A stretch of 64,000 bases of DNA from Draconibacterium sediminis (GTDB lineage Bacteria; Bacteroidota; Bacteroidia; Bacteroidales; Prolixibacteraceae), in the NCBI RefSeq assembly GCF_000949475.1, contig NZ_JRHC01000005.1:62001-126000 (forward strand), in the 5' to 3' direction. Positions 1-64,000 of this stretch are shown one piece after another. Below the pieces are notes generated by a model. That model ran no database searches and was not told the DNA's origin. It saw only the letters and a list, made by a program, of their open reading frames with translations. The position numbers and the translations under genes are program-made. How positions within the stretch are numbered: position 1 is the first letter of the stretch; every line of letters starts with the position of its first letter.

Positions 1-104
1 CGGGCTTTTCGATGCGAATTGATGATCCGATGGTGGTTACCAAATCGTACCCCGGTTTTTGGGAAGACCTGAAACAGGTGGGTTTTTCGATTGAAGCGGA
101 TTAG
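1..104 (+). CDS. C-terminal fragment of an unidentified protein
   Basis: An open frame enters from the left edge (full codons from base 3) and stops at TAG 102-104, giving 33 residues that end VGFSIEAD. Residue composition and codon use resemble the neighbouring real genes (KSYPGFWEDL is typical globular sequence), so it is probably the end of a true plus-strand gene. The fragment is too short for me to name a family. It is convergent with the acetyltransferase that ends at 190. Confidence 0.45.
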   Translation, partial: GFSMRIDDPMVVTKSYPGFWEDLKQVGFSIEAD

Positions 105-189
105 AACGCCGGTGACGCTGATTGAGAAGATAATCGCTGATAAAACGCTGTGAAAATCATTTGTATCAGTGTCATCAGCGTTCTATATC

Positions 190-1284
190 TTATAGTTTTA
201 TAAATATCTTCTTCTTATAAAGGATCCAGGCCGGAATAAAATTGAAGCCAATAAACAGGGCGGCATACAAAAAGCTGCCCATTTCCATACTCCAACCGGT
301 GTTTTCAAACATACTCATCCAGTGGTTGTTTAAGCTGCTTCCACCAAATTTCCAGGAATAAAAAGGCAGGCGCCACACATCGGCCAGTACATAAACGGCG
401 ATGGCATTCGAGCCAAATATAATTCCTGGTTTGGTTAAACGTGTACGGCCAAGCATATCCACAAAAAAGATACTCACAGCTAAAACCATTCCTGCCAGTC
501 CCGAAGTAACCATTACAAACGAACTGGTCCAGATATTTTTATTGATTGGGAAGATATAATTCCAGAAATAGCCGATAATAAAAGCAAAAAACGAAAAGGC
601 GAAAAGGTAAATTACTTTTCGTTCAGCAGGTAGTTTGCTAAGCACCAAATGACCAGCCAGCATTCCGGTAATTCCGGTGGCGATGGCCGGAAATGTACTT
701 AGCAGTCCTTCCGGATCCCATGTTTTCTGCCACAAATAACCGGGCAGGAATTTGCTGTCGACCCAGGCAGCAATATTGGCACCGGGTTCCAGCATTACTT
801 TTCCGTAACCGGGAGTAGGTATCAACATCATCACGAGCCAGTAAATTACAAGCAAAGCTCCGGCAACAATGGCCTGGGTTTTCCATTTCGAGTTCAGGAA
901 TAAAAAGGCACAGGCTAAAAATACAATGGCAATTCGCTGCAGTACTCCGGCAATCCGCACATCTTCGAAACTAAAGCTGGGGAACAACCAAAGCAAAATG
1001 CCAACTGCAAATATTTTTATCGAACGAAAAACGATTTTCCTGTACATCGGGCCTTTGTCAACACCTGCGTTCAGTCGTTTGGTGTAGGCCAATGCGATGG
1101 ACACGCCAACGATAAATATAAAAAACGGAAATATCAGGTCGGTTGGGGTTAAACCATTCCAGCTGGCGTGTTCCAGCGGCGGATAAATATGTGCCCAGGT
1201 TGCAGGATTGTTTACCATTATCATTGCGGCAATTGTAAATCCGCGGAAGGCGTCAAGCGAAATAAGTCTTTTAAATTCAGCCAT
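190..1284 (-). CDS. HGSNAT/NagX-like membrane acyltransferase (DUF5009 type)
   Basis: A 364-residue multi-pass membrane protein. It resembles bacterial relatives of heparan-alpha-glucosaminide N-acetyltransferase, which move an acetyl group across the membrane onto amino sugars. The N-terminus has SLDAFRGF at about residues 9-16, typical of the YeiB/HGSNAT group. His39 lies in the segment EHASWNGLTPTDL, matching the active-site histidine region of HGSNAT. About ten hydrophobic segments follow, and the protein ends with a lysine-rich cytosolic tail. The start is ATG at 1284. It stands alone and is convergent with the fragment at 1-104. The family is well supported. The substrate (GlcNAc-type sugars) is inferred from the family only. 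Confidence 0.82.
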   Translation of the reverse strand: MAEFKRLISLDAFRGFTIAAMIMVNNPATWAHIYPPLEHASWNGLTPTDLIFPFFIFIVGVSIALAYTKRLNAGVDKGPMYRKIVFRSIKIFAVGILLWLFPSFSFEDVRIAGVLQRIAIVFLACAFLFLNSKWKTQAIVAGALLVIYWLVMMLIPTPGYGKVMLEPGANIAAWVDSKFLPGYLWQKTWDPEGLLSTFPAIATGITGMLAGHLVLSKLPAERKVIYLFAFSFFAFIIGYFWNYIFPINKNIWTSSFVMVTSGLAGMVLAVSIFFVDMLGRTRLTKPGIIFGSNAIAVYVLADVWRLPFYSWKFGGSSLNNHWMSMFENTGWSMEMGSFLYAALFIGFNFIPAWILYKKKIFIKL

Positions 1285-1613
1285 TTTGTTTATTTGGTTT
1301 AGTAAAATATTCTAATAGACTTAAAATTGTTTTTAAAAATATTAGAAAGTCAAACTTAGCAAAAATATTGTGATGAGAAAGATGGCCGTTTAAAATTATT
1401 CGATTACTTGAATTTTGTCCGAATGTGGGTGACTTCGAACCTTTTCCTCGTGCTTGGGAATGCAGTTTTAAGAGATGAGGTAGATGGTTAAAACCTGTTG
1501 GTGGAGTTAATAATCAGACTTCGACTGCGCTCAGCCTGACAGTCACAGTGAGCGGAGTCGAACTGTGACAATATGTTATAAATTAATTCCGCTGCTGAGT
1601 TCGATTTAACCTT
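1285..1613. other. Gene-free gap with one REP-like hairpin
   Basis: These 329 bases separate two minus-strand genes. The only clear structure is the palindromic repeat at 1520-1562, listed separately. The part next to 1284 is A/T-rich and probably holds the promoter of the acyltransferase, but I see no perfect TAnnTTTG box. No credible reading frame was seen. Confidence 0.5.
1520..1562. repeat. REP-like palindrome, TTCGACT-type
   Basis: Two 14-base arms, 1520-1533 (TTCGACTGCGCTCA) and 1549-1562 (TGAGCGGAGTCGAA), are reverse complements with one mismatch and a 15-base loop. An alternative short dyad, GTCACA 1542-1547 with TGTGAC 1564-1569, overlaps the right arm. The arm resembles the sequence at 50635-50657, so at least two dispersed copies exist here. 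Such palindromes are common between Bacteroidota genes; whether this one moves or only folds is unknown. Confidence 0.6.
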
Positions 1614-2060
1614 TTATTTCCGCTTTTTCTGAAAAAACTCCTGCAACAATTCAGCGCACTCGGTTTCAAAAATACCGCTAACAATTTCTGTTTTCGGATG
1701 AAGTGCTTTGGCTGCAAATTTTTTAAAACCACGTTTTTCATCGGAGGCGCCATAAACGATTTTGCCAATTTGCGACCAGCCCAATGCGCCGGCACACATT
1801 ACGCAGGGTTCCAGTGTTACATAAAGCGTGCAGTCGTTCAGGTATTTTCCGCCCAATAAGTTGGCCGCTGCAGTAATGGCCTGCATTTCGGCATGCGCGG
1901 TTACATCATTCAGGGTTTCGGTAAGGTTGTGGGCGCGTGCAATTATCTTACCTTTTGATACCACCACGGCTCCAACCGGAATTTCGCCTTCGTCAAAAGC
2001 CTGAACAGCTTCTGCAAAGGCTTTTTTCATAAAATATTCGTCGTTAAACGGTTCAATCAT
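1614..2060 (-). CDS. tadA: tRNA-specific adenosine deaminase
   Basis: A 148-residue zinc cytidine/deoxycytidylate-type deaminase. TadA converts A34 to inosine in tRNA-Arg(ACG). The zinc and proton-shuttle motif is H56-A57-E58, and the second zinc motif is P85-C86-V-M-C89, both intact. The spacing and the length fit TadA rather than the longer guanine or riboflavin deaminases, although the guanine deaminase branch is close in sequence. The start is ATG at 2060. The inverted-repeat element begins 8 bases upstream of this start, so the promoter must lie within or beyond that element. Confidence 0.88.
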   Translation of the reverse strand: MIEPFNDEYFMKKAFAEAVQAFDEGEIPVGAVVVSKGKIIARAHNLTETLNDVTAHAEMQAITAAANLLGGKYLNDCTLYVTLEPCVMCAGALGWSQIGKIVYGASDEKRGFKKFAAKALHPKTEIVSGIFETECAELLQEFFQKKRK

Positions 2061-2067
2061 AATTTAT

Positions 2068-2218
2068 TATTTAGCCCCGTCCTTTAGGGCGGGGTTTCAA
2101 AATTCGCGATGAAGATAGAATTTTTAGGATTTTCGTATTCTAATTAAAGTACAAAAATCCTAAAAATTCTTGGATGTCCCATGTTTTTTGTCCCCGCCCT
2201 AAAGGACGGGGCTAAATA
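2068..2218. mobile_element. MITE-like element with 27-bp perfect terminal inverted repeats
   Basis: Arms 2068-2094 and 2192-2218 are perfect 27-base reverse complements; each arm is itself nearly palindromic (core CCCCGTCCTTTAGGGCGGGG). Nested inside is a second perfect 17-base inverted repeat, 2117-2133 and 2154-2170. The whole 151-base unit can fold into one long hairpin and holds no reading frame. It separates the divergent tadA and aspS genes. No clear target-site duplication is visible, so a REP-type cruciform amplified by a transposase in trans is an alternative to a true MITE. Confidence 0.65.
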
Positions 2219-2328
2219 TATTCGCTTTTAGAGCAACTGCTGTACAATTCCCCGAAAAGCTGCCAAATGTTTCCGGTATAATTGCCAAAATATCACTATT
2301 TTCGCGGCGTAAATAAAAGATAGACATC

Positions 2329-4086
2329 ATGTACAGAACACATACTTGTGGCGAACTTCGGATTGAGAATGCAGGAAATGAAGTAACTCTGGCCGGTTGG
2401 GTGCAACGCGTCCGCGACCTGGGAGCCATGACTTTTGTAGACTTACGCGACCGTTACGGCATTACCCAGCTGGTGGTTGACGAGAATACCGACAAAGCCG
2501 TTGCCGATGCCCTTGAGGAGTTGGGACGCGAATTTGTGATCCAGGCAAAAGGAACGGTTCGCGAGCGTCAGAGCAAAAACAAAAATATACCAACCGGCGA
2601 GGTGGAAATCGCTTTGTCGGAAATTAACGTGTTAAGCCCCGCAGAACTTCCGCCGTTTACCATTCAGGATGATACAGATGGTGGCGACGACCTGCGGATG
2701 AAATACCGTTACCTCGATTTACGCCGCGATGTAGTACGTGAAAACCTGGTTTTACGCTCAAAAATGGCACACGCCGTTCGTAATTACCTGAACTCAAAAG
2801 ATTTTATTGAGACTGAAACGCCGGTATTAATTAAGTCGACTCCCGAAGGAGCACGCGATTTTATTGTGCCATCGCGTATGAATGAAGGCCAGTTTTATGC
2901 CTTGCCACAGTCGCCGCAAACCTTTAAGCAGCTGTTGATGATTGCCGGTTTCGACCGATATTACCAGATTGTAAAATGTTTCCGCGACGAAGACCTGCGT
3001 GCCGACCGTCAGCCGGAGTTTACACAAATCGACTGCGAAATGTCGTTTGTGGAGCAGAAAGACGTGTTGGAAATGTTCGAAGGATTAACCCGCCACATGT
3101 TCAAAGAAACATTGAACGTGGAAGTGGATGAGTTCCCGTGGATGCCTTACGCTGAAGCAATGGAGAAATACGGATCGGATAAACCCGATACCCGTTTCGA
3201 AATGCTGATCAACGATATTACCGAAACCGTAAAAGGAAAAGATTTTGTGGTGTTCGACTCGGCTGAATACATTGGTGCCATTTGTGCCAAAGGATGTGCT
3301 GAATACACCCGTAAACAACTCGACGGATTGACCAATTGGGTAAAACGCCCTCAAATTGGTGCCAAAGGTTTGGTTTATGTGAAATGTAACGAAGACGGTA
3401 CGTTTAAATCGTCGGTAGATAAATTCTACTCGCAAGACGACCTGAAAGCCTGGGCAGAAAAAACAGGAGCCGAAGCCGGCGACCTGATCCTGGTAATGAG
3501 TGGCGACAAAAAACACATGTTGGATGCTCTTGGCGAGTTGCGCCTTGAAATGGGTAAACAACTTGGCCTACGCGACAAAAATGTGTTCAAACCATTGTGG
3601 GTTGTCGATTTCCCATTGTTGGAGTGGGACGAAGAATCAAAACGTTTTTACGCGATGCACCACCCGTTCACTTCTCCGAAACCGGAGGATATTGAACTAA
3701 TGGATACCGATCCGGGAAAAGTACGTGCCAATGCTTACGACCTTGTTATCAACGGTGTTGAAATCGGTGGTGGTTCGGTTCGTATTTTCGATTCTGAACT
3801 GCAGTCGAAAATGTTTAGCCTGCTTGGTTTTACAAAAGAAGAGGCTGAAGCACAGTTTGGCTTCCTGATGAAAGCCTTTAAATTCGGTGCGCCGCCACAT
3901 GCAGGTATTGCTTTTGGTTTCGACCGTTTGGTATCGTTATTTGCAGGTTTGGATACGATTCGCGACGTTATTGCTTTCCCGAAAAACAATGCGGGCCGCG
4001 ATGTAATGATCGATTCGCCATCGGCAGTTGCAGAAGCTCAGTTAGACGAGTTGAATTTGAAACTGAATCTGAAAGAAAAGAAGTAA
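2329..4086 (+). CDS. aspS: Aspartyl-tRNA synthetase
   Basis: A 585-residue class II aminoacyl-tRNA synthetase that charges tRNA-Asp. It has an N-terminal anticodon-binding OB domain (about residues 15-105), motif 2 [18 protein letters not shown] near residues 218-235, the large bacterial insertion domain in the middle, and motif 3 ([10 protein letters not shown] near residue 526). The length matches bacterial AspRS, about 590 residues. The start is ATG at 2329. A partial -7 box, TATTTTCG, lies at 2297-2304. A strong hairpin terminator follows at 4111, so the gene is probably monocistronic. Confidence 0.97.
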
Positions 4087-4110
4087 TTTCTACCACATAC
4101 AATTGATTTA

Positions 4111-4136
4111 AAGGAGCCTTCTCGGGCTCCTTTTTT
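4111..4136 (+). terminator. Intrinsic terminator of aspS
   Basis: An 8-bp perfect stem, AAGGAGCC 4111-4118 with GGCTCCTT 4125-4132, has a 6-base loop and a T-run (4131-4136). It lies 24 bases after the aspS stop. Confidence 0.9.
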
Positions 4137-4198
4137 GTTGAAACCGTTAAATCTGACGAAGAATAACAAAAGATTGTATTGGTGCTTGAACTTCCGGT

Positions 4199-4206
4199 TA
4201 ATTTTG
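4199..4206 (+). promoter_or_regulatory. Bacteroidota -7 box before the NfnAB-type gene
   Basis: TAATTTTG is an exact match to the Bacteroidota -7 consensus TAnnTTTG. It lies 45 bases before the ATG at 4252. The upstream TTTG element is poor: only ATTG at 4173-4176, 22 bases away. Confidence 0.5.
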
Positions 4207-4251
4207 CACGAAAATCAAAAAACAGACAGCCAACCTTGACTGATAAAAATT

Positions 4252-6513
4252 ATGCATAAAATATTACGAAAAAGAATTCTGAATCCTGCCGTTGAGGAGA
4301 TTGTTGTGGAAGCGCCATACGTAGCCAGGAAATGCCAACCCGGACAATTCATAATCATTATCGTTGAAGAAGGAGGCGAACGCATCCCGCTAACCATTGC
4401 CGACTTTAACCGCGAAGAGCAGTCGGTAACAATGATCTATCAGGTTGTGGGGCACTCAACCCAATTGCTTCAGCAAAAAAATGTTGGGGATTATCTGAGT
4501 GATGTTGCCGGCCCGTTGGGTTTGCCTTGTGTTGATCATAAACCGAAAAAGGTTATTGGAATCGGCGGAGGTGTTGGTGCGGCTCCTTTGTATCCTCAAA
4601 TAAAAATGCATGCCGAAAACGACACAGAGATTGATGTTGTTTTAGGAGGCCGAAGCGCCGATTTTGTAATTCTACAGGAAGAATTCTCGAAACTGTCGAA
4701 GAACGTATTTGTAGCTACCGATGATGGAAGCCTCGGAACAAAAGGATTTGTTACCAACATTGTTCAGAAATTATTGGACGAAGGAAATCGATACGATGAA
4801 ATAATCGCGATTGGTCCGATTCCGATGATGAAAGCGGTGGTGAACGTGGTAAAACCATTTGATATCCCGATATCGGTTTCATTAAATCCTTTGATGGTAG
4901 ATGGAACCGGAATGTGCGGAGGTTGCCGTGTTTCCATTGCCGGTAAAACAAAATTTGCCTGTGTCGACGGTCCCGACTTTAATGGTTACGATGTGGATTT
5001 CGATGAAATTACCAGCCGCCAGGGAATGTACAAAGACCAGGAGAACGGTCATAACTGCAGAATTGGCCTGTCGGGTGAAAATTACAAAGCAGCAAAGCCT
5101 GCAGCGCCAATTGTTGCCCAAATGAAAGGCAAGTTTAATATGCAGCCGCTTAGAACGCCAATGCCGGAGCTTGACCCGCTTGAACGAAGTAAATCGTTTG
5201 GCGAAGTGGCAATGGGTTATTCCGAGGAAGAAGCGATAAACGAAGGCAAGCGCTGCATTCAGTGTAAACGACCTTCGTGTGTTAGCGGTTGCCCTGTTAA
5301 TGTAAATATCCCTGAGTTTATCGGTCATATTGCCGAAGGCGATTTTCAGGAAGCTTACAAAAGCATAAAATCTTATAATAGTTTGCCTGCGGTTTGTGGT
5401 CGCGTATGTCCGCAGGAAAATCAGTGCGAAGCGATTTGTGTACGCGGCAAAAAAGATGAACCTGTGGCCATCGGTCGTTTGGAGCGTTTTATTGCCGATT
5501 ATGCACGTGAACATAAATTCGAAGAAGAACTTCCGCAGTACAACTCGGGCAGGAAAGTGGCTGTAATTGGTGCAGGACCTGCCGGAATTGCATGTGCAGG
5601 CGAACTGGCAAAAAAAGGTCACGAGGTGGTTGTATTTGAAGCACTTCACACGCCCGGCGGAGTATTGATGTACGGTATTCCGGAGTTTCGTTTACCAAAA
5701 CAAATCGTACGCGAAGAAATCGACTCCATCAAAAAAATGGGCGTTAAAATTGAGAAAAACGTGATCGTGGGAAAATCGCTAACTGTTGAAGATCTGAAAG
5801 AAGATGGTTTTGAGGCCATTTTTATTTCTACCGGTGCAGGATTACCGCGTTTCCTGAATATTGAAGGCGAAAACCTGAATGGGGTGTATTCGGCAAACGA
5901 ATTTCTGACCCGTGTGAACTTAATGGAATCTTTTAAACGCGAAACACCAAGTCCGGTGCAGAAAGGCGATAAAGTTGCCGTTGTTGGTGGTGGTAACGTT
6001 GCCATGGATGCCTGCCGAACTGCCCTGCGTTTAGGAGCCGGGGAAGTTTATATCATTTACCGACGCGGAGAAGATGAACTACCTGCGCGAGCTGAAGAAA
6101 TTGAACATGCAAAAGAAGAAGGTATTCAGTTTAAGTTGCTTGCCAATCCGGTAAAAATTCATGACAATGGTAACGGTTGGGTAGGAGCTATCGAAAATCA
6201 GCAAATGGAACTTGGAGAACCTGATGCATCAGGACGTAGAAGACCGGTTGCTGTAGAAGGGGAGACTTTTATGCTCGATGTAAATAAGGTTGTAATTGCT
6301 GTGGGGCAGTCGCCAAACCCCTTAATTACACAAAGTACCAAAGGGCTTGATTTGCATTCGTGGGGTGGTATTATCGTTGACGAGCAGACCATGAAAACAA
6401 GTATGCAAAATGTATATGCGGGAGGCGATGTGGTTACCGGTGCAGCAACCGTAATTTTGGCCATGGGGGCCGGAAAAATCGCCGCACAAGCTATCGATAC
6501 GCAATTGAATTAG
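4252..6513 (+). CDS. Fused NfnA/NfnB-type ferredoxin:NADP oxidoreductase
   Basis: A single 753-residue chain combining two proteins that are usually separate. Residues 1 to about 270 are a ferredoxin-NADP-reductase-like FAD/NAD unit: a glycine-rich NAD loop GIGGGVGAAP begins near 103, and a [2Fe-2S] cysteine set lies in MCGGCRVS and FACVDGPDF, about 221-240. The remainder is a GltD/NfnB-like half with [4Fe-4S] cysteines (CIQCKRPSCVSGCP near 334; CGRVCPQENQCEAIC near 381), an FAD fold (VIGAGPAGIACAG near 437), an NADPH fold (VVGGGNVAMDA near 576) and a closing FAD motif GGDVVTGAATV near 723. Family members couple NADH, NADPH and ferredoxin, or act as sulfide dehydrogenase. Which reaction occurs here cannot be told from sequence. 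Confidence 0.88.
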   Translation: MHKILRKRILNPAVEEIVVEAPYVARKCQPGQFIIIIVEEGGERIPLTIADFNREEQSVTMIYQVVGHSTQLLQQKNVGDYLSDVAGPLGLPCVDHKPKKVIGIGGGVGAAPLYPQIKMHAENDTEIDVVLGGRSADFVILQEEFSKLSKNVFVATDDGSLGTKGFVTNIVQKLLDEGNRYDEIIAIGPIPMMKAVVNVVKPFDIPISVSLNPLMVDGTGMCGGCRVSIAGKTKFACVDGPDFNGYDVDFDEITSRQGMYKDQENGHNCRIGLSGENYKAAKPAAPIVAQMKGKFNMQPLRTPMPELDPLERSKSFGEVAMGYSEEEAINEGKRCIQCKRPSCVSGCPVNVNIPEFIGHIAEGDFQEAYKSIKSYNSLPAVCGRVCPQENQCEAICVRGKKDEPVAIGRLERFIADYAREHKFEEELPQYNSGRKVAVIGAGPAGIACAGELAKKGHEVVVFEALHTPGGVLMYGIPEFRLPKQIVREEIDSIKKMGVKIEKNVIVGKSLTVEDLKEDGFEAIFISTGAGLPRFLNIEGENLNGVYSANEFLTRVNLMESFKRETPSPVQKGDKVAVVGGGNVAMDACRTALRLGAGEVYIIYRRGEDELPARAEEIEHAKEEGIQFKLLANPVKIHDNGNGWVGAIENQQMELGEPDASGRRRPVAVEGETFMLDVNKVVIAVGQSPNPLITQSTKGLDLHSWGGIIVDEQTMKTSMQNVYAGGDVVTGAATVILAMGAGKIAAQAIDTQLN

Positions 6514-6578
6514 TATATCCCGCAGTGATCGTCTCACTCAAAGTGAGGCTATCACTCTTCTGGTTACTCTGATGACAA

Positions 6579-6620
6579 CATAAAATATAAAGGAGCTTTC
6601 GGGCTCCTTTATATTTTATG
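6579..6620. terminator. Long bidirectional hairpin terminator
   Basis: A perfect 18-bp stem, 6579-6596 with 6603-6620, has a 6-base loop. The A/T-rich outer half gives a U-rich tract on both strands, so it can end transcription from the plus gene (stop 6513) and also from the minus antiporter gene at 6806. A separate hairpin sits just before it (6524-6556: AGTGAT/ATCACT outside, CTCACT/AGTGAG inside). Confidence 0.85.
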
Positions 6621-6646
6621 TTCTATTGGATAAGTACAGCAACTTT

Positions 6647-6709
6647 TGACCCCTCCTGACCTTCCCGAAGGGGAGGAACTATCCCCCTTTGGGGGATTAT
6701 AGGGGGTCA
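6647..6709. repeat. C/G-run repeat with nested hairpins
   Basis: A G/C-rich island in an A/T-rich gap. The outer arms TGACCCC (6647-6653) and GGGGTCA (6703-6709) enclose two smaller hairpins: CCTCC with GGAGG (right arm ending at 6676), and TCCCCC-TTT-GGGGGA (6682-6696). It contains no reading frame. It has the form of a dispersed intergenic palindrome rather than a gene-specific regulator; copies elsewhere in the genome would confirm this. Confidence 0.6.
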
Positions 6710-6805
6710 GCGCAACCTCATTGAACGGAATTCGTAACAATAATATCTTGGGTGATAACTCCGCCAATCAAATATATTCTGTGATGTATACAAAATCCGA
6801 GATCA

Positions 6806-8599
6806 TTATTTCTCAGCCTTCAAAACCAACACTTTATCGCCAGCCTGCACACTCTCTGCTGAGCTAAATAGCCTGATTCTTCCTTTTTCATTTTCGATCA
6901 GAATCGGTAATGTGTTCTCCAGATCGATTTTATTTTCAGCAATCCATTCTTTGCACGACACTTCTTTTTCAACCGGAATGCTGCTTTCACCGGCTTCATC
7001 ATGCTGCATTTTGTGCACCCATTCATCAAGGCCAATTGGCGATGCAAATAAGAGATTTATATTCTCAAGTTCTGTTGTTTCATTAAACTCTTCTGACGGA
7101 GATTGAGCTACAGCAATTTCAGGAACAAGGAACTTTTCTTTTGCCATTTTTGCGGCCAGCGTATTTACCCGGTTATTTGTTGTCATTCCTACAACTGTCA
7201 ACACATTGTCGGCTTGTAAGTCTTCCCACATGTCTTCGTGCAGTGCGTTGCCAAACAGACTGTTGAAACCCGCTTTTTCTGCCCTGGCAGCCAGTTCGCG
7301 GTTATTATCAATAAGCGTAACCGGAGTCTGATCTTTGAAATATTTAGCCAGAATAAGACTCAGCGGATTTACTCCGAGGAATACAATTCCACGGCGTTCG
7401 TCCATATAAACCAATTCGCCACGTTTGCGCAACCATTTGGTGGTCCAGCTTAAAAGCACAGGTACGGTAAGGGTGGTAAAAATGGCCATAAACACCAGTA
7501 TGGAGAAAATCGTTTTGTCGATAATGCCCATTCCAAGGCCGATTTCTGCAATGATAATTTCAACGGCTCCGCGGCCGTTCATTCCCGTACCAATGGTAAT
7601 TCCTTCGCGCCAGCCATTTCGCGAGGGGAGGTAGAACAAAGCAGTACCCACAATTTTGCCCACTATTGCCAATGATGTAACCAGTATCAGCAAACCCAGG
7701 TCGGTTTGAAAAACGGTAACATCCACAAAAAATCCGGCCGTTACAAAGAAAATAGGTGCCATAAAACCGATGGAAACATCGTAAAAAGCTTTGTTCAGTT
7801 CTTTCGAAATCTTTTTGGGGAAAAGGTTGTCCTTTATAAATAAACCGGCCATAAATGCTCCTAAAATGCTGTGCATTCCGGCCAGTTCTGCCAACTCGCA
7901 ATACCCAAAGGTTACAATAAGAATAAGTGTAAAATAGGCGGTGCTGTTTTTCATTCCCGAGCGGGTAATGTACTTCCCGAGACGGGGCAAAAGAAAAGCG
8001 CCAATGGAAATGGTAAGTCCAAAAAATACCAGGATCTTGCCGCCAATCAGCAGCAGTTCGGTAATGTTTACCACATTGGTTTCGGCAAAGTTGGTGATGC
8101 CCGAAAAGATAACCAGTGCCAGCGTATCGGAGATTAGCGCACCGGCCATTAATACATAGGCAATGCGGGTATTCAGCAGTTTCAAATCGATAAGAATGCG
8201 GCTTTTGGTAGCCAGCGAGGTTACACCAATCGCAATGGCAACAAACAATCCGGCAATTGGTGTTCCGCCCGTCCATACAATGGCAAAGTAACCCAAAACA
8301 AAAGGGACAAAAAATCCACCGATGGCCGCCAGCAATCCCGCCCACGAGGCTTTTTTCAGGTCGCGAAAGTCGATTTCCATCCCGATGTAAACCATCAGCA
8401 GAATAATACCGATTTCGGCCAGCACTTTTACTGCCTCAGAATATTCGAGCCATCCCAGTACGGCCGGTCCCAGCACAATTCCGATAAGCAATTCGCCAAG
8501 AATGGCCGGATAACCGATCTTTCGTATTGCAACTCCTCCAAGATATGCTGCAAGCAATACCGCAGAAATATTCAGAATATTAATGTGAAATTCTTCCAT
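6806..8599 (-). CDS. CPA2/Kef-type cation:proton antiporter with RCK domain
   Basis: A 597-residue monovalent cation/H+ exchanger of the CPA2 family. Residues 1 to about 385 form the Na+/H+ exchanger membrane domain with roughly twelve segments. A cytosolic RCK/TrkA-N nucleotide-binding domain follows (RRGIVFLGVNPLSL near 405, then VTLIDNN), and the last about 70 residues look like a TrkA-C regulatory domain (IRLFSSAESVQAGDKVLVL). The architecture suggests NAD(H)- or ligand-gated ion exchange for pH or potassium balance. The start is ATG at 8599. The exact ion is not decidable. Confidence 0.9.
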   Translation of the reverse strand: MEEFHINILNISAVLLAAYLGGVAIRKIGYPAILGELLIGIVLGPAVLGWLEYSEAVKVLAEIGIILLMVYIGMEIDFRDLKKASWAGLLAAIGGFFVPFVLGYFAIVWTGGTPIAGLFVAIAIGVTSLATKSRILIDLKLLNTRIAYVLMAGALISDTLALVIFSGITNFAETNVVNITELLLIGGKILVFFGLTISIGAFLLPRLGKYITRSGMKNSTAYFTLILIVTFGYCELAELAGMHSILGAFMAGLFIKDNLFPKKISKELNKAFYDVSIGFMAPIFFVTAGFFVDVTVFQTDLGLLILVTSLAIVGKIVGTALFYLPSRNGWREGITIGTGMNGRGAVEIIIAEIGLGMGIIDKTIFSILVFMAIFTTLTVPVLLSWTTKWLRKRGELVYMDERRGIVFLGVNPLSLILAKYFKDQTPVTLIDNNRELAARAEKAGFNSLFGNALHEDMWEDLQADNVLTVVGMTTNNRVNTLAAKMAKEKFLVPEIAVAQSPSEEFNETTELENINLLFASPIGLDEWVHKMQHDEAGESSIPVEKEVSCKEWIAENKIDLENTLPILIENEKGRIRLFSSAESVQAGDKVLVLKAEK

Positions 8600-8751
8600 A
8601 GCGCTGTTTTTATCGTTATGTCCCTTTCACAATATATGAAATTTAGTCCAAATAGAATACCTGGGTGTATTAAATAAGTTGTTAATGAGTTTGCAGTTGT
8701 ATTACTGCATAAACAAAGGGGAGGAGTGGTTCGCCAATTATTATCCGGCTA

Positions 8752-9291
8752 TTAATCCGGGCTTTCGTTTTTTCTAAATGGCGAAGGAATATAGGGTTCG
8801 CCGTTCAGCACTTTTACGGTATTTGTTATTGAAAGTAAGGTGTTAATCAGAAGTACACCAAGGAGCGGAGTAGTAACATTTGCTTTCCAGTAAATCCACA
8901 GGCAACCTGTAAGAACACCACAAATAAGGAGTTGAAAGCTGATAACCGAACGATAGTGGCGCGACATGGCTGTTGTTTTGTGCTTTCTGGCCCGCCACAT
9001 CAGCACGGTTGGAAACACCAGTGGAAGGATGCCACTCAAATGTAAAAAACCTAACCAGATGTTGTTGCTGTGTTCTTTTTCCTCGCATTCACCGGCATCG
9101 GTGGATGCAAATAAACTAAAATCAACTTCCAAAGCTTTAGCAATCATTTGCAGGGTGTATGACCGCGGATCTACCTGCCCGTTTTCGATGCGCTGAATCG
9201 TTCGGGTGCTCACTTCTGTTTTTTCGGCCAGCTCTTCCTGGGTCATTCCCTTTTTAATCCGTAGTTCTTTAATGAGTTTTCCTGTTTCCAT
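8752..9291 (-). CDS. XRE-type HTH regulator with membrane domain
   Basis: Chosen start ATG 9291 gives 179 residues beginning METGKLIKELR; a GTG at 9309 would add six residues. Residues 1-60 are an XRE helix-turn-helix (GMTQEELAEKTEVSTRTIQR). The rest has three hydrophobic segments resembling the DUF4870 membrane fold. An N-terminal DNA-binding domain tethered to the membrane suggests a sensor-regulator, but no target is evident. It is monocistronic in appearance and lies between the antiporter and the esterase, all on the minus strand. Confidence 0.75.
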   Translation of the reverse strand: METGKLIKELRIKKGMTQEELAEKTEVSTRTIQRIENGQVDPRSYTLQMIAKALEVDFSLFASTDAGECEEKEHSNNIWLGFLHLSGILPLVFPTVLMWRARKHKTTAMSRHYRSVISFQLLICGVLTGCLWIYWKANVTTPLLGVLLINTLLSITNTVKVLNGEPYIPSPFRKNESPD

Positions 9292-9401
9292 TTTGTTTTT
9301 TTTTAGCACTCAAATGTCTCACTGATTCCGATAACTTACAACAGCACTCGCACGACATTTACACGACAAATAAGTTTTTCGGCCGTCTGAACCGTACTCG
9401 T

Positions 9402-10934
9402 TTATTCCATCTCACTTAATTTTTGCTGTATTTCTGTTAAAATTCGTTTGTGGGAATAATTCGAGCAATGTCCTTTCATAGGTGTAAATTCAATTTGCGC
9501 GTCAGATTTAGGGTTTGTAGTACTTTTCAGGTATTGTTTAAAATCCCGCATCGAATTATTGAGGTAAAAATTATCCATATCACCCATCCAGATATGAATT
9601 TTCCCTTCGAGTTTTGGCCCAAGCTCTGGCCAGTTCGACGCGGTGTATTTCAATAAATCATATTTCTTCCAATGCTTGGCAACTTCTTTATCAATTGCAC
9701 CGCTAACAGGATCAAAAATCGGTTTGGGCAGTCCGTCTTCTCCTTTGGGGCTGTACAATGCATTCCATGCTCCCCATTGACCGCCCGATGTCACATAGGT
9801 GTTCGAATATCCCTGAACATTCTCTGCAGTCATTTCCTGTTTTATCGAAAATTGAGGTTCGCCATAAATATCCCGCATACTTGGTCGCAAGTACCCTCGG
9901 TCGTTATAAAAAGCATTTTCATTTTCGTAGACATTAACCAGTTGCATTTTAGCAAAACACACCGGATCCGGGCTATACGACCAGCATCCGTTAAAAGTTT
10001 CGGGGTAAATTAATTGTAAGGCGAGCGATACCCAACCTCCGGTAGAACAACCATCAACAAAACGGTTTTCGGGAGTTCCTTCAATTCTGAATTGTTTCTC
10101 AATTTCTGGAATTAACTCGTTAATTAAGGCCTCTCCGTAAGGGCCGCTGTTTTCTGAATCGAGCTGATAACAATCGCCAAACGGTCCCTCTCCATCAAGA
10201 AAAACAGTAATGATTTGTGGCGCATCCTCCGAAGTCCACCACGACATAAACTCTTCATTTTTGATTAAAGAATTGATTCGCGTAAACCGACCACCATATC
10301 CGGCTACATTATAGCGTACCGGATATTTTGTTTTTGGATGGCTTTTGTAACCCGAAGGAAGTAAAACCGAAGCCTTTAAATGCATTGATTTGTTCCACCA
10401 TTTTGTTAAAACCGGACTTTCCATTTCAAAAAACTCAACTAACTCGTTATCCTCTAATTTTTTTTCAGGAATGATTTCAGAAAAGCTTAGTTCAACCAAT
10501 TGTTTGTTTTTTGTATCAACTTTTACAGGCGCACTGTATAAATTGCCGGCAGTGTTGCTGCGCGATTCAGAATCCCTGTTATGAACCCAAACTGCCTGTA
10601 TAAAATATACGCCGTGAGGAACCGAGTTGAAATCCCATTCAGAGGTTTTTGCCCAGTCTCCATCGCCATTTACTCTCCGGGATTTGTTTTTGTCCCAGTT
10701 CTCGAAATTCTTTCCGAAGACAGATTCATTACCATCATAACCCGATGAGAATCTCGGCTCCGACTTATCAGTGTCTGAAATATAAATTAGTAACCTTCCT
10801 CTGGATTTAAAGCTGTCTTTGAGGTTATCATCCACCGAAATGGTAAAAGCTAATTTCGTAGATTGCTGTTGCGCAAATCCCGAAAAAAAAGTAATTGCCA
10901 GAAAAGACAGTAGGAGAAAACTTTTGATATTCAT
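9402..10934 (-). CDS. Exported enterochelin-esterase-like alpha/beta hydrolase
   Basis: The longest frame starts at 10973, but ATG 10934 begins a clear signal peptide (MNIKSFLLLSFLAITFFSGF, cut near AQQQ), so that start is used (510 residues). The C-terminal half is an esterase D/enterochelin esterase-type alpha/beta hydrolase: nucleophile Ser297 in DGCSTGGW, and a likely catalytic His in MKGHCSNYSH near the end. The N-terminal about 150 residues are a beta-rich accessory region. Family members hydrolyse siderophore or carbohydrate esters. The substrate here is unknown; there is no siderophore or sugar-uptake gene adjacent. Confidence 0.78.
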   Translation of the reverse strand: MNIKSFLLLSFLAITFFSGFAQQQSTKLAFTISVDDNLKDSFKSRGRLLIYISDTDKSEPRFSSGYDGNESVFGKNFENWDKNKSRRVNGDGDWAKTSEWDFNSVPHGVYFIQAVWVHNRDSESRSNTAGNLYSAPVKVDTKNKQLVELSFSEIIPEKKLEDNELVEFFEMESPVLTKWWNKSMHLKASVLLPSGYKSHPKTKYPVRYNVAGYGGRFTRINSLIKNEEFMSWWTSEDAPQIITVFLDGEGPFGDCYQLDSENSGPYGEALINELIPEIEKQFRIEGTPENRFVDGCSTGGWVSLALQLIYPETFNGCWSYSPDPVCFAKMQLVNVYENENAFYNDRGYLRPSMRDIYGEPQFSIKQEMTAENVQGYSNTYVTSGGQWGAWNALYSPKGEDGLPKPIFDPVSGAIDKEVAKHWKKYDLLKYTASNWPELGPKLEGKIHIWMGDMDNFYLNNSMRDFKQYLKSTTNPKSDAQIEFTPMKGHCSNYSHKRILTEIQQKLSEME

Positions 10935-11078
10935 CTGTTTCGTTTTTATAAATGGATAAGATTTGTGTGCCACTATTTTTTATTGAGAGGTTTGCATGTG
11001 TATTTGGCAGCAGTAACATACAGCAATAAATATAATGTTTTTTCTATACAATTGGAAATAAGCAAGATGAAGCGGTTT

Positions 11079-11414
11079 TTACTTACCGGCCAGGTCGCGA
11101 ATGGTTTGCCGCAGTATATTTACTTCCAGCTCCAGCTCTTTAACCCGGCTTTGCAGGCTTGCATTTTCGTTAACCAATTCGGTATCGGCGCAATCAGGTT
11201 CCGCATAAGGGAATTTGGTGGCCAGTTCGCGAAAAAAGTTGTATTGCAGTAAATTACTCAGGTCGGCAAGCTTTTGCACCTGCATGGTAGGGCGGTGTAA
11301 CATGCCATTAACCGAAGTGGGGTGCAAATTTAGTGCACGGGCAATGTCGGCACCATTAACATTCTTGCTTTTCATTACTCGTTTCACCATCGGAAGTACA
11401 AAATTCTTTTCCAT
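11079..11414 (-). CDS. Small HTH protein with C-terminal coiled coil
   Basis: A 111-residue protein. Residues 5-60 resemble a Cro/XRE-like helix-turn-helix (NGADIARALNLHPTSVNGML), and the last about 35 residues are a leucine-heptad coiled coil (NASLQSRVKELELEVNILRQ) suggesting a dimer. No named family was recognised beyond the HTH class. The start is ATG at 11414. The 21-bp periodic array at 11478-11624 lies directly upstream of this gene, making autoregulation a reasonable guess. Nothing in the sequence suggests a prophage around it. Confidence 0.65.
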   Translation of the reverse strand: MEKNFVLPMVKRVMKSKNVNGADIARALNLHPTSVNGMLHRPTMQVQKLADLSNLLQYNFFRELATKFPYAEPDCADTELVNENASLQSRVKELELEVNILRQTIRDLAGK

Positions 11415-11477
11415 AAGTATAAAGTTTATTCTATATACCTCTAAAGTTAGGGAAAAAACATAAATATATATCTATAA

Positions 11478-11624
11478 AACAATAGAATAGATGTTATTAG
11501 AGTTAATCACGATGCTAATAGCCTCGAGATACAATTAAAAAACATCTAATAAGATGTAAAAAACATCGAGGTATAACTAAATAGCATCGAAAGTGGTGTA
11601 AAAAGCATATGCTTTGAGGTTCGG
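11478..11624. repeat. Imperfect 21-bp tandem periodicity, seven units
   Basis: Read in steps of 21 bases from 11478, seven units line up. Units at 11520, 11541, 11562, 11583 and 11604 begin AGCCTC, AACATC, AACATC, AGCATC and AGCATA, and four end in A-rich TAAA-like tracts. In several units GATG or GGTG falls at position 13 (11490, 11511, 11553, 11595). The last unit opens with the palindrome AGCATATGCT. Two helical turns per repeat put the motifs on one DNA face. The stretch 11415-11769 holds no reading frame and otherwise looks A/T-rich. Confidence 0.55.
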
Positions 11625-11769
11625 AAGTACCTTGTTTGATCTAAGAGCTTTAGCTTTGCCGGGTAAAGCAGGTGTTGGCTGGCTGACTGACTGAGGATTC
11701 GATTATTTCTTATTTTACCGGCCTCAAAGGATGTAATCTTTCCGAAAAGAAAACATCCTTAGGTGGGTT

Positions 11770-12222
11770 TTAAACGTCGAAATAATAAATCGATTTGTAA
11801 TCGAGTTTTTTCGCGCCAATCCGGTCGTAAAAGTCCATCGCACTGTGGTTCCGGTTGTTAACGTACCAGTCGATCACTTTTGCTCCTTTACTTTTTGCAT
11901 AGGTTTTCAGGTGTTTCATAAGCATCGCACCGATTCCCAGTTTTCGGTATTCCGGAAAAACAAACAGGTCTTCGATGTGGTAATTGGTAACCCCTTTAAA
12001 CGTTGAGAACGATTTAAAAACAAGCGTAAAACCACACACTTTTTTGTCTTCGTTTTCGGCCACAAAAACGGTTACGTGAGTGTCGGGTGCAAAAATGGTG
12101 TTGCGAATGTCCTGCACGGTGGCCGTTACCATTTCTACCTGATCAACATGAACGGCGAGGCCTTTAATACATTCCAGGATAATTCCTGCATCTTCGGGTT
12201 GGGCTTCTCTTATTTGTATCAT
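11770..12222 (-). CDS. GNAT family N-acetyltransferase
   Basis: A 150-residue single-domain GNAT acetyltransferase that uses acetyl-CoA. The pantetheine-binding loop is YRKLGIGAMLMKHL (about residues 91-104), preceded by the typical beta-4 strand YHIEDLFVFPEY, and the C-terminal NRNHSAMDFYDRIG block is conserved in diamine/amino-acid acetyltransferases. The length is normal for the family. The acceptor cannot be predicted. The start is ATG at 12222. It begins a run of minus-strand genes but has a 100-bp or larger gap on both sides. Confidence 0.85.
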   Translation of the reverse strand: MIQIREAQPEDAGIILECIKGLAVHVDQVEMVTATVQDIRNTIFAPDTHVTVFVAENEDKKVCGFTLVFKSFSTFKGVTNYHIEDLFVFPEYRKLGIGAMLMKHLKTYAKSKGAKVIDWYVNNRNHSAMDFYDRIGAKKLDYKSIYYFDV

Positions 12223-12349
12223 TTATTTGCCAATTTAATAAGTACTCTTGCGCGCTAAGGTGGCATGAAATTACAAAAAATGTATAATTCTACCCGTTTG
12301 GGCAAGTTCAAATGAGTTCTTTTTTCCTGCTTAAACCGCGCTGTTGTGG

Positions 12350-12619
12350 TTACTCCTCATCAATAATCCGAACATGATTTTCAATCCGTGTTTTTGTTGA
12401 ATCACCGGCAAAGCTGGTAACATCGCCTTTGCAATTGGTAAAATAAACGTATTCACCCTGATCATAGAAACGGTACACTTTGCAGCCATCGTATTCAAAT
12501 AGGTATTCAACGTTGTAGGTCGAATTGTTTTCCGGACTTTTGATGGTTATAGGCACACCCGAGCAGGCAGTAAATAGAATAAAAAGTGCTCCGGCAATAA
12601 TCTGTTGAATGGTTTTCAT
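12350..12619 (-). CDS. Small DUF4884-like lipoprotein
   Basis: An 89-residue protein with a lipoprotein signal: a hydrophobic stretch, then LFTACSG with the lipobox cysteine at residue 19, so it is probably anchored to a membrane facing the periplasm. The mature part (YNVEYLFEYDGCKVYRFYD, then VYFTNC) resembles the Bacteroidota family DUF4884, as I remember that family. Two further cysteines could pair. The function is unknown. The start is ATG at 12619; it sits between two GNAT genes on the same strand. Confidence 0.7.
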   Translation of the reverse strand: MKTIQQIIAGALFILFTACSGVPITIKSPENNSTYNVEYLFEYDGCKVYRFYDQGEYVYFTNCKGDVTSFAGDSTKTRIENHVRIIDEE

Positions 12620-12727
12620 GGCTTTAAAAATTGATGTTTGCTGGGGAAATACAAGAATGATGCCATGTGTTTATGTAAAGCAAGAGGGGGGAGAATTAGT
12701 ATGTTCCTTCCGGGAACCCGTGTTAGA

Positions 12728-13171
12728 TTATAAGTCCTCGATATCGCAATTGTACCAGGTTTTGTCAACTGTAAATCCGCTTTTTTTGTATAGTTTTATT
12801 GCCGGATGATTCCAGTTCAGCACCTGTAAGCGCATACGTTTGCATTTTTCTGCTTTCGCTACTTCAAACATTTTATCCATTAAACGGCTGCCCAATCCCT
12901 TGCCGCGATAAGCTTCTTTAACATACAGGTCATCGAGGTACAAGGTTTTTCCTACCCAGGTATAATAAGCGAAATAGTAAAGTGCCATGCCTATAATTTC
13001 CTTTTCTTCGGTTTCGGCCACATAACATTTAAAGTAGTCCTTTTGCTCGTACATTAATTCCAGCGAGTTGCTCACCTTTTCGGGGCTTTTTTCGTACTCC
13101 GCCAGTTCCATAATCAGCCCGAACATTGCCGGGAAATCGTTTTCAGTTGCTTTTCTAATTTTAATATCCAT
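12728..13171 (-). CDS. GNAT family N-acetyltransferase, diamine-acetyltransferase-like
   Basis: A 147-residue GNAT enzyme. The sequence MELAEYEKSPEKV near the N-terminus, the DDLYVKEAYRGKGLGSRLM acetyl-CoA loop (about 79-97) and WNHPAIKLYKKSGF near the C-terminus match the spermidine/spermine (diamine) acetyltransferase-like subgroup. The substrate remains uncertain. It starts at ATG 13171, 9 bases after the end of the alkylation-repair gene at 13181, so the two are probably co-transcribed. Confidence 0.85.
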   Translation of the reverse strand: MDIKIRKATENDFPAMFGLIMELAEYEKSPEKVSNSLELMYEQKDYFKCYVAETEEKEIIGMALYYFAYYTWVGKTLYLDDLYVKEAYRGKGLGSRLMDKMFEVAKAEKCKRMRLQVLNWNHPAIKLYKKSGFTVDKTWYNCDIEDL

Positions 13172-13180
13172 GTAATATTT

Positions 13181-14263
13181 TTAATTGAGTTGAAGTTTGG
13201 CCGAAGCTTTTACATCTCCGTTTATAACAATTTCGAAAGTATGCTCGCCGGGGTAATGTTTGCGCGTGGTCATATTTTTGAAGGTGTGTTTTTTGTTGAT
13301 GCTGTGCATACCCGGTTTCATTTCCACTTCTTTTATCTGAAAAACTTTTGGCGATGTTTTGCCGTTGGCTTTTACAAAGTGAACGATGTATTCGATACGC
13401 ACTTTTTGCTTTTGTTTGGTATCGAGGGCGAGTTTGAAACGAAACGAAATATCATCTCCAATTGCCGGCGAAGTGTTTGAGAGTTGGAAATCTTCCACTT
13501 TCATCAGCTCCGGATTGGCAAAACCAAACAGCAGCATTGCTCTTTTGTTGCCTTGTTTTAAGAGTGTGCGGCAGGCATGTTTTATAATCCAGTCGGTGTT
13601 TTTTGAATTTCCCTGCCAGCGTTCGCAAATATCCAGCACCAGTTCCGGATGATCTTTTGAAATGTCGTTGAGGTTATTGGCCACACTCTTTCGCACAAAT
13701 TCCTCCGGGTCGTCTTTTAATTTCTCCAGAATTGGCAGAATCAGCGACGGATCTTTTTTCAAAGCCGGAACTCCTGATGCCCACGGCAGGCGCGGGCGAC
13801 ATCCCTCGCTGGCAAAGCGTCTTACCCGAAAATCGTCGCTGTCGGCCCAGGCAAGCATGTATTTCATAGCACCTTCCAAATCTTTGTTTAAGAATGGCCT
13901 GATACCAAATTCCGAGCTTCCGCATTTGGTCAGTTCACCCAATGCGGGCAAAGCAATGTCCCAGTGTTCCTGGCCGTACACCTCAACATAATCGGGTAAA
14001 ACAATGGCCTCGAAACCGGTAACTTTTGGTACAATGGCCACCAGAATTTCAACCGCCTTTTCAAAATCCTGCGGAAGAAACTGGTGAAGACACAAAGTGG
14101 TATGCCTCATTTTTTCTTTTAACTCGCGCTCCGGCCAATCTTTGTCGCACACTGCGGCAACAAATTCTTCCGATTGAAACGGCGGATACACTTCTTTTAA
14201 AACGGTGGCAAAAAGTTGTACTTTCTCTAAAGGAAACAAGGTGTCTTTAAGTTTGTCGGCCAT
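13181..14263 (-). CDS. AlkC-type DNA glycosylase with Ig-like tail
   Basis: A 360-residue alkylation-repair glycosylase. Residues 1 to about 245 are HEAT-like helical repeats of the AlkC/AlkD superfamily, including RRFASEGCRPRLPWA near 160, the conserved active-site region of the AlkC branch. Residues about 250-360 are beta-rich and end in YPGEHTFEIVINGDV, which fits the Ig-like domain fused to some AlkC proteins. The enzyme is expected to excise N3-alkylated purines. It lies between an acyltransferase (11-bp gap upstream) and a GNAT gene (9-bp gap), suggesting one operon. Confidence 0.82.
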   Translation of the reverse strand: MADKLKDTLFPLEKVQLFATVLKEVYPPFQSEEFVAAVCDKDWPERELKEKMRHTTLCLHQFLPQDFEKAVEILVAIVPKVTGFEAIVLPDYVEVYGQEHWDIALPALGELTKCGSSEFGIRPFLNKDLEGAMKYMLAWADSDDFRVRRFASEGCRPRLPWASGVPALKKDPSLILPILEKLKDDPEEFVRKSVANNLNDISKDHPELVLDICERWQGNSKNTDWIIKHACRTLLKQGNKRAMLLFGFANPELMKVEDFQLSNTSPAIGDDISFRFKLALDTKQKQKVRIEYIVHFVKANGKTSPKVFQIKEVEMKPGMHSINKKHTFKNMTTRKHYPGEHTFEIVINGDVKASAKLQLN

Positions 14264-14274
14264 GGTAGTAGTTT

Positions 14275-15612
14275 TTAGCTGAGTTTATTGAGTTCATCAA
14301 AGAGTTGTTCCTGCTTATTTTTTAAGTTTTGCCATTGTTGTTTTCTGAATGTTTTCAGGATAAAAAGCCGTCCCCGCCCAATTGTTTTTAGCAAAAGAAT
14401 GTACCATCGAAAAGCCAGTTTGCCGGCAAATGGGAGTAAGGCAAGAAACAACAGTTTGTGCCACCATAAAGGAAGCCAGCCCGAAACTGCCCAGAGCTCG
14501 AGTAAATAAACAATAGGGAAGAGGGTAAAACCCAAAACCAGTGAAAAGGAACTCCAAAAGGCAAAGTCTTTTATTTTTTTTCGAACAATGGTATCGATGG
14601 CAATAAACGGAATGGCGTTGAATAGAAAACCAAAAGCAAAAACCGGCAAGGTGATCAGTAAAAGCAGTTTATTGAGGCCAAGTTTCAGGAAGTTGTTTTC
14701 CGGATTTTCAACCAGCCACGAGCGCAAACCATGTTTCCGCACATCGGTATCAAATTGTTTTGTGGCGTTGCAGATCTTTTCCGCTTTCTGGGGGCTATTG
14801 TTGTCCAGTTCATCCAGAATTTTTACCAGTCGCTGGTCGGATTCAAAACGGCTCACAAAGTCTGCTTGCCTTCCTGCTTTTTGTGCAAATGCCTTTCCGT
14901 AAATCGCCCGGATAAGCTCGAAACATTCGTAATGCTCTTTGCTTTTAATGTTTATAGTAAGTGGCTCAATAGCTTTTTCAAGCGCATCGCGCAAGGCCAG
15001 TGTTGCGGCGCTGGAATTTTCGTGGTAAGCGTCCAAAAAATCATTCACCAAAATTGGTTTGCCAAAATTCACCAGCACACTGCGGTTAAATTTCCAGTAA
15101 CTGCTGTAATATATTCCGGTTGGCACAATGTGGATATCCAGGTTATTATCGGCTTTTTCTTCGGCCTGAAAGACAATACGAGGAACAGCTTTTTTGTGCG
15201 ATAACATTTGTCGTTTTGCCGAGTGGGCCGCCTCTGGGAAAAGGGCCAGTGCACCATTGTTTTCCAATACTTTTATTGAATCGGCAAAGGTTTTGTCGTT
15301 TTTCGAAAGCTGATCCTTCCCGTCGCGCATGCGGTAAACGGGCATAATCTTCAGAAAACGTAATGCCAGCGTTATAAAGCCGGGTTTAAAAATATCGGCA
15401 CGTGCCAGCCACACCGGCTGAAAACGGGTGTGCAGAAGTATAGCCATCGGGTCGCTCAGCGCATTCTGATGGTTCGGGGCAATAAGAATTGGCTTGTTAT
15501 TGGGAATGTTATCAGTCCCGCTTAAAATAATTTTATCATGAATGGTCCAGTCGACAAAACGGACATACTGCTTTAACAGCCAGTATCCCAATGACCACTT
15601 TTCGTATTTCAT
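14275..15612 (-). CDS. PlsC-like acyltransferase with C-terminal membrane domain
   Basis: A 445-residue member of the glycerol-3-phosphate/1-acylglycerol-3-phosphate acyltransferase superfamily. The catalytic block NHQNALSDPMAI (H-x4-D, near residue 48) and the LFPEAAHS block (near 124) are present. The C-terminal about 150 residues have two to four hydrophobic segments, an extension not found in ordinary PlsC (about 240 residues). It probably acylates a lipid intermediate; the acceptor is unknown. It is followed after 11 bp by the AlkC gene and preceded after 13 bp by the BASS transporter. Confidence 0.8.
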   Translation of the reverse strand: MKYEKWSLGYWLLKQYVRFVDWTIHDKIILSGTDNIPNNKPILIAPNHQNALSDPMAILLHTRFQPVWLARADIFKPGFITLALRFLKIMPVYRMRDGKDQLSKNDKTFADSIKVLENNGALALFPEAAHSAKRQMLSHKKAVPRIVFQAEEKADNNLDIHIVPTGIYYSSYWKFNRSVLVNFGKPILVNDFLDAYHENSSAATLALRDALEKAIEPLTINIKSKEHYECFELIRAIYGKAFAQKAGRQADFVSRFESDQRLVKILDELDNNSPQKAEKICNATKQFDTDVRKHGLRSWLVENPENNFLKLGLNKLLLLITLPVFAFGFLFNAIPFIAIDTIVRKKIKDFAFWSSFSLVLGFTLFPIVYLLELWAVSGWLPLWWHKLLFLALLPFAGKLAFRWYILLLKTIGRGRLFILKTFRKQQWQNLKNKQEQLFDELNKLS

Positions 15613-15625
15613 CTTAAAACTTAGT

Positions 15626-16573
15626 TTATCTGGTTAACTTAAAACGTGCCATAAACGACGATACGGCAAATCCGCTTAAAATATGCCAAACACCCCACCA
15701 GGCTGCAATAATGGTCATTCCGCCAAGCTCCAGTTCGGGAGGGAATATTTTGGGATTAAACATGAGTACAAGTGCCAGACCGGAATTTTGGATTCCGGTT
15801 TCTATAGTAATGGTTCGTTTGTCAATTCGTGGTAAGCGGAAAATGCTGCTAATGCTAAAACCGGCTAAAAGCGCAAGTCCGTTATGAATGAGAACAATTA
15901 GAAAAACAAGGTGTATAAACTTCATGAAATGTTCGAAGTTGGCGCTTAGCAGTGCAATTACAAACCCAATAAAAATAACTATCGAAATTTTACGAATGGG
16001 TTTCTTAATTCTGTGCGTTAACACCGGAAAATATTGTGCGATTAGCAACCCGGCAATAACGGGTATGCCCAGCAAAATGACCACTGTTTGCACCATCTGG
16101 AAGAAATCGATTTTGATGGGAACAAGGTAGTCGCCGGCACCCTGGTTGTTGTAAATATTAATAAACAGGTCGCCCCAAAGTGCAAAGTTTATCGGGGTCA
16201 TAAAAGTGGCAGACAGCGTAGCAATGGCCGTTAAACTAACCGAAAGTGCGAGATTGCCTTTTGCCAGGGCACTCATAAAATTCGAGATATTACCACCCGG
16301 ACACGATGCAATTAACAACATACCGAGGGCTACCGTTGGCGTGGGATTTAGCAATATAACAAACAAAAAAGTTACTGCCGGAAGAAGCACAAACTGCGAA
16401 ATAACACCAACAATAACCGATTTGGGGCGCATTATTAGTTGTTTGAAATGCTCGATTTTAATGTCGAGGGCAACACCAAACATTATGAATGCAATGGTGA
16501 TGTTAAGCGCTACTAAACCTGTTGGAGAAAAATTGAGCCTGACATTGTCAAGAACTTCCAGTGCTTCTTTCAT
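15626..16573 (-). CDS. BASS family sodium symporter
   Basis: A membrane protein of the bile acid:sodium symporter family. I use ATG 16573 (MKEALEVLDNVRL), giving 315 residues; the frame extends to 16621, but those extra residues look like untranslated leader. About nine hydrophobic segments are visible, with the family block CPGGNISNFMSALAKGNLAL and a following TPINF motif. Members carry organic anions (bile acids, pantoate, pyruvate, sulfated compounds) with sodium. The substrate is not predictable. It heads a likely operon running through 12728. Confidence 0.85.
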   Translation of the reverse strand: MKEALEVLDNVRLNFSPTGLVALNITIAFIMFGVALDIKIEHFKQLIMRPKSVIVGVISQFVLLPAVTFLFVILLNPTPTVALGMLLIASCPGGNISNFMSALAKGNLALSVSLTAIATLSATFMTPINFALWGDLFINIYNNQGAGDYLVPIKIDFFQMVQTVVILLGIPVIAGLLIAQYFPVLTHRIKKPIRKISIVIFIGFVIALLSANFEHFMKFIHLVFLIVLIHNGLALLAGFSISSIFRLPRIDKRTITIETGIQNSGLALVLMFNPKIFPPELELGGMTIIAAWWGVWHILSGFAVSSFMARFKLTR

Positions 16574-16624
16574 GTGATTAGTTTTGAAGCGGCAAAATAC
16601 TAAACAATGCTGATATTTCATAAA

Positions 16625-16662
16625 AAAACCGGCATTGAACGCTAATGGTCAATGCCGGTTTT
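16625..16662 (-). terminator. Terminator of the alkaline phosphatase gene
   Basis: A 14-bp perfect stem (16649-16662 with 16625-16638), read on the minus strand, lies 18 bases after the phosphatase stop. The outer A/T pairs and the A-run at 16622-16628 supply the U tract. Confidence 0.88.
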
Positions 16663-16680
16663 GTAATTATAAGGTTTTCC

Positions 16681-17835
16681 CTATTTGCTTAGAAGCAATT
16701 TTTTCATTTTGTCGTGAATATCGGTATTGTCCATAATTCCCATAAACTCTTTAGCTCCCGGGCCATAAGCAAATACCGGCACCATAACTGCTGTATGACC
16801 GGTTGTCGGGTAGTCGGCTTTCACCCTTCCGGTACTCATGTCGCCACCTGTTAGTGCCATTCCGCCGGTTTCATGGTCGGCAGTAACCAATACCAGTGTT
16901 TCGCCGTCTTTTGCTGCAAACTCAAGCGCTTTGCCAATTGTCTGGTCAAAATCGAGCATATCTTCCACAATGTAAACGGTGCTGCTGGCGTGTCCGCCCC
17001 AGTCAATTTGCGAACCTTCAATCATCAGAAAGAAGCCCTTGTCGTTATTATCAAGAATATTAATTGCTGTTGATGTTGCAACCGGTAGCATGTCGCCACG
17101 CTCTGCAGTTCTTCCGTTGTGAACTTCGGCGGTTAAACCGGCCAGTTTGCCACTTTTTACCTTGGCAATTTTTTCAATATCGGTCTCAACAGTGTAGCCT
17201 TTTTCCTTTAATTCGTTGGCCAGGTTACGACCGTCTTTACGTTTTGTAAAATGATCGTTTCCACCGCCAATGAACACATCGATATCGGTGTTCAGGAAAT
17301 CTGCAGCAATGTTTTCGTACATATTCCGGCTGGGCTGATGTGCAATAAACGATGCCGGAGTGGCATGTGTAATTGCCGATGTTGAAACCAGCCCTGTGGC
17401 CAAACCTTTAGCTTCGGCTTCCTCCAGTATTGATTTTACTTTAGCAGTGTCGGTATCAACGCCAATAGCTCCGTTATAAGTTCTTACACCACATGCAAGG
17501 GCTGTTCCGCCGGCTGCCGAGTCGGTAATGTAATTGTCGGCCGATTGGGTTTTTGAAAAACCGATGTGACGGAAGTTGTCGAGAAACAAGTGCCCCTGGT
17601 TAGCTGTAATTCCCGCAAAAACCTGGCTTACTCCCATACCGTCGCCGATAAGGAAAATAATGTTTTTTGGTTTCTCAGCTTTAAACTTTTGCGGATACAT
17701 TTTTACCTCGTAAGGAGCGTTTCCCGGGTAAACTTTATCTGTATCTTCTGACTCTGCATTCAGGTATGCATCTTGCGCAAATGTCCCGAAAGAAAGGGCA
17801 CAAAAGGCAAGTGAAAAAAATAATTTCTGTAACAT
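16681..17835 (-). CDS. phoA: Alkaline phosphatase
   Basis: A 384-residue secreted phosphomonoesterase. A signal peptide covers residues 1-21 (ending FGTFAQ). The metal-binding IGDGMG motif places Asp65 early, and the phosphorylated serine is Ser106 in TDSAAGGTA, exactly the family signature. Later metal ligands sit in IEGSQIDWGGH and TADHETGG. The length is shorter than E. coli PhoA but normal for Bacteroidota enzymes. It probably releases phosphate in the periplasm. It is monocistronic with its own terminator; no pho box was identified. Confidence 0.93.
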   Translation of the reverse strand: MLQKLFFSLAFCALSFGTFAQDAYLNAESEDTDKVYPGNAPYEVKMYPQKFKAEKPKNIIFLIGDGMGVSQVFAGITANQGHLFLDNFRHIGFSKTQSADNYITDSAAGGTALACGVRTYNGAIGVDTDTAKVKSILEEAEAKGLATGLVSTSAITHATPASFIAHQPSRNMYENIAADFLNTDIDVFIGGGNDHFTKRKDGRNLANELKEKGYTVETDIEKIAKVKSGKLAGLTAEVHNGRTAERGDMLPVATSTAINILDNNDKGFFLMIEGSQIDWGGHASSTVYIVEDMLDFDQTIGKALEFAAKDGETLVLVTADHETGGMALTGGDMSTGRVKADYPTTGHTAVMVPVFAYGPGAKEFMGIMDNTDIHDKMKKLLLSK

Positions 17836-17925
17836 GTCTTTTCTTTATTTAGTGCTGTAAATGTATAGTATTTCAATTATTGAACCTTAAATTAACAATA
17901 AAAAACTGTGAATAGTTTTGTAAAG

Positions 17926-18588
17926 TCAACTGAACTTTTCAATTTCTTCTTTATCAAATTCGGTATTCAGCGTAAAATAGGTTCCATCCTGCGTGGTATG
18001 CATTTTTATGATGTCGATAATTACAAAGTTGCTCAGTATTTCTTCTGCTTTTTTACGCGATAAATGTGCCTTTCGCATGAATTTTGAAAAAGTGATGGAT
18101 TCATTGTTTCGTAAGAAGTCGATCAGAAAACGCTCGTTGTCGGAGTAGCTAAAGTAAACGCCTTTAGGGCTTTTCTCCTTGCTCCACACTTCTAGCTGTA
18201 TTTTGTGGGCCAGAATATTTTCGTCTTTCTGCCTGATGTAGACCAGCCATTTTCCGTTTTCGTCTTTTGCAAAATGTGGTTTTTTATCGCTGGCTTCAAT
18301 CCCGATCTCTAAAACGGTTTTCCCCTCAATTTGCCATTGGTGTGTGGTAAAATTAATCTGAGGTTTGCTGTATATTTTTGCCGCCGCCTCAATCATATAA
18401 AACTCTTCGTCGCTGCTAATGCCGGCAATTTTGCCATTGTCTTTTACGCCAATAAGCAAACGCCCTCCATCGGTATTGGCAAAGGCCACCAACGATTTGG
18501 CAATTTTTTTCGAGTCGTTAATACAAAACTTAAAGTCCTGCTGCTGATGTTCTCCCTCTGCAATAAGTTTATAAATATAACTGCTCAT
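17926..18588 (-). CDS. AlbA_2 (Schlafen-like) domain protein
   Basis: A 220-residue protein. Residues 10 to about 125 are an AlbA_2/divergent AAA-4 domain (QDFKFCINDSKKIAKSLVAF, then NTDGGRLLIGVKDNGKIAG), a nucleic-acid-binding fold found in bacterial regulators. The C-terminal about 70 residues look like a winged helix (FLRNNESITFSKFMRKAHLS). This suggests a DNA- or RNA-binding regulator, with target unknown. The start is ATG at 18588, 39 bp after the end of a GNAT gene on the same strand. A weak 6-bp hairpin with T-run (17902-17919) may terminate it. Confidence 0.72.
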   Translation of the reverse strand: MSSYIYKLIAEGEHQQQDFKFCINDSKKIAKSLVAFANTDGGRLLIGVKDNGKIAGISSDEEFYMIEAAAKIYSKPQINFTTHQWQIEGKTVLEIGIEASDKKPHFAKDENGKWLVYIRQKDENILAHKIQLEVWSKEKSPKGVYFSYSDNERFLIDFLRNNESITFSKFMRKAHLSRKKAEEILSNFVIIDIIKMHTTQDGTYFTLNTEFDKEEIEKFS

Positions 18589-18627
18589 GCGTTAATTCCT
18601 TTTTTCCTGTTCGGTGTTAATCCGTCA

Positions 18628-19074
18628 CTATTTCATCCATTCAAACGTTACATAGTGGTCCTGGTTCATTCCAAGGTTTTCGTAGGTTTTTTGTGCAGCC
18701 ACATTTGTTTTGTCGGCATACAGACGAATTCCGTTCAGGTTGTCGGCTTTCATTACCATATCTTTTATGTGCGCATACATTTTACGGTAAACACCTTTTC
18801 GCCTGAAATCGGGCATTACATAAACCGATTGTATCCACAATATTGTTCCGTTGCGCCAGTCGCTCCATTCAAAAGTGGTTAGCAAGGAGCTTACAACCTG
18901 TCCGTTAACTTCGGCTACGTAATAGTTGCCTTTGTTGCTGTCGTTTAAAACAGCTTCAACGCCTAATTCAACGGTTGGCGCGTGCAGTTCAATGCCTTCT
19001 GTTTCGTGTGCCATTGCCAGCTGAAATTCTACCAGTGTTTTATGGTCCTGTAAAGTTGCTTGTCGTATTATCAT
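18628..19074 (-). CDS. GNAT family N-acetyltransferase
   Basis: A 148-residue GNAT enzyme. The acetyl-CoA loop is FRRKGVYRKMYAHI (about residues 94-107), preceded by WIQSVYVMPDFR, and the C-terminal NVAAQKTYENLGM motif is typical. The loop has RRKGVY rather than the usual RxxGxG/A, a mild departure. The substrate is unknown. It is divergent from the yjjX gene at 19143, sharing a 68-base intergenic region. Confidence 0.83.
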   Translation of the reverse strand: MIIRQATLQDHKTLVEFQLAMAHETEGIELHAPTVELGVEAVLNDSNKGNYYVAEVNGQVVSSLLTTFEWSDWRNGTILWIQSVYVMPDFRRKGVYRKMYAHIKDMVMKADNLNGIRLYADKTNVAAQKTYENLGMNQDHYVTFEWMK

Positions 19075-19142
19075 GTTATAAGTTTGAAATCAACGAAAAT
19101 AGTAATTCCACAGAAATCATTAATTTTCGCCAAAGTTAATTT

Positions 19143-19661
19143 ATGAAGATAGTTGTAGCTTCGAAAAATCCGGTGAAAATAAATGCCACCGATGCAGGAT
19201 TTAGTACCTATTTTGAAGGAGTGGAAGTGTTGGGTGTTTCAGTTGAGTCGGGTGTTTCGGATCAGCCCAAAAGCGACGCTGAAACTTTAAAAGGTGCTAT
19301 AAACCGCGTGGAGAATGCCCGAAAGAAATTTAGTGATGCCGACTATTGGGTGGGTATTGAAGGCGGACTTTCGGTTAATGGTTCGGAAGTAGAAGCTTTT
19401 GCCTGGATTGTTATCTCATCGGGAGAAAAAACCGGCAAGGCACGAACAACAAGCTTTCAGTTGCCGGCTAAAGTTGCCGAATTAATTGCCGAAGGTTATG
19501 AGTTGGGCGATGCCAACGATATGTTGTTTAAACAGCAAAACTCGAAACAAAAAAGCGGTGCTGTGGGGCTGTTAACGGGGAATAAAATTAACCGGACCGC
19601 CCTTTATAAACAGGCGGTACAGCTTGCGTTGGTGTCATTTTTAAACCCCGGTTTATATTAG
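19143..19661 (+). CDS. yjjX: Inosine/xanthosine triphosphatase
   Basis: A 172-residue protein of the YjjX/DUF84 NTPase family, which removes non-canonical purine triphosphates (ITP, XTP) from the nucleotide pool. It opens with KIVVASKNPVKINAT, the substrate-binding start of the family, and carries DYWVGIEGGLS near residue 78 and GDANDMLFKQQNSKQKSGAV near the C-terminus. The length is normal. The start is ATG at 19143; a 7-of-8 -7 box (TAATTTTC) lies at 19121-19128. Its stop overlaps the convergent NifX-like gene end by 4 bases. Confidence 0.88.
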   Translation: MKIVVASKNPVKINATDAGFSTYFEGVEVLGVSVESGVSDQPKSDAETLKGAINRVENARKKFSDADYWVGIEGGLSVNGSEVEAFAWIVISSGEKTGKARTTSFQLPAKVAELIAEGYELGDANDMLFKQQNSKQKSGAVGLLTGNKINRTALYKQAVQLALVSFLNPGLY

Positions 19662-19978
19662 CCTTCTATTCGATCCATAATTTCGTCAACGCGGATGCGC
19701 TCTTCGTGTAAAAGTACCAGTTGCAGTTTCTCTTTTTCCAGACGCTCGCTAACCATTGGCCCTACTTCGCCGGTTACAATGGTGGTTACTCCCTGTTCTT
19801 TTAAGAAATCAACTAATTTAATTCCGCTGTGCGATTCTTCAATAAATTTATTTTCCTCAATAGAATACTGGTTTTTGTCAACGTCAAACAATACAATGTA
19901 TTCGCACTTTCCGAAACGGAGGTCGAGAAATGACTTTTCTGTTTTGCCTGAGGATGTAATCGCAAATATTTTACTCAT
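19658..19978 (-). CDS. NifX/NifB-like dinitrogenase-cofactor-domain protein
   Basis: A 106-residue single-domain protein of the NifX/NifB C-terminal (Nitro_FeMo-Co) fold. FGKCEYIVLFDVDKN (about 22-36), SHSGIKLVDFLKEQGV and VTGEVGPMVSERLE follow the expected order. Stand-alone members occur in many anaerobes that do not fix nitrogen, where they may bind iron-sulfur or other metal clusters. No nif gene is nearby, so nitrogen fixation is not implied. An AhpD-like gene lies upstream on the same strand (48-base gap) and may be co-transcribed. Confidence 0.75.
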   Translation of the reverse strand: MSKIFAITSSGKTEKSFLDLRFGKCEYIVLFDVDKNQYSIEENKFIEESHSGIKLVDFLKEQGVTTIVTGEVGPMVSERLEKEKLQLVLLHEERIRVDEIMDRIEG

Positions 19979-20026
19979 AGTTTAACTCTTTTAGATTTTA
20001 ATAATAACAATTATATCCCAAAATGT

Positions 20027-20380
20027 TTAATCTTTTTTTAATTTGTTCAGTTCTTCCCAGTATTCAACGGCTCTTCGCGTGTGCGGAATACAAATGGTTC
20101 CGCCTACTACGTTGGCTACACTAAATACTTCAAAAACTTCGTCGGTGGTAACATTTAGCTCATGGCATTTTTCGAGGTGGTATTTTACGCAGTCATCGCA
20201 GCGCAACACCAGCGATGTTGCCAGCCCCAGCATTTCTTTTACGTTGGCACCCAGAGCACCTTCTTTATAAGTTAGCGTATCGAGACTATAAATACGTTTC
20301 ATCACTTTATTGTCCGAAGCCAGAATTTTCTCATTCATTTTTGCCCGGTAACTGCCAAACTCTTCCACTAAATTTCCCAT
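20027..20380 (-). CDS. AhpD-like carboxymuconolactone decarboxylase family protein
   Basis: A 117-residue protein of the CMD/AhpD fold. The redox motif C61-D-D-C64 with His68 (CDDCVKYHLEKC) is the AhpD-type active site, suggesting a thiol peroxidase or disulfide reductase rather than a decarboxylase. The helix VTTDEVFEVFSVANVVGG is also typical. The start is ATG at 20380. It is probably co-transcribed with the NifX-like gene, which would fit an oxidative-stress or iron-sulfur theme (inference). Confidence 0.82.
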   Translation of the reverse strand: MGNLVEEFGSYRAKMNEKILASDNKVMKRIYSLDTLTYKEGALGANVKEMLGLATSLVLRCDDCVKYHLEKCHELNVTTDEVFEVFSVANVVGGTICIPHTRRAVEYWEELNKLKKD

Positions 20381-20528
20381 AACTTTAATCCTAATGTTGT
20401 GGCCGTAAAGTTAGGTTAAGTTTTAAAATCATGAAAAAGCAATTTAAAAAATATCAACAGGTAAAAGCGTTGTTTTCGGGCTCTCATATTACTTATAGAT
20501 TAAGGCAATGTTATGTGGATAAAAACCG

Positions 20529-20560
20529 TTCGTGTTTTATATGTTTTTAAATTATATTTG
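20529..20560 (+). promoter_or_regulatory. Promoter before the SPOR/PurF-like pair
   Basis: TATATTTG at 20553-20560 is an exact -7 box. TTCG at 20529-20532, 20 bases upstream, matches the -33 TTTG in three of four bases. The expected start site is about 15 bases before ATG 20583. Confidence 0.6.
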
Positions 20561-20582
20561 CGCACTCAATAAAAAAGGAATA

Positions 20583-21047
20583 ATGAGGACTTTTTTGCTG
20601 GTTTTAGTTGGTCTGTTGGCCACAAATTTCTCGTTCGCCCAAGTTGATCTTTTTGAAGAAATGCCTGCTGATACAAGCAACATTGCGATTATAGACCGAC
20701 TGGATGTGAATAGAGACGCACGGCTCGACAAAATGCTAAAATGGCATATTGAAAAGAACCAAAAAAGAGAGGGGATGGATGGATACAGGGTTGAGATCTT
20801 TTTTAGTTCTGGATTGGACGCTAAAGAACAAGCCCTTAACCTAAAAACTGAATTTCTGACAAACTACCCGGATTTTCCCGTTCATATAAAATTTATTGCA
20901 CCAAACTTTCGGGTTCGTGTAGGCGATTTTAGAACGAAAAATGAGGCTTTGAAGTTGTATAAGCAAATTCAAAAAAATTATCCTGCAGCTTTTATTGTTC
21001 CTGATGTAATCGAATTTCCATTGTTGAAACAAAATCAGTATGAGTGA
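20583..21047 (+). CDS. Exported SPOR-domain protein
   Basis: The frame opens at 20532, but the likely start is ATG 20583 (preceded by AAAAAAGGA), giving 154 residues with a signal peptide MRTFLLVLVGLLATNFSFAQ. The C-terminal part (VEIFFSSGLDAKEQALNL to KLYKQIQKNYPAAFIV) is a SPOR-like fold, which in other proteins binds denuded peptidoglycan glycan strands at septa. The last codons overlap the next gene by 8 bases, so translation may be coupled to it. The link between a periplasmic SPOR protein and a nucleotide-synthesis-type enzyme is unexpected. Confidence 0.78.
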   Translation: MRTFLLVLVGLLATNFSFAQVDLFEEMPADTSNIAIIDRLDVNRDARLDKMLKWHIEKNQKREGMDGYRVEIFFSSGLDAKEQALNLKTEFLTNYPDFPVHIKFIAPNFRVRVGDFRTKNEALKLYKQIQKNYPAAFIVPDVIEFPLLKQNQYE

Positions 21048-22938
21048 CCAGATTAAACACGAGTGTGGCATTGCTTTAATTCGTTTGTTAAAACCGCTTT
21101 CTTACTACCATAAAAAGTATGGTACCTGGAAGTACGGTCTGAACAAGTTGTACCTTTTAATGGAAAAACAGCATAACCGCGGACAGGACGGCGCCGGAAT
21201 TTGCTGTGTAAAATCAGAGCTCGATCCGGGAAATCCGTACATAAGCCGGTTCCGCTCGGTTGAGCCAAATCCAATAAAAGATGTTTTTGATAAGGTGAAC
21301 AAACCTTTGAAAAAAGCCAAGCGTAACAACTTCGACATCAACGACCCGGAATGGGCCGAAAACAATTTCCCGTTTGCCGGAACACTTTACCTGGGGCACT
21401 TGCGCTATGGTACCTTCGGTAAAAACAGCATCGATTTTACGCATCCGGTAATGCGCCAGAACAACTGGAAATCGCGTAACCTGGTGTTGGCAGGTAACTT
21501 TAACCTTACCAATACCGACGAGCTTTTTAATGTACTGCTTAATTTGGGGCAGCATCCAAAAGCTTATACCGATACAGTAACAGCACTCGAAAAAGTGGGG
21601 CATTTCCTTGATGAGGAAAACCAGCTGCTTTTCAGAAAATATAAAAACGAAGGCTACGATAATAACGAGATTTCTCCGTTGATTGAGCAAAACCTCGATA
21701 TTCAGAATATTCTGGAGCGTGCTTCGAAAGACTGGGATGGTGGTTATGCCATGGCCGGTTTGGTTGGGCATGGCGATGCTTTTGTGGTTCGCGATCCGTG
21801 GGGAATTCGCCCGGCACATTATTATGCCGACGATGAAATTGTGGTGGTAGCTTCAGAGCGTCCTGTAATTCAAACAGTAATGAATTTGCAGGAAGACGAT
21901 GTGCAGGAAATTGGCCCCGGCGAAGGACTGATCATTAAAAAGAACGGAAAGATTTCGAGAGAAATGATCCGTGTGCCGCATAAAAGAAAGTCGTGTTCGT
22001 TCGAGCGAATTTATTTTTCGCGTGGTAGCGATAAAGCGATTTACCAGGAAAGAAAACAACTGGGGCGTTTACTAACTCCGATTGTTTTGGAAGCTGTGGA
22101 TTACGATTACGAAAATACCGTATTCTCGTACATTCCGAACACTGCAGAAACCGCTTTTTATGGTTTGGTTGATGGCGTTCGTAATCATTTGGTAGATTGG
22201 AAAATCGATCAGATTCAGAAGAAGAACGGTTCATTGTCCGACAAGGATATTAAACGAATTTTATCGTTTGAACCGCGGGTAGAGAAAATTGCCATTAAAG
22301 ACGTGAAGCTGAGAACCTTTATCGCCGACGATGCCAGTCGTGATGACCTTGTAGCACACGTTTACGACGTTACCTATGGCGTGATTCAGAAAGACAAGGA
22401 TACACTGGTGATTATCGACGACTCGATTGTGCGCGGTACAACCTTGAAAAAGAGTATCCTTAAAATACTCGACCGATTGAAGCCGAAAAAGATCATTGTT
22501 GTTTCGTCGGCACCACAAATTCGTTATCCTGATTGTTATGGAATTGACATGGCACGTTTGGATAAATTTATTGCTTTTAATGCCGCTATCGAGTTGTTGA
22601 AAGACAATGGGAAAGAATCACTGATTCAACAGGTTTATAAAAAATGTAAAGAGCAGGAGAATTTGCCAAAAGAAGAAATGGTAAACTACGTTCGCGAAAT
22701 TTATAAGCCATTTACAGCCGAAGAGGTTTCTGCTAAAATTGCTGAATTGCTGAAACCGGAGGATTGTAATGCGGAGGTTGAGATTGTTTATCAATCAATC
22801 GAAAACCTGCACAAAGCTTGTCCGAACGATTTGGGCGACTGGTATTTTACCGGTAACTACCCAACTCCGGGAGGAAACCGTGTGGTTAACGGATCGTTTA
22901 TCAACTACATTGAAGGAAAAGACGCCAGAGCCTACTAG
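21040..22938 (+). CDS. Large PurF-like amidophosphoribosyltransferase
   Basis: A 632-residue class II glutamine amidotransferase fused to a phosphoribosyltransferase domain, as in PurF (PRPP + Gln to phosphoribosylamine). The catalytic cysteine is Cys9 in HECGIA, so an eight-residue leader would need removal, as in Bacillus-type PurF. Glutaminase motifs HNRGQDGAG and GHLRYGTFG are present. The PRPP loop VIIDDSIVRGTT lies at about 457-468. The protein is about 130 residues longer than ordinary PurF, with insertions in the N-domain and a C-terminal extension (GDWYFTGNYPTPGGNRVVNG). This may be a Bacteroidota paralogue rather than the main PurF. Confidence 0.82.
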   Translation: MSDQIKHECGIALIRLLKPLSYYHKKYGTWKYGLNKLYLLMEKQHNRGQDGAGICCVKSELDPGNPYISRFRSVEPNPIKDVFDKVNKPLKKAKRNNFDINDPEWAENNFPFAGTLYLGHLRYGTFGKNSIDFTHPVMRQNNWKSRNLVLAGNFNLTNTDELFNVLLNLGQHPKAYTDTVTALEKVGHFLDEENQLLFRKYKNEGYDNNEISPLIEQNLDIQNILERASKDWDGGYAMAGLVGHGDAFVVRDPWGIRPAHYYADDEIVVVASERPVIQTVMNLQEDDVQEIGPGEGLIIKKNGKISREMIRVPHKRKSCSFERIYFSRGSDKAIYQERKQLGRLLTPIVLEAVDYDYENTVFSYIPNTAETAFYGLVDGVRNHLVDWKIDQIQKKNGSLSDKDIKRILSFEPRVEKIAIKDVKLRTFIADDASRDDLVAHVYDVTYGVIQKDKDTLVIIDDSIVRGTTLKKSILKILDRLKPKKIIVVSSAPQIRYPDCYGIDMARLDKFIAFNAAIELLKDNGKESLIQQVYKKCKEQENLPKEEMVNYVREIYKPFTAEEVSAKIAELLKPEDCNAEVEIVYQSIENLHKACPNDLGDWYFTGNYPTPGGNRVVNGSFINYIEGKDARAY

Positions 22939-22956
22939 TTCTGGATTAAGAGATAA

Positions 22957-22995
22957 AAAAATGGCCCGGTACTTTTAAAGTATCGGGCCATTTTT
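22957..22995. terminator. Bidirectional terminator between convergent genes
   Basis: A 17-bp stem, 22957-22973 with 22979-22995 (one G-U pair), has a 5-base loop and A/T outer pairs giving U-runs in both directions. It ends the PurF-like gene (22938) and the glsB-like gene (23014). Confidence 0.88.
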
Positions 22996-23013
22996 ATTTT
23001 GGTGAGGTATGTT

Positions 23014-23973
23014 TTATTCAACCGTTGGCCATTCATCGTCTTCCTTACCTTTTATGTAAGTTTCAATGTGGCGGTCAACTTTAACCTCGTAGATATCTTT
23101 AATTGTTAAAATAATTCCGGTTTCGAGTACGTTTCCAAATACCTCGTTTTTAATCGTTCCAAAGGTTTTCATCGATGGTGAAAGGTTCATGTAGGCATTT
23201 ACCAGCGGTGGAATGTTCTCGCCAAATGTGCGTACGTTTTGTACCAGAATTTTGTAGTCATCCTTGTATTCCGGGCCAACAAAAAGTTTTTTCATGGCAT
23301 CCATGTCGATGTTGAACTCAACCGGATTTAACGGATACACCAGATTTTCCTTGTCGCGGAAATATTTTTTAAAGAAATACTGAATCAGGTTACGGGCTTC
23401 GTTGTGGAAATGCTCGTACATTGTAATTTTTCCAAAGAAATATTTTATCTCCGGATGATCAACAGTAAGTGCTCCCAGTCCGTCCCAAAGGTTGTCGAGT
23501 GCAAAAAGTGCCTTCGCTCCGGCCTTGCTCGATTGGTAAGCCGGCTGTACAAATGAACGACCCAATTCTAATGTGTAAGGCAGATAGTTTTCTTCAAATT
23601 CTTTCGAAAAATGAAAAACCCGCGAAGTAGCCAGTTTAATGTTGCCTTCTTCGTCGCGTGGAGCATCGGCGCACAACACATAGCGGTAACCGCCTAATAT
23701 TTCTTTCGCATCCGGATCCCAAACAATTAACTGTTTGTAAGGATTTTTTGCTGTGTCGTAGCTATCGATATCGGTTTCTTTACCAGTACCGCCTCCGGCG
23801 TCCCTGAATGTTATTTCCCTTAAACGCCCCAGCTCGTGCATAATTGCAGGCGAATCGTGTGCTGTTACGATGTATATTTCGTTGCCACCTTTGTTGGTTT
23901 TGCGAAGTAACTTGTCAGGCGTTAGCTCTGCATAAATTGCTTCTCTCGCTATAGGTGCTACTATGTCCTTCAT
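23014..23973 (-). CDS. glsB: GlsB-like N-acyltransferase (glycine lipid synthesis)
   Basis: ATG 23973 (MKDIVAPIAREAIYAEL) is taken as start, giving 319 residues; a TTG at 24003 would add ten. The protein belongs to the OlsB/GNAT-related acyltransferases of Bacteroidota: an acyl-chain-binding GNAT core with ITFRDAGGGTGKETDID, GGYRYVLC and TLELGRSFVQPAYQ. In Bacteroides the GlsB enzyme N-acylates glycine to make commendamide, the precursor of glycine lipids. The neighbour upstream is a PlsC-like protein that fits GlsA, the O-acyltransferase, and this pairing is the main support for the call. Confidence 0.75.
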   Translation of the reverse strand: MKDIVAPIAREAIYAELTPDKLLRKTNKGGNEIYIVTAHDSPAIMHELGRLREITFRDAGGGTGKETDIDSYDTAKNPYKQLIVWDPDAKEILGGYRYVLCADAPRDEEGNIKLATSRVFHFSKEFEENYLPYTLELGRSFVQPAYQSSKAGAKALFALDNLWDGLGALTVDHPEIKYFFGKITMYEHFHNEARNLIQYFFKKYFRDKENLVYPLNPVEFNIDMDAMKKLFVGPEYKDDYKILVQNVRTFGENIPPLVNAYMNLSPSMKTFGTIKNEVFGNVLETGIILTIKDIYEVKVDRHIETYIKGKEDDEWPTVE

Positions 23974-24128
23974 TTCAATCTTTTTATCTGTCTGTGTATC
24001 CAAACTCCCTAAACTTGTGTCCCTCTGACATTACGCTAATTGTCAATACTTGTTTCGGGTTCCCGTTCCTTTTGAAAATTGGAATACAAAATTAAAAAAA
24101 TCACGTGAATGCTGTTCTATAATACAGT

Positions 24129-24980
24129 TTAATTTACTGAATCAGAACTTTCTTTTAGTTTATAAACTTTTTGTTTAACCCATTCTGCCCATTCCTGGTG
24201 CGTTTTTGTGTGGTCGAAAGTAGTATATGGTATGGGTTTTCCAAAATAAAGATGCACATCGGTGTTTTTGTGTTTCATGGTCTCGTCGGGGAGAAAAAAC
24301 ATTTCGAGGTTCCATTTTATTTTGAAAAACTTACGGAATTTAGCTATGCGATAGAATCGGTTGGAATTTCTGCCACTGATAAACACAGGGATAATATCTC
24401 GTTTGTGTTTTATTGATTTGCTGATGAAATGTTTTTTCCACTCCAGATCCATGATCTGCCCTTTAATTTTTCGCGATGCCAGTCCTGACGGAAAAATTAG
24501 AATCTGATCATCTGAGTTGTAACATTCGGCGAGCTTTTTCGCAGCCTCGCGCGCATGTCCGCCATGTTTGTTTACCGGCACAAAAACCGGTTTTAACTGA
24601 GGTATATTGAGTAAGATATCGTTGGATAAAAACTTGAATGATCCCAAACGTGCATCTATATTTTTCATGAGCAACATGCCATCAAAACCGCCCAGCGGAT
24701 GGTTGCTGGCAATTATGTAACGCCCTGATTCAGGAATGTTTTCCAGGTTGTGAACGAATTCGTGAACATTAAATTCCTCAACCACTTTGTCTACAAATTC
24801 AATTCCCTCGAGGTGTCCGTACTTTTTAAGGAACGCGTTCACTTCGTCGAGATGCAGAATGTTGTTTAACCAACGATATACAAATCCCGGGATGTATTTT
24901 GCCAGCACCGGGCTTTTGGCGGCAAATACCTCTCTGATCCGAATTGGCTTGGAGCTTTTTATGCTATTCTCTGTCGTCAT
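24129..24980 (-). CDS. glsA: GlsA-like O-acyltransferase (PlsC superfamily)
   Basis: A 283-residue acyltransferase. The catalytic segment SNHPLGGFDGM (near 92-102) differs from the canonical H-x4-D by having H-x5-D, a pattern seen in OlsA/GlsA-type lipid O-acyltransferases. IFPSGLASRK is the second substrate block. It is expected to acylate the hydroxyl of N-acyl-glycine. The start is ATG at 24980. The gap to the glsB-like gene is about 155 bases, so co-transcription is possible but not certain. Confidence 0.72.
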   Translation of the reverse strand: MTTENSIKSSKPIRIREVFAAKSPVLAKYIPGFVYRWLNNILHLDEVNAFLKKYGHLEGIEFVDKVVEEFNVHEFVHNLENIPESGRYIIASNHPLGGFDGMLLMKNIDARLGSFKFLSNDILLNIPQLKPVFVPVNKHGGHAREAAKKLAECYNSDDQILIFPSGLASRKIKGQIMDLEWKKHFISKSIKHKRDIIPVFISGRNSNRFYRIAKFRKFFKIKWNLEMFFLPDETMKHKNTDVHLYFGKPIPYTTFDHTKTHQEWAEWVKQKVYKLKESSDSVN

Positions 24981-25358
24981 TTCTGGTTTATTTGCGGCGG
25001 CAATTAACTAAAAATTGCTTAATCTGAAAAATGTCACCATGCAGATCTTTTGATTAGTCTTTCCCTTCTTTTGTTTTTTATATCCCTGAAGTTTTAATGA
25101 TGTAATCTTCGTTGATAAAATAAATATTGCCAAAATACGAGTTATTAACGATATGTTGGTTGTGTTTGGGCGTTTGTAAAAAGCTGTAAATCAGTGGTGG
25201 AATTTGGGTTTTTAACAGAATTGAACAGGTTTTGAACATTTTGTGATCAGGTTATTAACAGAAAGTGTAAAATGCATTGTGGAATGAAATGGAATAATAT
25301 GGCACAAAATGGAATAAAATTGTATTTTTACACTTGATAAAAAGACTTTTAGGGATTT
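24981..25358. other. Divergent intergenic region carrying dcw control signals
   Basis: These 378 bases lie between the glsA-like gene (minus) and mraZ (plus), are A/T-rich and contain no reading frame. TTAACAGAA occurs twice (25212-25220 and 25255-25263). The MraZ-box array follows at 25280-25319. The half nearest 24981 shows no clear minus-strand promoter box. Confidence 0.55.
25280..25319 (+). promoter_or_regulatory. MraZ-box array: four tandem 10-bp repeats
   Basis: Four exactly contiguous 10-base repeats start at 25280, 25290, 25300 and 25310, each TGGNAY followed by an A-rich spacer (TGGAAT, TGGAAT, TGGCAC, TGGAAT). MraZ proteins are known to bind direct repeats of TGGGN (E. coli) or AAAGTG (Mycoplasma) spaced by about one helical turn before their own gene. 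A near-consensus -7 box, TATTTTTA, lies at 25323-25330, directly after the array, so bound MraZ would cover the promoter. Confidence 0.8.
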
Positions 25359-25805
25359 ATGGCATTTTTCGCAGGAACATATCAGGCTACCATCGACGAC
25401 AAAGGGCGGGTGGTTCTTCCGTCGGCTTTTAAGAAGGCGATGGGCGAAAATATTCCTGATCAGGTTGTTCTGGAGAAAAACCGACTGGGGAAATGCCTCG
25501 ATATTCATCCGATGGAAGTGTGGCAGGAAAAAGTGGAGAAGTTTCAGGCGAAAGTACGCGCCAGTACCAATCCTGCGCATTTTGCAGCCTTGCGTCAGTA
25601 TTTCCGGAATTTTGCTCCGGTAAGCCTTGCCGCAAACGGTCGGATAAATATTCCTGATGAATATTTAAAGTACGCGAACCTGGAGGGCAAGGTGACATTC
25701 CTTGGAATGGGTGCCTCTATTAGCCTGAGCAACGAAATCGTGGCAGAAGCCGACGATATATCTGATGATGCTTATCTGGACATGTTGAGAGAATTTGATT
25801 TGTAG
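25359..25805 (+). CDS. mraZ: Transcriptional regulator MraZ
   Basis: A 148-residue protein, first gene of the dcw cluster. It contains two SpoVT/AbrB-type DNA-binding halves: FAGTYQATIDDKGRVVLPSAF (about 3-23) and SLAANGRINIPDEYLKYA (about 89-106). MraZ forms a ring-shaped multimer and binds direct repeats upstream of its own operon, usually repressing it. The matching four-repeat array sits 40-79 bases upstream of the start. The stop precedes rsmH by 5 bases. Confidence 0.95.
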   Translation: MAFFAGTYQATIDDKGRVVLPSAFKKAMGENIPDQVVLEKNRLGKCLDIHPMEVWQEKVEKFQAKVRASTNPAHFAALRQYFRNFAPVSLAANGRINIPDEYLKYANLEGKVTFLGMGASISLSNEIVAEADDISDDAYLDMLREFDL

Positions 25806-25810
25806 GGAAG

Positions 25811-26716
25811 ATGTCTGCTATTTATCACATACCGGTTCTGGCAGCCGAAAGTATCGAAGGGATGAATCTGCATCCCGGTGCCAGTGCTGTCGATGCCACT
25901 TTTGGAGGTGGCGGTCATTCGGCAATGATTTTGAATGCACTTGACAGTGGTGGTCGTTTGTTTGCTTTCGATCAGGATGAAGACGCTGCCGGGAATGCCA
26001 TAGAGGATGACCGGCTTTTTTTTATTCGTCATAATTTTCGTTACGTACGTAATTTTCTGAAGTACTACGATGTTGAACAGGTGGACGCGGTTTTTGCCGA
26101 TCTGGGCGTTTCGTCGCATGAGTTTGATGAAGCCGATCGTGGTTTTTCATTTCGTTTCGATGCTCCGCTCGACATGCGCATGAATCGTGAAGCCGGACTT
26201 GATGCCGCAAAAGTGGTAAATGAGTACGACGAAGAAAAACTTCAGATGATTTTTCGGATGTACGGCGAAGTTAAAAATGCCCGCAAACTGGTTGCACAAA
26301 TTGTAAAAGCCAGAAGCGAAGCTCCGATTAAAACAACAACACGCTTAAAAGAAATTGCATCATCGTGCGCTCCAAAAGCAATCGAGAACAAATATTTAGC
26401 ACAGGTTTTTCAGGCACTTCGAATTGAAGTGAATGAAGAGATGGAAGCCTTGCGCGAATTTCTGGCTACTTCGCTCGATATTCTAAAACCCGGCGGCCGC
26501 CTGGTGATTCTTACTTATCACAGTTTGGAAGATCGCCTGTGCAAGAATTTTATGAGGTCGGGGAATTTTGAAGGAAAGATCGAGAAAGACTTTTACGGAA
26601 ATGTACAGTCGCCTTTCAAAATTATAAACCGAAAAGTGATTATCGCCGGAGAAGAGGAACTGCAGGCCAATCCGCGATCGAGAAGTGCAAAACTGAGAAT
26701 AGCAGAACGAATTTAA
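25811..26716 (+). CDS. rsmH: 16S rRNA (cytosine-1402-N4) methyltransferase
   Basis: A 301-residue RsmH/MraW. It methylates N4 of C1402 in the 16S rRNA P site. The SAM-binding motif is VDATFGGGGHSAMIL (about residues 24-38); FADLGVSSHEFDEADRGFSF and LTYHSLEDRL are the other signature blocks. The length is normal. The start at ATG 25811 follows mraZ by 5 bases, and the next gene follows after 2 bases. Confidence 0.96.
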   Translation: MSAIYHIPVLAAESIEGMNLHPGASAVDATFGGGGHSAMILNALDSGGRLFAFDQDEDAAGNAIEDDRLFFIRHNFRYVRNFLKYYDVEQVDAVFADLGVSSHEFDEADRGFSFRFDAPLDMRMNREAGLDAAKVVNEYDEEKLQMIFRMYGEVKNARKLVAQIVKARSEAPIKTTTRLKEIASSCAPKAIENKYLAQVFQALRIEVNEEMEALREFLATSLDILKPGGRLVILTYHSLEDRLCKNFMRSGNFEGKIEKDFYGNVQSPFKIINRKVIIAGEEELQANPRSRSAKLRIAERI

Positions 26717-26718
26717 CG

Positions 26719-27069
26719 ATGGCAGAGCAAAATAAAAATACAAGAAAACGTACGGGAATGAAATCCTTTATCGGGGGTACCATTCTTACCGATGAACGCA
26801 CTTTGCGGCAGATGCCGTTTGTGGCATTTCTGGCGGTTTTGGGTTTGTTGCTGATTGCCAATCGTAACTGGTCGGAAAGTACACTGCGAGAGATTGTAGT
26901 GTTGCAGGAAGAGTTGGAAGAGTTGCGTTCGGAATCGGTAACGCTTTCTGCCAAGTTGATGGACGCCAGCCGTCCGTCGGAAGTAGCAAAACGAGTTGAA
27001 GAGGCCGGAATTGGTTTGCAGGAACCAATGCGTCCGCCTCAAAAAATAACGGTTGAAAAAGAAGATTAG
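26719..27069 (+). CDS. ftsL: FtsL-like cell division protein
   Basis: A 116-residue single-pass membrane protein: basic cytosolic N-terminus (1-33), one transmembrane segment (PFVAFLAVLGLLLIAN, about 36-51), then a periplasmic coiled coil (VLQEELEELRSESVTLSAKL, about 65-84). In the dcw cluster this position between rsmH and ftsI is FtsL, the partner of FtsQ and FtsB in the divisome. Sequence conservation is low, as usual for FtsL, so the call depends on topology and position. Confidence 0.85.
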   Translation: MAEQNKNTRKRTGMKSFIGGTILTDERTLRQMPFVAFLAVLGLLLIANRNWSESTLREIVVLQEELEELRSESVTLSAKLMDASRPSEVAKRVEEAGIGLQEPMRPPQKITVEKED

Positions 27070-27071
27070 GA

Positions 27072-29171
27072 GTGGGGATCAGAAAAACCATATTGTCGCG
27101 TATTGCAATTGTATACTTCGTGTTGACGTTGTTCGGAGTTGTGGTTGTTTTTAAGCTTGTTTCTGTTCAGCAGATAAAAAATGAGCGCTGGCAGAAAATT
27201 GAAAAGAACCTGACTAATAATACGGTTATTATTCCGCCGGTACGGGGAACGATTTGTGCCGACGATGGCAGTGTTTTGGCTACATCGGTTCCGGGGTATA
27301 AAATCCGCATTGATTTAGCGGCCGAAGGCGTTAAAAAAGTATTCGACAACGAGGTGGATTCATTAGCCTGGCATTTGTCTGCTTTTTATAAAGATGCTTC
27401 AAAAAACGAATATGCGAGGCGATTGCGTTCGGCCTATAAAAACAGGAATCGTGGTTATTTGCTCACACCTGAAAAAATAGATTACAATCAACTGCAGGAA
27501 TTTAAAAAATTTCCAATTCTGCGCCGCGGACGATTTGGTGGCGGGCTTATCGTTGAACAAGAGAACAAACGCCTGAATCCTCTGGGTATGCTGGCTCAGC
27601 GAACCATTGGAAGTTTGAACAAAGAGAATGCCTTAACTCCGGTTCCGGTTGGTTACAACGGACTGGAACGTTCGTACGAAATGTATTTGCGTGGTGAAAA
27701 CGGCATCAGTTACAAACAAAACTTATCGGGACGTTGGGTGACCCGAACCGAAATTGAGCCGCAAAACGGGATGGATATTATTACCACCATTAACGTGAAA
27801 ATGCAGGACATTGCGGAGAGTGCATTGTATAAACAGGCGCTAAAATCGAATCCGGAATGGGCAACCGCAGTTTTAATGGAAGTGAAAACCGGTGAAATTA
27901 AGGCGATTGCCAACCTCGGAAAAACCGAAGACGGCTATTACGAAAAAGATAATTATGCGCTGGGTCATCGTGGGTGTTACGAGCCCGGATCAACGTTTAA
28001 ACTGGTGTCGCTAATCGTGGCGCTGGAAGACGGAGTGGTGGATACCAGCGATGTGTTTGATACCGGACACGGTTATTGGGCGCAGGAAAACATTACCGAC
28101 GACCACGCTTGCGGCAAAGTGAATGTGAAACAAATACTGGAGCAATCGTCGAATATCGGAACGGCAAAAGTGATTTTGTCAAACTATTCAAACAACCCAA
28201 AAGATTACGTTGACCGGATTTATGGATTTGGCATTCAAAAACCTTTGGGATTGGAACTGGCCGGAGAAGGACAACCATATATAAAGTACCCAGGAAATGC
28301 CGATTGGTGGGGTACTACCACTTTGGGTCGTATGTCGTATGGTTACGATTTGCGCCTAACGCCATTGCAGATTTTGAACTTTTACAACGCCGTTGCCAAC
28401 GATGGCGCAATGGTAAAACCGCGTTTGGTTAAGGAGATTCGAAATAATGGAGCACTGGTAAAAACATTTAAACCTGAGTTGCTGAACCCGATGATCGTTT
28501 CGAAAGAGACCATTGCAAAAGCGCAGGCCATGTTGGAAGGTGTTTGTCAGAACGGAACCGGTCGAGGAGTTCAGGGCGATCAGTTTAAGGTAGCCGGAAA
28601 AACCGGAACGGCGCGTGTGGCCCGTTCAGATGGTAAAGGTTACGAATACGGAGCTTATTATGCGTCGTTTGTAGGGTATTTTCCTGCTGACAATCCGATG
28701 TATTCGCTGATTGTAACCTTCAAAAAACCACGGAATTCGATTTACGGAGCTGCAGTTGCCGGTCCTGTTTTTAAAGAAATTTCGGAGAAAGTTTATGCCA
28801 GCCAGATAATGAATGCCACCCCTGAAGACGATAATGGTGAAGGAGAAGACATTCCTCAGATAAAAAGCGGGCAACGCGATGATATTCTTCGTTTGGCCGA
28901 AGAGCTGGAGCTGAAAAATTTACGTGGATTGCCCGATTCAAGAATGGTTTCGCTGAATACACAGGATAGTACCATTGTGCTGGAAGAGAATGTGATGCCG
29001 GTGAATACTGTTCCCGATGTAGTTGGAATGGGCGCCAGTAATGCCATTTTCCTGTTGGAGAATGCAGGCTTGAAAGTGAAAATAAACGGAATAGGAAAAG
29101 TTAACAAACAATCGTTGAAACCCGGTAGTTCGTACCGCCCGGGACAAACGGTATATCTCTCATTAAGTTAG
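27072..29171 (+). CDS. ftsI: Division-specific penicillin-binding protein with PASTA domain
   Basis: A 699-residue class B transpeptidase that cross-links septal peptidoglycan. The start is GTG at 27072, two bases after the ftsL stop. There is one N-terminal membrane anchor, then a dimerisation domain, then the catalytic domain: Ser307-T-F-Lys310, S359-S-N361 and K510-T-G512 are all intact. The C-terminal about 60 residues (VPDVVGMGASNAIFLLENAG onward) form one PASTA domain, which most proteobacterial FtsI lack. The divisome partner FtsW is encoded at 33229. Confidence 0.94.
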   Translation: MGIRKTILSRIAIVYFVLTLFGVVVVFKLVSVQQIKNERWQKIEKNLTNNTVIIPPVRGTICADDGSVLATSVPGYKIRIDLAAEGVKKVFDNEVDSLAWHLSAFYKDASKNEYARRLRSAYKNRNRGYLLTPEKIDYNQLQEFKKFPILRRGRFGGGLIVEQENKRLNPLGMLAQRTIGSLNKENALTPVPVGYNGLERSYEMYLRGENGISYKQNLSGRWVTRTEIEPQNGMDIITTINVKMQDIAESALYKQALKSNPEWATAVLMEVKTGEIKAIANLGKTEDGYYEKDNYALGHRGCYEPGSTFKLVSLIVALEDGVVDTSDVFDTGHGYWAQENITDDHACGKVNVKQILEQSSNIGTAKVILSNYSNNPKDYVDRIYGFGIQKPLGLELAGEGQPYIKYPGNADWWGTTTLGRMSYGYDLRLTPLQILNFYNAVANDGAMVKPRLVKEIRNNGALVKTFKPELLNPMIVSKETIAKAQAMLEGVCQNGTGRGVQGDQFKVAGKTGTARVARSDGKGYEYGAYYASFVGYFPADNPMYSLIVTFKKPRNSIYGAAVAGPVFKEISEKVYASQIMNATPEDDNGEGEDIPQIKSGQRDDILRLAEELELKNLRGLPDSRMVSLNTQDSTIVLEENVMPVNTVPDVVGMGASNAIFLLENAGLKVKINGIGKVNKQSLKPGSSYRPGQTVYLSLS

Positions 29172-29172
29172 G

Positions 29173-30630
29173 ATGAAACTAGAGAAGTTGTTGGAACATA
29201 TAGGGATTATTGAATGCATTGGTAACATCGATAAGGAAGTTGCGGGTATACAATTCGATTCAAGGAAAATCACCGAAGATAATTTGTTTGTGGCGCAAAA
29301 AGGCGTTTCTGTTGACGGGCATCGTTTTATTGATACGGCAATAAAGAATGGTGCAACAACAATTGTATGTGAAGATCTTCCTGAAGAAACAAAACCGGCT
29401 GTTACTTATGTGCAGGTTGAAGATTCCAATAAGGTTTTGGGAGAAATTGCAGCTGCATTTTATGGTTTGCCATCATCAAAAATGAAAGTGGTAGGCGTTA
29501 CCGGAACAAACGGTAAAACCAGCATTGCCAGTTTGCTGCACAAACTTTTCCGTATGCAGGGCTACAATGTTGGTCTGCTTTCAACAATTTCATACAAAAT
29601 AAACGAGAAAGAGGAAGTTGCCTCGCATACTACGCCCGATTCGCTAAAAATTCAGCAGTTGATGGCCGAAATGGTGGAGGCGGGTTGCGAATATTGTTTT
29701 ATGGAAGTGAGTTCGCATGCCATTCATCAGCAGCGTATTGCGGGGATTCAGTTTGCCGGTGGTATTTTTACTAATATCACGCACGATCACCTCGATTATC
29801 ACAAAACTTTTGCTGAATACATAAAAGCCAAAAAAGCCTTTTTCGACGGGTTGCCAAAAGATGCTTTTGCATTGGTTAATGCCGACGATAAAAATGGCCT
29901 GGTGATGCTTCAAAATACAAAAGCCCGAAAACTGACCTACTCCAATCGTACCATGGCCGATTACCGATGTAAGGTGATGGAAAGTCATTTTGATGGTATG
30001 CTTTTAAATATGGACGGGCAGGAAATATGGACACGATTTGTTGGCCTGTTTAATGCCTCGAACCTGCTGGCGGTTTATGCAACGGCAGTTGAGCTGGAGC
30101 AGGATAAAGGTGAGGTGCTTACCATCATCAGCAATTTGCAATCGGTGCAGGGCCGCTTCGAAACCATCCGCAGCGAAGACGGGAAATACGCGATTGTGGA
30201 TTATGCACACACGCCAGATGCATTAAAAAATGTGTTGGCAGCAATTGCTGAAATCAGAACAAGAAACGAGCAGGTGATTACTGTGGTTGGTGCCGGTGGC
30301 GACCGCGACAAAACAAAACGCCCCGAGATGGCACAGGAAGCTTTGGCCGCCAGCGATAAGGTGATTTTAACTTCGGATAATCCGCGAAGCGAAGATCCTG
30401 AGGCAATTATAAAAGACATGGAAGCCGGCGTTGAGCCGCAATATAAAAATAAAGTGGTGTCGATTGTAAGTCGTCGTGATGCGATTAAAACGGCGGTGAT
30501 GCTGGCACAGCCCGGCGATATTATTCTGATTGCCGGAAAAGGACACGAAGACTACCAGGAAGTAAATGGAGTGAAACATCATTTCGACGACAGAGAAGAA
30601 GTAAGGAACTGTTTTGGACTAAATAATTAA
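29173..30630 (+). CDS. murE: UDP-MurNAc-tripeptide synthetase
   Basis: A 485-residue Mur ligase adding the third stem-peptide residue. The ATP loop GVTGTNGKT is at 108-116; TNITHDHLDYH and the C-terminal domain follow. The specificity motif is D402-N-P-R405, which marks meso-diaminopimelate rather than lysine ligases, so the wall is predicted to contain mDAP. The start ATG at 29173 follows the ftsI stop by 1 base. Confidence 0.96.
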   Translation: MKLEKLLEHIGIIECIGNIDKEVAGIQFDSRKITEDNLFVAQKGVSVDGHRFIDTAIKNGATTIVCEDLPEETKPAVTYVQVEDSNKVLGEIAAAFYGLPSSKMKVVGVTGTNGKTSIASLLHKLFRMQGYNVGLLSTISYKINEKEEVASHTTPDSLKIQQLMAEMVEAGCEYCFMEVSSHAIHQQRIAGIQFAGGIFTNITHDHLDYHKTFAEYIKAKKAFFDGLPKDAFALVNADDKNGLVMLQNTKARKLTYSNRTMADYRCKVMESHFDGMLLNMDGQEIWTRFVGLFNASNLLAVYATAVELEQDKGEVLTIISNLQSVQGRFETIRSEDGKYAIVDYAHTPDALKNVLAAIAEIRTRNEQVITVVGAGGDRDKTKRPEMAQEALAASDKVILTSDNPRSEDPEAIIKDMEAGVEPQYKNKVVSIVSRRDAIKTAVMLAQPGDIILIAGKGHEDYQEVNGVKHHFDDREEVRNCFGLNN

Positions 30631-30639
30631 AAACAAGAT

Positions 30640-31890
30640 ATGTTTTATTGGCTATACGAACTTTTGGCAGGATACGATATTCCGGGAATTGGAATGCTTC
30701 CGGGCATTACCTTTCGCTCGGCAGCAGCAATTATTCTTTCGTTGTTTATTACAACGATTTTCGGGAAAAAGCTGATTCGGATTTTGCAGCGTAAGCAAAT
30801 TGGTGACGAGGTGCGCGACCTGGGTCTTGAAGGACAAATGCAAAAACAGGGAACACCAACAATGGGCGGAATTATCATTCTTATGGCCATTATTATTCCG
30901 ACATTGCTTTTTGCCCGCCTCGATAATATTTACATACTGTTAATGCTGATCACCACTGCGTTTTTGGGGATGATCGGTTTTGTCGATGATTATATCAAAG
31001 TATTTAAAAAGAACAAAGAAGGGCTGGCCGGACGATTTAAGATTCTCGGGCAGGTAAGTTTGGGGCTTATCGTTGCTGCCACTCTTTTTATTAGCGAGGA
31101 TGTAAAAGTTCGTGAGCACGTAACAGATGAAAACGGTACTTTCCTTTCTGAACAAGTTGTTGATCCGGCTACCGGAGAAAGCACCGAGCAGTTTGTAATG
31201 GAAGATGTGAAGTCGACCAAAACTACCATTCCGTTTATTAAAAAGAACGAATTTGATTATGCCTGGCTGGTGGCTTTTGCCGGCGATGCTGCGTCGTGGT
31301 TAAAATGGCTGGTTTATGCCGTTGCAATTATATTGATCATTACAGCAGTGTCAAATGCTGCCAACCTAACCGACGGAATTGACGGGCTGGCAACCGGGAC
31401 TTCGGCCATTAGCGGAGCTACGCTGGGAATTCTGGCCTACGTAAGTGGTAACGTAATTTATGCCGATTACCTGAATATCATGTACATCCCAAATATTGGT
31501 GAGTTGACTGTTTTTATTGCAGCTTTCATTGGTGCTACTGTTGGATTTTTATGGTACAACTCTTTTCCTGCACAGGTTTTTATGGGAGATACCGGAAGTT
31601 TGGCGCTGGGTGGAATTCTGGCAGTTTTTGCAGTTATCATCCGCAAAGAAATTTTGATTCCGCTATTGTGTGGAATATTCCTGATCGAAAACCTATCAGT
31701 GGTTATTCAGGTGGGCTGGTTTAAATATACCAAACGCAAATATGGTGAAGGACGCAGAGTATTTCTGATGAGTCCGATTCATCACCATTTTCAGAAAAAA
31801 GGTTTCCCTGAGCCAAAGATTGTAACACGCTTTTGGATTGTCGGAATTATTCTGGCTGTGATAACAATTGCAACATTAAAAATGAGATAG
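30640..31890 (+). CDS. mraY: Phospho-MurNAc-pentapeptide transferase
   Basis: A 416-residue multi-pass enzyme making lipid I at the cytosolic face. The signature blocks are [39 protein letters not shown] and [11 protein letters not shown]. It is about 55 residues longer than E. coli MraY; the extra sequence is a polar loop at about 150-205 ([18 protein letters not shown] onward) between membrane segments, probably periplasmic. The gap to murE is 9 bases. Confidence 0.96.
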
Positions 31891-31891
31891 A

Positions 31892-33229
31892 GTGAAAGGA
31901 TTGGTAGCCATATTAGGAGGAGGCGAAAGCGGCGTTGGAGCAGCCATTCTAGCACAAAAAAAAGGATACGAAGTATTTGTGTCCGACCTTGGAAAAATCA
32001 AGGAAAAATACAAAGACGTTCTTTCAAATTATAAGATCGGTTTTGAAGAAGGCTATCATTCAGAAGAAAAAATTTTAGGAGCCGAACTGGTAGTCAAAAG
32101 CCCGGGAATTCCGGAAACAGCACCGCTGGTTAAGCAGCTAAAAGAGCAAGGCACTCCGGTTATTTCGGAAATTGAATTTGGCGGACGTTTTACGTCGGCT
32201 AAAACCATTTGTATTACCGGAAGCAACGGCAAAACAACTACCACTTTGCTAACCTACCATATTCTGCAAAAAGCAGGATTGAATGTTGGCCTGGCAGGAA
32301 ACGTTGGTAAAAGCTTTGCGTGGCAGGTGGCCGAAGAAAATTTTGATGTTTACGTGATCGAGTTAAGCAGTTTTCAGCTCGACGGAATGTATGAGTTTAA
32401 AGCAGATGTAGCCGTGTTGATGAATATCACTCCCGATCATCTCGATCGTTATGGCTACGACATGCAAAACTACATCGATTCAAAATTCAGGATTCTTCAA
32501 AATCAATCAGCAAATGACTACTTCGTTTATTGTGCCGACGACGAAGTGATTCAAAAAGAAATAAATAAAAGAGAGATAAAACCTGTTCAACTTCCTTTTG
32601 GGTTGGGAGAGGCTGCCGGGCCTGGAGCAGGTGTGAGAGACAATCGGATAATTATCAACTTTAATCAAAATCAATTCAGCATGTCGATACTGGATTTATC
32701 ACTACAGGGGAAACACAATACCTACAACAGCATGGCCGCAGGCATTGCAAGCATGGTATTAAAAATCAGGGATGAACAATTAAGAGAAAGCCTTTCGGAT
32801 TTTACAGGTGTTGAGCACCGTTTGGAGCGCTTTCTTAAAGTTCATGGCATCGAGTTTATCAACGACTCGAAAGCGACGAACGTAAATTCATCGTGGTATG
32901 CGTTGGAAAGTGTACACAAACCGGTGATTTGGATTGCCGGCGGAGTGGACAAAGGCAACGATTACACCATGTTGCAGGGGCTTGTTACCAACAAGGTGAA
33001 GGCCATCGTTTGTCTGGGTAAAAACAATGCCAAATTACACGAAGCTTTTGGCGATTGTGTTGCCGACATTGTAGATGCATCAAGTATGGAAGAGGCAGTA
33101 AAAGCTGCTTATTACCTGGCCCGAAATGGCGACACTGTGCTTTTATCGCCGGCGTGTGCAAGTTTCGATCTATTTGAGAATTACGAAGACAGAGGAAATC
33201 AATTTAAAAAAGAAGTAAGGAATTTGTAA
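31892..33229 (+). CDS. murD: UDP-MurNAc-L-Ala:D-Glu ligase
   Basis: A 445-residue Mur ligase adding D-glutamate. An N-terminal Rossmann unit (LVAILGGGESGVGAA) precedes the ATP loop GSNGKT at 110-115, with MNITPDHLDRY and WIAGGVDKGNDY downstream. The start is GTG at 31892, one base after the mraY stop. Its stop TAA shares its last base with the ftsW ATG. Confidence 0.95.
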   Translation: MKGLVAILGGGESGVGAAILAQKKGYEVFVSDLGKIKEKYKDVLSNYKIGFEEGYHSEEKILGAELVVKSPGIPETAPLVKQLKEQGTPVISEIEFGGRFTSAKTICITGSNGKTTTTLLTYHILQKAGLNVGLAGNVGKSFAWQVAEENFDVYVIELSSFQLDGMYEFKADVAVLMNITPDHLDRYGYDMQNYIDSKFRILQNQSANDYFVYCADDEVIQKEINKREIKPVQLPFGLGEAAGPGAGVRDNRIIINFNQNQFSMSILDLSLQGKHNTYNSMAAGIASMVLKIRDEQLRESLSDFTGVEHRLERFLKVHGIEFINDSKATNVNSSWYALESVHKPVIWIAGGVDKGNDYTMLQGLVTNKVKAIVCLGKNNAKLHEAFGDCVADIVDASSMEEAVKAAYYLARNGDTVLLSPACASFDLFENYEDRGNQFKKEVRNL

Positions 33230-34452
33230 TGCAACATTCCATTCTGAAATTATTTAAGGGCGACCGCGTGCTTTGGATGGTGCTGATGCTGTTATCGGTG
33301 TTGTCGCTGCTTATTGTGTACAGTTCAACGGGTGCACTGGCTTATCGTGTGGCCCAGGGAAACACCTTAAAATACCTTTTCCGTCAGGTAGTATTTCTGG
33401 GTACAGGAATTGGGGTTATTTTATTAATGGTAAATGTTTTACCCATAAAATTATACTCGAAACTGGCGTGGTGGGCTTTGCTGGCAAGTATCGGCTTTTT
33501 ACTCTTTTCCATTGCCATGCGCGGAACATCGTTTGTTTCGTCCAGCGGACGTACACTTAATTTCTGGGGTGCTACTTTTCAGCCGGCCGAAATGGCTAAA
33601 ATTTCACTCGTCTTATTCTCAGCCAAAATTTTAGGAAAACGCCAAAAAACAAAAGGCGACTTGTGGGAAGCATTTAAGAAGATAATATTTTATACAGCTA
33701 TTGTTTGTGGTTTGATTTTTATATCCGATTTCTCAACCTCAGCATTGCTTTTCGCAACCATCATGACGATGATGTTTTGTGGGCGTATTCCATTAAAATA
33801 TTTGTTTTCACTAGTTGGTATTGGGATCGCTTTGGTAGTAACAATCTATTTTACAGCCGATCTTTTGCCGGATAGTATTGGCCGTGTGCATACCATAAAA
33901 GGACGGATCGAACGTTTTATAAATCCTCCGCCACCGGAAGCATCGCAGGGAATTACACAGGCCGACTATGCCAAGCTGGCCATTTATTCCGGCGGAATAA
34001 TTGGAAAAGGTCCCGGCCATTCTGATGTAAGTAATTACATGGCCGCTGCGTACAACGATTTTATTTTTGCCATAATTGTTGAAGAATATGGTTTGTTGGG
34101 CGGTATTGCGGTAATTATGCTTTTCCTGATTTTCTTTTTCAGGGGAGTCGTGATTGTCAGGCGGGCCACCCGAACGTTTCCGGCATTTATGGTAATTGGA
34201 CTAACATTGGTACTGGTCTTTCAGGCCATGATAAATATAGGTGTTTCAAGTGGCGCGTTACCGGTAACCGGACAGCCACTGCCATGGATTAGTCTGGGAG
34301 GAACATCGCTGTTGTTTACATCGCTGGCTTTTGGTTTGATACTTAGTGTGAGTCACCAAAACCAGCAGGACAAAGAAGTAGTGGAGCAACCGATTATGAT
34401 TAAAGCTCCTGATGAAGATTACGAAATAGAGAATGATGCAGTCAATGACTGA
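33229..34452 (+). CDS. ftsW: Septal SEDS glycosyltransferase FtsW
   Basis: A 407-residue SEDS polymerase that works with the FtsI transpeptidase in septal wall synthesis. About ten hydrophobic segments are seen, with family blocks RGTSFVSSSGRTLNFWG, FQPAEMAKISLVLF and GALPVTGQPLPWISLGGTS near the C-terminus. The acidic cytosolic tail (DEDYEIENDAVND) is unusual but short. The start overlaps murD by 1 base. A 77-base gap, the largest inside this cluster, separates it from murG. Confidence 0.94.
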   Translation: MQHSILKLFKGDRVLWMVLMLLSVLSLLIVYSSTGALAYRVAQGNTLKYLFRQVVFLGTGIGVILLMVNVLPIKLYSKLAWWALLASIGFLLFSIAMRGTSFVSSSGRTLNFWGATFQPAEMAKISLVLFSAKILGKRQKTKGDLWEAFKKIIFYTAIVCGLIFISDFSTSALLFATIMTMMFCGRIPLKYLFSLVGIGIALVVTIYFTADLLPDSIGRVHTIKGRIERFINPPPPEASQGITQADYAKLAIYSGGIIGKGPGHSDVSNYMAAAYNDFIFAIIVEEYGLLGGIAVIMLFLIFFFRGVVIVRRATRTFPAFMVIGLTLVLVFQAMINIGVSSGALPVTGQPLPWISLGGTSLLFTSLAFGLILSVSHQNQQDKEVVEQPIMIKAPDEDYEIENDAVND

Positions 34453-34529
34453 AATAATAAGTGAGTAACATTGGAGCATAAATGAATTTTTATCTCACCC
34501 AGGATCGGGGAATATAAAAATTGGGATAG

Positions 34530-35636
34530 ATGAAACAAAAGATAAATAAAGCCATAATTAGCGGAGGTGGTACCGGGGGGCATATTTTCCCGGCGCTGGC
34601 CATTGCCAACGAAATTAAAAAGCGCAATCCTGACGCTGATATTCTATTTGTTGGTGCCGAAGACCGGATGGAAATGGAGAAAGTGCCTGCCGCCGGTTAT
34701 AAAATTATTGGCTTGCCGGTGATGGGATTTCCACGGAAGCCCAGCATGAAAATGATTACGTTCTTTAAAAAGCTGCGCCATAGTTCGAAGCTGGCGAAAA
34801 AGATTGTAGCCGATTTTCAACCTGAAGTGGCGATTGGAGTTGGCGGTTATGCCAGCGGTCCGTTGTTAAGGGCGGCGGCAAAAGCTAAGGTGCCGTGTTT
34901 AATTCAGGAACAGAATTCGTATGCCGGAATTACCAATAAACTCTTGAGCAAAAAGGTAAATTCCATTTGTGTGGCTTACGATAAAATGGAGCGCTTCTTT
35001 CCGGCCGAAAAACTGATTTTTACAGGAAATCCTGTACGCGAAAACTTGACCGAAAAGCAAAACAGAAAAGAGGCTTTTGAGTTTTTTGACGTAAGCGAGG
35101 ATGATAAAATTATTTTGATTGTTGGCGGTAGTCTTGGTGCACGTTCAGTAAACCAGGCTGTACTAAAAAATATAAAAGAAATAGCGGCTTCGGGCGTTCA
35201 GGTGATCTGGCAAACCGGAGCATATTATTACGATAAAATTCAGGAAGACCTGAAAGAAACAAAACCGAAAAACCTGCAGATTCATAAGTTTATAACACGT
35301 ATGGACCTGGCCTACGAAGTGGCCGATTTGGTGATTTCAAGAGCAGGGGCAGGAACAATTTCGGAGTTGTGTCTGGTTGGAAAAGCATCGATTTTGGTGC
35401 CGTCGCCAAATGTTTCGGAAGACCATCAAACAAAAAATGCGATGGCTTTGGTAGAACAGGATGCGGCATTAATGGTGCGCGATGATGAGATTAACGAGAA
35501 ATTATTTCCGTTGGCTTTTGAGGTGGTGAACGATGAAGATCGTTGCAGCGCATTGGCAGCAAAAAGTAAAGAGCTGGCCAAACCTGATGCTACCAAACAA
35601 ATAGTTGATGAAGTAGAAAAATTAGTGAGACAATAG
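34530..35636 (+). CDS. murG: UDP-GlcNAc:lipid I N-acetylglucosaminyltransferase
   Basis: A 368-residue GT28 glycosyltransferase making lipid II. The N-terminal loop SGGGTGGHIFPALAIA (about 10-25) contacts the lipid acceptor; GVGGYASGPLL, QEQNSYAGITNK, FTGNPVR and SRAGAGTISEL are the other family blocks. The length is normal. One base separates its stop from the murC start. Confidence 0.96.
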   Translation: MKQKINKAIISGGGTGGHIFPALAIANEIKKRNPDADILFVGAEDRMEMEKVPAAGYKIIGLPVMGFPRKPSMKMITFFKKLRHSSKLAKKIVADFQPEVAIGVGGYASGPLLRAAAKAKVPCLIQEQNSYAGITNKLLSKKVNSICVAYDKMERFFPAEKLIFTGNPVRENLTEKQNRKEAFEFFDVSEDDKIILIVGGSLGARSVNQAVLKNIKEIAASGVQVIWQTGAYYYDKIQEDLKETKPKNLQIHKFITRMDLAYEVADLVISRAGAGTISELCLVGKASILVPSPNVSEDHQTKNAMALVEQDAALMVRDDEINEKLFPLAFEVVNDEDRCSALAAKSKELAKPDATKQIVDEVEKLVRQ

Positions 35637-35637
35637 A

Positions 35638-37026
35638 ATGGACAACATTCAGAAAATAAAGAATGTATATTTCCTTGGTATCGGAGGAATAGGGATGAGT
35701 GCGCTGGCCCGTTATTTTAAATTTTCGGGGCGCAATGTGGCAGGATACGATCGCACACCAACGGCATTGACCGACGCTCTTCAGAAAGAAGGGATCGATG
35801 TACATTTTGATGACGATATCCGAAATATTCCGTCGAAATGGAATCCGGCCGAAACCATCGCCGTTTACACACCGGCTTTGCCCGACGAGCATAAAGAACT
35901 AAACTGGTTTAAAAGCCAGCCAATAGGTTTGTTTAAGCGGGCTAAAGTTTTGGGCATGATTTGCAACGAGCGAAAGGGAATTGCTGTTTCCGGAACACAC
36001 GGAAAGACAACGACAAGTACCATTGTTACCAATATCCTGAGTAAAACAGAACAAGGATGTGGTGCATTTTTGGGCGGCATTTCAAAGAACTTCAGGAGTA
36101 ATCTGGTGTTGCCTGAAAACGATTCGCCATGGATTGTTGCAGAAGCCGATGAGTTCGATCGTTCGTTTTTACACCTGAAACCACAATTGGCACTGGTTAC
36201 TTCGGTTGATGCCGATCATCTGGATATTTATGGCGAAAAGGAAAAGATCGTTGAGTCATTCGAGAAATTTATTTCGCAGATCCGTCCCGAAGGAAGTTTG
36301 GTGCTAAAAGAAGGAGTGGAATTGGATACCTCGAAAACTGATGCAAAAGTTTATTCCTACTCGCTAAAAGGTAAAACCGATTTTGCTGCATTAAATCTGC
36401 AGTTGAATTCGGAAACAGGCTTTTATTCGTTCGATTTAAAAACTCCGGATGGAATAATTGCCAGCTGCAAAATGAACTACCCGGGGCTGGTAAACGTAGA
36501 AAATACGGTTGGAGCCAGTGCTTTGGCCTGGTTGGCCGGTGCATCGGCGAACGCTATAAAGGCAGGTATTGAGGATTACGAGGGCGTGGCACGTCGTTTT
36601 GATATTCGCTACCGTTCGGAGAATCGGATTTACATCGATGATTACGCACATCACCCAGCGGAATTAGAGGCGTTTATAACTTCGGTTAAGGACTTATTTC
36701 CTGATAAAAAAGTGACCGGAATTTTTCAGCCTCACCTGTTTTCGCGCACCAAAGATTTTGCGGCTGAGTTTGCACAAAGTCTGGATTTGTTGGATAAAGC
36801 TATTCTTATTCCGCTTTACCCGGCCCGCGAAGAACCAATTCCCGGCGTTTCATCAGCTATCATTTATAAAGGAATGAAGCTGGAGAACCGAATGCTGGCC
36901 GAGCGTGATGAGGTATTGAAAATACTAAAATCGGACAGGAACGAAATTGTGCTAACAATGGGGGCAGGCGATATCGACCGAATGGTGGAGAGAATAATTG
37001 AACTGTTGGAAAGTAAAGAGAAATGA
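35638..37026 (+). CDS. murC: UDP-MurNAc:L-Ala ligase
   Basis: A 462-residue Mur ligase adding the first stem residue. It opens with the Rossmann motif FLGIGGIGMSALARY, carries the ATP loop GTHGKTTT from residue 119, AEADEFDRSF and YIDDYAHHPAE. The last codons overlap the ftsQ ATG by four bases (ATGA), indicating translational coupling. Confidence 0.96.
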   Translation: MDNIQKIKNVYFLGIGGIGMSALARYFKFSGRNVAGYDRTPTALTDALQKEGIDVHFDDDIRNIPSKWNPAETIAVYTPALPDEHKELNWFKSQPIGLFKRAKVLGMICNERKGIAVSGTHGKTTTSTIVTNILSKTEQGCGAFLGGISKNFRSNLVLPENDSPWIVAEADEFDRSFLHLKPQLALVTSVDADHLDIYGEKEKIVESFEKFISQIRPEGSLVLKEGVELDTSKTDAKVYSYSLKGKTDFAALNLQLNSETGFYSFDLKTPDGIIASCKMNYPGLVNVENTVGASALAWLAGASANAIKAGIEDYEGVARRFDIRYRSENRIYIDDYAHHPAELEAFITSVKDLFPDKKVTGIFQPHLFSRTKDFAAEFAQSLDLLDKAILIPLYPAREEPIPGVSSAIIYKGMKLENRMLAERDEVLKILKSDRNEIVLTMGAGDIDRMVERIIELLESKEK

Positions 37027-37775
37027 TAAAGAAGTTTGCAAAAATAGGCGGTTTGTTGATGTTGCTGGTATTTCTGCTGGTAACGTTGGCGTTTACTTCC
37101 CTGAAGTATAAACACGTCAATTGCAACGATATTCAGGTTAATTATAATCCGGAGGAAGTTATAAAAGTAAATCGCGCTGAGCTGATAAATCTGGTGAAGT
37201 CGATCGATAAGGATATTATCGGGAAGGATTTTGATAGTATAAATACAGTGCAGATCGAGGAGGCGGTTGAAAAACACGAAGCGATTTTAAAAGCCGAGGT
37301 TTATAAAGTTGTTACCCGCACCGATAGCGCCACTTTTAAAGGCGTGCTGGCCATCAATCTGAAACACCGGAAACCGGTAGTGCGCGTATTTTCTGACAAA
37401 GGAAATTATTACCTTGATGAGTTTGGTGGTAAAATTCCGGTATCTACAAATTATGCGGCAAACGTGCTTGTTGCTACCGGAGATATCAGCGAAGAGTACG
37501 CAAAAGAAACACTGTTGCCATGTGTTTTAACGATAGAGAACGACGAATTCTGGAATGCACAAATTGAGCAGATTCATGTGCAAAAAGGTGGCGATGTGCT
37601 GTTGATTCCCCTGGTTGGCGATCATACCATTGAGTTTGGTACGCTGGAAAATTACGAGGAAAAGTTGCGGAATATGAAAGCTTTTTACAAGCAGATTATG
37701 GCAAAGAATAATTGGAATAAATACAAAACGATCAGTTTAAAATATAAAGATCAGGTAATAGCAAAAAGAAGGTAA
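37023..37775 (+). CDS. ftsQ: Cell division protein FtsQ
   Basis: A 250-residue single-pass protein: a short cytosolic start, a membrane segment (about 9-29, GLLMLLVFLLVTLAFTSL), then a periplasmic POTRA-like region (CNDIQVNYNPEEVIKVN onward) and a beta domain with VRVFSDKGNYYLDEFGGKIPV. Position between murC and ftsA and topology identify FtsQ/DivIB, the partner of FtsL and FtsB. The sequence is divergent from proteobacterial FtsQ, as expected. Confidence 0.9.
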   Translation: MIKKFAKIGGLLMLLVFLLVTLAFTSLKYKHVNCNDIQVNYNPEEVIKVNRAELINLVKSIDKDIIGKDFDSINTVQIEEAVEKHEAILKAEVYKVVTRTDSATFKGVLAINLKHRKPVVRVFSDKGNYYLDEFGGKIPVSTNYAANVLVATGDISEEYAKETLLPCVLTIENDEFWNAQIEQIHVQKGGDVLLIPLVGDHTIEFGTLENYEEKLRNMKAFYKQIMAKNNWNKYKTISLKYKDQVIAKRR

Positions 37776-37777
37776 TT

Positions 37778-39061
37778 ATGGCTTCAAGAACAAATCTTTC
37801 AGTTGTTATCGACATGGGAACCTCAAAAATGGTTGCGCTTGCAGGCCAGGCAACTGCCGAGGGGAAAATGGAAATACTGGGTACTGCCCAGGTGCCGTCG
37901 AAAGGCATAAAAAGAGGAATGATTTTTAATCTTGCAGATGCGACGGAGTCCATCACTGCAGTGTTGGAACAGTTGGATGCACAGCTCGAAGAAGAAATCG
38001 CGATTGTTGATGTGGCATACGCCGGAAAACGTATGCGAACCATCGATTACAAGGCTTCGCGTTTTACGGGCGAAGGCGGCGTGGTAACCAGTCTCGATAT
38101 TGACGAGTTGTACAATGAAGCGAAAAACCTGAAGATCAAAAATGATTACCGTATTCTGAAAGTTATTCCAACTTCGTTTATTATAGATGATGAAACGGAG
38201 GAGCTAAAACCTGTTGGAGCCACAGGGAAAAAGATTGAAGCCCGTTACAAACTGGTGATTATGCCTGATCAGGAATACCAGATTTTGAACCGCGTTTTGG
38301 AAAGTGTTGGTGTAGAACTGGGTGAAGTTTTCCACTCGTCGCTGGCACTAGCAGAGGCCGCGCTTTCAAAACCTGAAAAGGAAATGGGTGGTGTGGTGCT
38401 CGATATTGGTGCCGGAACTACCAATCTGGCTATTTACTACGAAAATGCACTGGTACACACGGCTGTAATTCCGTTTGCCGGAGCAGTAATTACCAACGAT
38501 TTGAAAGTTGGTTGTTCTACATTTCTTGAAAAAGCGGAGTTGCTAAAAGTGCGTTACGGACAAGCTTTGGGCGACCAGATTAAAACAGAGGACACCGTAA
38601 CCATTGCCAAAAATAATGGCTGGGAACCAAAAGAAATCACCATCCGAAGTCTGGCGTATATTATACAGGCGCGTTTGGAAGAGATTGTAGATTGTGTAGT
38701 TGCCGAAATCGAAAGATCGGGAGTTGCCGATCGTTTGGGTACCGGAATTGTTCTGGCCGGTGGAACCTCAAATCTGGGACACATCATCACGCTGGTAAAA
38801 TTTCATACCGGTTTGGATGCACGCAGAGCACACCCCGTAATCCTTCCTGCAAACCGAAGGGAAGAAGCAAAAAATCCGGCATTCTTGACTGCATTGGGAG
38901 CGTTAAAACTTTCGATAGCACAAAATGTTGGAGAAGAAAGAACATTGCCCGAGCCAAAAGTGCACCGGAACGGACGTGGTTTAATGACCAACGTTAAAGG
39001 AGCTTTGCAAAGTGCGATCAACTTTTTTGGCGACGACAACGAAGACCTTGAATTCAATTAA
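37778..39061 (+). CDS. ftsA: Cell division protein FtsA
   Basis: A 427-residue actin-like ATPase that tethers FtsZ to the membrane. Phosphate-binding loop VVIDMGTSKMVALAG (about 9-23), LDIGAGTTNLAIYY (near 208) and VLAGGTSNLGHI (near 325) are the actin-fold motifs. The C-terminus (MTNVKGALQSAINFFGDDNE) contains an amphipathic stretch that fits the membrane-targeting helix. It is directly followed by the two ftsZ genes. Confidence 0.95.
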   Translation: MASRTNLSVVIDMGTSKMVALAGQATAEGKMEILGTAQVPSKGIKRGMIFNLADATESITAVLEQLDAQLEEEIAIVDVAYAGKRMRTIDYKASRFTGEGGVVTSLDIDELYNEAKNLKIKNDYRILKVIPTSFIIDDETEELKPVGATGKKIEARYKLVIMPDQEYQILNRVLESVGVELGEVFHSSLALAEAALSKPEKEMGGVVLDIGAGTTNLAIYYENALVHTAVIPFAGAVITNDLKVGCSTFLEKAELLKVRYGQALGDQIKTEDTVTIAKNNGWEPKEITIRSLAYIIQARLEEIVDCVVAEIERSGVADRLGTGIVLAGGTSNLGHIITLVKFHTGLDARRAHPVILPANRREEAKNPAFLTALGALKLSIAQNVGEERTLPEPKVHRNGRGLMTNVKGALQSAINFFGDDNEDLEFN

Positions 39062-39072
39062 AACAAAAAGAT

Positions 39073-40428
39073 ATGACCGAAGAATTAGCAAATTTTCAAT
39101 TTCCGAAGGCAGCATCATCAATTATTAAAGTAATTGGAGTTGGCGGTGGTGGTTGCAATGCGGTCAATCACATGTTCGAAGAGGGAATAACAGGTGTTGA
39201 TTATATCATCTGTAATACCGATTCGCAAGCCATGGACAATAGTCCTGTGCCGATTAAAATTCAGCTTGGAACCACATTAACAGAAGGACGGGGCGCCGGA
39301 AATAAACCTGAAAGAGGAGCCGAAGCCGCCCGCGAAAATTACGAAGACCTGAAAAAGGTGCTGGGTGACAATACAAAAATGTTGTTTATCGCGGCAGGAA
39401 TGGGCGGTGGAACCGGAACCGGAGCTGCTCCTGTAATTGCAAGTCTGGCCCGCGAACTCGACATTTTAACCATTGCGGTAGTAACCATTCCGTCGCCGGC
39501 CGAAGGAAATAAACGCCGTGCACAGGCCCAGGAAGGTATTGATAAAATGGCCGAATTTGTCGATAGTATGCTGGTGATCAGTAACGACAGACTGCACCAT
39601 ATTTACGGCGATCTGCCGGCAAGCCAGGCCTTTAAAATGGCCGACAACATTGTGTCAACAGCCGTTAAAGGAGTTGCCGAAATAATCACCGTACACGGAA
39701 ATGTAAACATCGACTATACCGATGTGGAAACGGTGATGCAAAAGAGCGAGGTGTTTATTATGGGTACCGGTTTTGCTACAGGCGAAGGCCGTGCAATGGA
39801 CGCCGTGAATGCCGCACTCGAATCGCCACTGTTGGATAGTAACGATATTTACGGAACAAAAAATATACTGCTGAATATTATCTCGGGAAGTGAAGAGATT
39901 CGAATTGGAGAGATTGGCGAAATAATTGAGTCGCTGCAGGAGAAAGCTGGTCAGGATGCCGATATTATCTGGGGTAATGGCTACGACGAGCGCCTTGGCG
40001 ACAAAATTAGTGTGACTATTTTGGCCACCGGTTTTGATACCAATCCTAACAAAGAATTGCAACCCGAAAAAGAGGTGCAAAACTTTAATCTCGACGATGA
40101 TTTGGAAGATTCTGTTGCCGAGCAGGAACCGATAAACGAAACGGCAGAGACCATTTATTCTGATTTATACGAAGAAAAACCATACGAGCCAGAGCCGGAA
40201 GAGGAAGAAACGATAATGTTTGTTCCTCCGCAACCAAAACCAAAAGCCAGGCCAAAATCCAAATCGACGGGTTTTGGCTGGAAGTCAAAAGAAAAGACCA
40301 AAACCAGGGAAAAGGCAGAAAAAAAGAAAGACGAGCCTGTTACTGAATCGAATATCGATAACTGGTTTTATAAAAATTTTGGCAGCAAGATTTTTAATGA
40401 CGGTGATGAAGATCAACCTCTTGATTAA
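39073..40428 (+). CDS. ftsZ: Cell division GTPase FtsZ, first copy
   Basis: A 451-residue tubulin-like GTPase. The GTP signature GGGTGTGA is at 111-118, and the T7 loop N212-I-D214-Y-T-D217 that completes the neighbour's active site is intact, so the protein should polymerise and hydrolyse GTP. The tail is unusual: after about residue 325 comes an acidic stretch, then a Lys/Arg/Pro-rich stretch (KPKARPKSKS near 390), then NIDNWFYKNFGSKIF and a final acidic end. No recognisable conserved C-terminal peptide of the IPAFLR type is present. The start is ATG at 39073, 11 bases after ftsA. Confidence 0.95.
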   Translation: MTEELANFQFPKAASSIIKVIGVGGGGCNAVNHMFEEGITGVDYIICNTDSQAMDNSPVPIKIQLGTTLTEGRGAGNKPERGAEAARENYEDLKKVLGDNTKMLFIAAGMGGGTGTGAAPVIASLARELDILTIAVVTIPSPAEGNKRRAQAQEGIDKMAEFVDSMLVISNDRLHHIYGDLPASQAFKMADNIVSTAVKGVAEIITVHGNVNIDYTDVETVMQKSEVFIMGTGFATGEGRAMDAVNAALESPLLDSNDIYGTKNILLNIISGSEEIRIGEIGEIIESLQEKAGQDADIIWGNGYDERLGDKISVTILATGFDTNPNKELQPEKEVQNFNLDDDLEDSVAEQEPINETAETIYSDLYEEKPYEPEPEEEETIMFVPPQPKPKARPKSKSTGFGWKSKEKTKTREKAEKKKDEPVTESNIDNWFYKNFGSKIFNDGDEDQPLD

Positions 40429-40451
40429 TAACACAAAACAGGGTGAAGAAA

Positions 40452-41840
40452 ATGGAAGATATGGCTGATTTTGTAATGGAAAAAACTCCTGGTGCCGCGA
40501 TTAAGGTAATCGGCGTTGGTGGCGGTGGCGGAAATGCCGTAAACCATATGTTTAAGCACGGAATTCGCGATGTGGATTTTGTAATCTGCAACACCGATGC
40601 GCAAGCGATGGAGGCAAGTGCTATTCGAAACCGGGTGCAGCTGGGTGCGTCATTAACCGAAGGACGCGGAGCCGGTAATAAACCGGAAGTGGGCAGGCAG
40701 GCGGCTATTGAAAACATCGAAGATGTAAAAAAGACCTTGTCGGAAAACACCAAAATGGTATTTGTAACTGCCGGTATGGGCGGAGGAACCGGAACCGGAG
40801 CCGCTCCTGTTATTGCACAGTGTTGTAAAGAGCAGGGATATCTTACTGTGGCCATTGTTACTATTCCGTTCCGTAACGAAGGGAAAAGACGCATAAAACA
40901 AGCCTACGAAGGCATAAAAGAACTGGCAACTTATGTTGATTCGTTGCTGGTGATCAATAATGAACGTATTCGAGAGATGTTTGGCGATTTTGGTATTTCC
41001 GAGGCCTTTGCCAAAGCCGATAATGTTTTGTCTACCGCCGCAAAAGGAATTGCCGAAATTATTACTGTGCCCGGATATATAAATGTTGACTTTGCCGATG
41101 TTGAAACCGTAATGCGAAAAAGCGGAATGGCGGTTATGGGAACCGGTGTGAGCGACGAAGAAGACCGGGCAGAAGATGCCGTGAGAAAAGCATTAAACTC
41201 GCCATTGTTGAATGACAATGAAATTCGCGGAGCACGAAACATTCTGGTAAATATCAACTCGGGAACTAAAGAGGTGACCATGGATGAAGTTGGCCGGATT
41301 ACTGATTATGTGCAAAACATGGCTGGTTTTGATGCCGATTTAATTTGGGGAAATGGTACTGATGAAAGCTTAGGTGATAAACTTTCGGTAACGGTTATTG
41401 CAACCGGATTTCCAACCAGTATTATTTCCGAGCTATCGGAGCAAAGCCAGCGAAAGGTGGTGTCGCACACACTTGAAAAAGAATCGGTATCGGTTACAAA
41501 AAATGTACATTTCTCAGAGCATAAAAACGAAGATAGCAGAAGTCAATCGTCTTTTGAGTTCAATGTTGAGAACAAAAATAGTAACGATGACGACGAATTC
41601 GAAACCTTGTATCCGATAACATCGCGTGAGCGCAGTAGTGTTGAGAAAGAAATTGATGTAAACGATTACGCCAACCTGAGCGACGACGATGTGGATGAGC
41701 TGGAAAATGTACCGGCTTTTAAACGTCGGAATATTCGCATTAACGATCCAAAATACAAACGAGACCGTTCGGGATATTCTGTAGATCGCGACAACCGTAT
41801 TTCAGACAGAAACAGTTATCTTCACGATAACGTAGATTAA
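40452..41840 (+). CDS. ftsZ: Cell division GTPase FtsZ, second copy
   Basis: A second complete FtsZ begins 23 bases after the first. ATG 40452 (MEDMADFV) is chosen, giving 462 residues; the frame also allows a GTG at 40443. The GTP signature GGGTGTGA is at 110-117 and the T7 loop N211-V-D213-F-A-D216 is intact. The core is clearly related to copy one but differs throughout, so this is an old duplication. The tail is long and acidic/polar and contains ENVPAFKRRN (418-427), a good match to the conserved FtsA-binding C-terminal peptide, followed by about 35 more charged residues. Confidence 0.95.
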   Translation: MEDMADFVMEKTPGAAIKVIGVGGGGGNAVNHMFKHGIRDVDFVICNTDAQAMEASAIRNRVQLGASLTEGRGAGNKPEVGRQAAIENIEDVKKTLSENTKMVFVTAGMGGGTGTGAAPVIAQCCKEQGYLTVAIVTIPFRNEGKRRIKQAYEGIKELATYVDSLLVINNERIREMFGDFGISEAFAKADNVLSTAAKGIAEIITVPGYINVDFADVETVMRKSGMAVMGTGVSDEEDRAEDAVRKALNSPLLNDNEIRGARNILVNINSGTKEVTMDEVGRITDYVQNMAGFDADLIWGNGTDESLGDKLSVTVIATGFPTSIISELSEQSQRKVVSHTLEKESVSVTKNVHFSEHKNEDSRSQSSFEFNVENKNSNDDDEFETLYPITSRERSSVEKEIDVNDYANLSDDDVDELENVPAFKRRNIRINDPKYKRDRSGYSVDRDNRISDRNSYLHDNVD

Positions 41841-41856
41841 TAAAAAATTGATAGTT

Positions 41857-42306
41857 ATGGCAATATTTGATCAAATTAATGAAGACATAAAAGCGGCCAT
41901 GAAAGCCCGCGAAAAAGAAAAGCTGGAAGCTTTGCGCGGCATTAAAAAAGTAATGCTTGAGGCGCAAACAGCAAAAGGTGCCGGCGACGTTTTGGCCGAT
42001 GATGATGCGCTGAAAATTATCTCAAAACTCGCAAAACAAGGTTCCGACTCTGCAAATATTTACAAAGAGCAGGGGCGTGACGATTTGTACGAACAGGAGA
42101 TGAAACAGGTGGCTATTTTCGAAAGTTATCTGCCCGCAAAAATGTCGGACGAAGAGCTCACAGCAGCTGTTAAAGCCGTTATCGAACAAGTTGGTGCCAT
42201 CGGCATGAAAGACATGGGAAAAGTGATGGGAATTGCTTCGAAGAAACTCGCCGGCCAGGCCGATGGCAAAGATGTAGCCGATAAAGTAAAAGCTTTATTA
42301 GCGTAG
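41857..42306 (+). CDS. yqeY: GatB/YqeY-domain protein
   Basis: ATG 41857 is used (149 residues, MAIFDQINEDIKAAMKAREK); the open frame begins slightly earlier at a TTG. The protein is the stand-alone YqeY family, similar to the tail domain of GatB, which contacts tRNA in the amidotransferase. The blocks KLEALRGIKKVMLEAQ, YLPAKMSDEEL and DMGKVMGIASKKLAGQADG are typical. A role in tRNA-dependent amidation is suspected from the fold only. It lies 16 bases after ftsZ copy two and closes the operon before a terminator. Confidence 0.9.
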   Translation: MAIFDQINEDIKAAMKAREKEKLEALRGIKKVMLEAQTAKGAGDVLADDDALKIISKLAKQGSDSANIYKEQGRDDLYEQEMKQVAIFESYLPAKMSDEELTAAVKAVIEQVGAIGMKDMGKVMGIASKKLAGQADGKDVADKVKALLA

Positions 42307-42333
42307 CAAACGAAACGTTCAATACGAAAATAG

Positions 42334-42367
42334 AAAGCAGGTTTGTAAATACATACCTGCTTTTTTT
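42334..42367 (+). terminator. Terminator at the end of the dcw operon
   Basis: A 9-bp perfect stem, AAAGCAGGT 42334-42342 with ACCTGCTTT 42355-42363, is followed by T-run to 42367. It is 27 bases after yqeY and just before the end of the convergent gene at 42373. Confidence 0.85.
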
Positions 42368-42372
42368 ATGTT

Positions 42373-42696
42373 TTAATCTTCCAATTGATCCGCTACGTGG
42401 TCGAGGTCCGAATATTTGTCTTCGTAATCTTGTTTAACCTCGTCTTTTAAGAATCCGTCATCATCGTAATCGTCGTCCTCGTCAACAAGAGCAACGGCTT
42501 CGTTTTCGGTCATTCTTAACATGTAATATTTGTCTTCCGTTTCAAATGGTAAAACCGTAATTTTCTGACCGGTTTTATCAAAAAAATGGATAAGGTTATC
42601 AGCAAAACCATCTGCATATATTAGCTTAATTTGCTCCTGTAAATCCTTATCAAGTTTGCTGTAATCCTTAATTACCTTCGGTTTATTATTTGCCAT
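42373..42696 (-). CDS. Conserved acidic hypothetical protein
   Basis: A 107-residue protein with no recognised named domain. The first half (YSKLDKDLQEQIKLIYADGF, then VLPFETEDKYYMLRM) looks globular; the second half is very acidic (VDEDDDYDDDGFLKDEVKQD). Similar small proteins occur widely in Bacteroidota from what I recall, but no function is known to me. The start is ATG at 42696. It is convergent with the dcw operon. Confidence 0.7.
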   Translation of the reverse strand: MANNKPKVIKDYSKLDKDLQEQIKLIYADGFADNLIHFFDKTGQKITVLPFETEDKYYMLRMTENEAVALVDEDDDYDDDGFLKDEVKQDYEDKYSDLDHVADQLED

Positions 42697-43138
42697 TTTT
42701 GTACCAGTTAAGATTGTGAAAAATAATTTTAATAAGTCAAAAGATTACTGGTTTTAATCTTTGCTTTAGTTAGAGTTTACTTCTTTATTACACGAACAAA
42801 TAAATAGGATGGAAACGACATTTGCAATAGCTAAATCATAAATTTTTCAATTTTAATAACTAAACTTTTCGAATCAAAAAGTTGAATAATGAAGGAGGGG
42901 TGACTAATAATTGTTTTTTAAGTATCGTTATGGTGTGATGCGGTGGTTGTGTGTTGTGTAAGATGGTGTTAATGAGAAGTGTGCATGTGTTTGTGCATAT
43001 TTTTTTGATTTATTTGAATAGTGCTGATACACAAATAAAAACAGAACCTTGTAATTTGAAATGCTTAGAAACGAGAAAAGAAGGGGTAATTGAAGATCAT
43101 AATAAACCCGTAACAAAATAATTTGGGAAATTAGGCAT
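42697..43138. other. Gene-free A/T-rich stretch with a C-poor GT tract
   Basis: No credible reading frame lies between the acidic protein and the cyclophilin terminator. From about 42930 to 43010 the plus strand is strikingly poor in C and rich in G and T (alternating GTG/TGT runs), unlike its surroundings. No hairpin or promoter box explains it. The remainder is ordinary A/T-rich spacer. Confidence 0.4.
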
Positions 43139-43168
43139 AAAAAAAGGGAGCCTGTAAATGGCTCCCTT
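43139..43168 (-). terminator. Terminator of the cyclophilin gene
   Basis: On the minus strand, a 9-bp stem (43160-43168 with 43144-43152, AAGGGAGCC/GGCTCCCTT) is followed by a U-run from the A-tract at 43139-43145. It lies 19 bases after the stop at 43188. Confidence 0.88.
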
Positions 43169-43187
43169 GATCTTATCTTTGGTGAAA

Positions 43188-43625
43188 CTATTCTTCCGAG
43201 ATAATTATTTTTTCAATTTCATCACCCTGGCGAATGTCGTCGATTACATCAAGTCCTTCAAAAACGCGTCCGAAGCAAGTGTGATGACGATCGAGATGTT
43301 GCGTGTTTTCACGGTTGTGACAGATAAAAAACTGAGACCCACCTGTGTTTCTTCCTGCGTGGGCCATCGAAAGAACACCTTTATCGTGATATTGGTTGTT
43401 CCCGCTGGTTTCACAATCAATTGAATAGCCAGGTCCACCAGCTCCGGTTCCGTCAGGGCATCCTCCCTGGATAACGAAGTTAGGGATCACACGGTGAAAA
43501 GTTAGCCCGTTATAAAAACCCGATTCCGCAAGCTTGATAAAATTGGCAACAGTTCCGGGTGCATCTTCCTCGTAAAACTTAACTTTCATTACTCCTTTTG
43601 AAGTATGTATTTCAGCTGTTTTCAT
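43188..43625 (-). CDS. ppiB: Cyclophilin-type peptidyl-prolyl isomerase
   Basis: A 145-residue cyclophilin that isomerises X-Pro bonds. It is compact (no insertions) and lacks a signal peptide, so it is cytoplasmic. Family blocks: [19 protein letters not shown] (about 37-55, catalytic Arg in FHRV), [23 protein letters not shown] and GSQFFICH. The start is ATG at 43625, and a strong terminator follows. It is monocistronic. Confidence 0.94.
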
Positions 43626-43863
43626 TCGTTTATATATCTAATTTATTAAGTAACTTATTTAACGCGCATAAACATTTGCCTGATTTTGAAAAGGCTTTTT
43701 ATTATGCTCGTTTTAATCTTAAAAATTTTTAATTCGGCACAAATGTAGAAAAAAAGAACAATTTTCATAATGACCTTTTCGCAAGGCATTGAATGTAATC
43801 GGGTTAGCATGGCTTTATGATAAGCTAAAAGGTTGAGGAGTAGCAGTGTTTGCAGAAAGGTAT

Positions 43864-43941
43864 AAAAAGAAAGAAGGAGACTCAACAGTCTCCTTCCTAA
43901 ATGTTAACCCCCAAACACACAATATGGGATGAATCCCAAAT
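43864..43941 (-). ncRNA. Candidate small RNA with promoter and terminator
   Basis: On the minus strand a perfect -7 box TATATTTG (43955 down to 43948) has TTTG upstream at 43982-43979 (23 bases, slightly long). The predicted RNA starts near 43941, contains a small hairpin GGGAT-TC-ATCCC, a GTGTGTTTGGGGG stretch, and ends in a 10-bp perfect hairpin (43896-43887 with 43882-43873) followed by a U-rich tail. About 78 nt in all. No known Rfam family was recognised. The 578-base gap 43626-44203 has no other convincing gene; the RNA could also be an attenuated leader upstream of ppiB. Confidence 0.45.
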
Positions 43942-44065
43942 GCATTACAAATATATGTTTTCTCCAGCATAAAAAAAACAAATACAAAGTAAATTATTAT
44001 TTTATCTATGAATTTAGATGAATTGATACGTTCGTATTCGAATTCATAAATATTATGTTCCGCTT

Positions 44066-44097
44066 TTTGATATGGAACCTGGAATGTCTTAATTTTG
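44066..44097 (+). promoter_or_regulatory. Consensus Bacteroidota promoter
   Basis: TTTG (44066-44069), 20 bases, then TAATTTTG (44090-44097): an exact match to the Bacteroidota primary sigma consensus TTTG-N19-21-TAnnTTTG. The start site is expected near 44104, leaving a 5' leader of about 100 bases before ATG 44204. Confidence 0.8.
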
Positions 44098-44203
44098 CCC
44101 GGCAGAGGTTTTAGGGGCTTTCCCAATCGAAAACCACAGAAATTTCAAACAGAATTTATTATCTTGCTTGCATTAAAGCTAATGCTGATTTCAATTTACA
44201 AGA

Positions 44204-44839
44204 ATGAAAAACCGACTACTTATACTATGCATATTTGGAGTTCTGACTGTCTTTAGTGCTTACGGTCAATATCCTGAAATCGAAAATACTCTCGATAAAA
44301 AAGTAAAAAGCTTTTTGGAGAAAAACGCCAGCGAATGGCGCGATATGAATGTTCCCCTAACCGATGGAAAAATTCTGTACGATATTATTGTTGAAAACGG
44401 CTACACTTCTGCCGTTGAAATTGGAACCTCAACCGGTCATTCTGCCATCTGGATTGCCTGGGCATTGAGTAAAACAGGAGGGAAGCTAATAACTATTGAA
44501 ATTGATAAAACCCGTTATTTGCAGGCCAAGGCGAACTTTCGTAAAGCCGGTGTTTTAAAATATATCGACGTTAGACTGGCCGATGCACACCAGTTGGTGC
44601 CCGAGTTAAAAGGAGAGTTCGATTTTGTTTTCTGCGATGCGGATAAATACTGGTATAAAAACTACTTTATTGCGATGGATCCAAAGTTGAAAAAGGGGGC
44701 TTGTTTTACTGCTCACAACACTTCGACACGTCTGAATGGCATTGGTGAATTTCTTCGCTATGTTGAAAACCTGGAAACTTACGATACAACAATCGACCAA
44801 ACCAGTCGTGCCGGAATATCAAAAAGTTTTAAAAAATAA
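44204..44839 (+). CDS. Exported class I SAM methyltransferase
   Basis: A 211-residue O-methyltransferase-like protein. The SAM-binding motif AVEIGTSTGHSAIW (about 66-79), LITIEIDKTRY and DFVFCDADKYWYKNY (metal or acceptor region as in COMT-like enzymes) are present. Unusually, residues 1-22 (MKNRLLILCIFGVLTVFSAY, cut near GQ) look like a cleavable signal peptide, placing the enzyme in the periplasm, where SAM is not expected. A strong promoter precedes it, and the APC permease follows after 11 bases. Confidence 0.8.
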   Translation: MKNRLLILCIFGVLTVFSAYGQYPEIENTLDKKVKSFLEKNASEWRDMNVPLTDGKILYDIIVENGYTSAVEIGTSTGHSAIWIAWALSKTGGKLITIEIDKTRYLQAKANFRKAGVLKYIDVRLADAHQLVPELKGEFDFVFCDADKYWYKNYFIAMDPKLKKGACFTAHNTSTRLNGIGEFLRYVENLETYDTTIDQTSRAGISKSFKK

Positions 44840-44850
44840 ACGAACTCATC

Positions 44851-46212
44851 TTGCATAATTTGCAAAAGAAACTGGAGCGCCAACTAGGTTTATTTCCTGT
44901 AACCAATATCGTTATTGCCAATATTATTGGAGCCGGAATTTTTACTACAACCGGCTATTTAATGGGATTTTTGCAGAACCCTGTTGTTATGTTGATTTTG
45001 TGGGGAATTGGCGGTTTGGTTGCCTTGTGCGGAGCCATTTCGTTTGGTGAATTGGGAGCTGCTTTTCCCGAAGCCGGTGGCGAATATGTATTTATATCAA
45101 AACTGTACTCGCCAATGCTGGGTTTTTTAAGTGGCTGGCTATCGCTCATAGTTGGCTTTTCGGCACCCATTGCTGCCTCGGCAATCGGTTTTGCAAAATA
45201 CTTTACCTGGGCCTTTCCTCAGTTACAAAACTGGTTGATGCTAAATGAAATCCTTAGCGTTGAAGATTTTAGCCGTTGTATGGCCATTCTTGTTATCGTT
45301 GGTTTTAGTTTTGTGCATTCGCGCGGGATAGTGCTTGGTGCCAGGGTGCAAAACTGGCTTACCTTACTAAAAATACTTTTGGTAGTAGGATTAATAATTG
45401 CCGGTTTGCTTTTGGGCAATGGAAGTATGCAAAATGTACACCCGGCCTTGCCCTTTCAGTTTTCGTTCGACAATTGGAAAGCAGTTGGTCTTTCGCTAAT
45501 GTTTATCATGTTTGCCTACAGTGGGTGGAACTCGGCAACTTACATTGGTTCCGAAATTCGGGAGCCGCGAAAAGTTATTCCGCGTTCTTTACTCATTTCA
45601 ACTTTAACAGTAACTGTTTTATACATTCTGCTAAATCTGTTTTTTGTGTATTCGGTGCCGGCATCACAAATGCGGAACGAACCTGAAATTGGAGGTTTAG
45701 CCGCCGGAATGGCGTTTGGTGCAACTGCCGAAACCATTGTTTCATTACTTATTTCGTTTGCCCTCTTTTCTTCGTTAAGTGCATTTATTATTCTGGGGCC
45801 GCGGGTTTATTATAAGATGGCCAGCGATGGTTTGTTTTTTCAGTCAGTGGCCCGAATTAGTCCGAAACATAAAGTGCCCTCTAATGCTATTTTGTTGCAG
45901 GCAGCAATTGCTATTGTGCTGGTTCTTTCGGGTACTTTCGAGCAGATTTTAACCTACATGGGGTTTTCATTGGGAATTTTTCCGATTATAGCGGTGGCGG
46001 GCAATATAAAATTACGACGATCGAAACACCAGCAATTGCGCTTACCGGGTTATCCGTATGTACAGCTATTTTTTATTGTGGTAAGTACGGCTATTCTGGT
46101 TCTGGCCTATTTCGAGCGACCTGTAGAGTCGAGTATTGCTGTTTTAACCGCTTTGTCGGGTATTCCGGTGTATTATTGGTTTCAGCGAAAAAAAGTTAAG
46201 CAGACTGAATAG
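44851..46212 (+). CDS. APC-family amino acid permease
   Basis: A 453-residue transporter. No ATG is available before the first membrane segment, so the start is TTG at 44851 (or TTG 44860). Twelve hydrophobic segments are visible. The first carries TNIVIANIIGAGIFTTTGY, the unwound substrate site of APC transporters, and GGEYVFISKLY follows segment 2. This is the LAT/serine-threonine exchanger-like subgroup. The substrate is not known. Its end overlaps the convergent PlsC gene by 17 bases. Confidence 0.85.
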   Translation: MHNLQKKLERQLGLFPVTNIVIANIIGAGIFTTTGYLMGFLQNPVVMLILWGIGGLVALCGAISFGELGAAFPEAGGEYVFISKLYSPMLGFLSGWLSLIVGFSAPIAASAIGFAKYFTWAFPQLQNWLMLNEILSVEDFSRCMAILVIVGFSFVHSRGIVLGARVQNWLTLLKILLVVGLIIAGLLLGNGSMQNVHPALPFQFSFDNWKAVGLSLMFIMFAYSGWNSATYIGSEIREPRKVIPRSLLISTLTVTVLYILLNLFFVYSVPASQMRNEPEIGGLAAGMAFGATAETIVSLLISFALFSSLSAFIILGPRVYYKMASDGLFFQSVARISPKHKVPSNAILLQAAIAIVLVLSGTFEQILTYMGFSLGIFPIIAVAGNIKLRRSKHQQLRLPGYPYVQLFFIVVSTAILVLAYFERPVESSIAVLTALSGIPVYYWFQRKKVKQTE

Positions 46213-46951
46213 TTTTTAGCATCGATTCAATTTGCTCCTTGGTCTTTTCCTGCAACTGTTTGTGATCGTTGTCCAGAATCGGTTCACCATAACGAATGGT
46301 AACGCGGGTTAGCGGTTTCCCCAGCTGCCGGAAAAAATGCCCCACAAAAGTGTCCTGGTCAACCCAGGCATCATTCACGTCGTTAAAATCAATAGCCATC
46401 GGAATAACAGGAATGTTCCCATCGGCCGCAATTTTGAAGCTGCCGTTTTTAAACTTTTTGGTAAGCGGTCCTTTGTAAGTTGTTCCTTCAGGGAAAAGAA
46501 TTACCGGAATACCGCTGTTAACCGACTCTTTTATTTTTTTCATCGTTATCAGAAGGCTTTTCTGGTTTTTCCGGTCAACCAGAATGGAATTGGTAACACG
46601 TGCTCCCAAAGCCACAAAAGGCCATTTGGCTATTTCTGCTTTTCCAACCATAGCTGCAGGAGTCATGGCTGCAACAATAAAAATATCGATGTAGCTCCGG
46701 TGATTGGGCATCAGGATATAATTGCCCGATTTGGGAATTTCATTTTTATCCACTTTTATTCCGCAAATAAAAAGAATGGTACGCCCCCAGGTGCCGGCCA
46801 CCCACTGTTGCATGCGCCGACTAAAACCTTTTGTTTTTAGCCAAAACCACCCGATTATGGTAACATAAGCACTCATAAACAGCACCAGTAAAAGCCTGAT
46901 GAAAGCGAGCGGCGAGAATAAAATTATACGGGCGATTTTCATTGAAAGCAT
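46196..46951 (-). CDS. plsC: 1-acyl-sn-glycerol-3-phosphate acyltransferase
   Basis: A 251-residue PlsC making phosphatidic acid. One or two N-terminal hydrophobic segments are followed by the catalytic block PNHRSYIDIFIVAA (H-x4-D, near 78-91), a GNSILVDR-like block and LFPEGTTYKGPL (near 154). The start is ATG 46951; ATG 46942 is an alternative three codons in. It is one of three PlsC-superfamily proteins in the window and the one closest in length to standard PlsC. Confidence 0.88.
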   Translation of the reverse strand: MLSMKIARIILFSPLAFIRLLLVLFMSAYVTIIGWFWLKTKGFSRRMQQWVAGTWGRTILFICGIKVDKNEIPKSGNYILMPNHRSYIDIFIVAAMTPAAMVGKAEIAKWPFVALGARVTNSILVDRKNQKSLLITMKKIKESVNSGIPVILFPEGTTYKGPLTKKFKNGSFKIAADGNIPVIPMAIDFNDVNDAWVDQDTFVGHFFRQLGKPLTRVTIRYGEPILDNDHKQLQEKTKEQIESMLKTIQSA

Positions 46952-47151
46952 ATCTGTTTAATTGCAAACTTTTCGGATTTATTAGCGGATCCGAATCACG
47001 TCAACATTCTTATTGATTACAAATATGCGAAAAGAAGCAATACGGATAAAAAAAGGATTCCAGGTTTTAATCGCGCTGGAATCCAGGTCTTGTGGTTGAT
47101 TCTATTAAAAAGTGACAAATTGTAATTCGTAGGATTATTTCTACTTAATGA

Positions 47152-49299
47152 TTATACATTTTTCAAAGCCTGAAGTACTTTGTCTGGTGTCATCGCCATT
47201 TCAAGTAATCGGGCTCCCGTCTGATCGTAAATAGCATTTCCGATTACGGCTCCCATACAAACAATTGCCGGTTCTCCACCTCCCTGCGGAGGCGTGTTTC
47301 TTTGCAGAATTTTAGTTTCTATTTCCGGTATCCACGAGAACCGTGGAATTTCATAGGTGTCGAAGTTTTTGGTTTTCACTTTTCCTCCTTCAAACTCAAT
47401 AACCTCTTTGAGGGAATAACCCAGCCCCATGTTTATACAGCCTTCCATTTGAATGGTTGCACCCTGTGGATTTACACAAAATCCCATTTCCTGCGCTACC
47501 CAAACCTTTAAAACTTTCACTTCACCGGTTTCTTTGTTAACATCAACTTTGGCAATGTGTGCAACATAGGTTCCGGCATCAGAACCAATAGCAACACCGA
47601 AACCTCTTCCTGACGGTGATTTTCCCGGTTTCCAGTCAGCCATTTCTGCCACGGCTTCCAGCACATCGATAGCACGTTGGTCTTTCAGGTTTTTTAGTCT
47701 GAATTCCACCGGATCGATTCCGGCTTTGGCAGCCATGATATCCACTTGTGTTTCGCGTGCAAAGGTGTTGGTGCTGTTGCCCGGTCCGCGCCACGCTCCG
47801 GTGTCGAAAGGATGTATTCCCGGTGCTCTCCATCCACGTCCGTAAACCGTTCTTTTCTGATGAGGCACATCGTACAGGGTTTCGGAGCCGCGGTCGCCGG
47901 CATAATAAACGTGGTAATCCCAGAAGGTAATTTTACCTGCGTCGTCGATTCCCGAGTTTACTTTTAAAACTGCTGCCGGACGGAAGTTATCATAGAAAAA
48001 CTCTTCTTCCCGTGTCCAGTCAACCATAATCGGTTTACCGGTTAGTTTTGCCAGTTTTCCTGCCTCAACGGCTTGTCCGTGGGCCGATTTTCCACCAAAA
48101 CCACCTCCCAGGTAAGGAGGTTTCACCCGAACTTTCTCTGCTTCCATTCCCAATATTCGGGCAATATTTGATTGGGCGGGGAATGGTGTTTGCGTTCCGG
48201 CCCAAACAGTCATTTTATCGCCGTCGAAATAAGCCATTGCAGTGTGAGGTTCCATGGGCGAGTGGGCAACGTATCCGTCGTGGAATTCGGTATTAAAAAC
48301 CGAGGTTGCCAGTTCTTCTCCTTTTGAAAGATCTCCCTCATTAATATTTACATTTCCTTCCGGTGCACGTTCCTTTAGATAATCGAAAATGTTGTCATTA
48401 TTAACCGGTTTGTCAGCCTTCTCAAATTTAGCGCGAAATAAGCCTCGTGCTTTTTCTGCCATTTCCGGGTCTTCATGCAAAGCAGCCACAAGGTCGCCAT
48501 CTTTTACAATCTGAACTCCGTCAATTTTTTCAGCCTCCGATGTATTCACCGAAATTAATTTTGCACCATGTGATGGCGGACGTAATAAACGGGCATAAAG
48601 CATTCCGGGTAAACGCATGTCGCCGGAATATTTGGCTTTTCCGGTAACCTTTTCCATGCTGTCGGCACGGAATTTCAGCTTGCCCATTATTTTGTATTTC
48701 GAATAATCTTTAACGGTAGCATCTTTTTTCGCAACCCGTTCTATGCGTTGCCCATTGGTAAGTTGAGCGTAAGTAACGGCCTCTCCTTTGTTCTGACGAT
48801 TAAAAACCACACCTTCAGTAACTTCGAGCTTGTCCACTTCTGTACCCAGTTTTTCCGCAGCCAGTTCCAATAAAACCTGGCGCGCTTCTGCTGCAGCGGC
48901 CAACATCGACGGCCCGAACATGCGGGTTGTAAGCGAACCAAACGTTCCCATGTCCCAAGGACAGAGATCGGTGTCGCCCATTACCATTTCAACATTTTCG
49001 TACGCTACATCAAGCTCATCGGCCAGCATCATGGCCAGGCCCGTATTTGCTCCCTGACCCATCTCTATTTTTCCGGTATAACACGATACTTTTCCATTCT
49101 CATGAATTCGAAGAAAAGCATTAAAATCATCCGGTAACTGCCGTTGATCTCCATCAGCCGCCATCAGTTTTAGCGCTGCTCCGGCATGAAAGAAAACATA
49201 AATACCTCCGCCAAGCAATTGAATAAAGTTCCGGCGTTTTATGGTGTTGGAAGGGGTGTGTCCTTCTATATAATCCTGAATATTTTTTGCCTTATCCAT
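47152..49299 (-). CDS. Molybdenum hydroxylase large subunit (IorB-like)
   Basis: ATG 49299 is used (715 residues). The N-terminus carries a twin-arginine signal (IKRRNFIQLLGGG, near residue 20), so the folded cofactor-loaded enzyme should be exported. The rest is the xanthine dehydrogenase/isoquinoline 1-oxidoreductase molybdopterin-binding architecture: KVRVKPPYLGGGFGGKSAHG near the middle, DTGAWRGPGN, and a C-terminal GGGEPAIVCMGAVIGNAI segment. It pairs with the [2Fe-2S] subunit encoded 38 bases upstream. The substrate (N-heterocycle or aldehyde) is unknown. No dedicated cytochrome partner is visible. Confidence 0.86.
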   Translation of the reverse strand: MDKAKNIQDYIEGHTPSNTIKRRNFIQLLGGGIYVFFHAGAALKLMAADGDQRQLPDDFNAFLRIHENGKVSCYTGKIEMGQGANTGLAMMLADELDVAYENVEMVMGDTDLCPWDMGTFGSLTTRMFGPSMLAAAAEARQVLLELAAEKLGTEVDKLEVTEGVVFNRQNKGEAVTYAQLTNGQRIERVAKKDATVKDYSKYKIMGKLKFRADSMEKVTGKAKYSGDMRLPGMLYARLLRPPSHGAKLISVNTSEAEKIDGVQIVKDGDLVAALHEDPEMAEKARGLFRAKFEKADKPVNNDNIFDYLKERAPEGNVNINEGDLSKGEELATSVFNTEFHDGYVAHSPMEPHTAMAYFDGDKMTVWAGTQTPFPAQSNIARILGMEAEKVRVKPPYLGGGFGGKSAHGQAVEAGKLAKLTGKPIMVDWTREEEFFYDNFRPAAVLKVNSGIDDAGKITFWDYHVYYAGDRGSETLYDVPHQKRTVYGRGWRAPGIHPFDTGAWRGPGNSTNTFARETQVDIMAAKAGIDPVEFRLKNLKDQRAIDVLEAVAEMADWKPGKSPSGRGFGVAIGSDAGTYVAHIAKVDVNKETGEVKVLKVWVAQEMGFCVNPQGATIQMEGCINMGLGYSLKEVIEFEGGKVKTKNFDTYEIPRFSWIPEIETKILQRNTPPQGGGEPAIVCMGAVIGNAIYDQTGARLLEMAMTPDKVLQALKNV

Positions 49300-49337
49300 G
49301 TTGTCATTTTTTAGGTGTGAATACATTAAAAGCTGAA

Positions 49338-49814
49338 TTACTTGCCGTTTTGCATTTCGTTTGCAGCGGCTTCAATTGCATCGAGAATACGGTTGTGAGC
49401 ACCACAACGACACAGATTGTCTTCCATTCCCAAAATAATATCTTCCCGGCTCGGATTTGGCTGATCGTTTAATAATCCCACAGCATTCATAATCATGCCC
49501 GGAGTGCAGTAGCCGCATTGCAGCGCATCATGGTCGGCAAATGCCTGCTGCACCGGATGCAGCTTTTCCCCCTGTGCAAGTCCCTCAATTGTGATCACAT
49601 TTTTGCCGGCTACCTCGCCAATGGTGGTGGCACACGACCGGGTTGCCGAGTTGTTGATGAGTACGGTGCAGGCGCCGCAATATCCTTCGCCGCATCCATA
49701 TTTGGTGCCTGTCAGGTTGAAATGTGTTCGCAAAACCCAAAGCAGCTTTTTCGACTCTTCCAGTTCCACCGAAACATTTTTTCCGTTTAAAGTAAATTCG
49801 ATTTTCGCTTTCAT
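49338..49814 (-). CDS. Molybdenum hydroxylase [2Fe-2S] subunit (IorA-like)
   Basis: A 158-residue iron-sulfur subunit with two [2Fe-2S] clusters. A plant-ferredoxin domain carries C41, C46, C49 and C61; a helical domain carries C100-G-Y-C103 and C135-R-C137. All eight ligands are intact. It has no Tat signal, so it is presumably exported with the large subunit as a hitchhiker. The start is ATG at 49814. Gene order small then large is usual for Ior-type enzymes. Confidence 0.92.
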   Translation of the reverse strand: MKAKIEFTLNGKNVSVELEESKKLLWVLRTHFNLTGTKYGCGEGYCGACTVLINNSATRSCATTIGEVAGKNVITIEGLAQGEKLHPVQQAFADHDALQCGYCTPGMIMNAVGLLNDQPNPSREDIILGMEDNLCRCGAHNRILDAIEAAANEMQNGK

Positions 49815-50121
49815 TACAGTTGGTTTAATATGATTTAGATTTCCTGCAGAATTTAGTGTTGTTTCAAATTCCGCGTGAAATCATTTTTGGCAAAAATGCT
49901 CTTCCTTCAAATTTACTAAGAATTAATTACAAAGAAAATGGGGAAGTGGTAATGGTGTAATACTCCTTGGAAGAACAGAAGTTATTGAATGGAGATAATG
50001 CGTGCAGTAATACTAAGAACCAAAACAGGATTCTGCATTTGAGGTTTGCTTAAGGGTTTTAAGGCTAAAACAATTGATTATCTGAAATAAAAAAAGAGAG
50101 CTGTTATTGCTCTCTTTGTTG
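49815..50121. other. Spacer with a tRNA terminator and no gene
   Basis: These 307 bases separate the hydroxylase operon from tRNA-Cys. Apart from the tRNA terminator at 50093-50117 I see only A/T-rich sequence. No perfect -7 box for the minus-strand iorA-like gene was found. Confidence 0.45.
50093..50117 (-). terminator. Terminator of tRNA-Cys
   Basis: On the minus strand AAAGAGAGC (50117-50109) pairs with GCTCTCTTT (50101-50093), a 9-bp stem with a 7-base loop, followed by a U-rich tract. It lies 4 bases after the tRNA. Confidence 0.82.
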
Positions 50122-50192
50122 AGGTTCCTGGCGGAGTCGAACCGCCGTACACGGTTTTGCAGACCGCTGCCTAGCCACTCGGCCAAGGAACC
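50122..50192 (-). tRNA. tRNA-Cys (GCA anticodon)
   Basis: A 71-base tRNA on the minus strand. The acceptor stem GGTTCCT pairs with AGGAACC, with U73 as discriminator as in other tRNA-Cys. The D arm is GCC/GGC, the anticodon stem-loop carries CTGCAAA with anticodon GCA, and the T loop is TTCGACT in a GGCGG/CCGCC stem. No CCA is encoded directly after (the next base is C from CTC...). No intron or long variable arm. Confidence 0.95.
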
Positions 50193-50407
50193 TTGTACGT
50201 TTTCGGACTGCAAAAATATAAAATTTTGCAGTTCTCGCAACATAAAAAATAAAATCGTGTTATTTTCTGCGTTCTTGCCAGTTTGCATTTACATGCAAGT
50301 CGCTGGCACCTAACTGCCAACCGATATCAGTCGATTTTGGATTATTTCCCTCGTGAAGCTCTCGCTTCTTTTCAGTAGTGCACGATTTTCGGCACTTCCC
50401 TTCGTTT

Positions 50408-50486
50408 AAATTATTCGAACTATAAAACATGAGTAAAAGGTTGAATTATTTTTTTCGAAAATACGAAAAAGAAGTTCGAATAATTT
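50408..50486. repeat. 14-bp perfect inverted repeats, 79-base unit
   Basis: AAATTATTCGAACT (50408-50421) and its exact complement (50473-50486) flank 51 bases. Inside is a further hairpin, TTTTTCG with CGAAAAA around 50451-50470. No reading frame is enclosed. It could be a small MITE or a terminator-like structure. Confidence 0.5.
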
Positions 50487-50634
50487 GATAAATGTCAGTA
50501 TTGAGCTGGGGATTAAATATTTAATAACATGGGATTATGTTAGTCGCGAGCTACAAGTTACGAGCTGCGAGTTTTTTCGATTAAAGTATTTCAGCATTAA
50601 AGCATTTCAAATCTCAGTCCTTCATTCCTTCCAT

Positions 50635-50657
50635 CCTTCGACTTCGCTCAGGATGAC
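50635..50657. repeat. Partial copy of the TTCGACT-type repeat
   Basis: CCTTCGACTTCGCTCAGGAT and the adjoining GAC resemble the left arm of the palindrome at 1520-1562 (shared TTCGACT, CGCTCAG and TGAC). Only one arm is present here. Confidence 0.45.
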
Positions 50658-50680
50658 GTTCTGTAAACAGTGACCATAAA

Positions 50681-51031
50681 TTATCGCTCCAGAGTAACGC
50701 TTACCCGTTCCATTTCGCCTCCCATTGGCGGATTCATTTTCGAGATTTTAACTCGGGCTTTATCAATTGCCGGGAACCGGTCGTAAAGGGTATCCAAAAT
50801 ACGTTTGCTTACATTTTCCAACAAAGCTGATTTAATCTGCATCACTTCTTTTACAGTTTCGTAAACAGCCTGGTAGTTCAGTGCGTCGTCGAGATTGTCT
50901 GATTTGGCAGCAGCAGCGCAGTTTGTTTCCAGTCGCAAATACACTTCAAAGTGGTTGCCAACAATTTGCTCGGCCGCAAAATGCCCGTGATAGGCATAAA
51001 ATTTCATTCCCTCTATTTCAATTACTCCCAT
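50681..51031 (-). CDS. folB: Dihydroneopterin aldolase
   Basis: A 116-residue enzyme of folate synthesis that cleaves 7,8-dihydroneopterin to 6-hydroxymethyl-dihydropterin and glycolaldehyde. The opening IEIEGMKFYAYHGHFAAEQ (about 3-21) and GNHFEVYLRLE are the family core; the C-terminus carries KISKMNPPMGGEMERVSV with the conserved Lys. The length is normal. The start ATG at 51031 is divergent from glnS, with 110 bases between them. No other folate gene is adjacent. Confidence 0.92.
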   Translation of the reverse strand: MGVIEIEGMKFYAYHGHFAAEQIVGNHFEVYLRLETNCAAAAKSDNLDDALNYQAVYETVKEVMQIKSALLENVSKRILDTLYDRFPAIDKARVKISKMNPPMGGEMERVSVTLER

Positions 51032-51101
51032 CCCTAATTAATATTATTGCAACAAAAGTAATAATTTGAACAGGTGTTAAGTGTACTCACAAATCATTTT
51101 T

Positions 51102-51109
51102 TAATTTTG
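51102..51109 (+). promoter_or_regulatory. -7 box of glnS
   Basis: TAATTTTG is an exact match to the Bacteroidota -7 consensus, 33 bases before ATG 51142. No TTTG lies at the expected upstream distance. Confidence 0.5.
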
Positions 51110-51141
51110 TAGCCTTATTCAATAGGGGATAAATCAAGAAA

Positions 51142-52845
51142 ATGGCAGAAAAAAATACAAATACTAATGCTGAAGCGCCCAAAAGGGCCAACTTTATTCA
51201 TGCACAAATCGACGCCGATTTGGCCGCAGGGAAAAATGATAATCGTGTACATACACGTTTTCCCCCCGAACCCAATGGTTATTTACACATTGGCCACGCC
51301 AAATCGATCTGTTTAAATTTCGGGTTGGCGCAAAAATACGGAGGTAAAACAAACCTTCGTTTCGACGATACCAACCCATCAAAAGAGGAAACTGAATATG
51401 TTGAATCGATTATGGAAGATGTGCGTTGGTTGGGTTTCGACTGGGAGGATCGTTTGTATTACGCATCCGATAATTTCCCAAAACTACACGCTTTTGCCGT
51501 TCAATTGATTGAAGAGGGCAAAGCTTATGTCGACGACCAAAATGCTGAAACCATAAGCGAGCAAAAAGGAACGCCGCAGAAACCGGGAACTGAAAGTCCG
51601 TTCAGAAATCGTTCGGTTCAAACCAACCTCGATTTATTTGAGCGAATGACAATGGGCGAATTTAACGAGGGAGAGAAAGTGCTGCGTGCAAAAATAGATA
51701 TGGCATCGCCGAACATGCATATGCGCGATCCGATTATTTACCGGATAATGAAAGCCGAACATCACCGCACCGGAAATAACTGGTGTGTGTATCCGATGTA
51801 CGATTTTGCGCACGGTCAGTGCGATTACTGGGAAGGAATCACCCATTCGATTTGTACCTTGGAGTTTGAGGTGCACCGTCCGTTATACGATTGGTTTATT
51901 ACGCAGTTGATGGATTCGGATTACCGTCCGCGTCAGATCGAGTTTTCGCGTTTGAACCTTACGTACACTGTAATGAGCAAGCGTAAATTACTGGAATTGG
52001 TGAAAGACAATCACGTTCGTGGTTGGGACGATCCGCGGATGCCAACTATTTCGGGTTTACGCCGAAGAGGTTACACGCCTGAATCGATCCGTAATTTCTC
52101 GGATAAAATTGGCGTAACAAAAGTGGATGGAATGACTGATGTGTCGCTGCTGGAATTCAGTGTGCGCGATCATCTGAATAAAATTGCACAGCGTGTAATG
52201 GGCGTGCTCGATCCGCTGAAAGTGGTTATCACCAATTATCCTGAGGATAAAGAAGAAATATTAAGCGCCGTAAACAACCCGGAGGATGAATCGATGGGGC
52301 GTCGTGATGTTCCATTTTCACGCGAGGTTTATATCGAACAAAGCGATTTTATGGAAGATCCTCCACGTAAGTTTTTCCGTTTGGGGCCCGACCGCGAGGT
52401 GCGTTTGCGCTACGGTTACCTGATAAAATGTAACGAAGTTATTAAAGACGAAAACGGCAAAATCGTTGAGCTGCACTGTACTTACGATCCCGAGTCAAAA
52501 GGAGGAAAATCTTCCGATGGTAGAAAAGTAAAAGGTGTGGTACACTGGGTATCGGCAAAACATGCTGTTAAATCAGAAGTGCGCCTTTACGATCGTTTGT
52601 TTACCGATGAAGAGCCGGATGGACATAAGGATGTAGACTTTAAAGAGTTTATGAATCCTGAATCGTTAAAAGTGCTGAATAACTGTTACCTGGAGCCATT
52701 TGTAAAAACAGCTGAACCGCTCGATCATTTTCAGTTTGAGCGAATGGGCTACTTTAACATGGATCCGGATTCAACGCCCGAACTGCCGGTGTTTAACCGA
52801 ACAGTTCCCTTACGCGATTCGTGGGCAAAAGCACAAAAAAAATAA
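51142..52845 (+). CDS. glnS: Glutaminyl-tRNA synthetase
   Basis: A 567-residue class I synthetase. The HIGH motif is in [15 protein letters not shown] (about 41-55), [11 protein letters not shown] follows, and the KMSKS-type loop is VMSKRK (near 276). The C-terminal half is the GlnRS anticodon-binding beta-barrel, not the helical GluRS form, so direct glutamine charging is predicted. The start is ATG at 51142. It has its own terminator and is therefore probably a single-gene unit. Confidence 0.96.
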
Positions 52846-52850
52846 AAGCA

Positions 52851-52887
52851 AAAAGGTTGTTTTCGTATCGGGAACAACCTTTTTTTA
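52851..52887 (+). terminator. Terminator of glnS
   Basis: An 11-bp stem, AAAAGGTTGTT (52851-52861) with AACAACCTTTT (52873-52883), has an 11-base loop and continuing T-run. It starts 5 bases after the stop codon. Confidence 0.88.
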
Positions 52888-53051
52888 TGCCTTAACTCCG
52901 GCATTTTTACGATATAACCCATCAAATGCGTCATTCCCGTTAATACCTGCATATACCCATTTACCGATTCATAACCTTTGTTAACCGAATGTAAACTGTT
53001 TGGCCTGCTTGCGATTTTTACTTTTGATGCGTAAATGCAAAAAACACTATC

Positions 53052-53441
53052 ATGGAAAAAGTGCCACAGGAAAGAACGCAAAAAAAGGAAAACTCAAAAG
53101 AAGTCTTGGCTTTAGTTTTAATCGGTATTGGTTTGGTATGGATACTAAAACAAACCGGTTTCTTTTTTGATTTTCCGTTTTTAAACTTTCATGACATTTT
53201 TAGTCCTGTAAGAAGCGTTTTTCATGGAATAGGGCATTTTGTTTTTTCATGGCCTGTTATTTTGATCATTATCGGTGCAGTATTAATGGCCGGCAAACGT
53301 TCCGGCGGTTTAATACTGCTAATTATTGGAGGAATATTTTTATTGCCAAAACTGATTTTCATATCAGGAGCGGCAATTGTGTTTCTTTTCCCGGTAATCT
53401 TAATTGCCGTGGGAATTGGGTTGATCGCGCGTTTGTTTTAG
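53052..53441 (+). CDS. Small LiaF/LiaI-like membrane protein
   Basis: A 129-residue membrane protein with four predicted hydrophobic segments (ALVLIGIGLVWILKQ near 20-34, VFSWPVILIIIGAVLMAG, SGGLILLIIGGIFLLP, VIFLFPVILIAVGIGLIA-like end). The repeated hairpins of short segments resemble the N-terminal membrane region of LiaF (DUF5668 type). The function is unknown, but the next gene codes for a larger LiaF-like protein, suggesting one envelope-stress unit. Confidence 0.72.
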   Translation: MEKVPQERTQKKENSKEVLALVLIGIGLVWILKQTGFFFDFPFLNFHDIFSPVRSVFHGIGHFVFSWPVILIIIGAVLMAGKRSGGLILLIIGGIFLLPKLIFISGAAIVFLFPVILIAVGIGLIARLF

Positions 53442-53530
53442 CCCGTAGTTGCGAAGGAAAGTAAATCCACTAAAAAAATGGACAGTGTTTAGAGGATTAT
53501 CAATATTTTAGGACAGTTAAAACTTTTATC

Positions 53531-54253
53531 ATGGATAATAAACCGGAGAGTACAAACAGAAGAGCCTTTTTGGGCTTATTTCTAATTGTGGTAGGTGCAC
53601 TGTGGATTTTCGAGCGCCTCGATCTTATTCCTTCATTTTGGAACGATATTCTGATCTCGTGGCAAATGTTACTTATCGGAATTGGGGTCTTCTCCATAAT
53701 CGGAGGGAATAAAACCACAGGAACAGTTTTAATTGTAATCGGAGGTTTCTTTTTGATTCCGGAAGTGGCTCATATACCTTATGAATTACGACGAATAGGC
53801 TGGCCGGTATTAATAATTGGTATTGGCGTGGCAATTCTGGTAACACACTCCGGAAGACGAAACCCTTTTGAAGGCCCCAATTTTAATCCGGGAGATCAAA
53901 AAGGGCAGGACTACTTCGATGATTTTGTGATCTTCGGAGGTCGCGAAGTGTATGTAAATTCGCAGAACTTTATGGGCGGAAAAAGCACTTCAGTTTTTGG
54001 CGGAACGGAGTACGATCTTCGTCAGGCAAAACTTTCGGCCAATGGTGCTGTTATCGACACGCTGGCTTTATTTGGCGGCTGCGGTTTTAAAGTACCACCC
54101 GACTGGACGGTGAAAAATGAAGTAACAGCTATTTTTGGTGGTTATACCGATAAACGCGGTGCTTCGTTGAATCAAATTGTTCCCGATCCATCGAAAACGC
54201 TGGTGATAAAAGGTTTTGCGGCTTTTGGTGGCGTAGAGATCAAATACCTGTAA
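53531..54253 (+). CDS. LiaF-like membrane/cell-wall stress protein
   Basis: A 240-residue protein. Residues 10 to about 105 are the LiaF membrane region with four short segments; the C-terminal about 100 residues (FDDFVIFGGREVYVNSQNF, then ALFGGCGFKVPPDWTVKNEV) form the repeated FGG beta-strands of the LiaF C-terminal domain. In Bacillus, LiaF restrains the LiaSR kinase; here the next genes encode a LytS-type kinase and a LytTR regulator, so an analogous modulator role is inferred. Its stop precedes the kinase by 1 base. Confidence 0.82.
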   Translation: MDNKPESTNRRAFLGLFLIVVGALWIFERLDLIPSFWNDILISWQMLLIGIGVFSIIGGNKTTGTVLIVIGGFFLIPEVAHIPYELRRIGWPVLIIGIGVAILVTHSGRRNPFEGPNFNPGDQKGQDYFDDFVIFGGREVYVNSQNFMGGKSTSVFGGTEYDLRQAKLSANGAVIDTLALFGGCGFKVPPDWTVKNEVTAIFGGYTDKRGASLNQIVPDPSKTLVIKGFAAFGGVEIKYL

Positions 54254-54254
54254 A

Positions 54255-55304
54255 ATGGACTTTAGACATCCCTTTATAAAATCACCACGGTTGGCCATTT
54301 CGTATGTTGCGTTTTGGTTGATACTGGCAGTGGTAATGGTTTTAGTGGTTGTTTCGGTTGGCGAAAGTGATTTTATTACCGCCATGACCGAACGTTTTGC
54401 CTACATCATCCTTTTCGGATTTTTAGGAATTGCCATCTGGTATGTCATAAAATTCAGTACCCTCGAAGATAACAGTGTTGGTCGTGTAATTCTGGCCCAT
54501 GTTATTGCCGCCACCATAATCGTTTTAATTTGGCTTTACATTGGTACGGTAATTACAAAACTCATAAATCCCGGGCAGTTAAAGGAAGATCATAACTATC
54601 TGTTCACCGGGCTTTATAACGGATATTTGCTTTATACATTTAACGTGGTGTTTTTCTACGCCGTAAATTATTACCTGGCATTTAAAGAAAAAACCAAAAA
54701 CGAAACCAAGCTAAAAGCGCTGGTAAAAGAAGCCGAATTGCATGCCTTAAAATCGCAGATTAATCCGCACTTTTTGTTTAACAGCTTGAACAGCATTTCG
54801 TCGCTTACAATGACCGATCCGGCAAAAGCACAGGAAATGGTGATCAACCTTTCGCAGCTGATGCGCTATTCGCTTAAGCACGACCAACGCGAAAAAGTAA
54901 CTGTTCAGCAGGAAATAGATAATAACAAGCTGTACCTGAAGATTGAGAAGGTACGTTTCGGGAAAAAGCTGAACCCGGTTTTTGCGGTTGAAGAGAATTG
55001 TTTAAAGGCCGTAATTCCGAATATGATACTTCAGCCGCTGTACGAAAATGCCATAAAATACGGTGTGTATGAAGCCACCGAAACCATCGATGTAATTACC
55101 CATTGCCGGTGCGACGACGATAAACTTGTGGTAACCATCAGCAATACCTACGATAAAAATGTATTAAGCAAAAAGGGCGAAGGAATTGGATTGCGTAATA
55201 TCCGCGACCGCCTGCAGGTGATCTACGGAAACCCGCATTTGCTGAAAATTGAAGATAAACAAAACGAATTTACCGTAACTTTAACCATTCCTCAAAAATT
55301 GTAA
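54255..55304 (+). CDS. LytS-type sensor histidine kinase
   Basis: A 349-residue kinase. Four hydrophobic segments cover residues 1 to about 145. The His_kinase domain follows, with the phosphorylated His172 in SQINPHFLFNSLNSISSL, then an ATPase region (ILQPLYENAIKYG, then GEGIGLRNIRDRL). No extracellular sensor domain is present, so it probably senses a membrane partner, for which the LiaF-like proteins upstream are the candidates. The partner regulator starts 3 bases downstream. Confidence 0.92.
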   Translation: MDFRHPFIKSPRLAISYVAFWLILAVVMVLVVVSVGESDFITAMTERFAYIILFGFLGIAIWYVIKFSTLEDNSVGRVILAHVIAATIIVLIWLYIGTVITKLINPGQLKEDHNYLFTGLYNGYLLYTFNVVFFYAVNYYLAFKEKTKNETKLKALVKEAELHALKSQINPHFLFNSLNSISSLTMTDPAKAQEMVINLSQLMRYSLKHDQREKVTVQQEIDNNKLYLKIEKVRFGKKLNPVFAVEENCLKAVIPNMILQPLYENAIKYGVYEATETIDVITHCRCDDDKLVVTISNTYDKNVLSKKGEGIGLRNIRDRLQVIYGNPHLLKIEDKQNEFTVTLTIPQKL

Positions 55305-55307
55305 ACC

Positions 55308-56057
55308 ATGACTGAAAAATTGCGCACAATTATAGTTGAAGATGAAGAACTGGCTCGCAACCTGATGAAGTCGTTCCTTGCAGATAATGACGCTATTGAT
55401 CTGATTGCCGAATGCGAAAACGGTTTTGAAGGCGTAAAACAAATCAACGAGTTAAAACCCGACCTGGTTTTTCTTGATATCCAAATGCCAAAGATCACAG
55501 GTTTTGAGCTGCTGGAGTTGCTCGAGCACAAACCACAGATAATATTTGCCACGGCCTACGACCAATATGCTTTAAAAGCCTTTGACTATAATGCAGCCGA
55601 TTACCTGTTAAAACCCTACTCGAAAGATCGTTTGGATGAGGCCATTCAGAAAGTTCTGGAGCGCATTCAAACCGAGGGAAAAGAGTCGGATGTAGCCGAA
55701 AAAGTAAGCGATTTTCCAAAGGATGAATACCTCGACCGTATTGTGGTGAAGGATCGTCATAAAATTCATATCGCTCCGGTTGATGCTGTGCGTTACATCG
55801 AGTCAATGGATGATTATGTAATGATCTACACCAACGATGGACGCTGGATGAAACAAAAAACCATGAAGTATTTCGAGAATGCTTTAAACCCGAAAAACTT
55901 TGTGCGTATTCACCGCAGCTACATTGTAAAGGTCGACGAGATCGAAGAAATACAGCAATACGAAAAGGAATCGTACATTGTTATACTGCACGACAAAACA
56001 AAATTGAAAGTCAGCAAAACAGGTTATAAAAACTTGAAGGGGGTGTTGAATTTCTAA
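55308..56057 (+). CDS. LytTR-family response regulator
   Basis: A 249-residue regulator. The receiver domain (1 to about 120) has acceptor Asp57 in FLDIQMP, the paired acidic residues in VEDEE (10-14), and LLKPYS with the conserved Lys. The output is a LytTR DNA-binding domain (about 145-245: DYVMIYTNDGRW, FVRIHRSYIVKVDEIEEIQ). It should act on promoter direct repeats typical of LytTR regulators, but I did not identify its sites here. Confidence 0.93.
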   Translation: MTEKLRTIIVEDEELARNLMKSFLADNDAIDLIAECENGFEGVKQINELKPDLVFLDIQMPKITGFELLELLEHKPQIIFATAYDQYALKAFDYNAADYLLKPYSKDRLDEAIQKVLERIQTEGKESDVAEKVSDFPKDEYLDRIVVKDRHKIHIAPVDAVRYIESMDDYVMIYTNDGRWMKQKTMKYFENALNPKNFVRIHRSYIVKVDEIEEIQQYEKESYIVILHDKTKLKVSKTGYKNLKGVLNF

Positions 56058-56111
56058 TATTTAACAGCAATATTTCAAGAAAAACTATGTTGTCCTCAAA
56101 TAGAAAACCTT

Positions 56112-57701
56112 GTGGTATTAAATCGAAAAAAAAGGAAAAGAGAAGAGTTGCAAAGAACTTTTGGAAAAGTTAAGGACGACTCATTTCATTTTGATTTAAT
56201 TGAAAGGTACTTTCGGGCAAAGGATAATTCTAACGCTTTTCAGACGCTTTCGGATAAAATATGCAACGATCTCGATTTTAACGAGTTGTTTATGTTTGTC
56301 GACCGGACTCACTCAAAAGTAGGGCAGCAATATTTGTATCAAACACTGAGAACTATCCCCCAATCGGATCATAATTCGGATGAAACACTGATTGGTCATT
56401 TCCTGAATGATCCCGATTTCAGAACGTCAGTTCAACTTCAATTGGAGAAATTAAAAAGCACTGATGCTTATTATATCAGCACACTTTTTCAGGAGGAGCA
56501 CCAAAAAGCGCCCGGGTGGTTTTTTATATGCAAAATATTATCGGTACTGAGTTTGGTTTCTGTTCTTTTAATTCCGGTATCTCAACAAATCAAATTTTTC
56601 CTGTTCGGGATTTTCATCATAAACATGATGATTCATTTTTGGAATAAAAGAAACCTGTACCAGTATTTAGGCTCGATACCTCAATTGTTACGCTTAACAA
56701 AAGTGGCATCCGAGCTTTATAAAGATGAGCGACTTACCACACAAAATAGTGAGCTTGGAAAATCCCTCAAAGCCATTTCTGGCATAAAAAGAAGGCTGTC
56801 GTTTTTCAGGCTGGAAGCTAAAATGGATAATGATATGGCTGCGTTGGTGGCAGGTCTTATTGAACTCTTCAAAATACTGTTTCTGATTGAGCCCCTCTTC
56901 TTGTTTGGGGTATTAAAACGGCTCGATTCCATGCGCCGGGAAATGGATGATGTGTTTAGCTTTGTTGGGAAAATTGATGTTTTATTGTCCGTTGCTTCAC
57001 TTCGGGAAGGTGCACCAAATTACTGTATTCCAAAAATTAGTGCGCAGGCCAAAAAGCTACAGGCTAAAAATTTATATCATCCCTTAGTACCTGATTGTGT
57101 TGAGAATGATATTAATATCGATCAGAAATCAGTTTTGCTCACCGGATCAAATATGTCGGGCAAAACAACTTTTATCCGAACCGTTGGCATTAATGTTATA
57201 AGCGGATTAACCTTAAATACTTGTTTCGCGGCTGATTTTGAAATGCCACGAATGAGGGTGTTTTCGGCCATCAGAATCAGTGATGATCTGCTAAATGATA
57301 AGAGCTACTATTTCGAAGAGGTTCTTACTATAAAAACAATGTTGGAAGCCGGTACCCAGAAATATCCAAATTTGTTTTTACTCGACGAAATATTCAAGGG
57401 AACAAACACTATTGAAAGGATTTCTGCTGGTAAAGCAGTTCTGTCTTCACTGGCAGGAGGAGAAAATATTGTTCTGGTTTCCACACACGATATTGAGCTG
57501 GCCGATTTACTTCATGATGAATATGCTTTGTTTCATTTTAGCGAGAATGTCAATCATAAAACGGTAGATTTTGACTATCGGATAAAAGACGGCAAACTGA
57601 AAACAAGAAATGCGATCAGGATTCTGGAGATAAATGATTATCCCGAAAGTATCGTTAAAGAAGCGAATAGTATATCTAAGGAACTGGATAATAATATTTA
57701 A
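56112..57701 (+). CDS. MutS-like ATPase lacking the mismatch-recognition domain
   Basis: A 529-residue MutS-superfamily protein. The start is GTG at 56112; the ATG at 56086 is in another frame. The C-terminal ATPase has Walker A GSNMSGKT (345-352), Walker B LFLLDEIFKGTN and STHDIE. Upstream is the helical lever/core region with about two hydrophobic segments near residues 145-180. There is no N-terminal mismatch-binding domain and no Smr domain, so it is neither MutS1 nor MutS2. The role is unknown; hydrophobic segments suggest membrane association. It has no obvious link to the two-component genes before it. Confidence 0.82.
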   Translation: MVLNRKKRKREELQRTFGKVKDDSFHFDLIERYFRAKDNSNAFQTLSDKICNDLDFNELFMFVDRTHSKVGQQYLYQTLRTIPQSDHNSDETLIGHFLNDPDFRTSVQLQLEKLKSTDAYYISTLFQEEHQKAPGWFFICKILSVLSLVSVLLIPVSQQIKFFLFGIFIINMMIHFWNKRNLYQYLGSIPQLLRLTKVASELYKDERLTTQNSELGKSLKAISGIKRRLSFFRLEAKMDNDMAALVAGLIELFKILFLIEPLFLFGVLKRLDSMRREMDDVFSFVGKIDVLLSVASLREGAPNYCIPKISAQAKKLQAKNLYHPLVPDCVENDINIDQKSVLLTGSNMSGKTTFIRTVGINVISGLTLNTCFAADFEMPRMRVFSAIRISDDLLNDKSYYFEEVLTIKTMLEAGTQKYPNLFLLDEIFKGTNTIERISAGKAVLSSLAGGENIVLVSTHDIELADLLHDEYALFHFSENVNHKTVDFDYRIKDGKLKTRNAIRILEINDYPESIVKEANSISKELDNNI

Positions 57702-57908
57702 AACAAAGCTGGTCGATAAATCACCCCATTTCGTCTTCTCTTTTAATGCCGAAGTTTTCCTTCGTGACATAAATCTTCTTTGAAAAGCTTATTATTTCTT
57801 ATATTAAGCGCCAAATAAAACTGAACCTAAACTGATTGATATTAGCCGGAACCTGATATTTTTTATTGCATTTTTCTTACAATGAATTCACTCATTTAAA
57901 ATAATTCT

Positions 57909-60900
57909 ATGAAAAAACTCACACTGTTAATGGCGGCCGTATTTTTGGTTTCATCGGTAGCCTTTTCCAAAAAGAAAGAAGAAGAGAAAAAGGAAGAAGA
58001 CAAGCCTTTTGTTAATTCGGGGCTGGTTAGTGGCCTGAAATGGCGAAGTATTGGTCCGGCATGGGCAAGCGGTCGGATTGCTGATTTTGCCGTAAACCCC
58101 GACAATCATAAAGAGTATTACGTGGCTGTTGCTTCGGGTAATGTTTGGAAAACCACCAACAATGGCATTACCTGGAGTCCGATCTTCGATAATTACGGTT
58201 CGTATTCAACAAGTGTTGTGGTGCTCGATCCGAATAACTCAAACGTGGTTTGGGTTGGAACCGGCGAAAACAACCACCAGCGTGCATTGGGTTATGGCGA
58301 TGGCGTTTATAAATCGCTTGATGGTGGTAAGTCCTTCAAAAATATGGGCTTGAAAGAAAGCCGCCAGATTGGTGGAATCGTTATCGATCCACGCAATTCG
58401 GATGTTATTTTTGTTGCTGCTGAAGGATCGGCATGGGGACCGGGCGAGGAGCGTGGCCTGTACAAAAGTACCGATGGTGGCGAAACCTGGAACAAAGTGC
58501 TGGAGATTAGCGAAAACACCGGTGTAAACAATGTGGTGATGGATCCTTGTAATCCTGATATTATGTACGCAACATCGGAGCAGCGTCGCAGAACTTCGTT
58601 TACAAAAATTGGGGGTGGACCGGAATCAGCCGTATATAAAAGTACCGATGGCGGCGAAAACTGGCGCAAGGTCATGAAAGGACTACCTTCAGTTCATATT
58701 GGAGGAATGGGAATTGATGTATCGCCCGTTGATCCGAATTACGTGTATCTGATTGTGGAGGCTGCTGAAGATAAAGGTGGTTTTTTCCGCTCGACTGATA
58801 AAGGCGAAAGCTGGGAGAAAATGAGCGATTATCACTCAAGCGGTCAGTATTACAACGAAATAGTGTGCGATCCGAAGAATGTGGATAAGGTATATTCAAC
58901 AGAAACGGTATCAAAAGTAACCGTTGATGGAGGAAAAAACTGGACAAGCATAAGCACCCGTGGCCGTCACGTAGATGATCATGCCATTTGGATCGACCCG
59001 ACAGATACTGAGCACTATATTATTGGTGGCGACGGTGGTATTTACGAAACCTGGGACGACGGAAAGACTTTTGATTTTAAAGAAAATCTGCCGGTTACGC
59101 AGTTTTACCGTGTTTACCTCGACGATGCTGAGCCGTTTTACAACGTTTACGGCGGAACACAGGACAACAACTCGATGGGTGGTCCTTCGCAAAATACAAG
59201 CCGCGATGGTGTGATTAGTGACGAGTGGGAACCAACGCTTGGTGGCGATGGTTTCTGGGGAGCTATCGAGCCCGGAAATCCAAACATCGTGTACTCGGAA
59301 TACCAGTACGGAAATGTGTATCGTATTGATAAAAAAAGTGGCGAGAGTTTAAGTATTAAACCTATAGAACGCAAAGGAGAACTGACTTACAAATGGAACT
59401 GGAATGCTCCGTTGTTTATCAGTCCGCATAAGAATACGCGTTTGTACATGGCGGCCAACAAGGTTTTCCGTAGCGACGACCGTGGCAACACCTGGGAAGT
59501 GATCAGCGATGACCTTACTGCACAAATCGATCGCACATCAATTCCGGTAATGGGTAAATACTGGCCGGCAGAGGCGGTGGTTCGCGATGTGTCAACCTCG
59601 CAGTGGGGAACCATTGTGGCACTTGAAGAGTCGACATTGCAAGAAGGATTGTTGTATGCCGGAACCGATGATGGTGTTATTTCGATCACTGAAAATGGCG
59701 AAAACTGGATGCAGGTAAAAAGTTTTCCGGGTGTGCCGGAACTGACCATTGTTAGCGACATTTGTGCCGACCGTTTTGATGCAAATGTGGTTTATGCAAC
59801 TTTCGATAACCTAAAACGCGACGACTTTAAACCTTACGTTTGTAAAAGTACCGACAAAGGAAAAACATGGACTTCCATCTCTGGTAATCTTCCAGAGAAC
59901 GGTTCGGTGCACACCATTATGCAGGATTTTGTTCGTCCTGAGTTATTGTTTGTTGGAACAGAGTTTGGCATCTTTTTTACCGTTGATGGTGGAACAAACT
60001 GGGTACAGTTAAAATCGGGGATGCCAACTATTCCGGTGTTCGATATTGCTATTCAGGAGCGTGAAACCGACCTTGTCGCAGCAACATTTGGCCGTGGTTT
60101 CTACATTTTGGATGATTATAGCCCTTTACGAGAAATTTCAGCGGACCTTGAAAATACTGAAGCTGATATTTTTCCGATAAAAGATGCACTGATGTTTGTA
60201 CAAACCAGTGGTAAAAGCAACCAGGGAAGTACCTACTTTACGGCGAAAAATCCGGAGTACGGCGCAACTTTTACTTATTATCTGAATGAGGTGCCAAAAA
60301 CAAAAGAGCAGCTTCGTAAAGAGGAAGAGAAAGAGTTGTTTAAGGAAGGAAAACCAATTCCGCAACCTACATGGCGCGAGTTACAACTGGAAGGTCAGCA
60401 GGAAAAATCGCACCTGATATTTACCATTTACGATAAGGATGGAAATGTAATCGATCAGTTTACAAAAGCTCCTTCAAAAGGGGTGAACCGTGTGAACTGG
60501 AATATGACCTATGCGGCGACAGCAAATGCCCGCATTGGCGATAAATATAACCCGATTACCAGCGCAGGTCGTGGTATTATGGTAATGCCCGGAACATACA
60601 AAGTGGGTATGAAATTGTGGCACGAAGGCGAACTGACCGATTTGGTTGAGCCGGTTTCCTTCACTTGCAAGCGTTTGAACAATACCGAACTTCCGGCAGA
60701 AAACTACAACGAAAATGTTGAGTTTGCCGAAAAAGTGAATAAACTGGCACTGGCCGTTGTTGGAACCAACCGAATGATTAGTGAAACCACTGCAAAAGTG
60801 GAGAAGATAAAACAAGCTGTTTACGCTACTCCGGGAGCCAGCACCGAATTAATGGATAAAGCCCGCGCAATTGGGGTGGCGTTGGAAGAGCTGAACTTTA

Positions 60901-61181
60901 AAATGGATGGTGTGCCGGCCAGGGCAAGCTGGGAAGAAATTCCTCCTGCACAAGTGCCGTTAAACAACCGTTTGAGTGATATTACTTATACTCACATGGG
61001 ATCGACAACGGGAATTACCACCACCGAGAAACAGGCTTACGAAATTCTGACAGACGAATTTCCTCCGGTGTTGGAAGCGTTGAAAAATATTGTTGAAAAA
61101 GAAGTTCCGGCGCTGGAAGCCGAACTTAATAAGATAAATGCTCCATGGACTCCGGGACGTTTACCGGAATGGAAAGAGTAA
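57909..61181 (+). CDS. Exported VPS10/Asp-box repeat beta-propeller protein
   Basis: A 1090-residue exported protein. The signal peptide spans about 1-20, followed by a lysine/glutamate-rich linker (KKKEEEKKEEDK). Residues about 40-750 carry at least nine Asp-box (BNR) repeats such as KSTDGGETW, KSTDGGENW, RSTDKGESW, RSDDRGNTW and FTVDGGTNW, which form sortilin-like beta-propellers. The C-terminal about 300 residues include a beta region and a helical stretch (EFAEKVNKLALAVVG). Proteins of this kind are widespread in Bacteroidota; no enzymatic residues were identified, so binding or structural roles are likely. Confidence 0.85.
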   Translation: MKKLTLLMAAVFLVSSVAFSKKKEEEKKEEDKPFVNSGLVSGLKWRSIGPAWASGRIADFAVNPDNHKEYYVAVASGNVWKTTNNGITWSPIFDNYGSYSTSVVVLDPNNSNVVWVGTGENNHQRALGYGDGVYKSLDGGKSFKNMGLKESRQIGGIVIDPRNSDVIFVAAEGSAWGPGEERGLYKSTDGGETWNKVLEISENTGVNNVVMDPCNPDIMYATSEQRRRTSFTKIGGGPESAVYKSTDGGENWRKVMKGLPSVHIGGMGIDVSPVDPNYVYLIVEAAEDKGGFFRSTDKGESWEKMSDYHSSGQYYNEIVCDPKNVDKVYSTETVSKVTVDGGKNWTSISTRGRHVDDHAIWIDPTDTEHYIIGGDGGIYETWDDGKTFDFKENLPVTQFYRVYLDDAEPFYNVYGGTQDNNSMGGPSQNTSRDGVISDEWEPTLGGDGFWGAIEPGNPNIVYSEYQYGNVYRIDKKSGESLSIKPIERKGELTYKWNWNAPLFISPHKNTRLYMAANKVFRSDDRGNTWEVISDDLTAQIDRTSIPVMGKYWPAEAVVRDVSTSQWGTIVALEESTLQEGLLYAGTDDGVISITENGENWMQVKSFPGVPELTIVSDICADRFDANVVYATFDNLKRDDFKPYVCKSTDKGKTWTSISGNLPENGSVHTIMQDFVRPELLFVGTEFGIFFTVDGGTNWVQLKSGMPTIPVFDIAIQERETDLVAATFGRGFYILDDYSPLREISADLENTEADIFPIKDALMFVQTSGKSNQGSTYFTAKNPEYGATFTYYLNEVPKTKEQLRKEEEKELFKEGKPIPQPTWRELQLEGQQEKSHLIFTIYDKDGNVIDQFTKAPSKGVNRVNWNMTYAATANARIGDKYNPITSAGRGIMVMPGTYKVGMKLWHEGELTDLVEPVSFTCKRLNNTELPAENYNENVEFAEKVNKLALAVVGTNRMISETTAKVEKIKQAVYATPGASTELMDKARAIGVALEELNFKMDGVPARASWEEIPPAQVPLNNRLSDITYTHMGSTTGITTTEKQAYEILTDEFPPVLEALKNIVEKEVPALEAELNKINAPWTPGRLPEWKE

Positions 61182-61184
61182 AAT

Positions 61185-61219
61185 AGCTACGAGCTACGAG
61201 TTGCTAGCTTCTAGCTCGT
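61185..61219. repeat. AGCTACGAG-type intergenic repeat
   Basis: AGCTACGAGCTACGAG is a short tandem (61185-61200), and ACGAGCTA (61189-61196) has an inverted copy TAGCTCGT (61212-61219). Similar words occur at 50545-50572. This looks like a small dispersed element between convergent genes. Confidence 0.45.
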
Positions 61220-61251
61220 CTCCCTTTGAGAAAGGGGATGTGAGATTAAAA

Positions 61252-61300
61252 AAAAGATGCCATCCGAAACTGTATACATCAGTAGGATGGCATCTTTTGT
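61252..61300. terminator. Bidirectional terminator
   Basis: A 14-bp perfect stem, 61252-61265 with 61285-61298 (AAAAGATGCCATCC and complement), has a 19-base loop and A/T-rich outside on both flanks. It ends the propeller gene (61181) and the GH43-like gene (61364). Confidence 0.88.
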
Positions 61301-61363
61301 TTTTCAAAAATTGAAAGAAAACAGGTAGGCTAACGAACCTGTAAATTGATGGCCGATTCTCGC

Positions 61364-62467
61364 TTATTTCGTATTAACATCTACACCCCAATATTCAGTA
61401 ATCGCCTTTAATTCGTCGCCGGTAAGATAGGTAACCGCACCGTGTTTCGGCCGTTCGAAACCAATGGTTTTCATTTCGCCCTCGTTAAAATGCCCAATGT
61501 TTTTGTATGAAATAAAATCACTGGTTTCGCTAAACCCCATGTTGTTGGGGCGCCCGCCATACACATCATACATCAGCACATAAGTATCGGTGCCCAAACG
61601 CCTGAAAACATTGGGAGCTTCGGTAGGTTTGCTTTCTGGATCGATGCGCCTTGTTTCCGTAACATAGTCTTTATTTATTTTATCCGAAACAGCGTGTAAA
61701 ATCTTTGCTCCCGAAACATAATGCATGTGGTAGGTATCGCCAAGTTTTGTAATGTCGCCGTCTATTCCTCCTAACTCGGTAATCATTTTTGGAGTGGTTT
61801 CAAGGCTGGTAAATTCCTCGTTGGTATACGAATAGTACATGTTTGCATTGGCATTGTTGTAGCGGATGGTAAAATACACCATCATTTTTTTCTCTTTAGT
61901 ATCGTAAATGGTTTGCGGTGCCCACGAGCAGTCGATATCGCCCAGTTCGGGGAAAGCTTTATCAACCCGAAAATCGGAATGTGTCCAATGGATCAGGTCG
62001 TAGGATTTCATCAGTACAATGGCGCGGTTATTTCCCCATCCGTATTTTTCTTCGGGGCGTTGCCATTGGGTGTCGCGATGGCCTGCGCGCTGTCCGAAAA
62101 TATGCAGGTCGGTCATGGCCAGGTAAAAGGCGCCATCTGGGCCACGGGTAATGTGTGGGTCGCGAACGCCTTTTTGTTCGGCCAGTTTTGTACCATCAAA
62201 AATCGGCTCGCCATTGTTCAGGTCGGTAAAAGTATAGCCATCGCTGCTAACAGCCATGTAGGCGCTTTGTGTCTGGTCTTTAAAATAAACCAACAAATAG
62301 GCCGCCAGGTCTTTTGTGTTAAAATTTTGGGCTGAAGCCGGTTTTTGTAGTTCGTCTACAATTTCAATTCCTTTGGCTTTGTTGGTTGGCACGTCGGGTG
62401 TTTGTGCCTGCACGGCAGCCCCTGCAATAAAAGCTAATAGCAATAGTGAGGTAATAAGTTTTTTCAT
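61364..62467 (-). CDS. Secreted GH43-like glycoside hydrolase
   Basis: A 367-residue exported protein with signal peptide 1-22 (MKKLITSLLLLAFIAGAAVQ, then AQ). The rest is a five-bladed GH43-type fold: RDPHI (Asp103, likely base), GIDGDI (Asp236, pKa modulator position) and EAP (Glu283, likely acid), plus SWAPQ near 181. Family members cleave arabino- or xylo-oligosaccharides. No SusC/D pair or other carbohydrate gene is present, so it is not part of a visible polysaccharide-utilisation locus. The substrate is unassigned. Confidence 0.82.
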   Translation of the reverse strand: MKKLITSLLLLAFIAGAAVQAQTPDVPTNKAKGIEIVDELQKPASAQNFNTKDLAAYLLVYFKDQTQSAYMAVSSDGYTFTDLNNGEPIFDGTKLAEQKGVRDPHITRGPDGAFYLAMTDLHIFGQRAGHRDTQWQRPEEKYGWGNNRAIVLMKSYDLIHWTHSDFRVDKAFPELGDIDCSWAPQTIYDTKEKKMMVYFTIRYNNANANMYYSYTNEEFTSLETTPKMITELGGIDGDITKLGDTYHMHYVSGAKILHAVSDKINKDYVTETRRIDPESKPTEAPNVFRRLGTDTYVLMYDVYGGRPNNMGFSETSDFISYKNIGHFNEGEMKTIGFERPKHGAVTYLTGDELKAITEYWGVDVNTK

Positions 62468-62940
62468 AAAAAGTGATTTTAAATCCGGGTTATTATTCGG
62501 TACGTTTTTTTATCGAGTGACTAATATACTATTTATCTTTTTGTGTTTAAGCAGAAGTAATTCAGGTTGAAACAGAGGGGATAGCTTTATTATATCTAAT
62601 CATTTTTTTTCAATGTTATCAATTATTGACTACCTCAATTATTATAAGTTTAATTCCTTCAAAATAGTAATAAAGGTTGGAGTTGTTAATCGCCATGAAA
62701 TCATAGGATATTAATACGAATCATGATTAACCAGAAGATTATTAGTGTTTGTTTTTCTTCCGATAATTGCACTATTTCTTTGTTTAACTTCTGCTTTATA
62801 ACGGACGTTTTTCATATCGAAACTAAAGAAAATAGTTGAAAAACTATAAATAATAGTAGAGGGACTAAAAAATATAGTTATATTTGTTTTGTATTCTCCC
62901 TCTGAGATTACAAATCGCTTTAAATTTAAAAGTTTGAACC
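62468..62940. other. Divergent control region of the GH43-like and BlaI-like genes
   Basis: These 473 A/T-rich bases contain no gene. The last 110 bases hold the dyads and -7 box listed next. The half near 62467 probably contains the promoter of the hydrolase gene, but no perfect box was seen. Confidence 0.45.
62832..62886 (+). promoter_or_regulatory. BlaI/MecI-type operator dyads and promoter
   Basis: Three overlapping or adjacent dyads of the ACTA/TAGT type precede the blaI-like gene: ATAGTT-gaaa-AACTAT (62832-62847), ACTAT-n5-ATAGT (62843-62857) and ACTA-n7-TAGT (62864-62878). A perfect -7 box TATATTTG follows at 62879-62886. BlaI/MecI repressors bind such short dyads and cover the promoter, so autoregulation is likely. 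Confidence 0.62.
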
Positions 62941-63306
62941 ATGAAAAAACTTACGCCGAAAGAAGAAGAGATCCTTAGTTTGTTTTGGGAGAAAGGCCCC
63001 ATGTTTGTGAAAGAGCTGAAGGAATTATATTCCGATCAGAAACTGCACTACAACACCCTTTCAACCATGGTTAGGGCAATGGAGGAGAAAGGATTTATTG
63101 CGCATGAGAAATTTGGAAATACCTATCGCTATTTTGCTGCAGTATCAAAGGAAGATTACAGCAAACAGTCGTTAGGAAACGTGGTGAAAAAGTATTTTAA
63201 TAATTCGTACAAGAGTGTTGTATCTGCCCTGGTTGAAGAAGAAAACCTTTCTGTTGAGGATTTGCGGAAGTTGATTTCGGAGATTGAAAACAGCAAAAAC
63301 GAATAA
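62941..63306 (+). CDS. BlaI/MecI/CopY-family repressor
   Basis: A 121-residue repressor. The N-terminal winged helix (LTPKEEEILSLFWEKGPMFV, LHYNTLSTMVRAMEEKGFI) is the family DNA-binding part; the C-terminal third (KKYFNNSYKSVVSALVEEE) is the dimer and cleavage region. The gene is followed, 2 bases after its stop, by an M56 sensor-protease gene, the usual pairing. The inducing signal is unknown; beta-lactams need not be the trigger in Bacteroidota. Confidence 0.93.
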   Translation: MKKLTPKEEEILSLFWEKGPMFVKELKELYSDQKLHYNTLSTMVRAMEEKGFIAHEKFGNTYRYFAAVSKEDYSKQSLGNVVKKYFNNSYKSVVSALVEEENLSVEDLRKLISEIENSKNE

Positions 63307-63308
63307 AG

Positions 63309-64000
63309 ATGACACCCTTTTTTGCCTACCTTATAAAATCGTCAGTTAGTCTGGCTCTGCTTTATTGTTTATTCCGATTAACCGTCAGAAACGATAATAA
63401 TCATCGTTTAACCCGCTTTCTTTTGCTTTCTATTATGGTGCTGTCGGCAAGCATTCCATTCCTGACTGTCCAGCTCTTTTATAAGGAAATTGAAATGGCT
63501 TCAGCCGGTATTGCCAGGGAAATTGTTTCAGCTCCATTTGTAACACAATCACTGGATTCTTCAGTTAGTATACAAACTCCGGTTCATGAAAATATTCCTC
63601 CAATTAACTATTGGGCGATATTTTATACGGCAATCATTTCACTGCTTTTATTTCGACTTATATTTGGAATTTATCGCGTTTCCACAATCATAAAAAGTGC
63701 CGAAAAGCACCGTTTCCGCGAAATAATTCTGGCAGTTGTGAAGGACTTTGTACAACCCTTTACATTTCTGAATAAAGTTGTCCTTTCGGAGAAGGATTTT
63801 CACGAGAACAAGGCTATTGTTGTGGCACACGAATATGCGCACATCAGGCATAAACATGCCGTAGATTTGCTGTTTTGCGAGCTGTTTACGGTATTGCATT
63901 TTTTTAATCCGTTTATGTGGCTTTTACGCCGCGATTTAAAATTAGTACACGAATACCAGGCCGATGAGGCCGTATTGAATACAGGCATCGATGCACAAAA
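63309..64000 (+). CDS. BlaR1-like M56 metallopeptidase, truncated by window edge
   Basis: The start is ATG 63309. At least 230 residues are visible and the frame runs off the right edge. Hydrophobic segments occur at about 5-22, 37-55 and 101-122. The zinc site is HEYAHIRH (near 177-184), with a downstream HEYQADE that supplies the third ligand region, as in BlaR1/MecR1. It is expected to sense an outside signal and cleave or inactivate the BlaI-like repressor. The C-terminal sensor domain is not in the window. Confidence 0.92.
   Translation, partial: MTPFFAYLIKSSVSLALLYCLFRLTVRNDNNHRLTRFLLLSIMVLSASIPFLTVQLFYKEIEMASAGIAREIVSAPFVTQSLDSSVSIQTPVHENIPPINYWAIFYTAIISLLLFRLIFGIYRVSTIIKSAEKHRFREIILAVVKDFVQPFTFLNKVVLSEKDFHENKAIVVAHEYAHIRHKHAVDLLFCELFTVLHFFNPFMWLLRRDLKLVHEYQADEAVLNTGIDAQ

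Follow-up and report, generated by a model that had tools for sequence, protein, structure and literature searches.

Tandem ftsZ genes behind ftsA in Prolixibacteraceae and related Bacteroidales families, and a putative membrane anchor on the upstream copy

Our analysis of a 64,000-nucleotide stretch of the genome of Draconibacterium sediminis (the window) confirms that this member of the Prolixibacteraceae carries two full-length ftsZ genes in tandem, downstream of ftsA, and that the two products differ most consistently in their C-terminal tails. Accounts of bacterial division usually feature a single FtsZ plus separate anchor proteins. Nearly the whole of the Prolixibacteraceae, together with several other families of its order, appears to keep, next to ftsA, a second or sometimes a third FtsZ that brings its own anchor. 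On balance, and with some reserve, we favor a model in which the upstream copy, Z1, would anchor itself to the membrane and co-polymerize with a downstream copy, Z2, anchored by FtsA, the pair being a bacterial counterpart of chloroplast FtsZ1 and FtsZ2. If true, this would add an independent example from bacteria to the division of labor reported for chloroplasts and for one archaeal lineage, and it would offer a natural test of the dependence of the Z-ring on FtsA, hitherto approached via engineered FtsZ-MTS chimeras.

Results

The ftsA gene (37778..39061, forward strand, 427 residues) scores 279.7 bits against TIGR01174, where the cut-off is 175.85, and its product ends in an amphipathic tail of its own, ...GALQSAINFFGDDNEDLEFN. 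Behind it on the same strand lie Z1 (39073..40428, 451 residues), the paralogue without an FtsA-binding-type peptide, and the canonical-type Z2 (40452..41840, 462 residues from an ATG, the open reading frame alternatively beginning at a GTG at 40443). Both pass the cut-off of 295.2 bits of the NCBIfam FtsZ equivalog TIGR00065 (349.9 bits for Z1, 368.5 for Z2) as well as the Pfam cut-offs for Tubulin and FtsZ_C, and they are the only PF00091 matches (E up to 0.001) in the whole 5.99 Mb genome. The GTP-binding motif GGGTGTG occupies residues 111-117 of Z1 (39403..39423, forward strand) and residues 110-116 of Z2 (40779..40799, forward strand), and the catalytic aspartates of the T7 loop, D214 and D217 in Z1 (39712..39723, forward strand), are preserved in both copies, as they and GGGTGTG are in 15 of 15 Prolixibacteraceae tree rows for each copy. 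The spacing of the genes suggests that ftsA, Z1 and Z2 are co-transcribed.

The tails, also on the forward strand, are as follows. Z1 has a Pro/Lys-rich linker at residues 385-422 (40225..40338; 14 K/R and 5 D/E), a putative membrane-targeting segment IDNWFYKNFGSKIF at residues 428-441 (40354..40395), proposed from conservation, amphipathicity and a low-confidence AlphaFold2 helix, and an acidic tip, NDGDEDQPLD (40396..40425), a feature shared by FtsA tails; the protein thus ends NWFYKNFGSKIFNDGDEDQPLD. Z2 carries a conserved C-terminal peptide, ELENVPAFKRRN, at residues 416-427 (41697..41732), presumed to bind FtsA and of the type that a profile of 19 peptides from our comparison set matches in nearly all last copies, followed by a 35-residue extension ending YLHDNVD (41733..41837) that resembles many FtsZs of the order. 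The first-pass annotation, which had described two complete tandem genes with intact GTPase motifs and with these contrasting tails, is borne out on both counts by the reading frames, the TIGR00065 scores, the motifs and the tails themselves.

Exactly two FtsZ/tubulin matches are found in 127 of 140 Prolixibacteraceae genomes, so that the pair is family-wide (named strains with it include Draconibacterium orientale, Maribellus luteus, Sunxiuqinia elliptica and Mariniphaga anaerophila); the same holds for 55 of 56 genomes in one other family and for 11 of 12 in another. The order ftsA-Z1-Z2 or ftsA-Z1-Z2-Z3 recurs in six further Bacteroidales families, three of them represented by one genome each, and is absent from the 283 sampled genomes of other orders; an eighth family (f91, one genome, locus L106) has a tandem pair with neither tail pattern. 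Third FtsZ matches occur in genomes G377, G408 and G421 and a second match in G581 (family f60), while in G764, from family f106, an in-frame stop lies within the upstream copy. For the first-pass annotation, a pair shared by most related Bacteroidota as an arrangement already described would have counted against its reading. This is half the case: close relatives do share the pair, but the parts of the literature consulted yielded no description of it. A paper on FtsZ evolution states, in the passages available, that where a bacterium has two FtsZs, as few do, the additional gene is located away from the dcw cluster (PMC9871819).

Selection on Z1 and on Z2 is purifying in Draconibacterium and nearby relatives, with dN/dS against four relatives of 0.03-0.09 for Z1 and 0.04-0.07 for Z2, and in the Prolixibacteraceae tree each forms its own clade (ultrafast bootstrap 100 and 99). 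Tandem duplicates are frequent in bacterial genomes, and Z1 could in principle be a redundant recent duplicate or an assembly artefact of no functional meaning, a reading that we find scarcely credible given dN/dS well under 1 for both copies, the two separate clades and the frequency of two matches in the three families counted above. The wider phylogeny is less decisive, and Z1 may have arisen once or several times. In a 96-row tree the 41 upstream rows can be forced into a single clade without rejection (p-AU 0.738), the constrained tree even gaining 16.9 log units over the free quick tree, and so can the upstream rows of Prolixibacteraceae plus f106 (p-AU 0.873, 28.6 units better), both groups having been chosen after inspection of a first tree. 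Neither grouping appears in a fuller LG+F+G4 search with 1000 ultrafast bootstraps, in which the upstream clades fall in separate places, weakly supported. The first tree took 15 of 30 Prolixibacteraceae loci and the second 15 of 44, the latter together with 16 single-FtsZ loci, 12 of 23 from f106 and 5 of 8 from f23, leaving aside f16 (which had very long branches in the first tree), f81 and f91.

A PA[YF]xR-type peptide near the C-terminus is present in Z2 and absent in Z1, and this asymmetry holds widely. Across seven families 77 of the 78 last copies carry the motif P[AT][YFNHS]x[RK], as do 21 of 24 comparison FtsZs, whereas among 84 upstream copies it turns up once; the one upstream match is a PTSTR inside the linker (L051), and the one last copy without it is interrupted by masked sequence (L056). 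Above 5 bits the canonical-peptide profile gives the same division, 77/78 last copies against 1/84 upstream tails and 0/84 shuffled upstream tails. These counts omit copies cut at their 3' side by a contig end (for example L049 Z1, L042 Z2 and L210 Z2) and families f91, f84, f47 and f81, and 83 of the 84 upstream proteins are distinct, L218 and L045 looking like the same record. The comparison set of 24 comprises FtsZs from 20 one-match genomes of the order, three named loci for which a single ftsZ is established at the locus only (two of them labeled Saprospiraceae and Flavobacteriia), and L067, which is there wrongly, being one copy from a genome with two matches on separate contigs.

Single-copy FtsZs of the order mostly give a better score with Z2 than with Z1, and the strong match of the Z2 peptide to theirs fits recruitment of Z2 by FtsA. 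The first-pass annotation had seen the extension beyond this peptide as peculiar to copy two, but such extensions are common in the order: 20 of 24 comparison FtsZs contain PA[YFNHSW]x[RK], the motif lying a median 47 residues from the end (range 11-54), and 15 of 24 share the final VD of Z2. We also considered that the Z1 tail might be a decayed FtsA-binding peptide (IDNWFYKN against LENIPAYKR). This idea was rejected because the peptide profile cannot tell upstream tails from shuffles, 12/84 of the former and 17/84 of the latter scoring above 0 bits.

What the upstream tails do resemble is the membrane-binding tail of FtsA: a short stretch rich in W, F, I and L, followed by an acidic tip, with a W within the final 30 residues in 76 of 84. 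Among 17 Z1 orthologues D429, W431, F432 and F436 are invariant and the linker before them is poorly conserved. A profile of 22 FtsA tails, all from one-FtsZ loci, scores above 5 bits in 37/84 upstream tails (though in just 15 of 43 Prolixibacteraceae Z1 tails), in 0/78 last copies, 0/24 comparison FtsZs and 3/84 shuffled upstream tails; a threshold of 0 bits does not discriminate (75/84 upstream against 63/84 shuffled). The best helical moment in the final 40 residues has a median of 0.60 for upstream copies and 0.62 for FtsA (n=107), compared with 0.32 for last copies, 0.35 for the comparison set and 0.41 for shuffled upstream tails, the Z1 tail of the window standing at 0.53. Set against shuffles of its own residues, a single tail gains modestly (p<=0.05 in 19 of 84; median p 0.20 in Prolixibacteraceae). 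The helix signal is thus clear for the group and modest for individual tails.

Two controls lowered our confidence that Z1 anchors itself. The first concerns the helix angle: from 100 to 60 degrees the mean moment of Prolixibacteraceae Z1 tails goes from 0.59 to 0.56, so that the angle is not sharply preferred, while that of FtsA tails goes from 0.63 to 0.38. The second is linker charge, with a median net value of +5 in Prolixibacteraceae, 0 in f106, -1 in f23 and -3.5 in f70, and a basic linker was therefore rejected as a general trait: it is found in Prolixibacteraceae, f16 and f85 and not in the other three. AlphaFold2 places a helix at residues 428-440 of Z1 at low confidence (about 48), and it was set aside as a test since the Z2 tail is likewise given low-confidence helices (mean pLDDT 58.6 and 63.4, from alignments of 17 and 15 rows).

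Canonical FtsZ tails are docking peptides, and the Z1 tail may likewise be one, meeting another site on FtsA or a lineage-specific partner, in which case Z1 would be anchored indirectly. The invariant residues would suit a docking motif too, and the modest amphipathicity of single tails and the weakly preferred angle in Prolixibacteraceae fit it. We nevertheless hold it to be unlikely, though a serious competitor, since the tails vary between families (GWIQTTLGDLF, QKMIKFF, NWLKRKIGTLF) and yet retain the hydrophobic stretch and acidic tip, as a membrane helix would, and since they resemble FtsA tails and not the canonical peptide.

Could the Z1 tail have come from FtsA? Upstream tails align with the FtsA tail of their own genome at a mean local score of 23.5 (n=81), with those of other families at 22.4 and, for the shuffled own tail, at 18.1 (s.d. 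4.1); the 95th percentile of such shuffles is exceeded by 24 of 81 upstream tails and 4 of 75 last copies. Capture from FtsA was rejected as an established origin, the own-genome tail being not clearly closer than those of other families, and convergence would explain the likeness as well. A possible route for capture would be a tandem ftsA-ftsZ duplication followed by a deletion fusing the Z1 linker to the tail of the second ftsA.

Discussion

The self-anchoring model can be put as follows. Duplication of ftsZ within the division gene cluster would have left two adjacent GTPases, of which Z2 would retain the ancestral role, its C-terminal peptide held by an FtsA that is presumably membrane-bound through its own helix. 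Z1 would have lost the peptide and would hold the membrane directly through its FtsA-like ending, that is, a flexible linker (basic in Prolixibacteraceae), a short amphipathic helix rich in W and F, and the acidic tip. Most likely the two co-polymerize, and the Z-ring would then be anchored by two routes, one FtsA-dependent through Z2 and one built in through Z1. Z1 may thereby stand in for a second anchor such as ZipA, which has no match in the Draconibacterium genome, or SepF, which has none above cut-off there. What we observe is the tandem pair and its spread, the intact GTPase motifs, the purifying selection, the absence of the peptide from Z1 and, for the group, an FtsA-like tail; membrane binding by Z1, its co-polymerization with Z2 and its role as second anchor we infer.

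The division of labor proposed in the first-pass annotation is well supported by the family-wide conservation of the tail asymmetry, its recurrence in six other families and the purifying selection on both copies. The suggestion that copy one co-assembles or uses another anchor can be narrowed to the one that our results favor, an FtsA-like membrane-binding tail of its own. More tentatively still, and with more doubt than belief, one may picture the Z-ring of several Bacteroidales families as a hetero-polymer of two FtsZs (three in two families) in which FtsZ is itself a membrane anchor, a natural counterpart of engineered FtsZ-MTS, convergent with chloroplasts and with a tail possibly from FtsA. 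If so, the triple families would have two differently tailed self-anchoring FtsZs and one anchored by FtsA.

Another possibility, compatible with self-anchoring and not exclusive of it, is that Z1 is a regulatory subunit. Assembled together with Z2, it would adjust the turnover of the filaments, as chloroplast FtsZ1 makes those of FtsZ2 more dynamic, and its tail would be secondary. Both copies keep their GTPase motifs, and in chloroplasts the difference in dynamics is reported, in the passages available, to lie mainly in core regions (PMC12343686). We think it improbable, the most consistent difference between Z1 and Z2 being in the tail, in a comparison where the cores were treated only superficially.

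How does the self-anchoring model relate to known systems? The same passages state that Arabidopsis FtsZ1 lacks the C-terminal peptide and associates with the membrane via a C-terminal amphiphilic motif (PMC12343686). As proposed for our pair, the peptide of one chloroplast paralogue (FtsZ1/FtsZ2, or FtsZB/FtsZA) is held by a membrane partner and the duplicate lacks the peptide; unlike the chloroplast pair, the Bacteroidales one is found in bacteria, as neighboring genes that follow ftsA within the division cluster, and its partner would be FtsA rather than ARC6. This likeness is one of a copy with and a copy without the peptide, our trees having included no plastid or cyanobacterial sequences. 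In Odinarchaeota, according to the passages available, one of FtsZ1 and FtsZ2 is membrane-bound by an amphipathic helix and the other through an adaptor (PMC12583498), but the archaeal helix lies at the N-terminus and SepF serves as adaptor, whereas the Bacteroidales segment lies at the C-terminus, with FtsA as the proposed adaptor. The Atribacterota pair (RT761) likewise joins a conventional FtsZ to a copy with a predicted amphipathic extension and predicted self-binding, as the accessible text describes it (PMC7736352); its extension, however, is N-terminal, and ftsA adjoins the conventional copy, the extended one being without an ftsA. Mycoplasma FtsZ has a membrane-targeting sequence and is reported to bind liposomes alone (Dutta et al. 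2025, cited in PMC12583498), the citing passages mentioning no tandem pair. An engineered precedent is FtsZ-YFP-mts, E. coli FtsZ ending in an amphipathic membrane-targeting helix, in one variant that of FtsA, for which the passages available report membrane binding and rotating vortices (PMC7320174); that chimera is artificial, whereas Z1 has its tail by nature and occurs alongside a canonical FtsZ.

Results

As the first-pass annotation claimed, the window holds two complete tandem ftsZ genes. The upstream copy (Z1, 39073..40428, + strand) starts 11 bases downstream of ftsA, and the downstream copy (Z2, 40452..41840, + strand) follows directly; both score over the FtsZ equivalog cut-off, keep intact GTP-binding and T7-loop residues, and are the only PF00091 matches in the genome. 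Z1 shares 99% identity with its Draconibacterium mangrovi counterpart, which places the window in Draconibacterium. Further upstream of ftsA lie murG and murC, each over its curated cut-off, and an ftsW/rodA-type gene that falls short of its own. No NCBIfam model matches the gene that separates murC from ftsA; its position suggests ftsQ. Against four relatives, dN/dS is 0.056, 0.034, 0.091 and 0.072 for Z1 and 0.064, 0.043, 0.067 and 0.050 for Z2, with several dS values saturated; both copies are under strong constraint and neither looks pseudogene-like.

Within Prolixibacteraceae, the window's family, 127 of 140 genomes have exactly two matches, three have three, four have one and six none; seven of the ten with fewer than two are under 90% complete, the other three being drafts of 91-97%. 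A sample of 295 genomes of the order contains 25 with at least two matches, four of them Prolixibacteraceae. On re-inspection of the other 21, copies lay close together in 13 (f16 1, f23 3, f32 3, f70 1, f85 1, f91 1, f106 3; f labels are families of Bacteroidales), while the remainder had a remote, weaker extra match (f81, f42, f19, f61) or matches on separate contigs (f84, f47). When whole families were searched, two matches appeared in 55 of 56 f106 genomes from 17 genera (among the 55, G719 has as its second match a fragment lying where a contig ends, and the two of G747 lie on different contigs), two in 11 of 12 f23 genomes and three in 3 of 4 f32 genomes; the genomes without a match in these families are 60-81% complete. 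In 78 of 80 tandem loci of Prolixibacteraceae, f16, f23, f32, f70, f85 and f106, the first copy comes immediately after ftsA; L058 starts inside Z1, and L199 has no detected ftsA. Among 283 genomes of other orders of the class, each at least 90% complete, none had multiple ftsZ: 282 had exactly one match and one had none, at E up to 1e-25, where weaker extra matches would not show.

The loci vary in several respects. The three f32 genomes (L101, L102, L103) and one f70 genome (L104) of the order sample carry three complete tandem ftsZ genes behind ftsA; the first two have FtsA-like tails, each of its own kind, and the third has the canonical peptide. Part of f106 (L190, L191, L195, L196, L200, L206, L107-L109) has a strongly diverged FtsA. 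Compared with that of the window it scores 31-87 bits, the L190 frame being partial, as against 241-287 bits in L187-L189 and L201-L203, with other f106 loci between; in the diverged loci the last FtsZ is short and terminates just behind the peptide, which may reflect joint change of FtsA and Z2. The upstream ftsZ of L189 (f106, G764) has one in-frame TAA and reads as a shorter 383-aa frame, so that either this copy has decayed or its sequence contains an error. The tandem pair of L106 (f91) has neither the usual peptide nor a visible FtsA-like tail, and its second copy is short with a longer branch. Some f23 last copies (L098 and others; 2 of 4 in the tree set) read GKGTGTG instead of GGGTGTG at the GTP-binding motif and have long branches. 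Some genomes of the order have strongly diverged, mostly short FtsZ/tubulin-like genes of 220-398 aa, remote from the main ftsZ or on a different contig (L111, L112, L113, L114; f81, f42, f19, f61); these are possibly tubulins of mobile elements. In one 77% complete f84 genome, ftsA is followed by ftsZ on each of two contigs (L226, L115): either the genome has this unit twice or strains are mixed in it.

Within Prolixibacteraceae, all Z1 sequences group in one clade and all Z2 sequences in another (SH-aLRT 99 and 100 in one tree, 100 and 95 in another; ultrafast bootstrap 100 and 99), and their split is therefore as old as the sampled family. Across families the deep branches are weakly supported; a single clade of all upstream copies was not rejected by test, yet not recovered by bootstrap. 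In f32 and f70, each of the two upstream copies groups with its counterpart across both families.

The claimed tail difference also stands: Z2 has the PAYxR-type peptide, presumed to bind FtsA, and Z1 lacks it. By motif count the peptide is kept in 77 of 78 last copies versus 1 of 84 upstream copies, the one match being PTSTR inside the linker, and in 21 of 24 comparison FtsZs, mostly from genomes with one match (L067, one copy of a two-match genome, was wrongly included); one miss, L128, reads PAWKR. At the C-terminus, upstream copies have a short W/F/I/L-rich stretch followed by an acidic tip (NWFYKNFGSKIFNDGDEDQPLD in the window's Z1, NGWFKGKFTKIFDNKDTPM in f106, GWIQTTLGDLFDSNDTKMK in f23, QKMIKFFDDDVD and GGWIQTTFDSLFDE in one f32 genome). 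FtsA proteins of the order end similarly: acidic residues among their last 12 number 4 in the median, as in upstream copies, and 2 in last copies. Among 17 Z1 orthologues the tail stands out as a conserved patch in which D429, W431, F432 and F436 never vary, whereas the linker before it is poorly conserved; at residues -60 to -23 this linker is basic in Prolixibacteraceae (median net charge +5), and in f106, f23 and f70 it is acidic or close to neutral. Beyond the peptide, Z2 continues for 35 residues (41733-41837) and many other FtsZs of the order (L117, L124-L127, L132 and others) for some 40-45, to a conserved extreme C-terminus like NSYLHDNVD, and 15 of the 24 comparison FtsZs end in VD; this conserved end makes a second tail motif.

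A profile built solely from 22 FtsA tails, all from single-FtsZ loci, scored above 5 bits for 37/84 upstream tails, 0/78 last copies, 0/24 comparison FtsZs and 3/84 shuffles; as a positive control it found 36/42 FtsA tails in Prolixibacteraceae, but only 7/21 in f106. Median helical moments are 0.60 for upstream tails, nearly twice the 0.32 of last copies, and 0.62 for FtsA tails. In a stricter test, comparing the last 30 residues of each tail with 200 shuffles, p was at most 0.2 for 53/84 upstream, 79/107 FtsA and 1/78 last-copy tails, and at most 0.05 for 19/84, 40/107 and 0/78. With an incorrect helix angle of 60 degrees versus one of 100, the mean upstream moment is 0.56 versus 0.59 in Prolixibacteraceae, 0.52 versus 0.62 in f106 and 0.46 versus 0.59 in other families, and that of FtsA tails 0.38 versus 0.63. 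Composition thus accounts for much of the Prolixibacteraceae signal and arrangement for a further part; no individual tail is proof by itself.

Discussion

Our analysis suggests that Z1 is a self-anchoring FtsZ that co-polymerises with an FtsA-anchored Z2, a reading built on the FtsA likeness of its tail. Because of the angle control and the linker charges, we lowered our confidence from fairly good to a modest leaning in its favour. Alongside these two results we came to regard it as slightly less improbable, though still unlikely, that the tail is a protein-docking peptide instead of a membrane anchor.

If Z1 is self-anchoring, it would hold the membrane by itself and so supply a second Z-ring anchor. 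Many bacteria have such an anchor besides FtsA, namely ZipA or SepF, according to the available part of one paper (PMC12583498). The window's genome has one clear FtsA and a second, weaker PF14450 match (55 bits, in a 341-aa frame elsewhere), with no match to ZipA and none over the cut-off to SepF. From their spacing, ftsA, Z1 and Z2 are presumably co-transcribed, and the shared core suggests that Z1 can co-polymerise with Z2. In its broad lines the division of labour proposed in the first-pass annotation holds up, and with the tail analysis it becomes a sharper proposal that can be tested. A bolder reading, in which the Z-ring is a hetero-polymer of two or three FtsZs with FtsZ itself the membrane anchor, its tail possibly derived from FtsA, seems to us doubtful, and for the same two reasons a shade more so than before.

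That a C-terminal amphipathic helix suffices as anchor is known from chimeras: in the sections available, FtsZ-YFP with the E. coli FtsA tail gave a denser cover on supported bilayers than the version with the MinD tail, and its rotating vortices still formed (PMC7320174).

Close relatives share the pair, but we did not find it as a described arrangement; the accessible portions of the open-licence literature yielded no description of two, tandem or duplicated ftsZ in Bacteroidota, and one may exist elsewhere. In the available text of a study of FtsZ evolution, few bacteria have two copies, with the additional gene placed outside the dcw cluster, and both mentions of Bacteroidetes/Bacteroidota concern tree placement (PMC9871819); the Bacteroidales tandem pairs do not fit the outside-dcw statement. 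Where PMC4164004 bears on two FtsZs and on Bacteroidetes, it deals with plants and with an endosymbiont that lacks FtsZ.

The closest known system in working is the chloroplast pair, in which, as far as the available excerpt goes, FtsZ2 carries the peptide, FtsZ1 is a duplicate without it, and membrane association of FtsZ1 by a C-terminal amphiphilic motif is reported (PMC12343686). Extracts on Odinarchaeota (PMC12583498) and Atribacterota (PMC7736352) describe further pairs in which membrane binding by one of the copies is shown or predicted, by an N-terminal helix on FtsZ1 in the former and an N-terminal extension predicted to be amphipathic in the latter.
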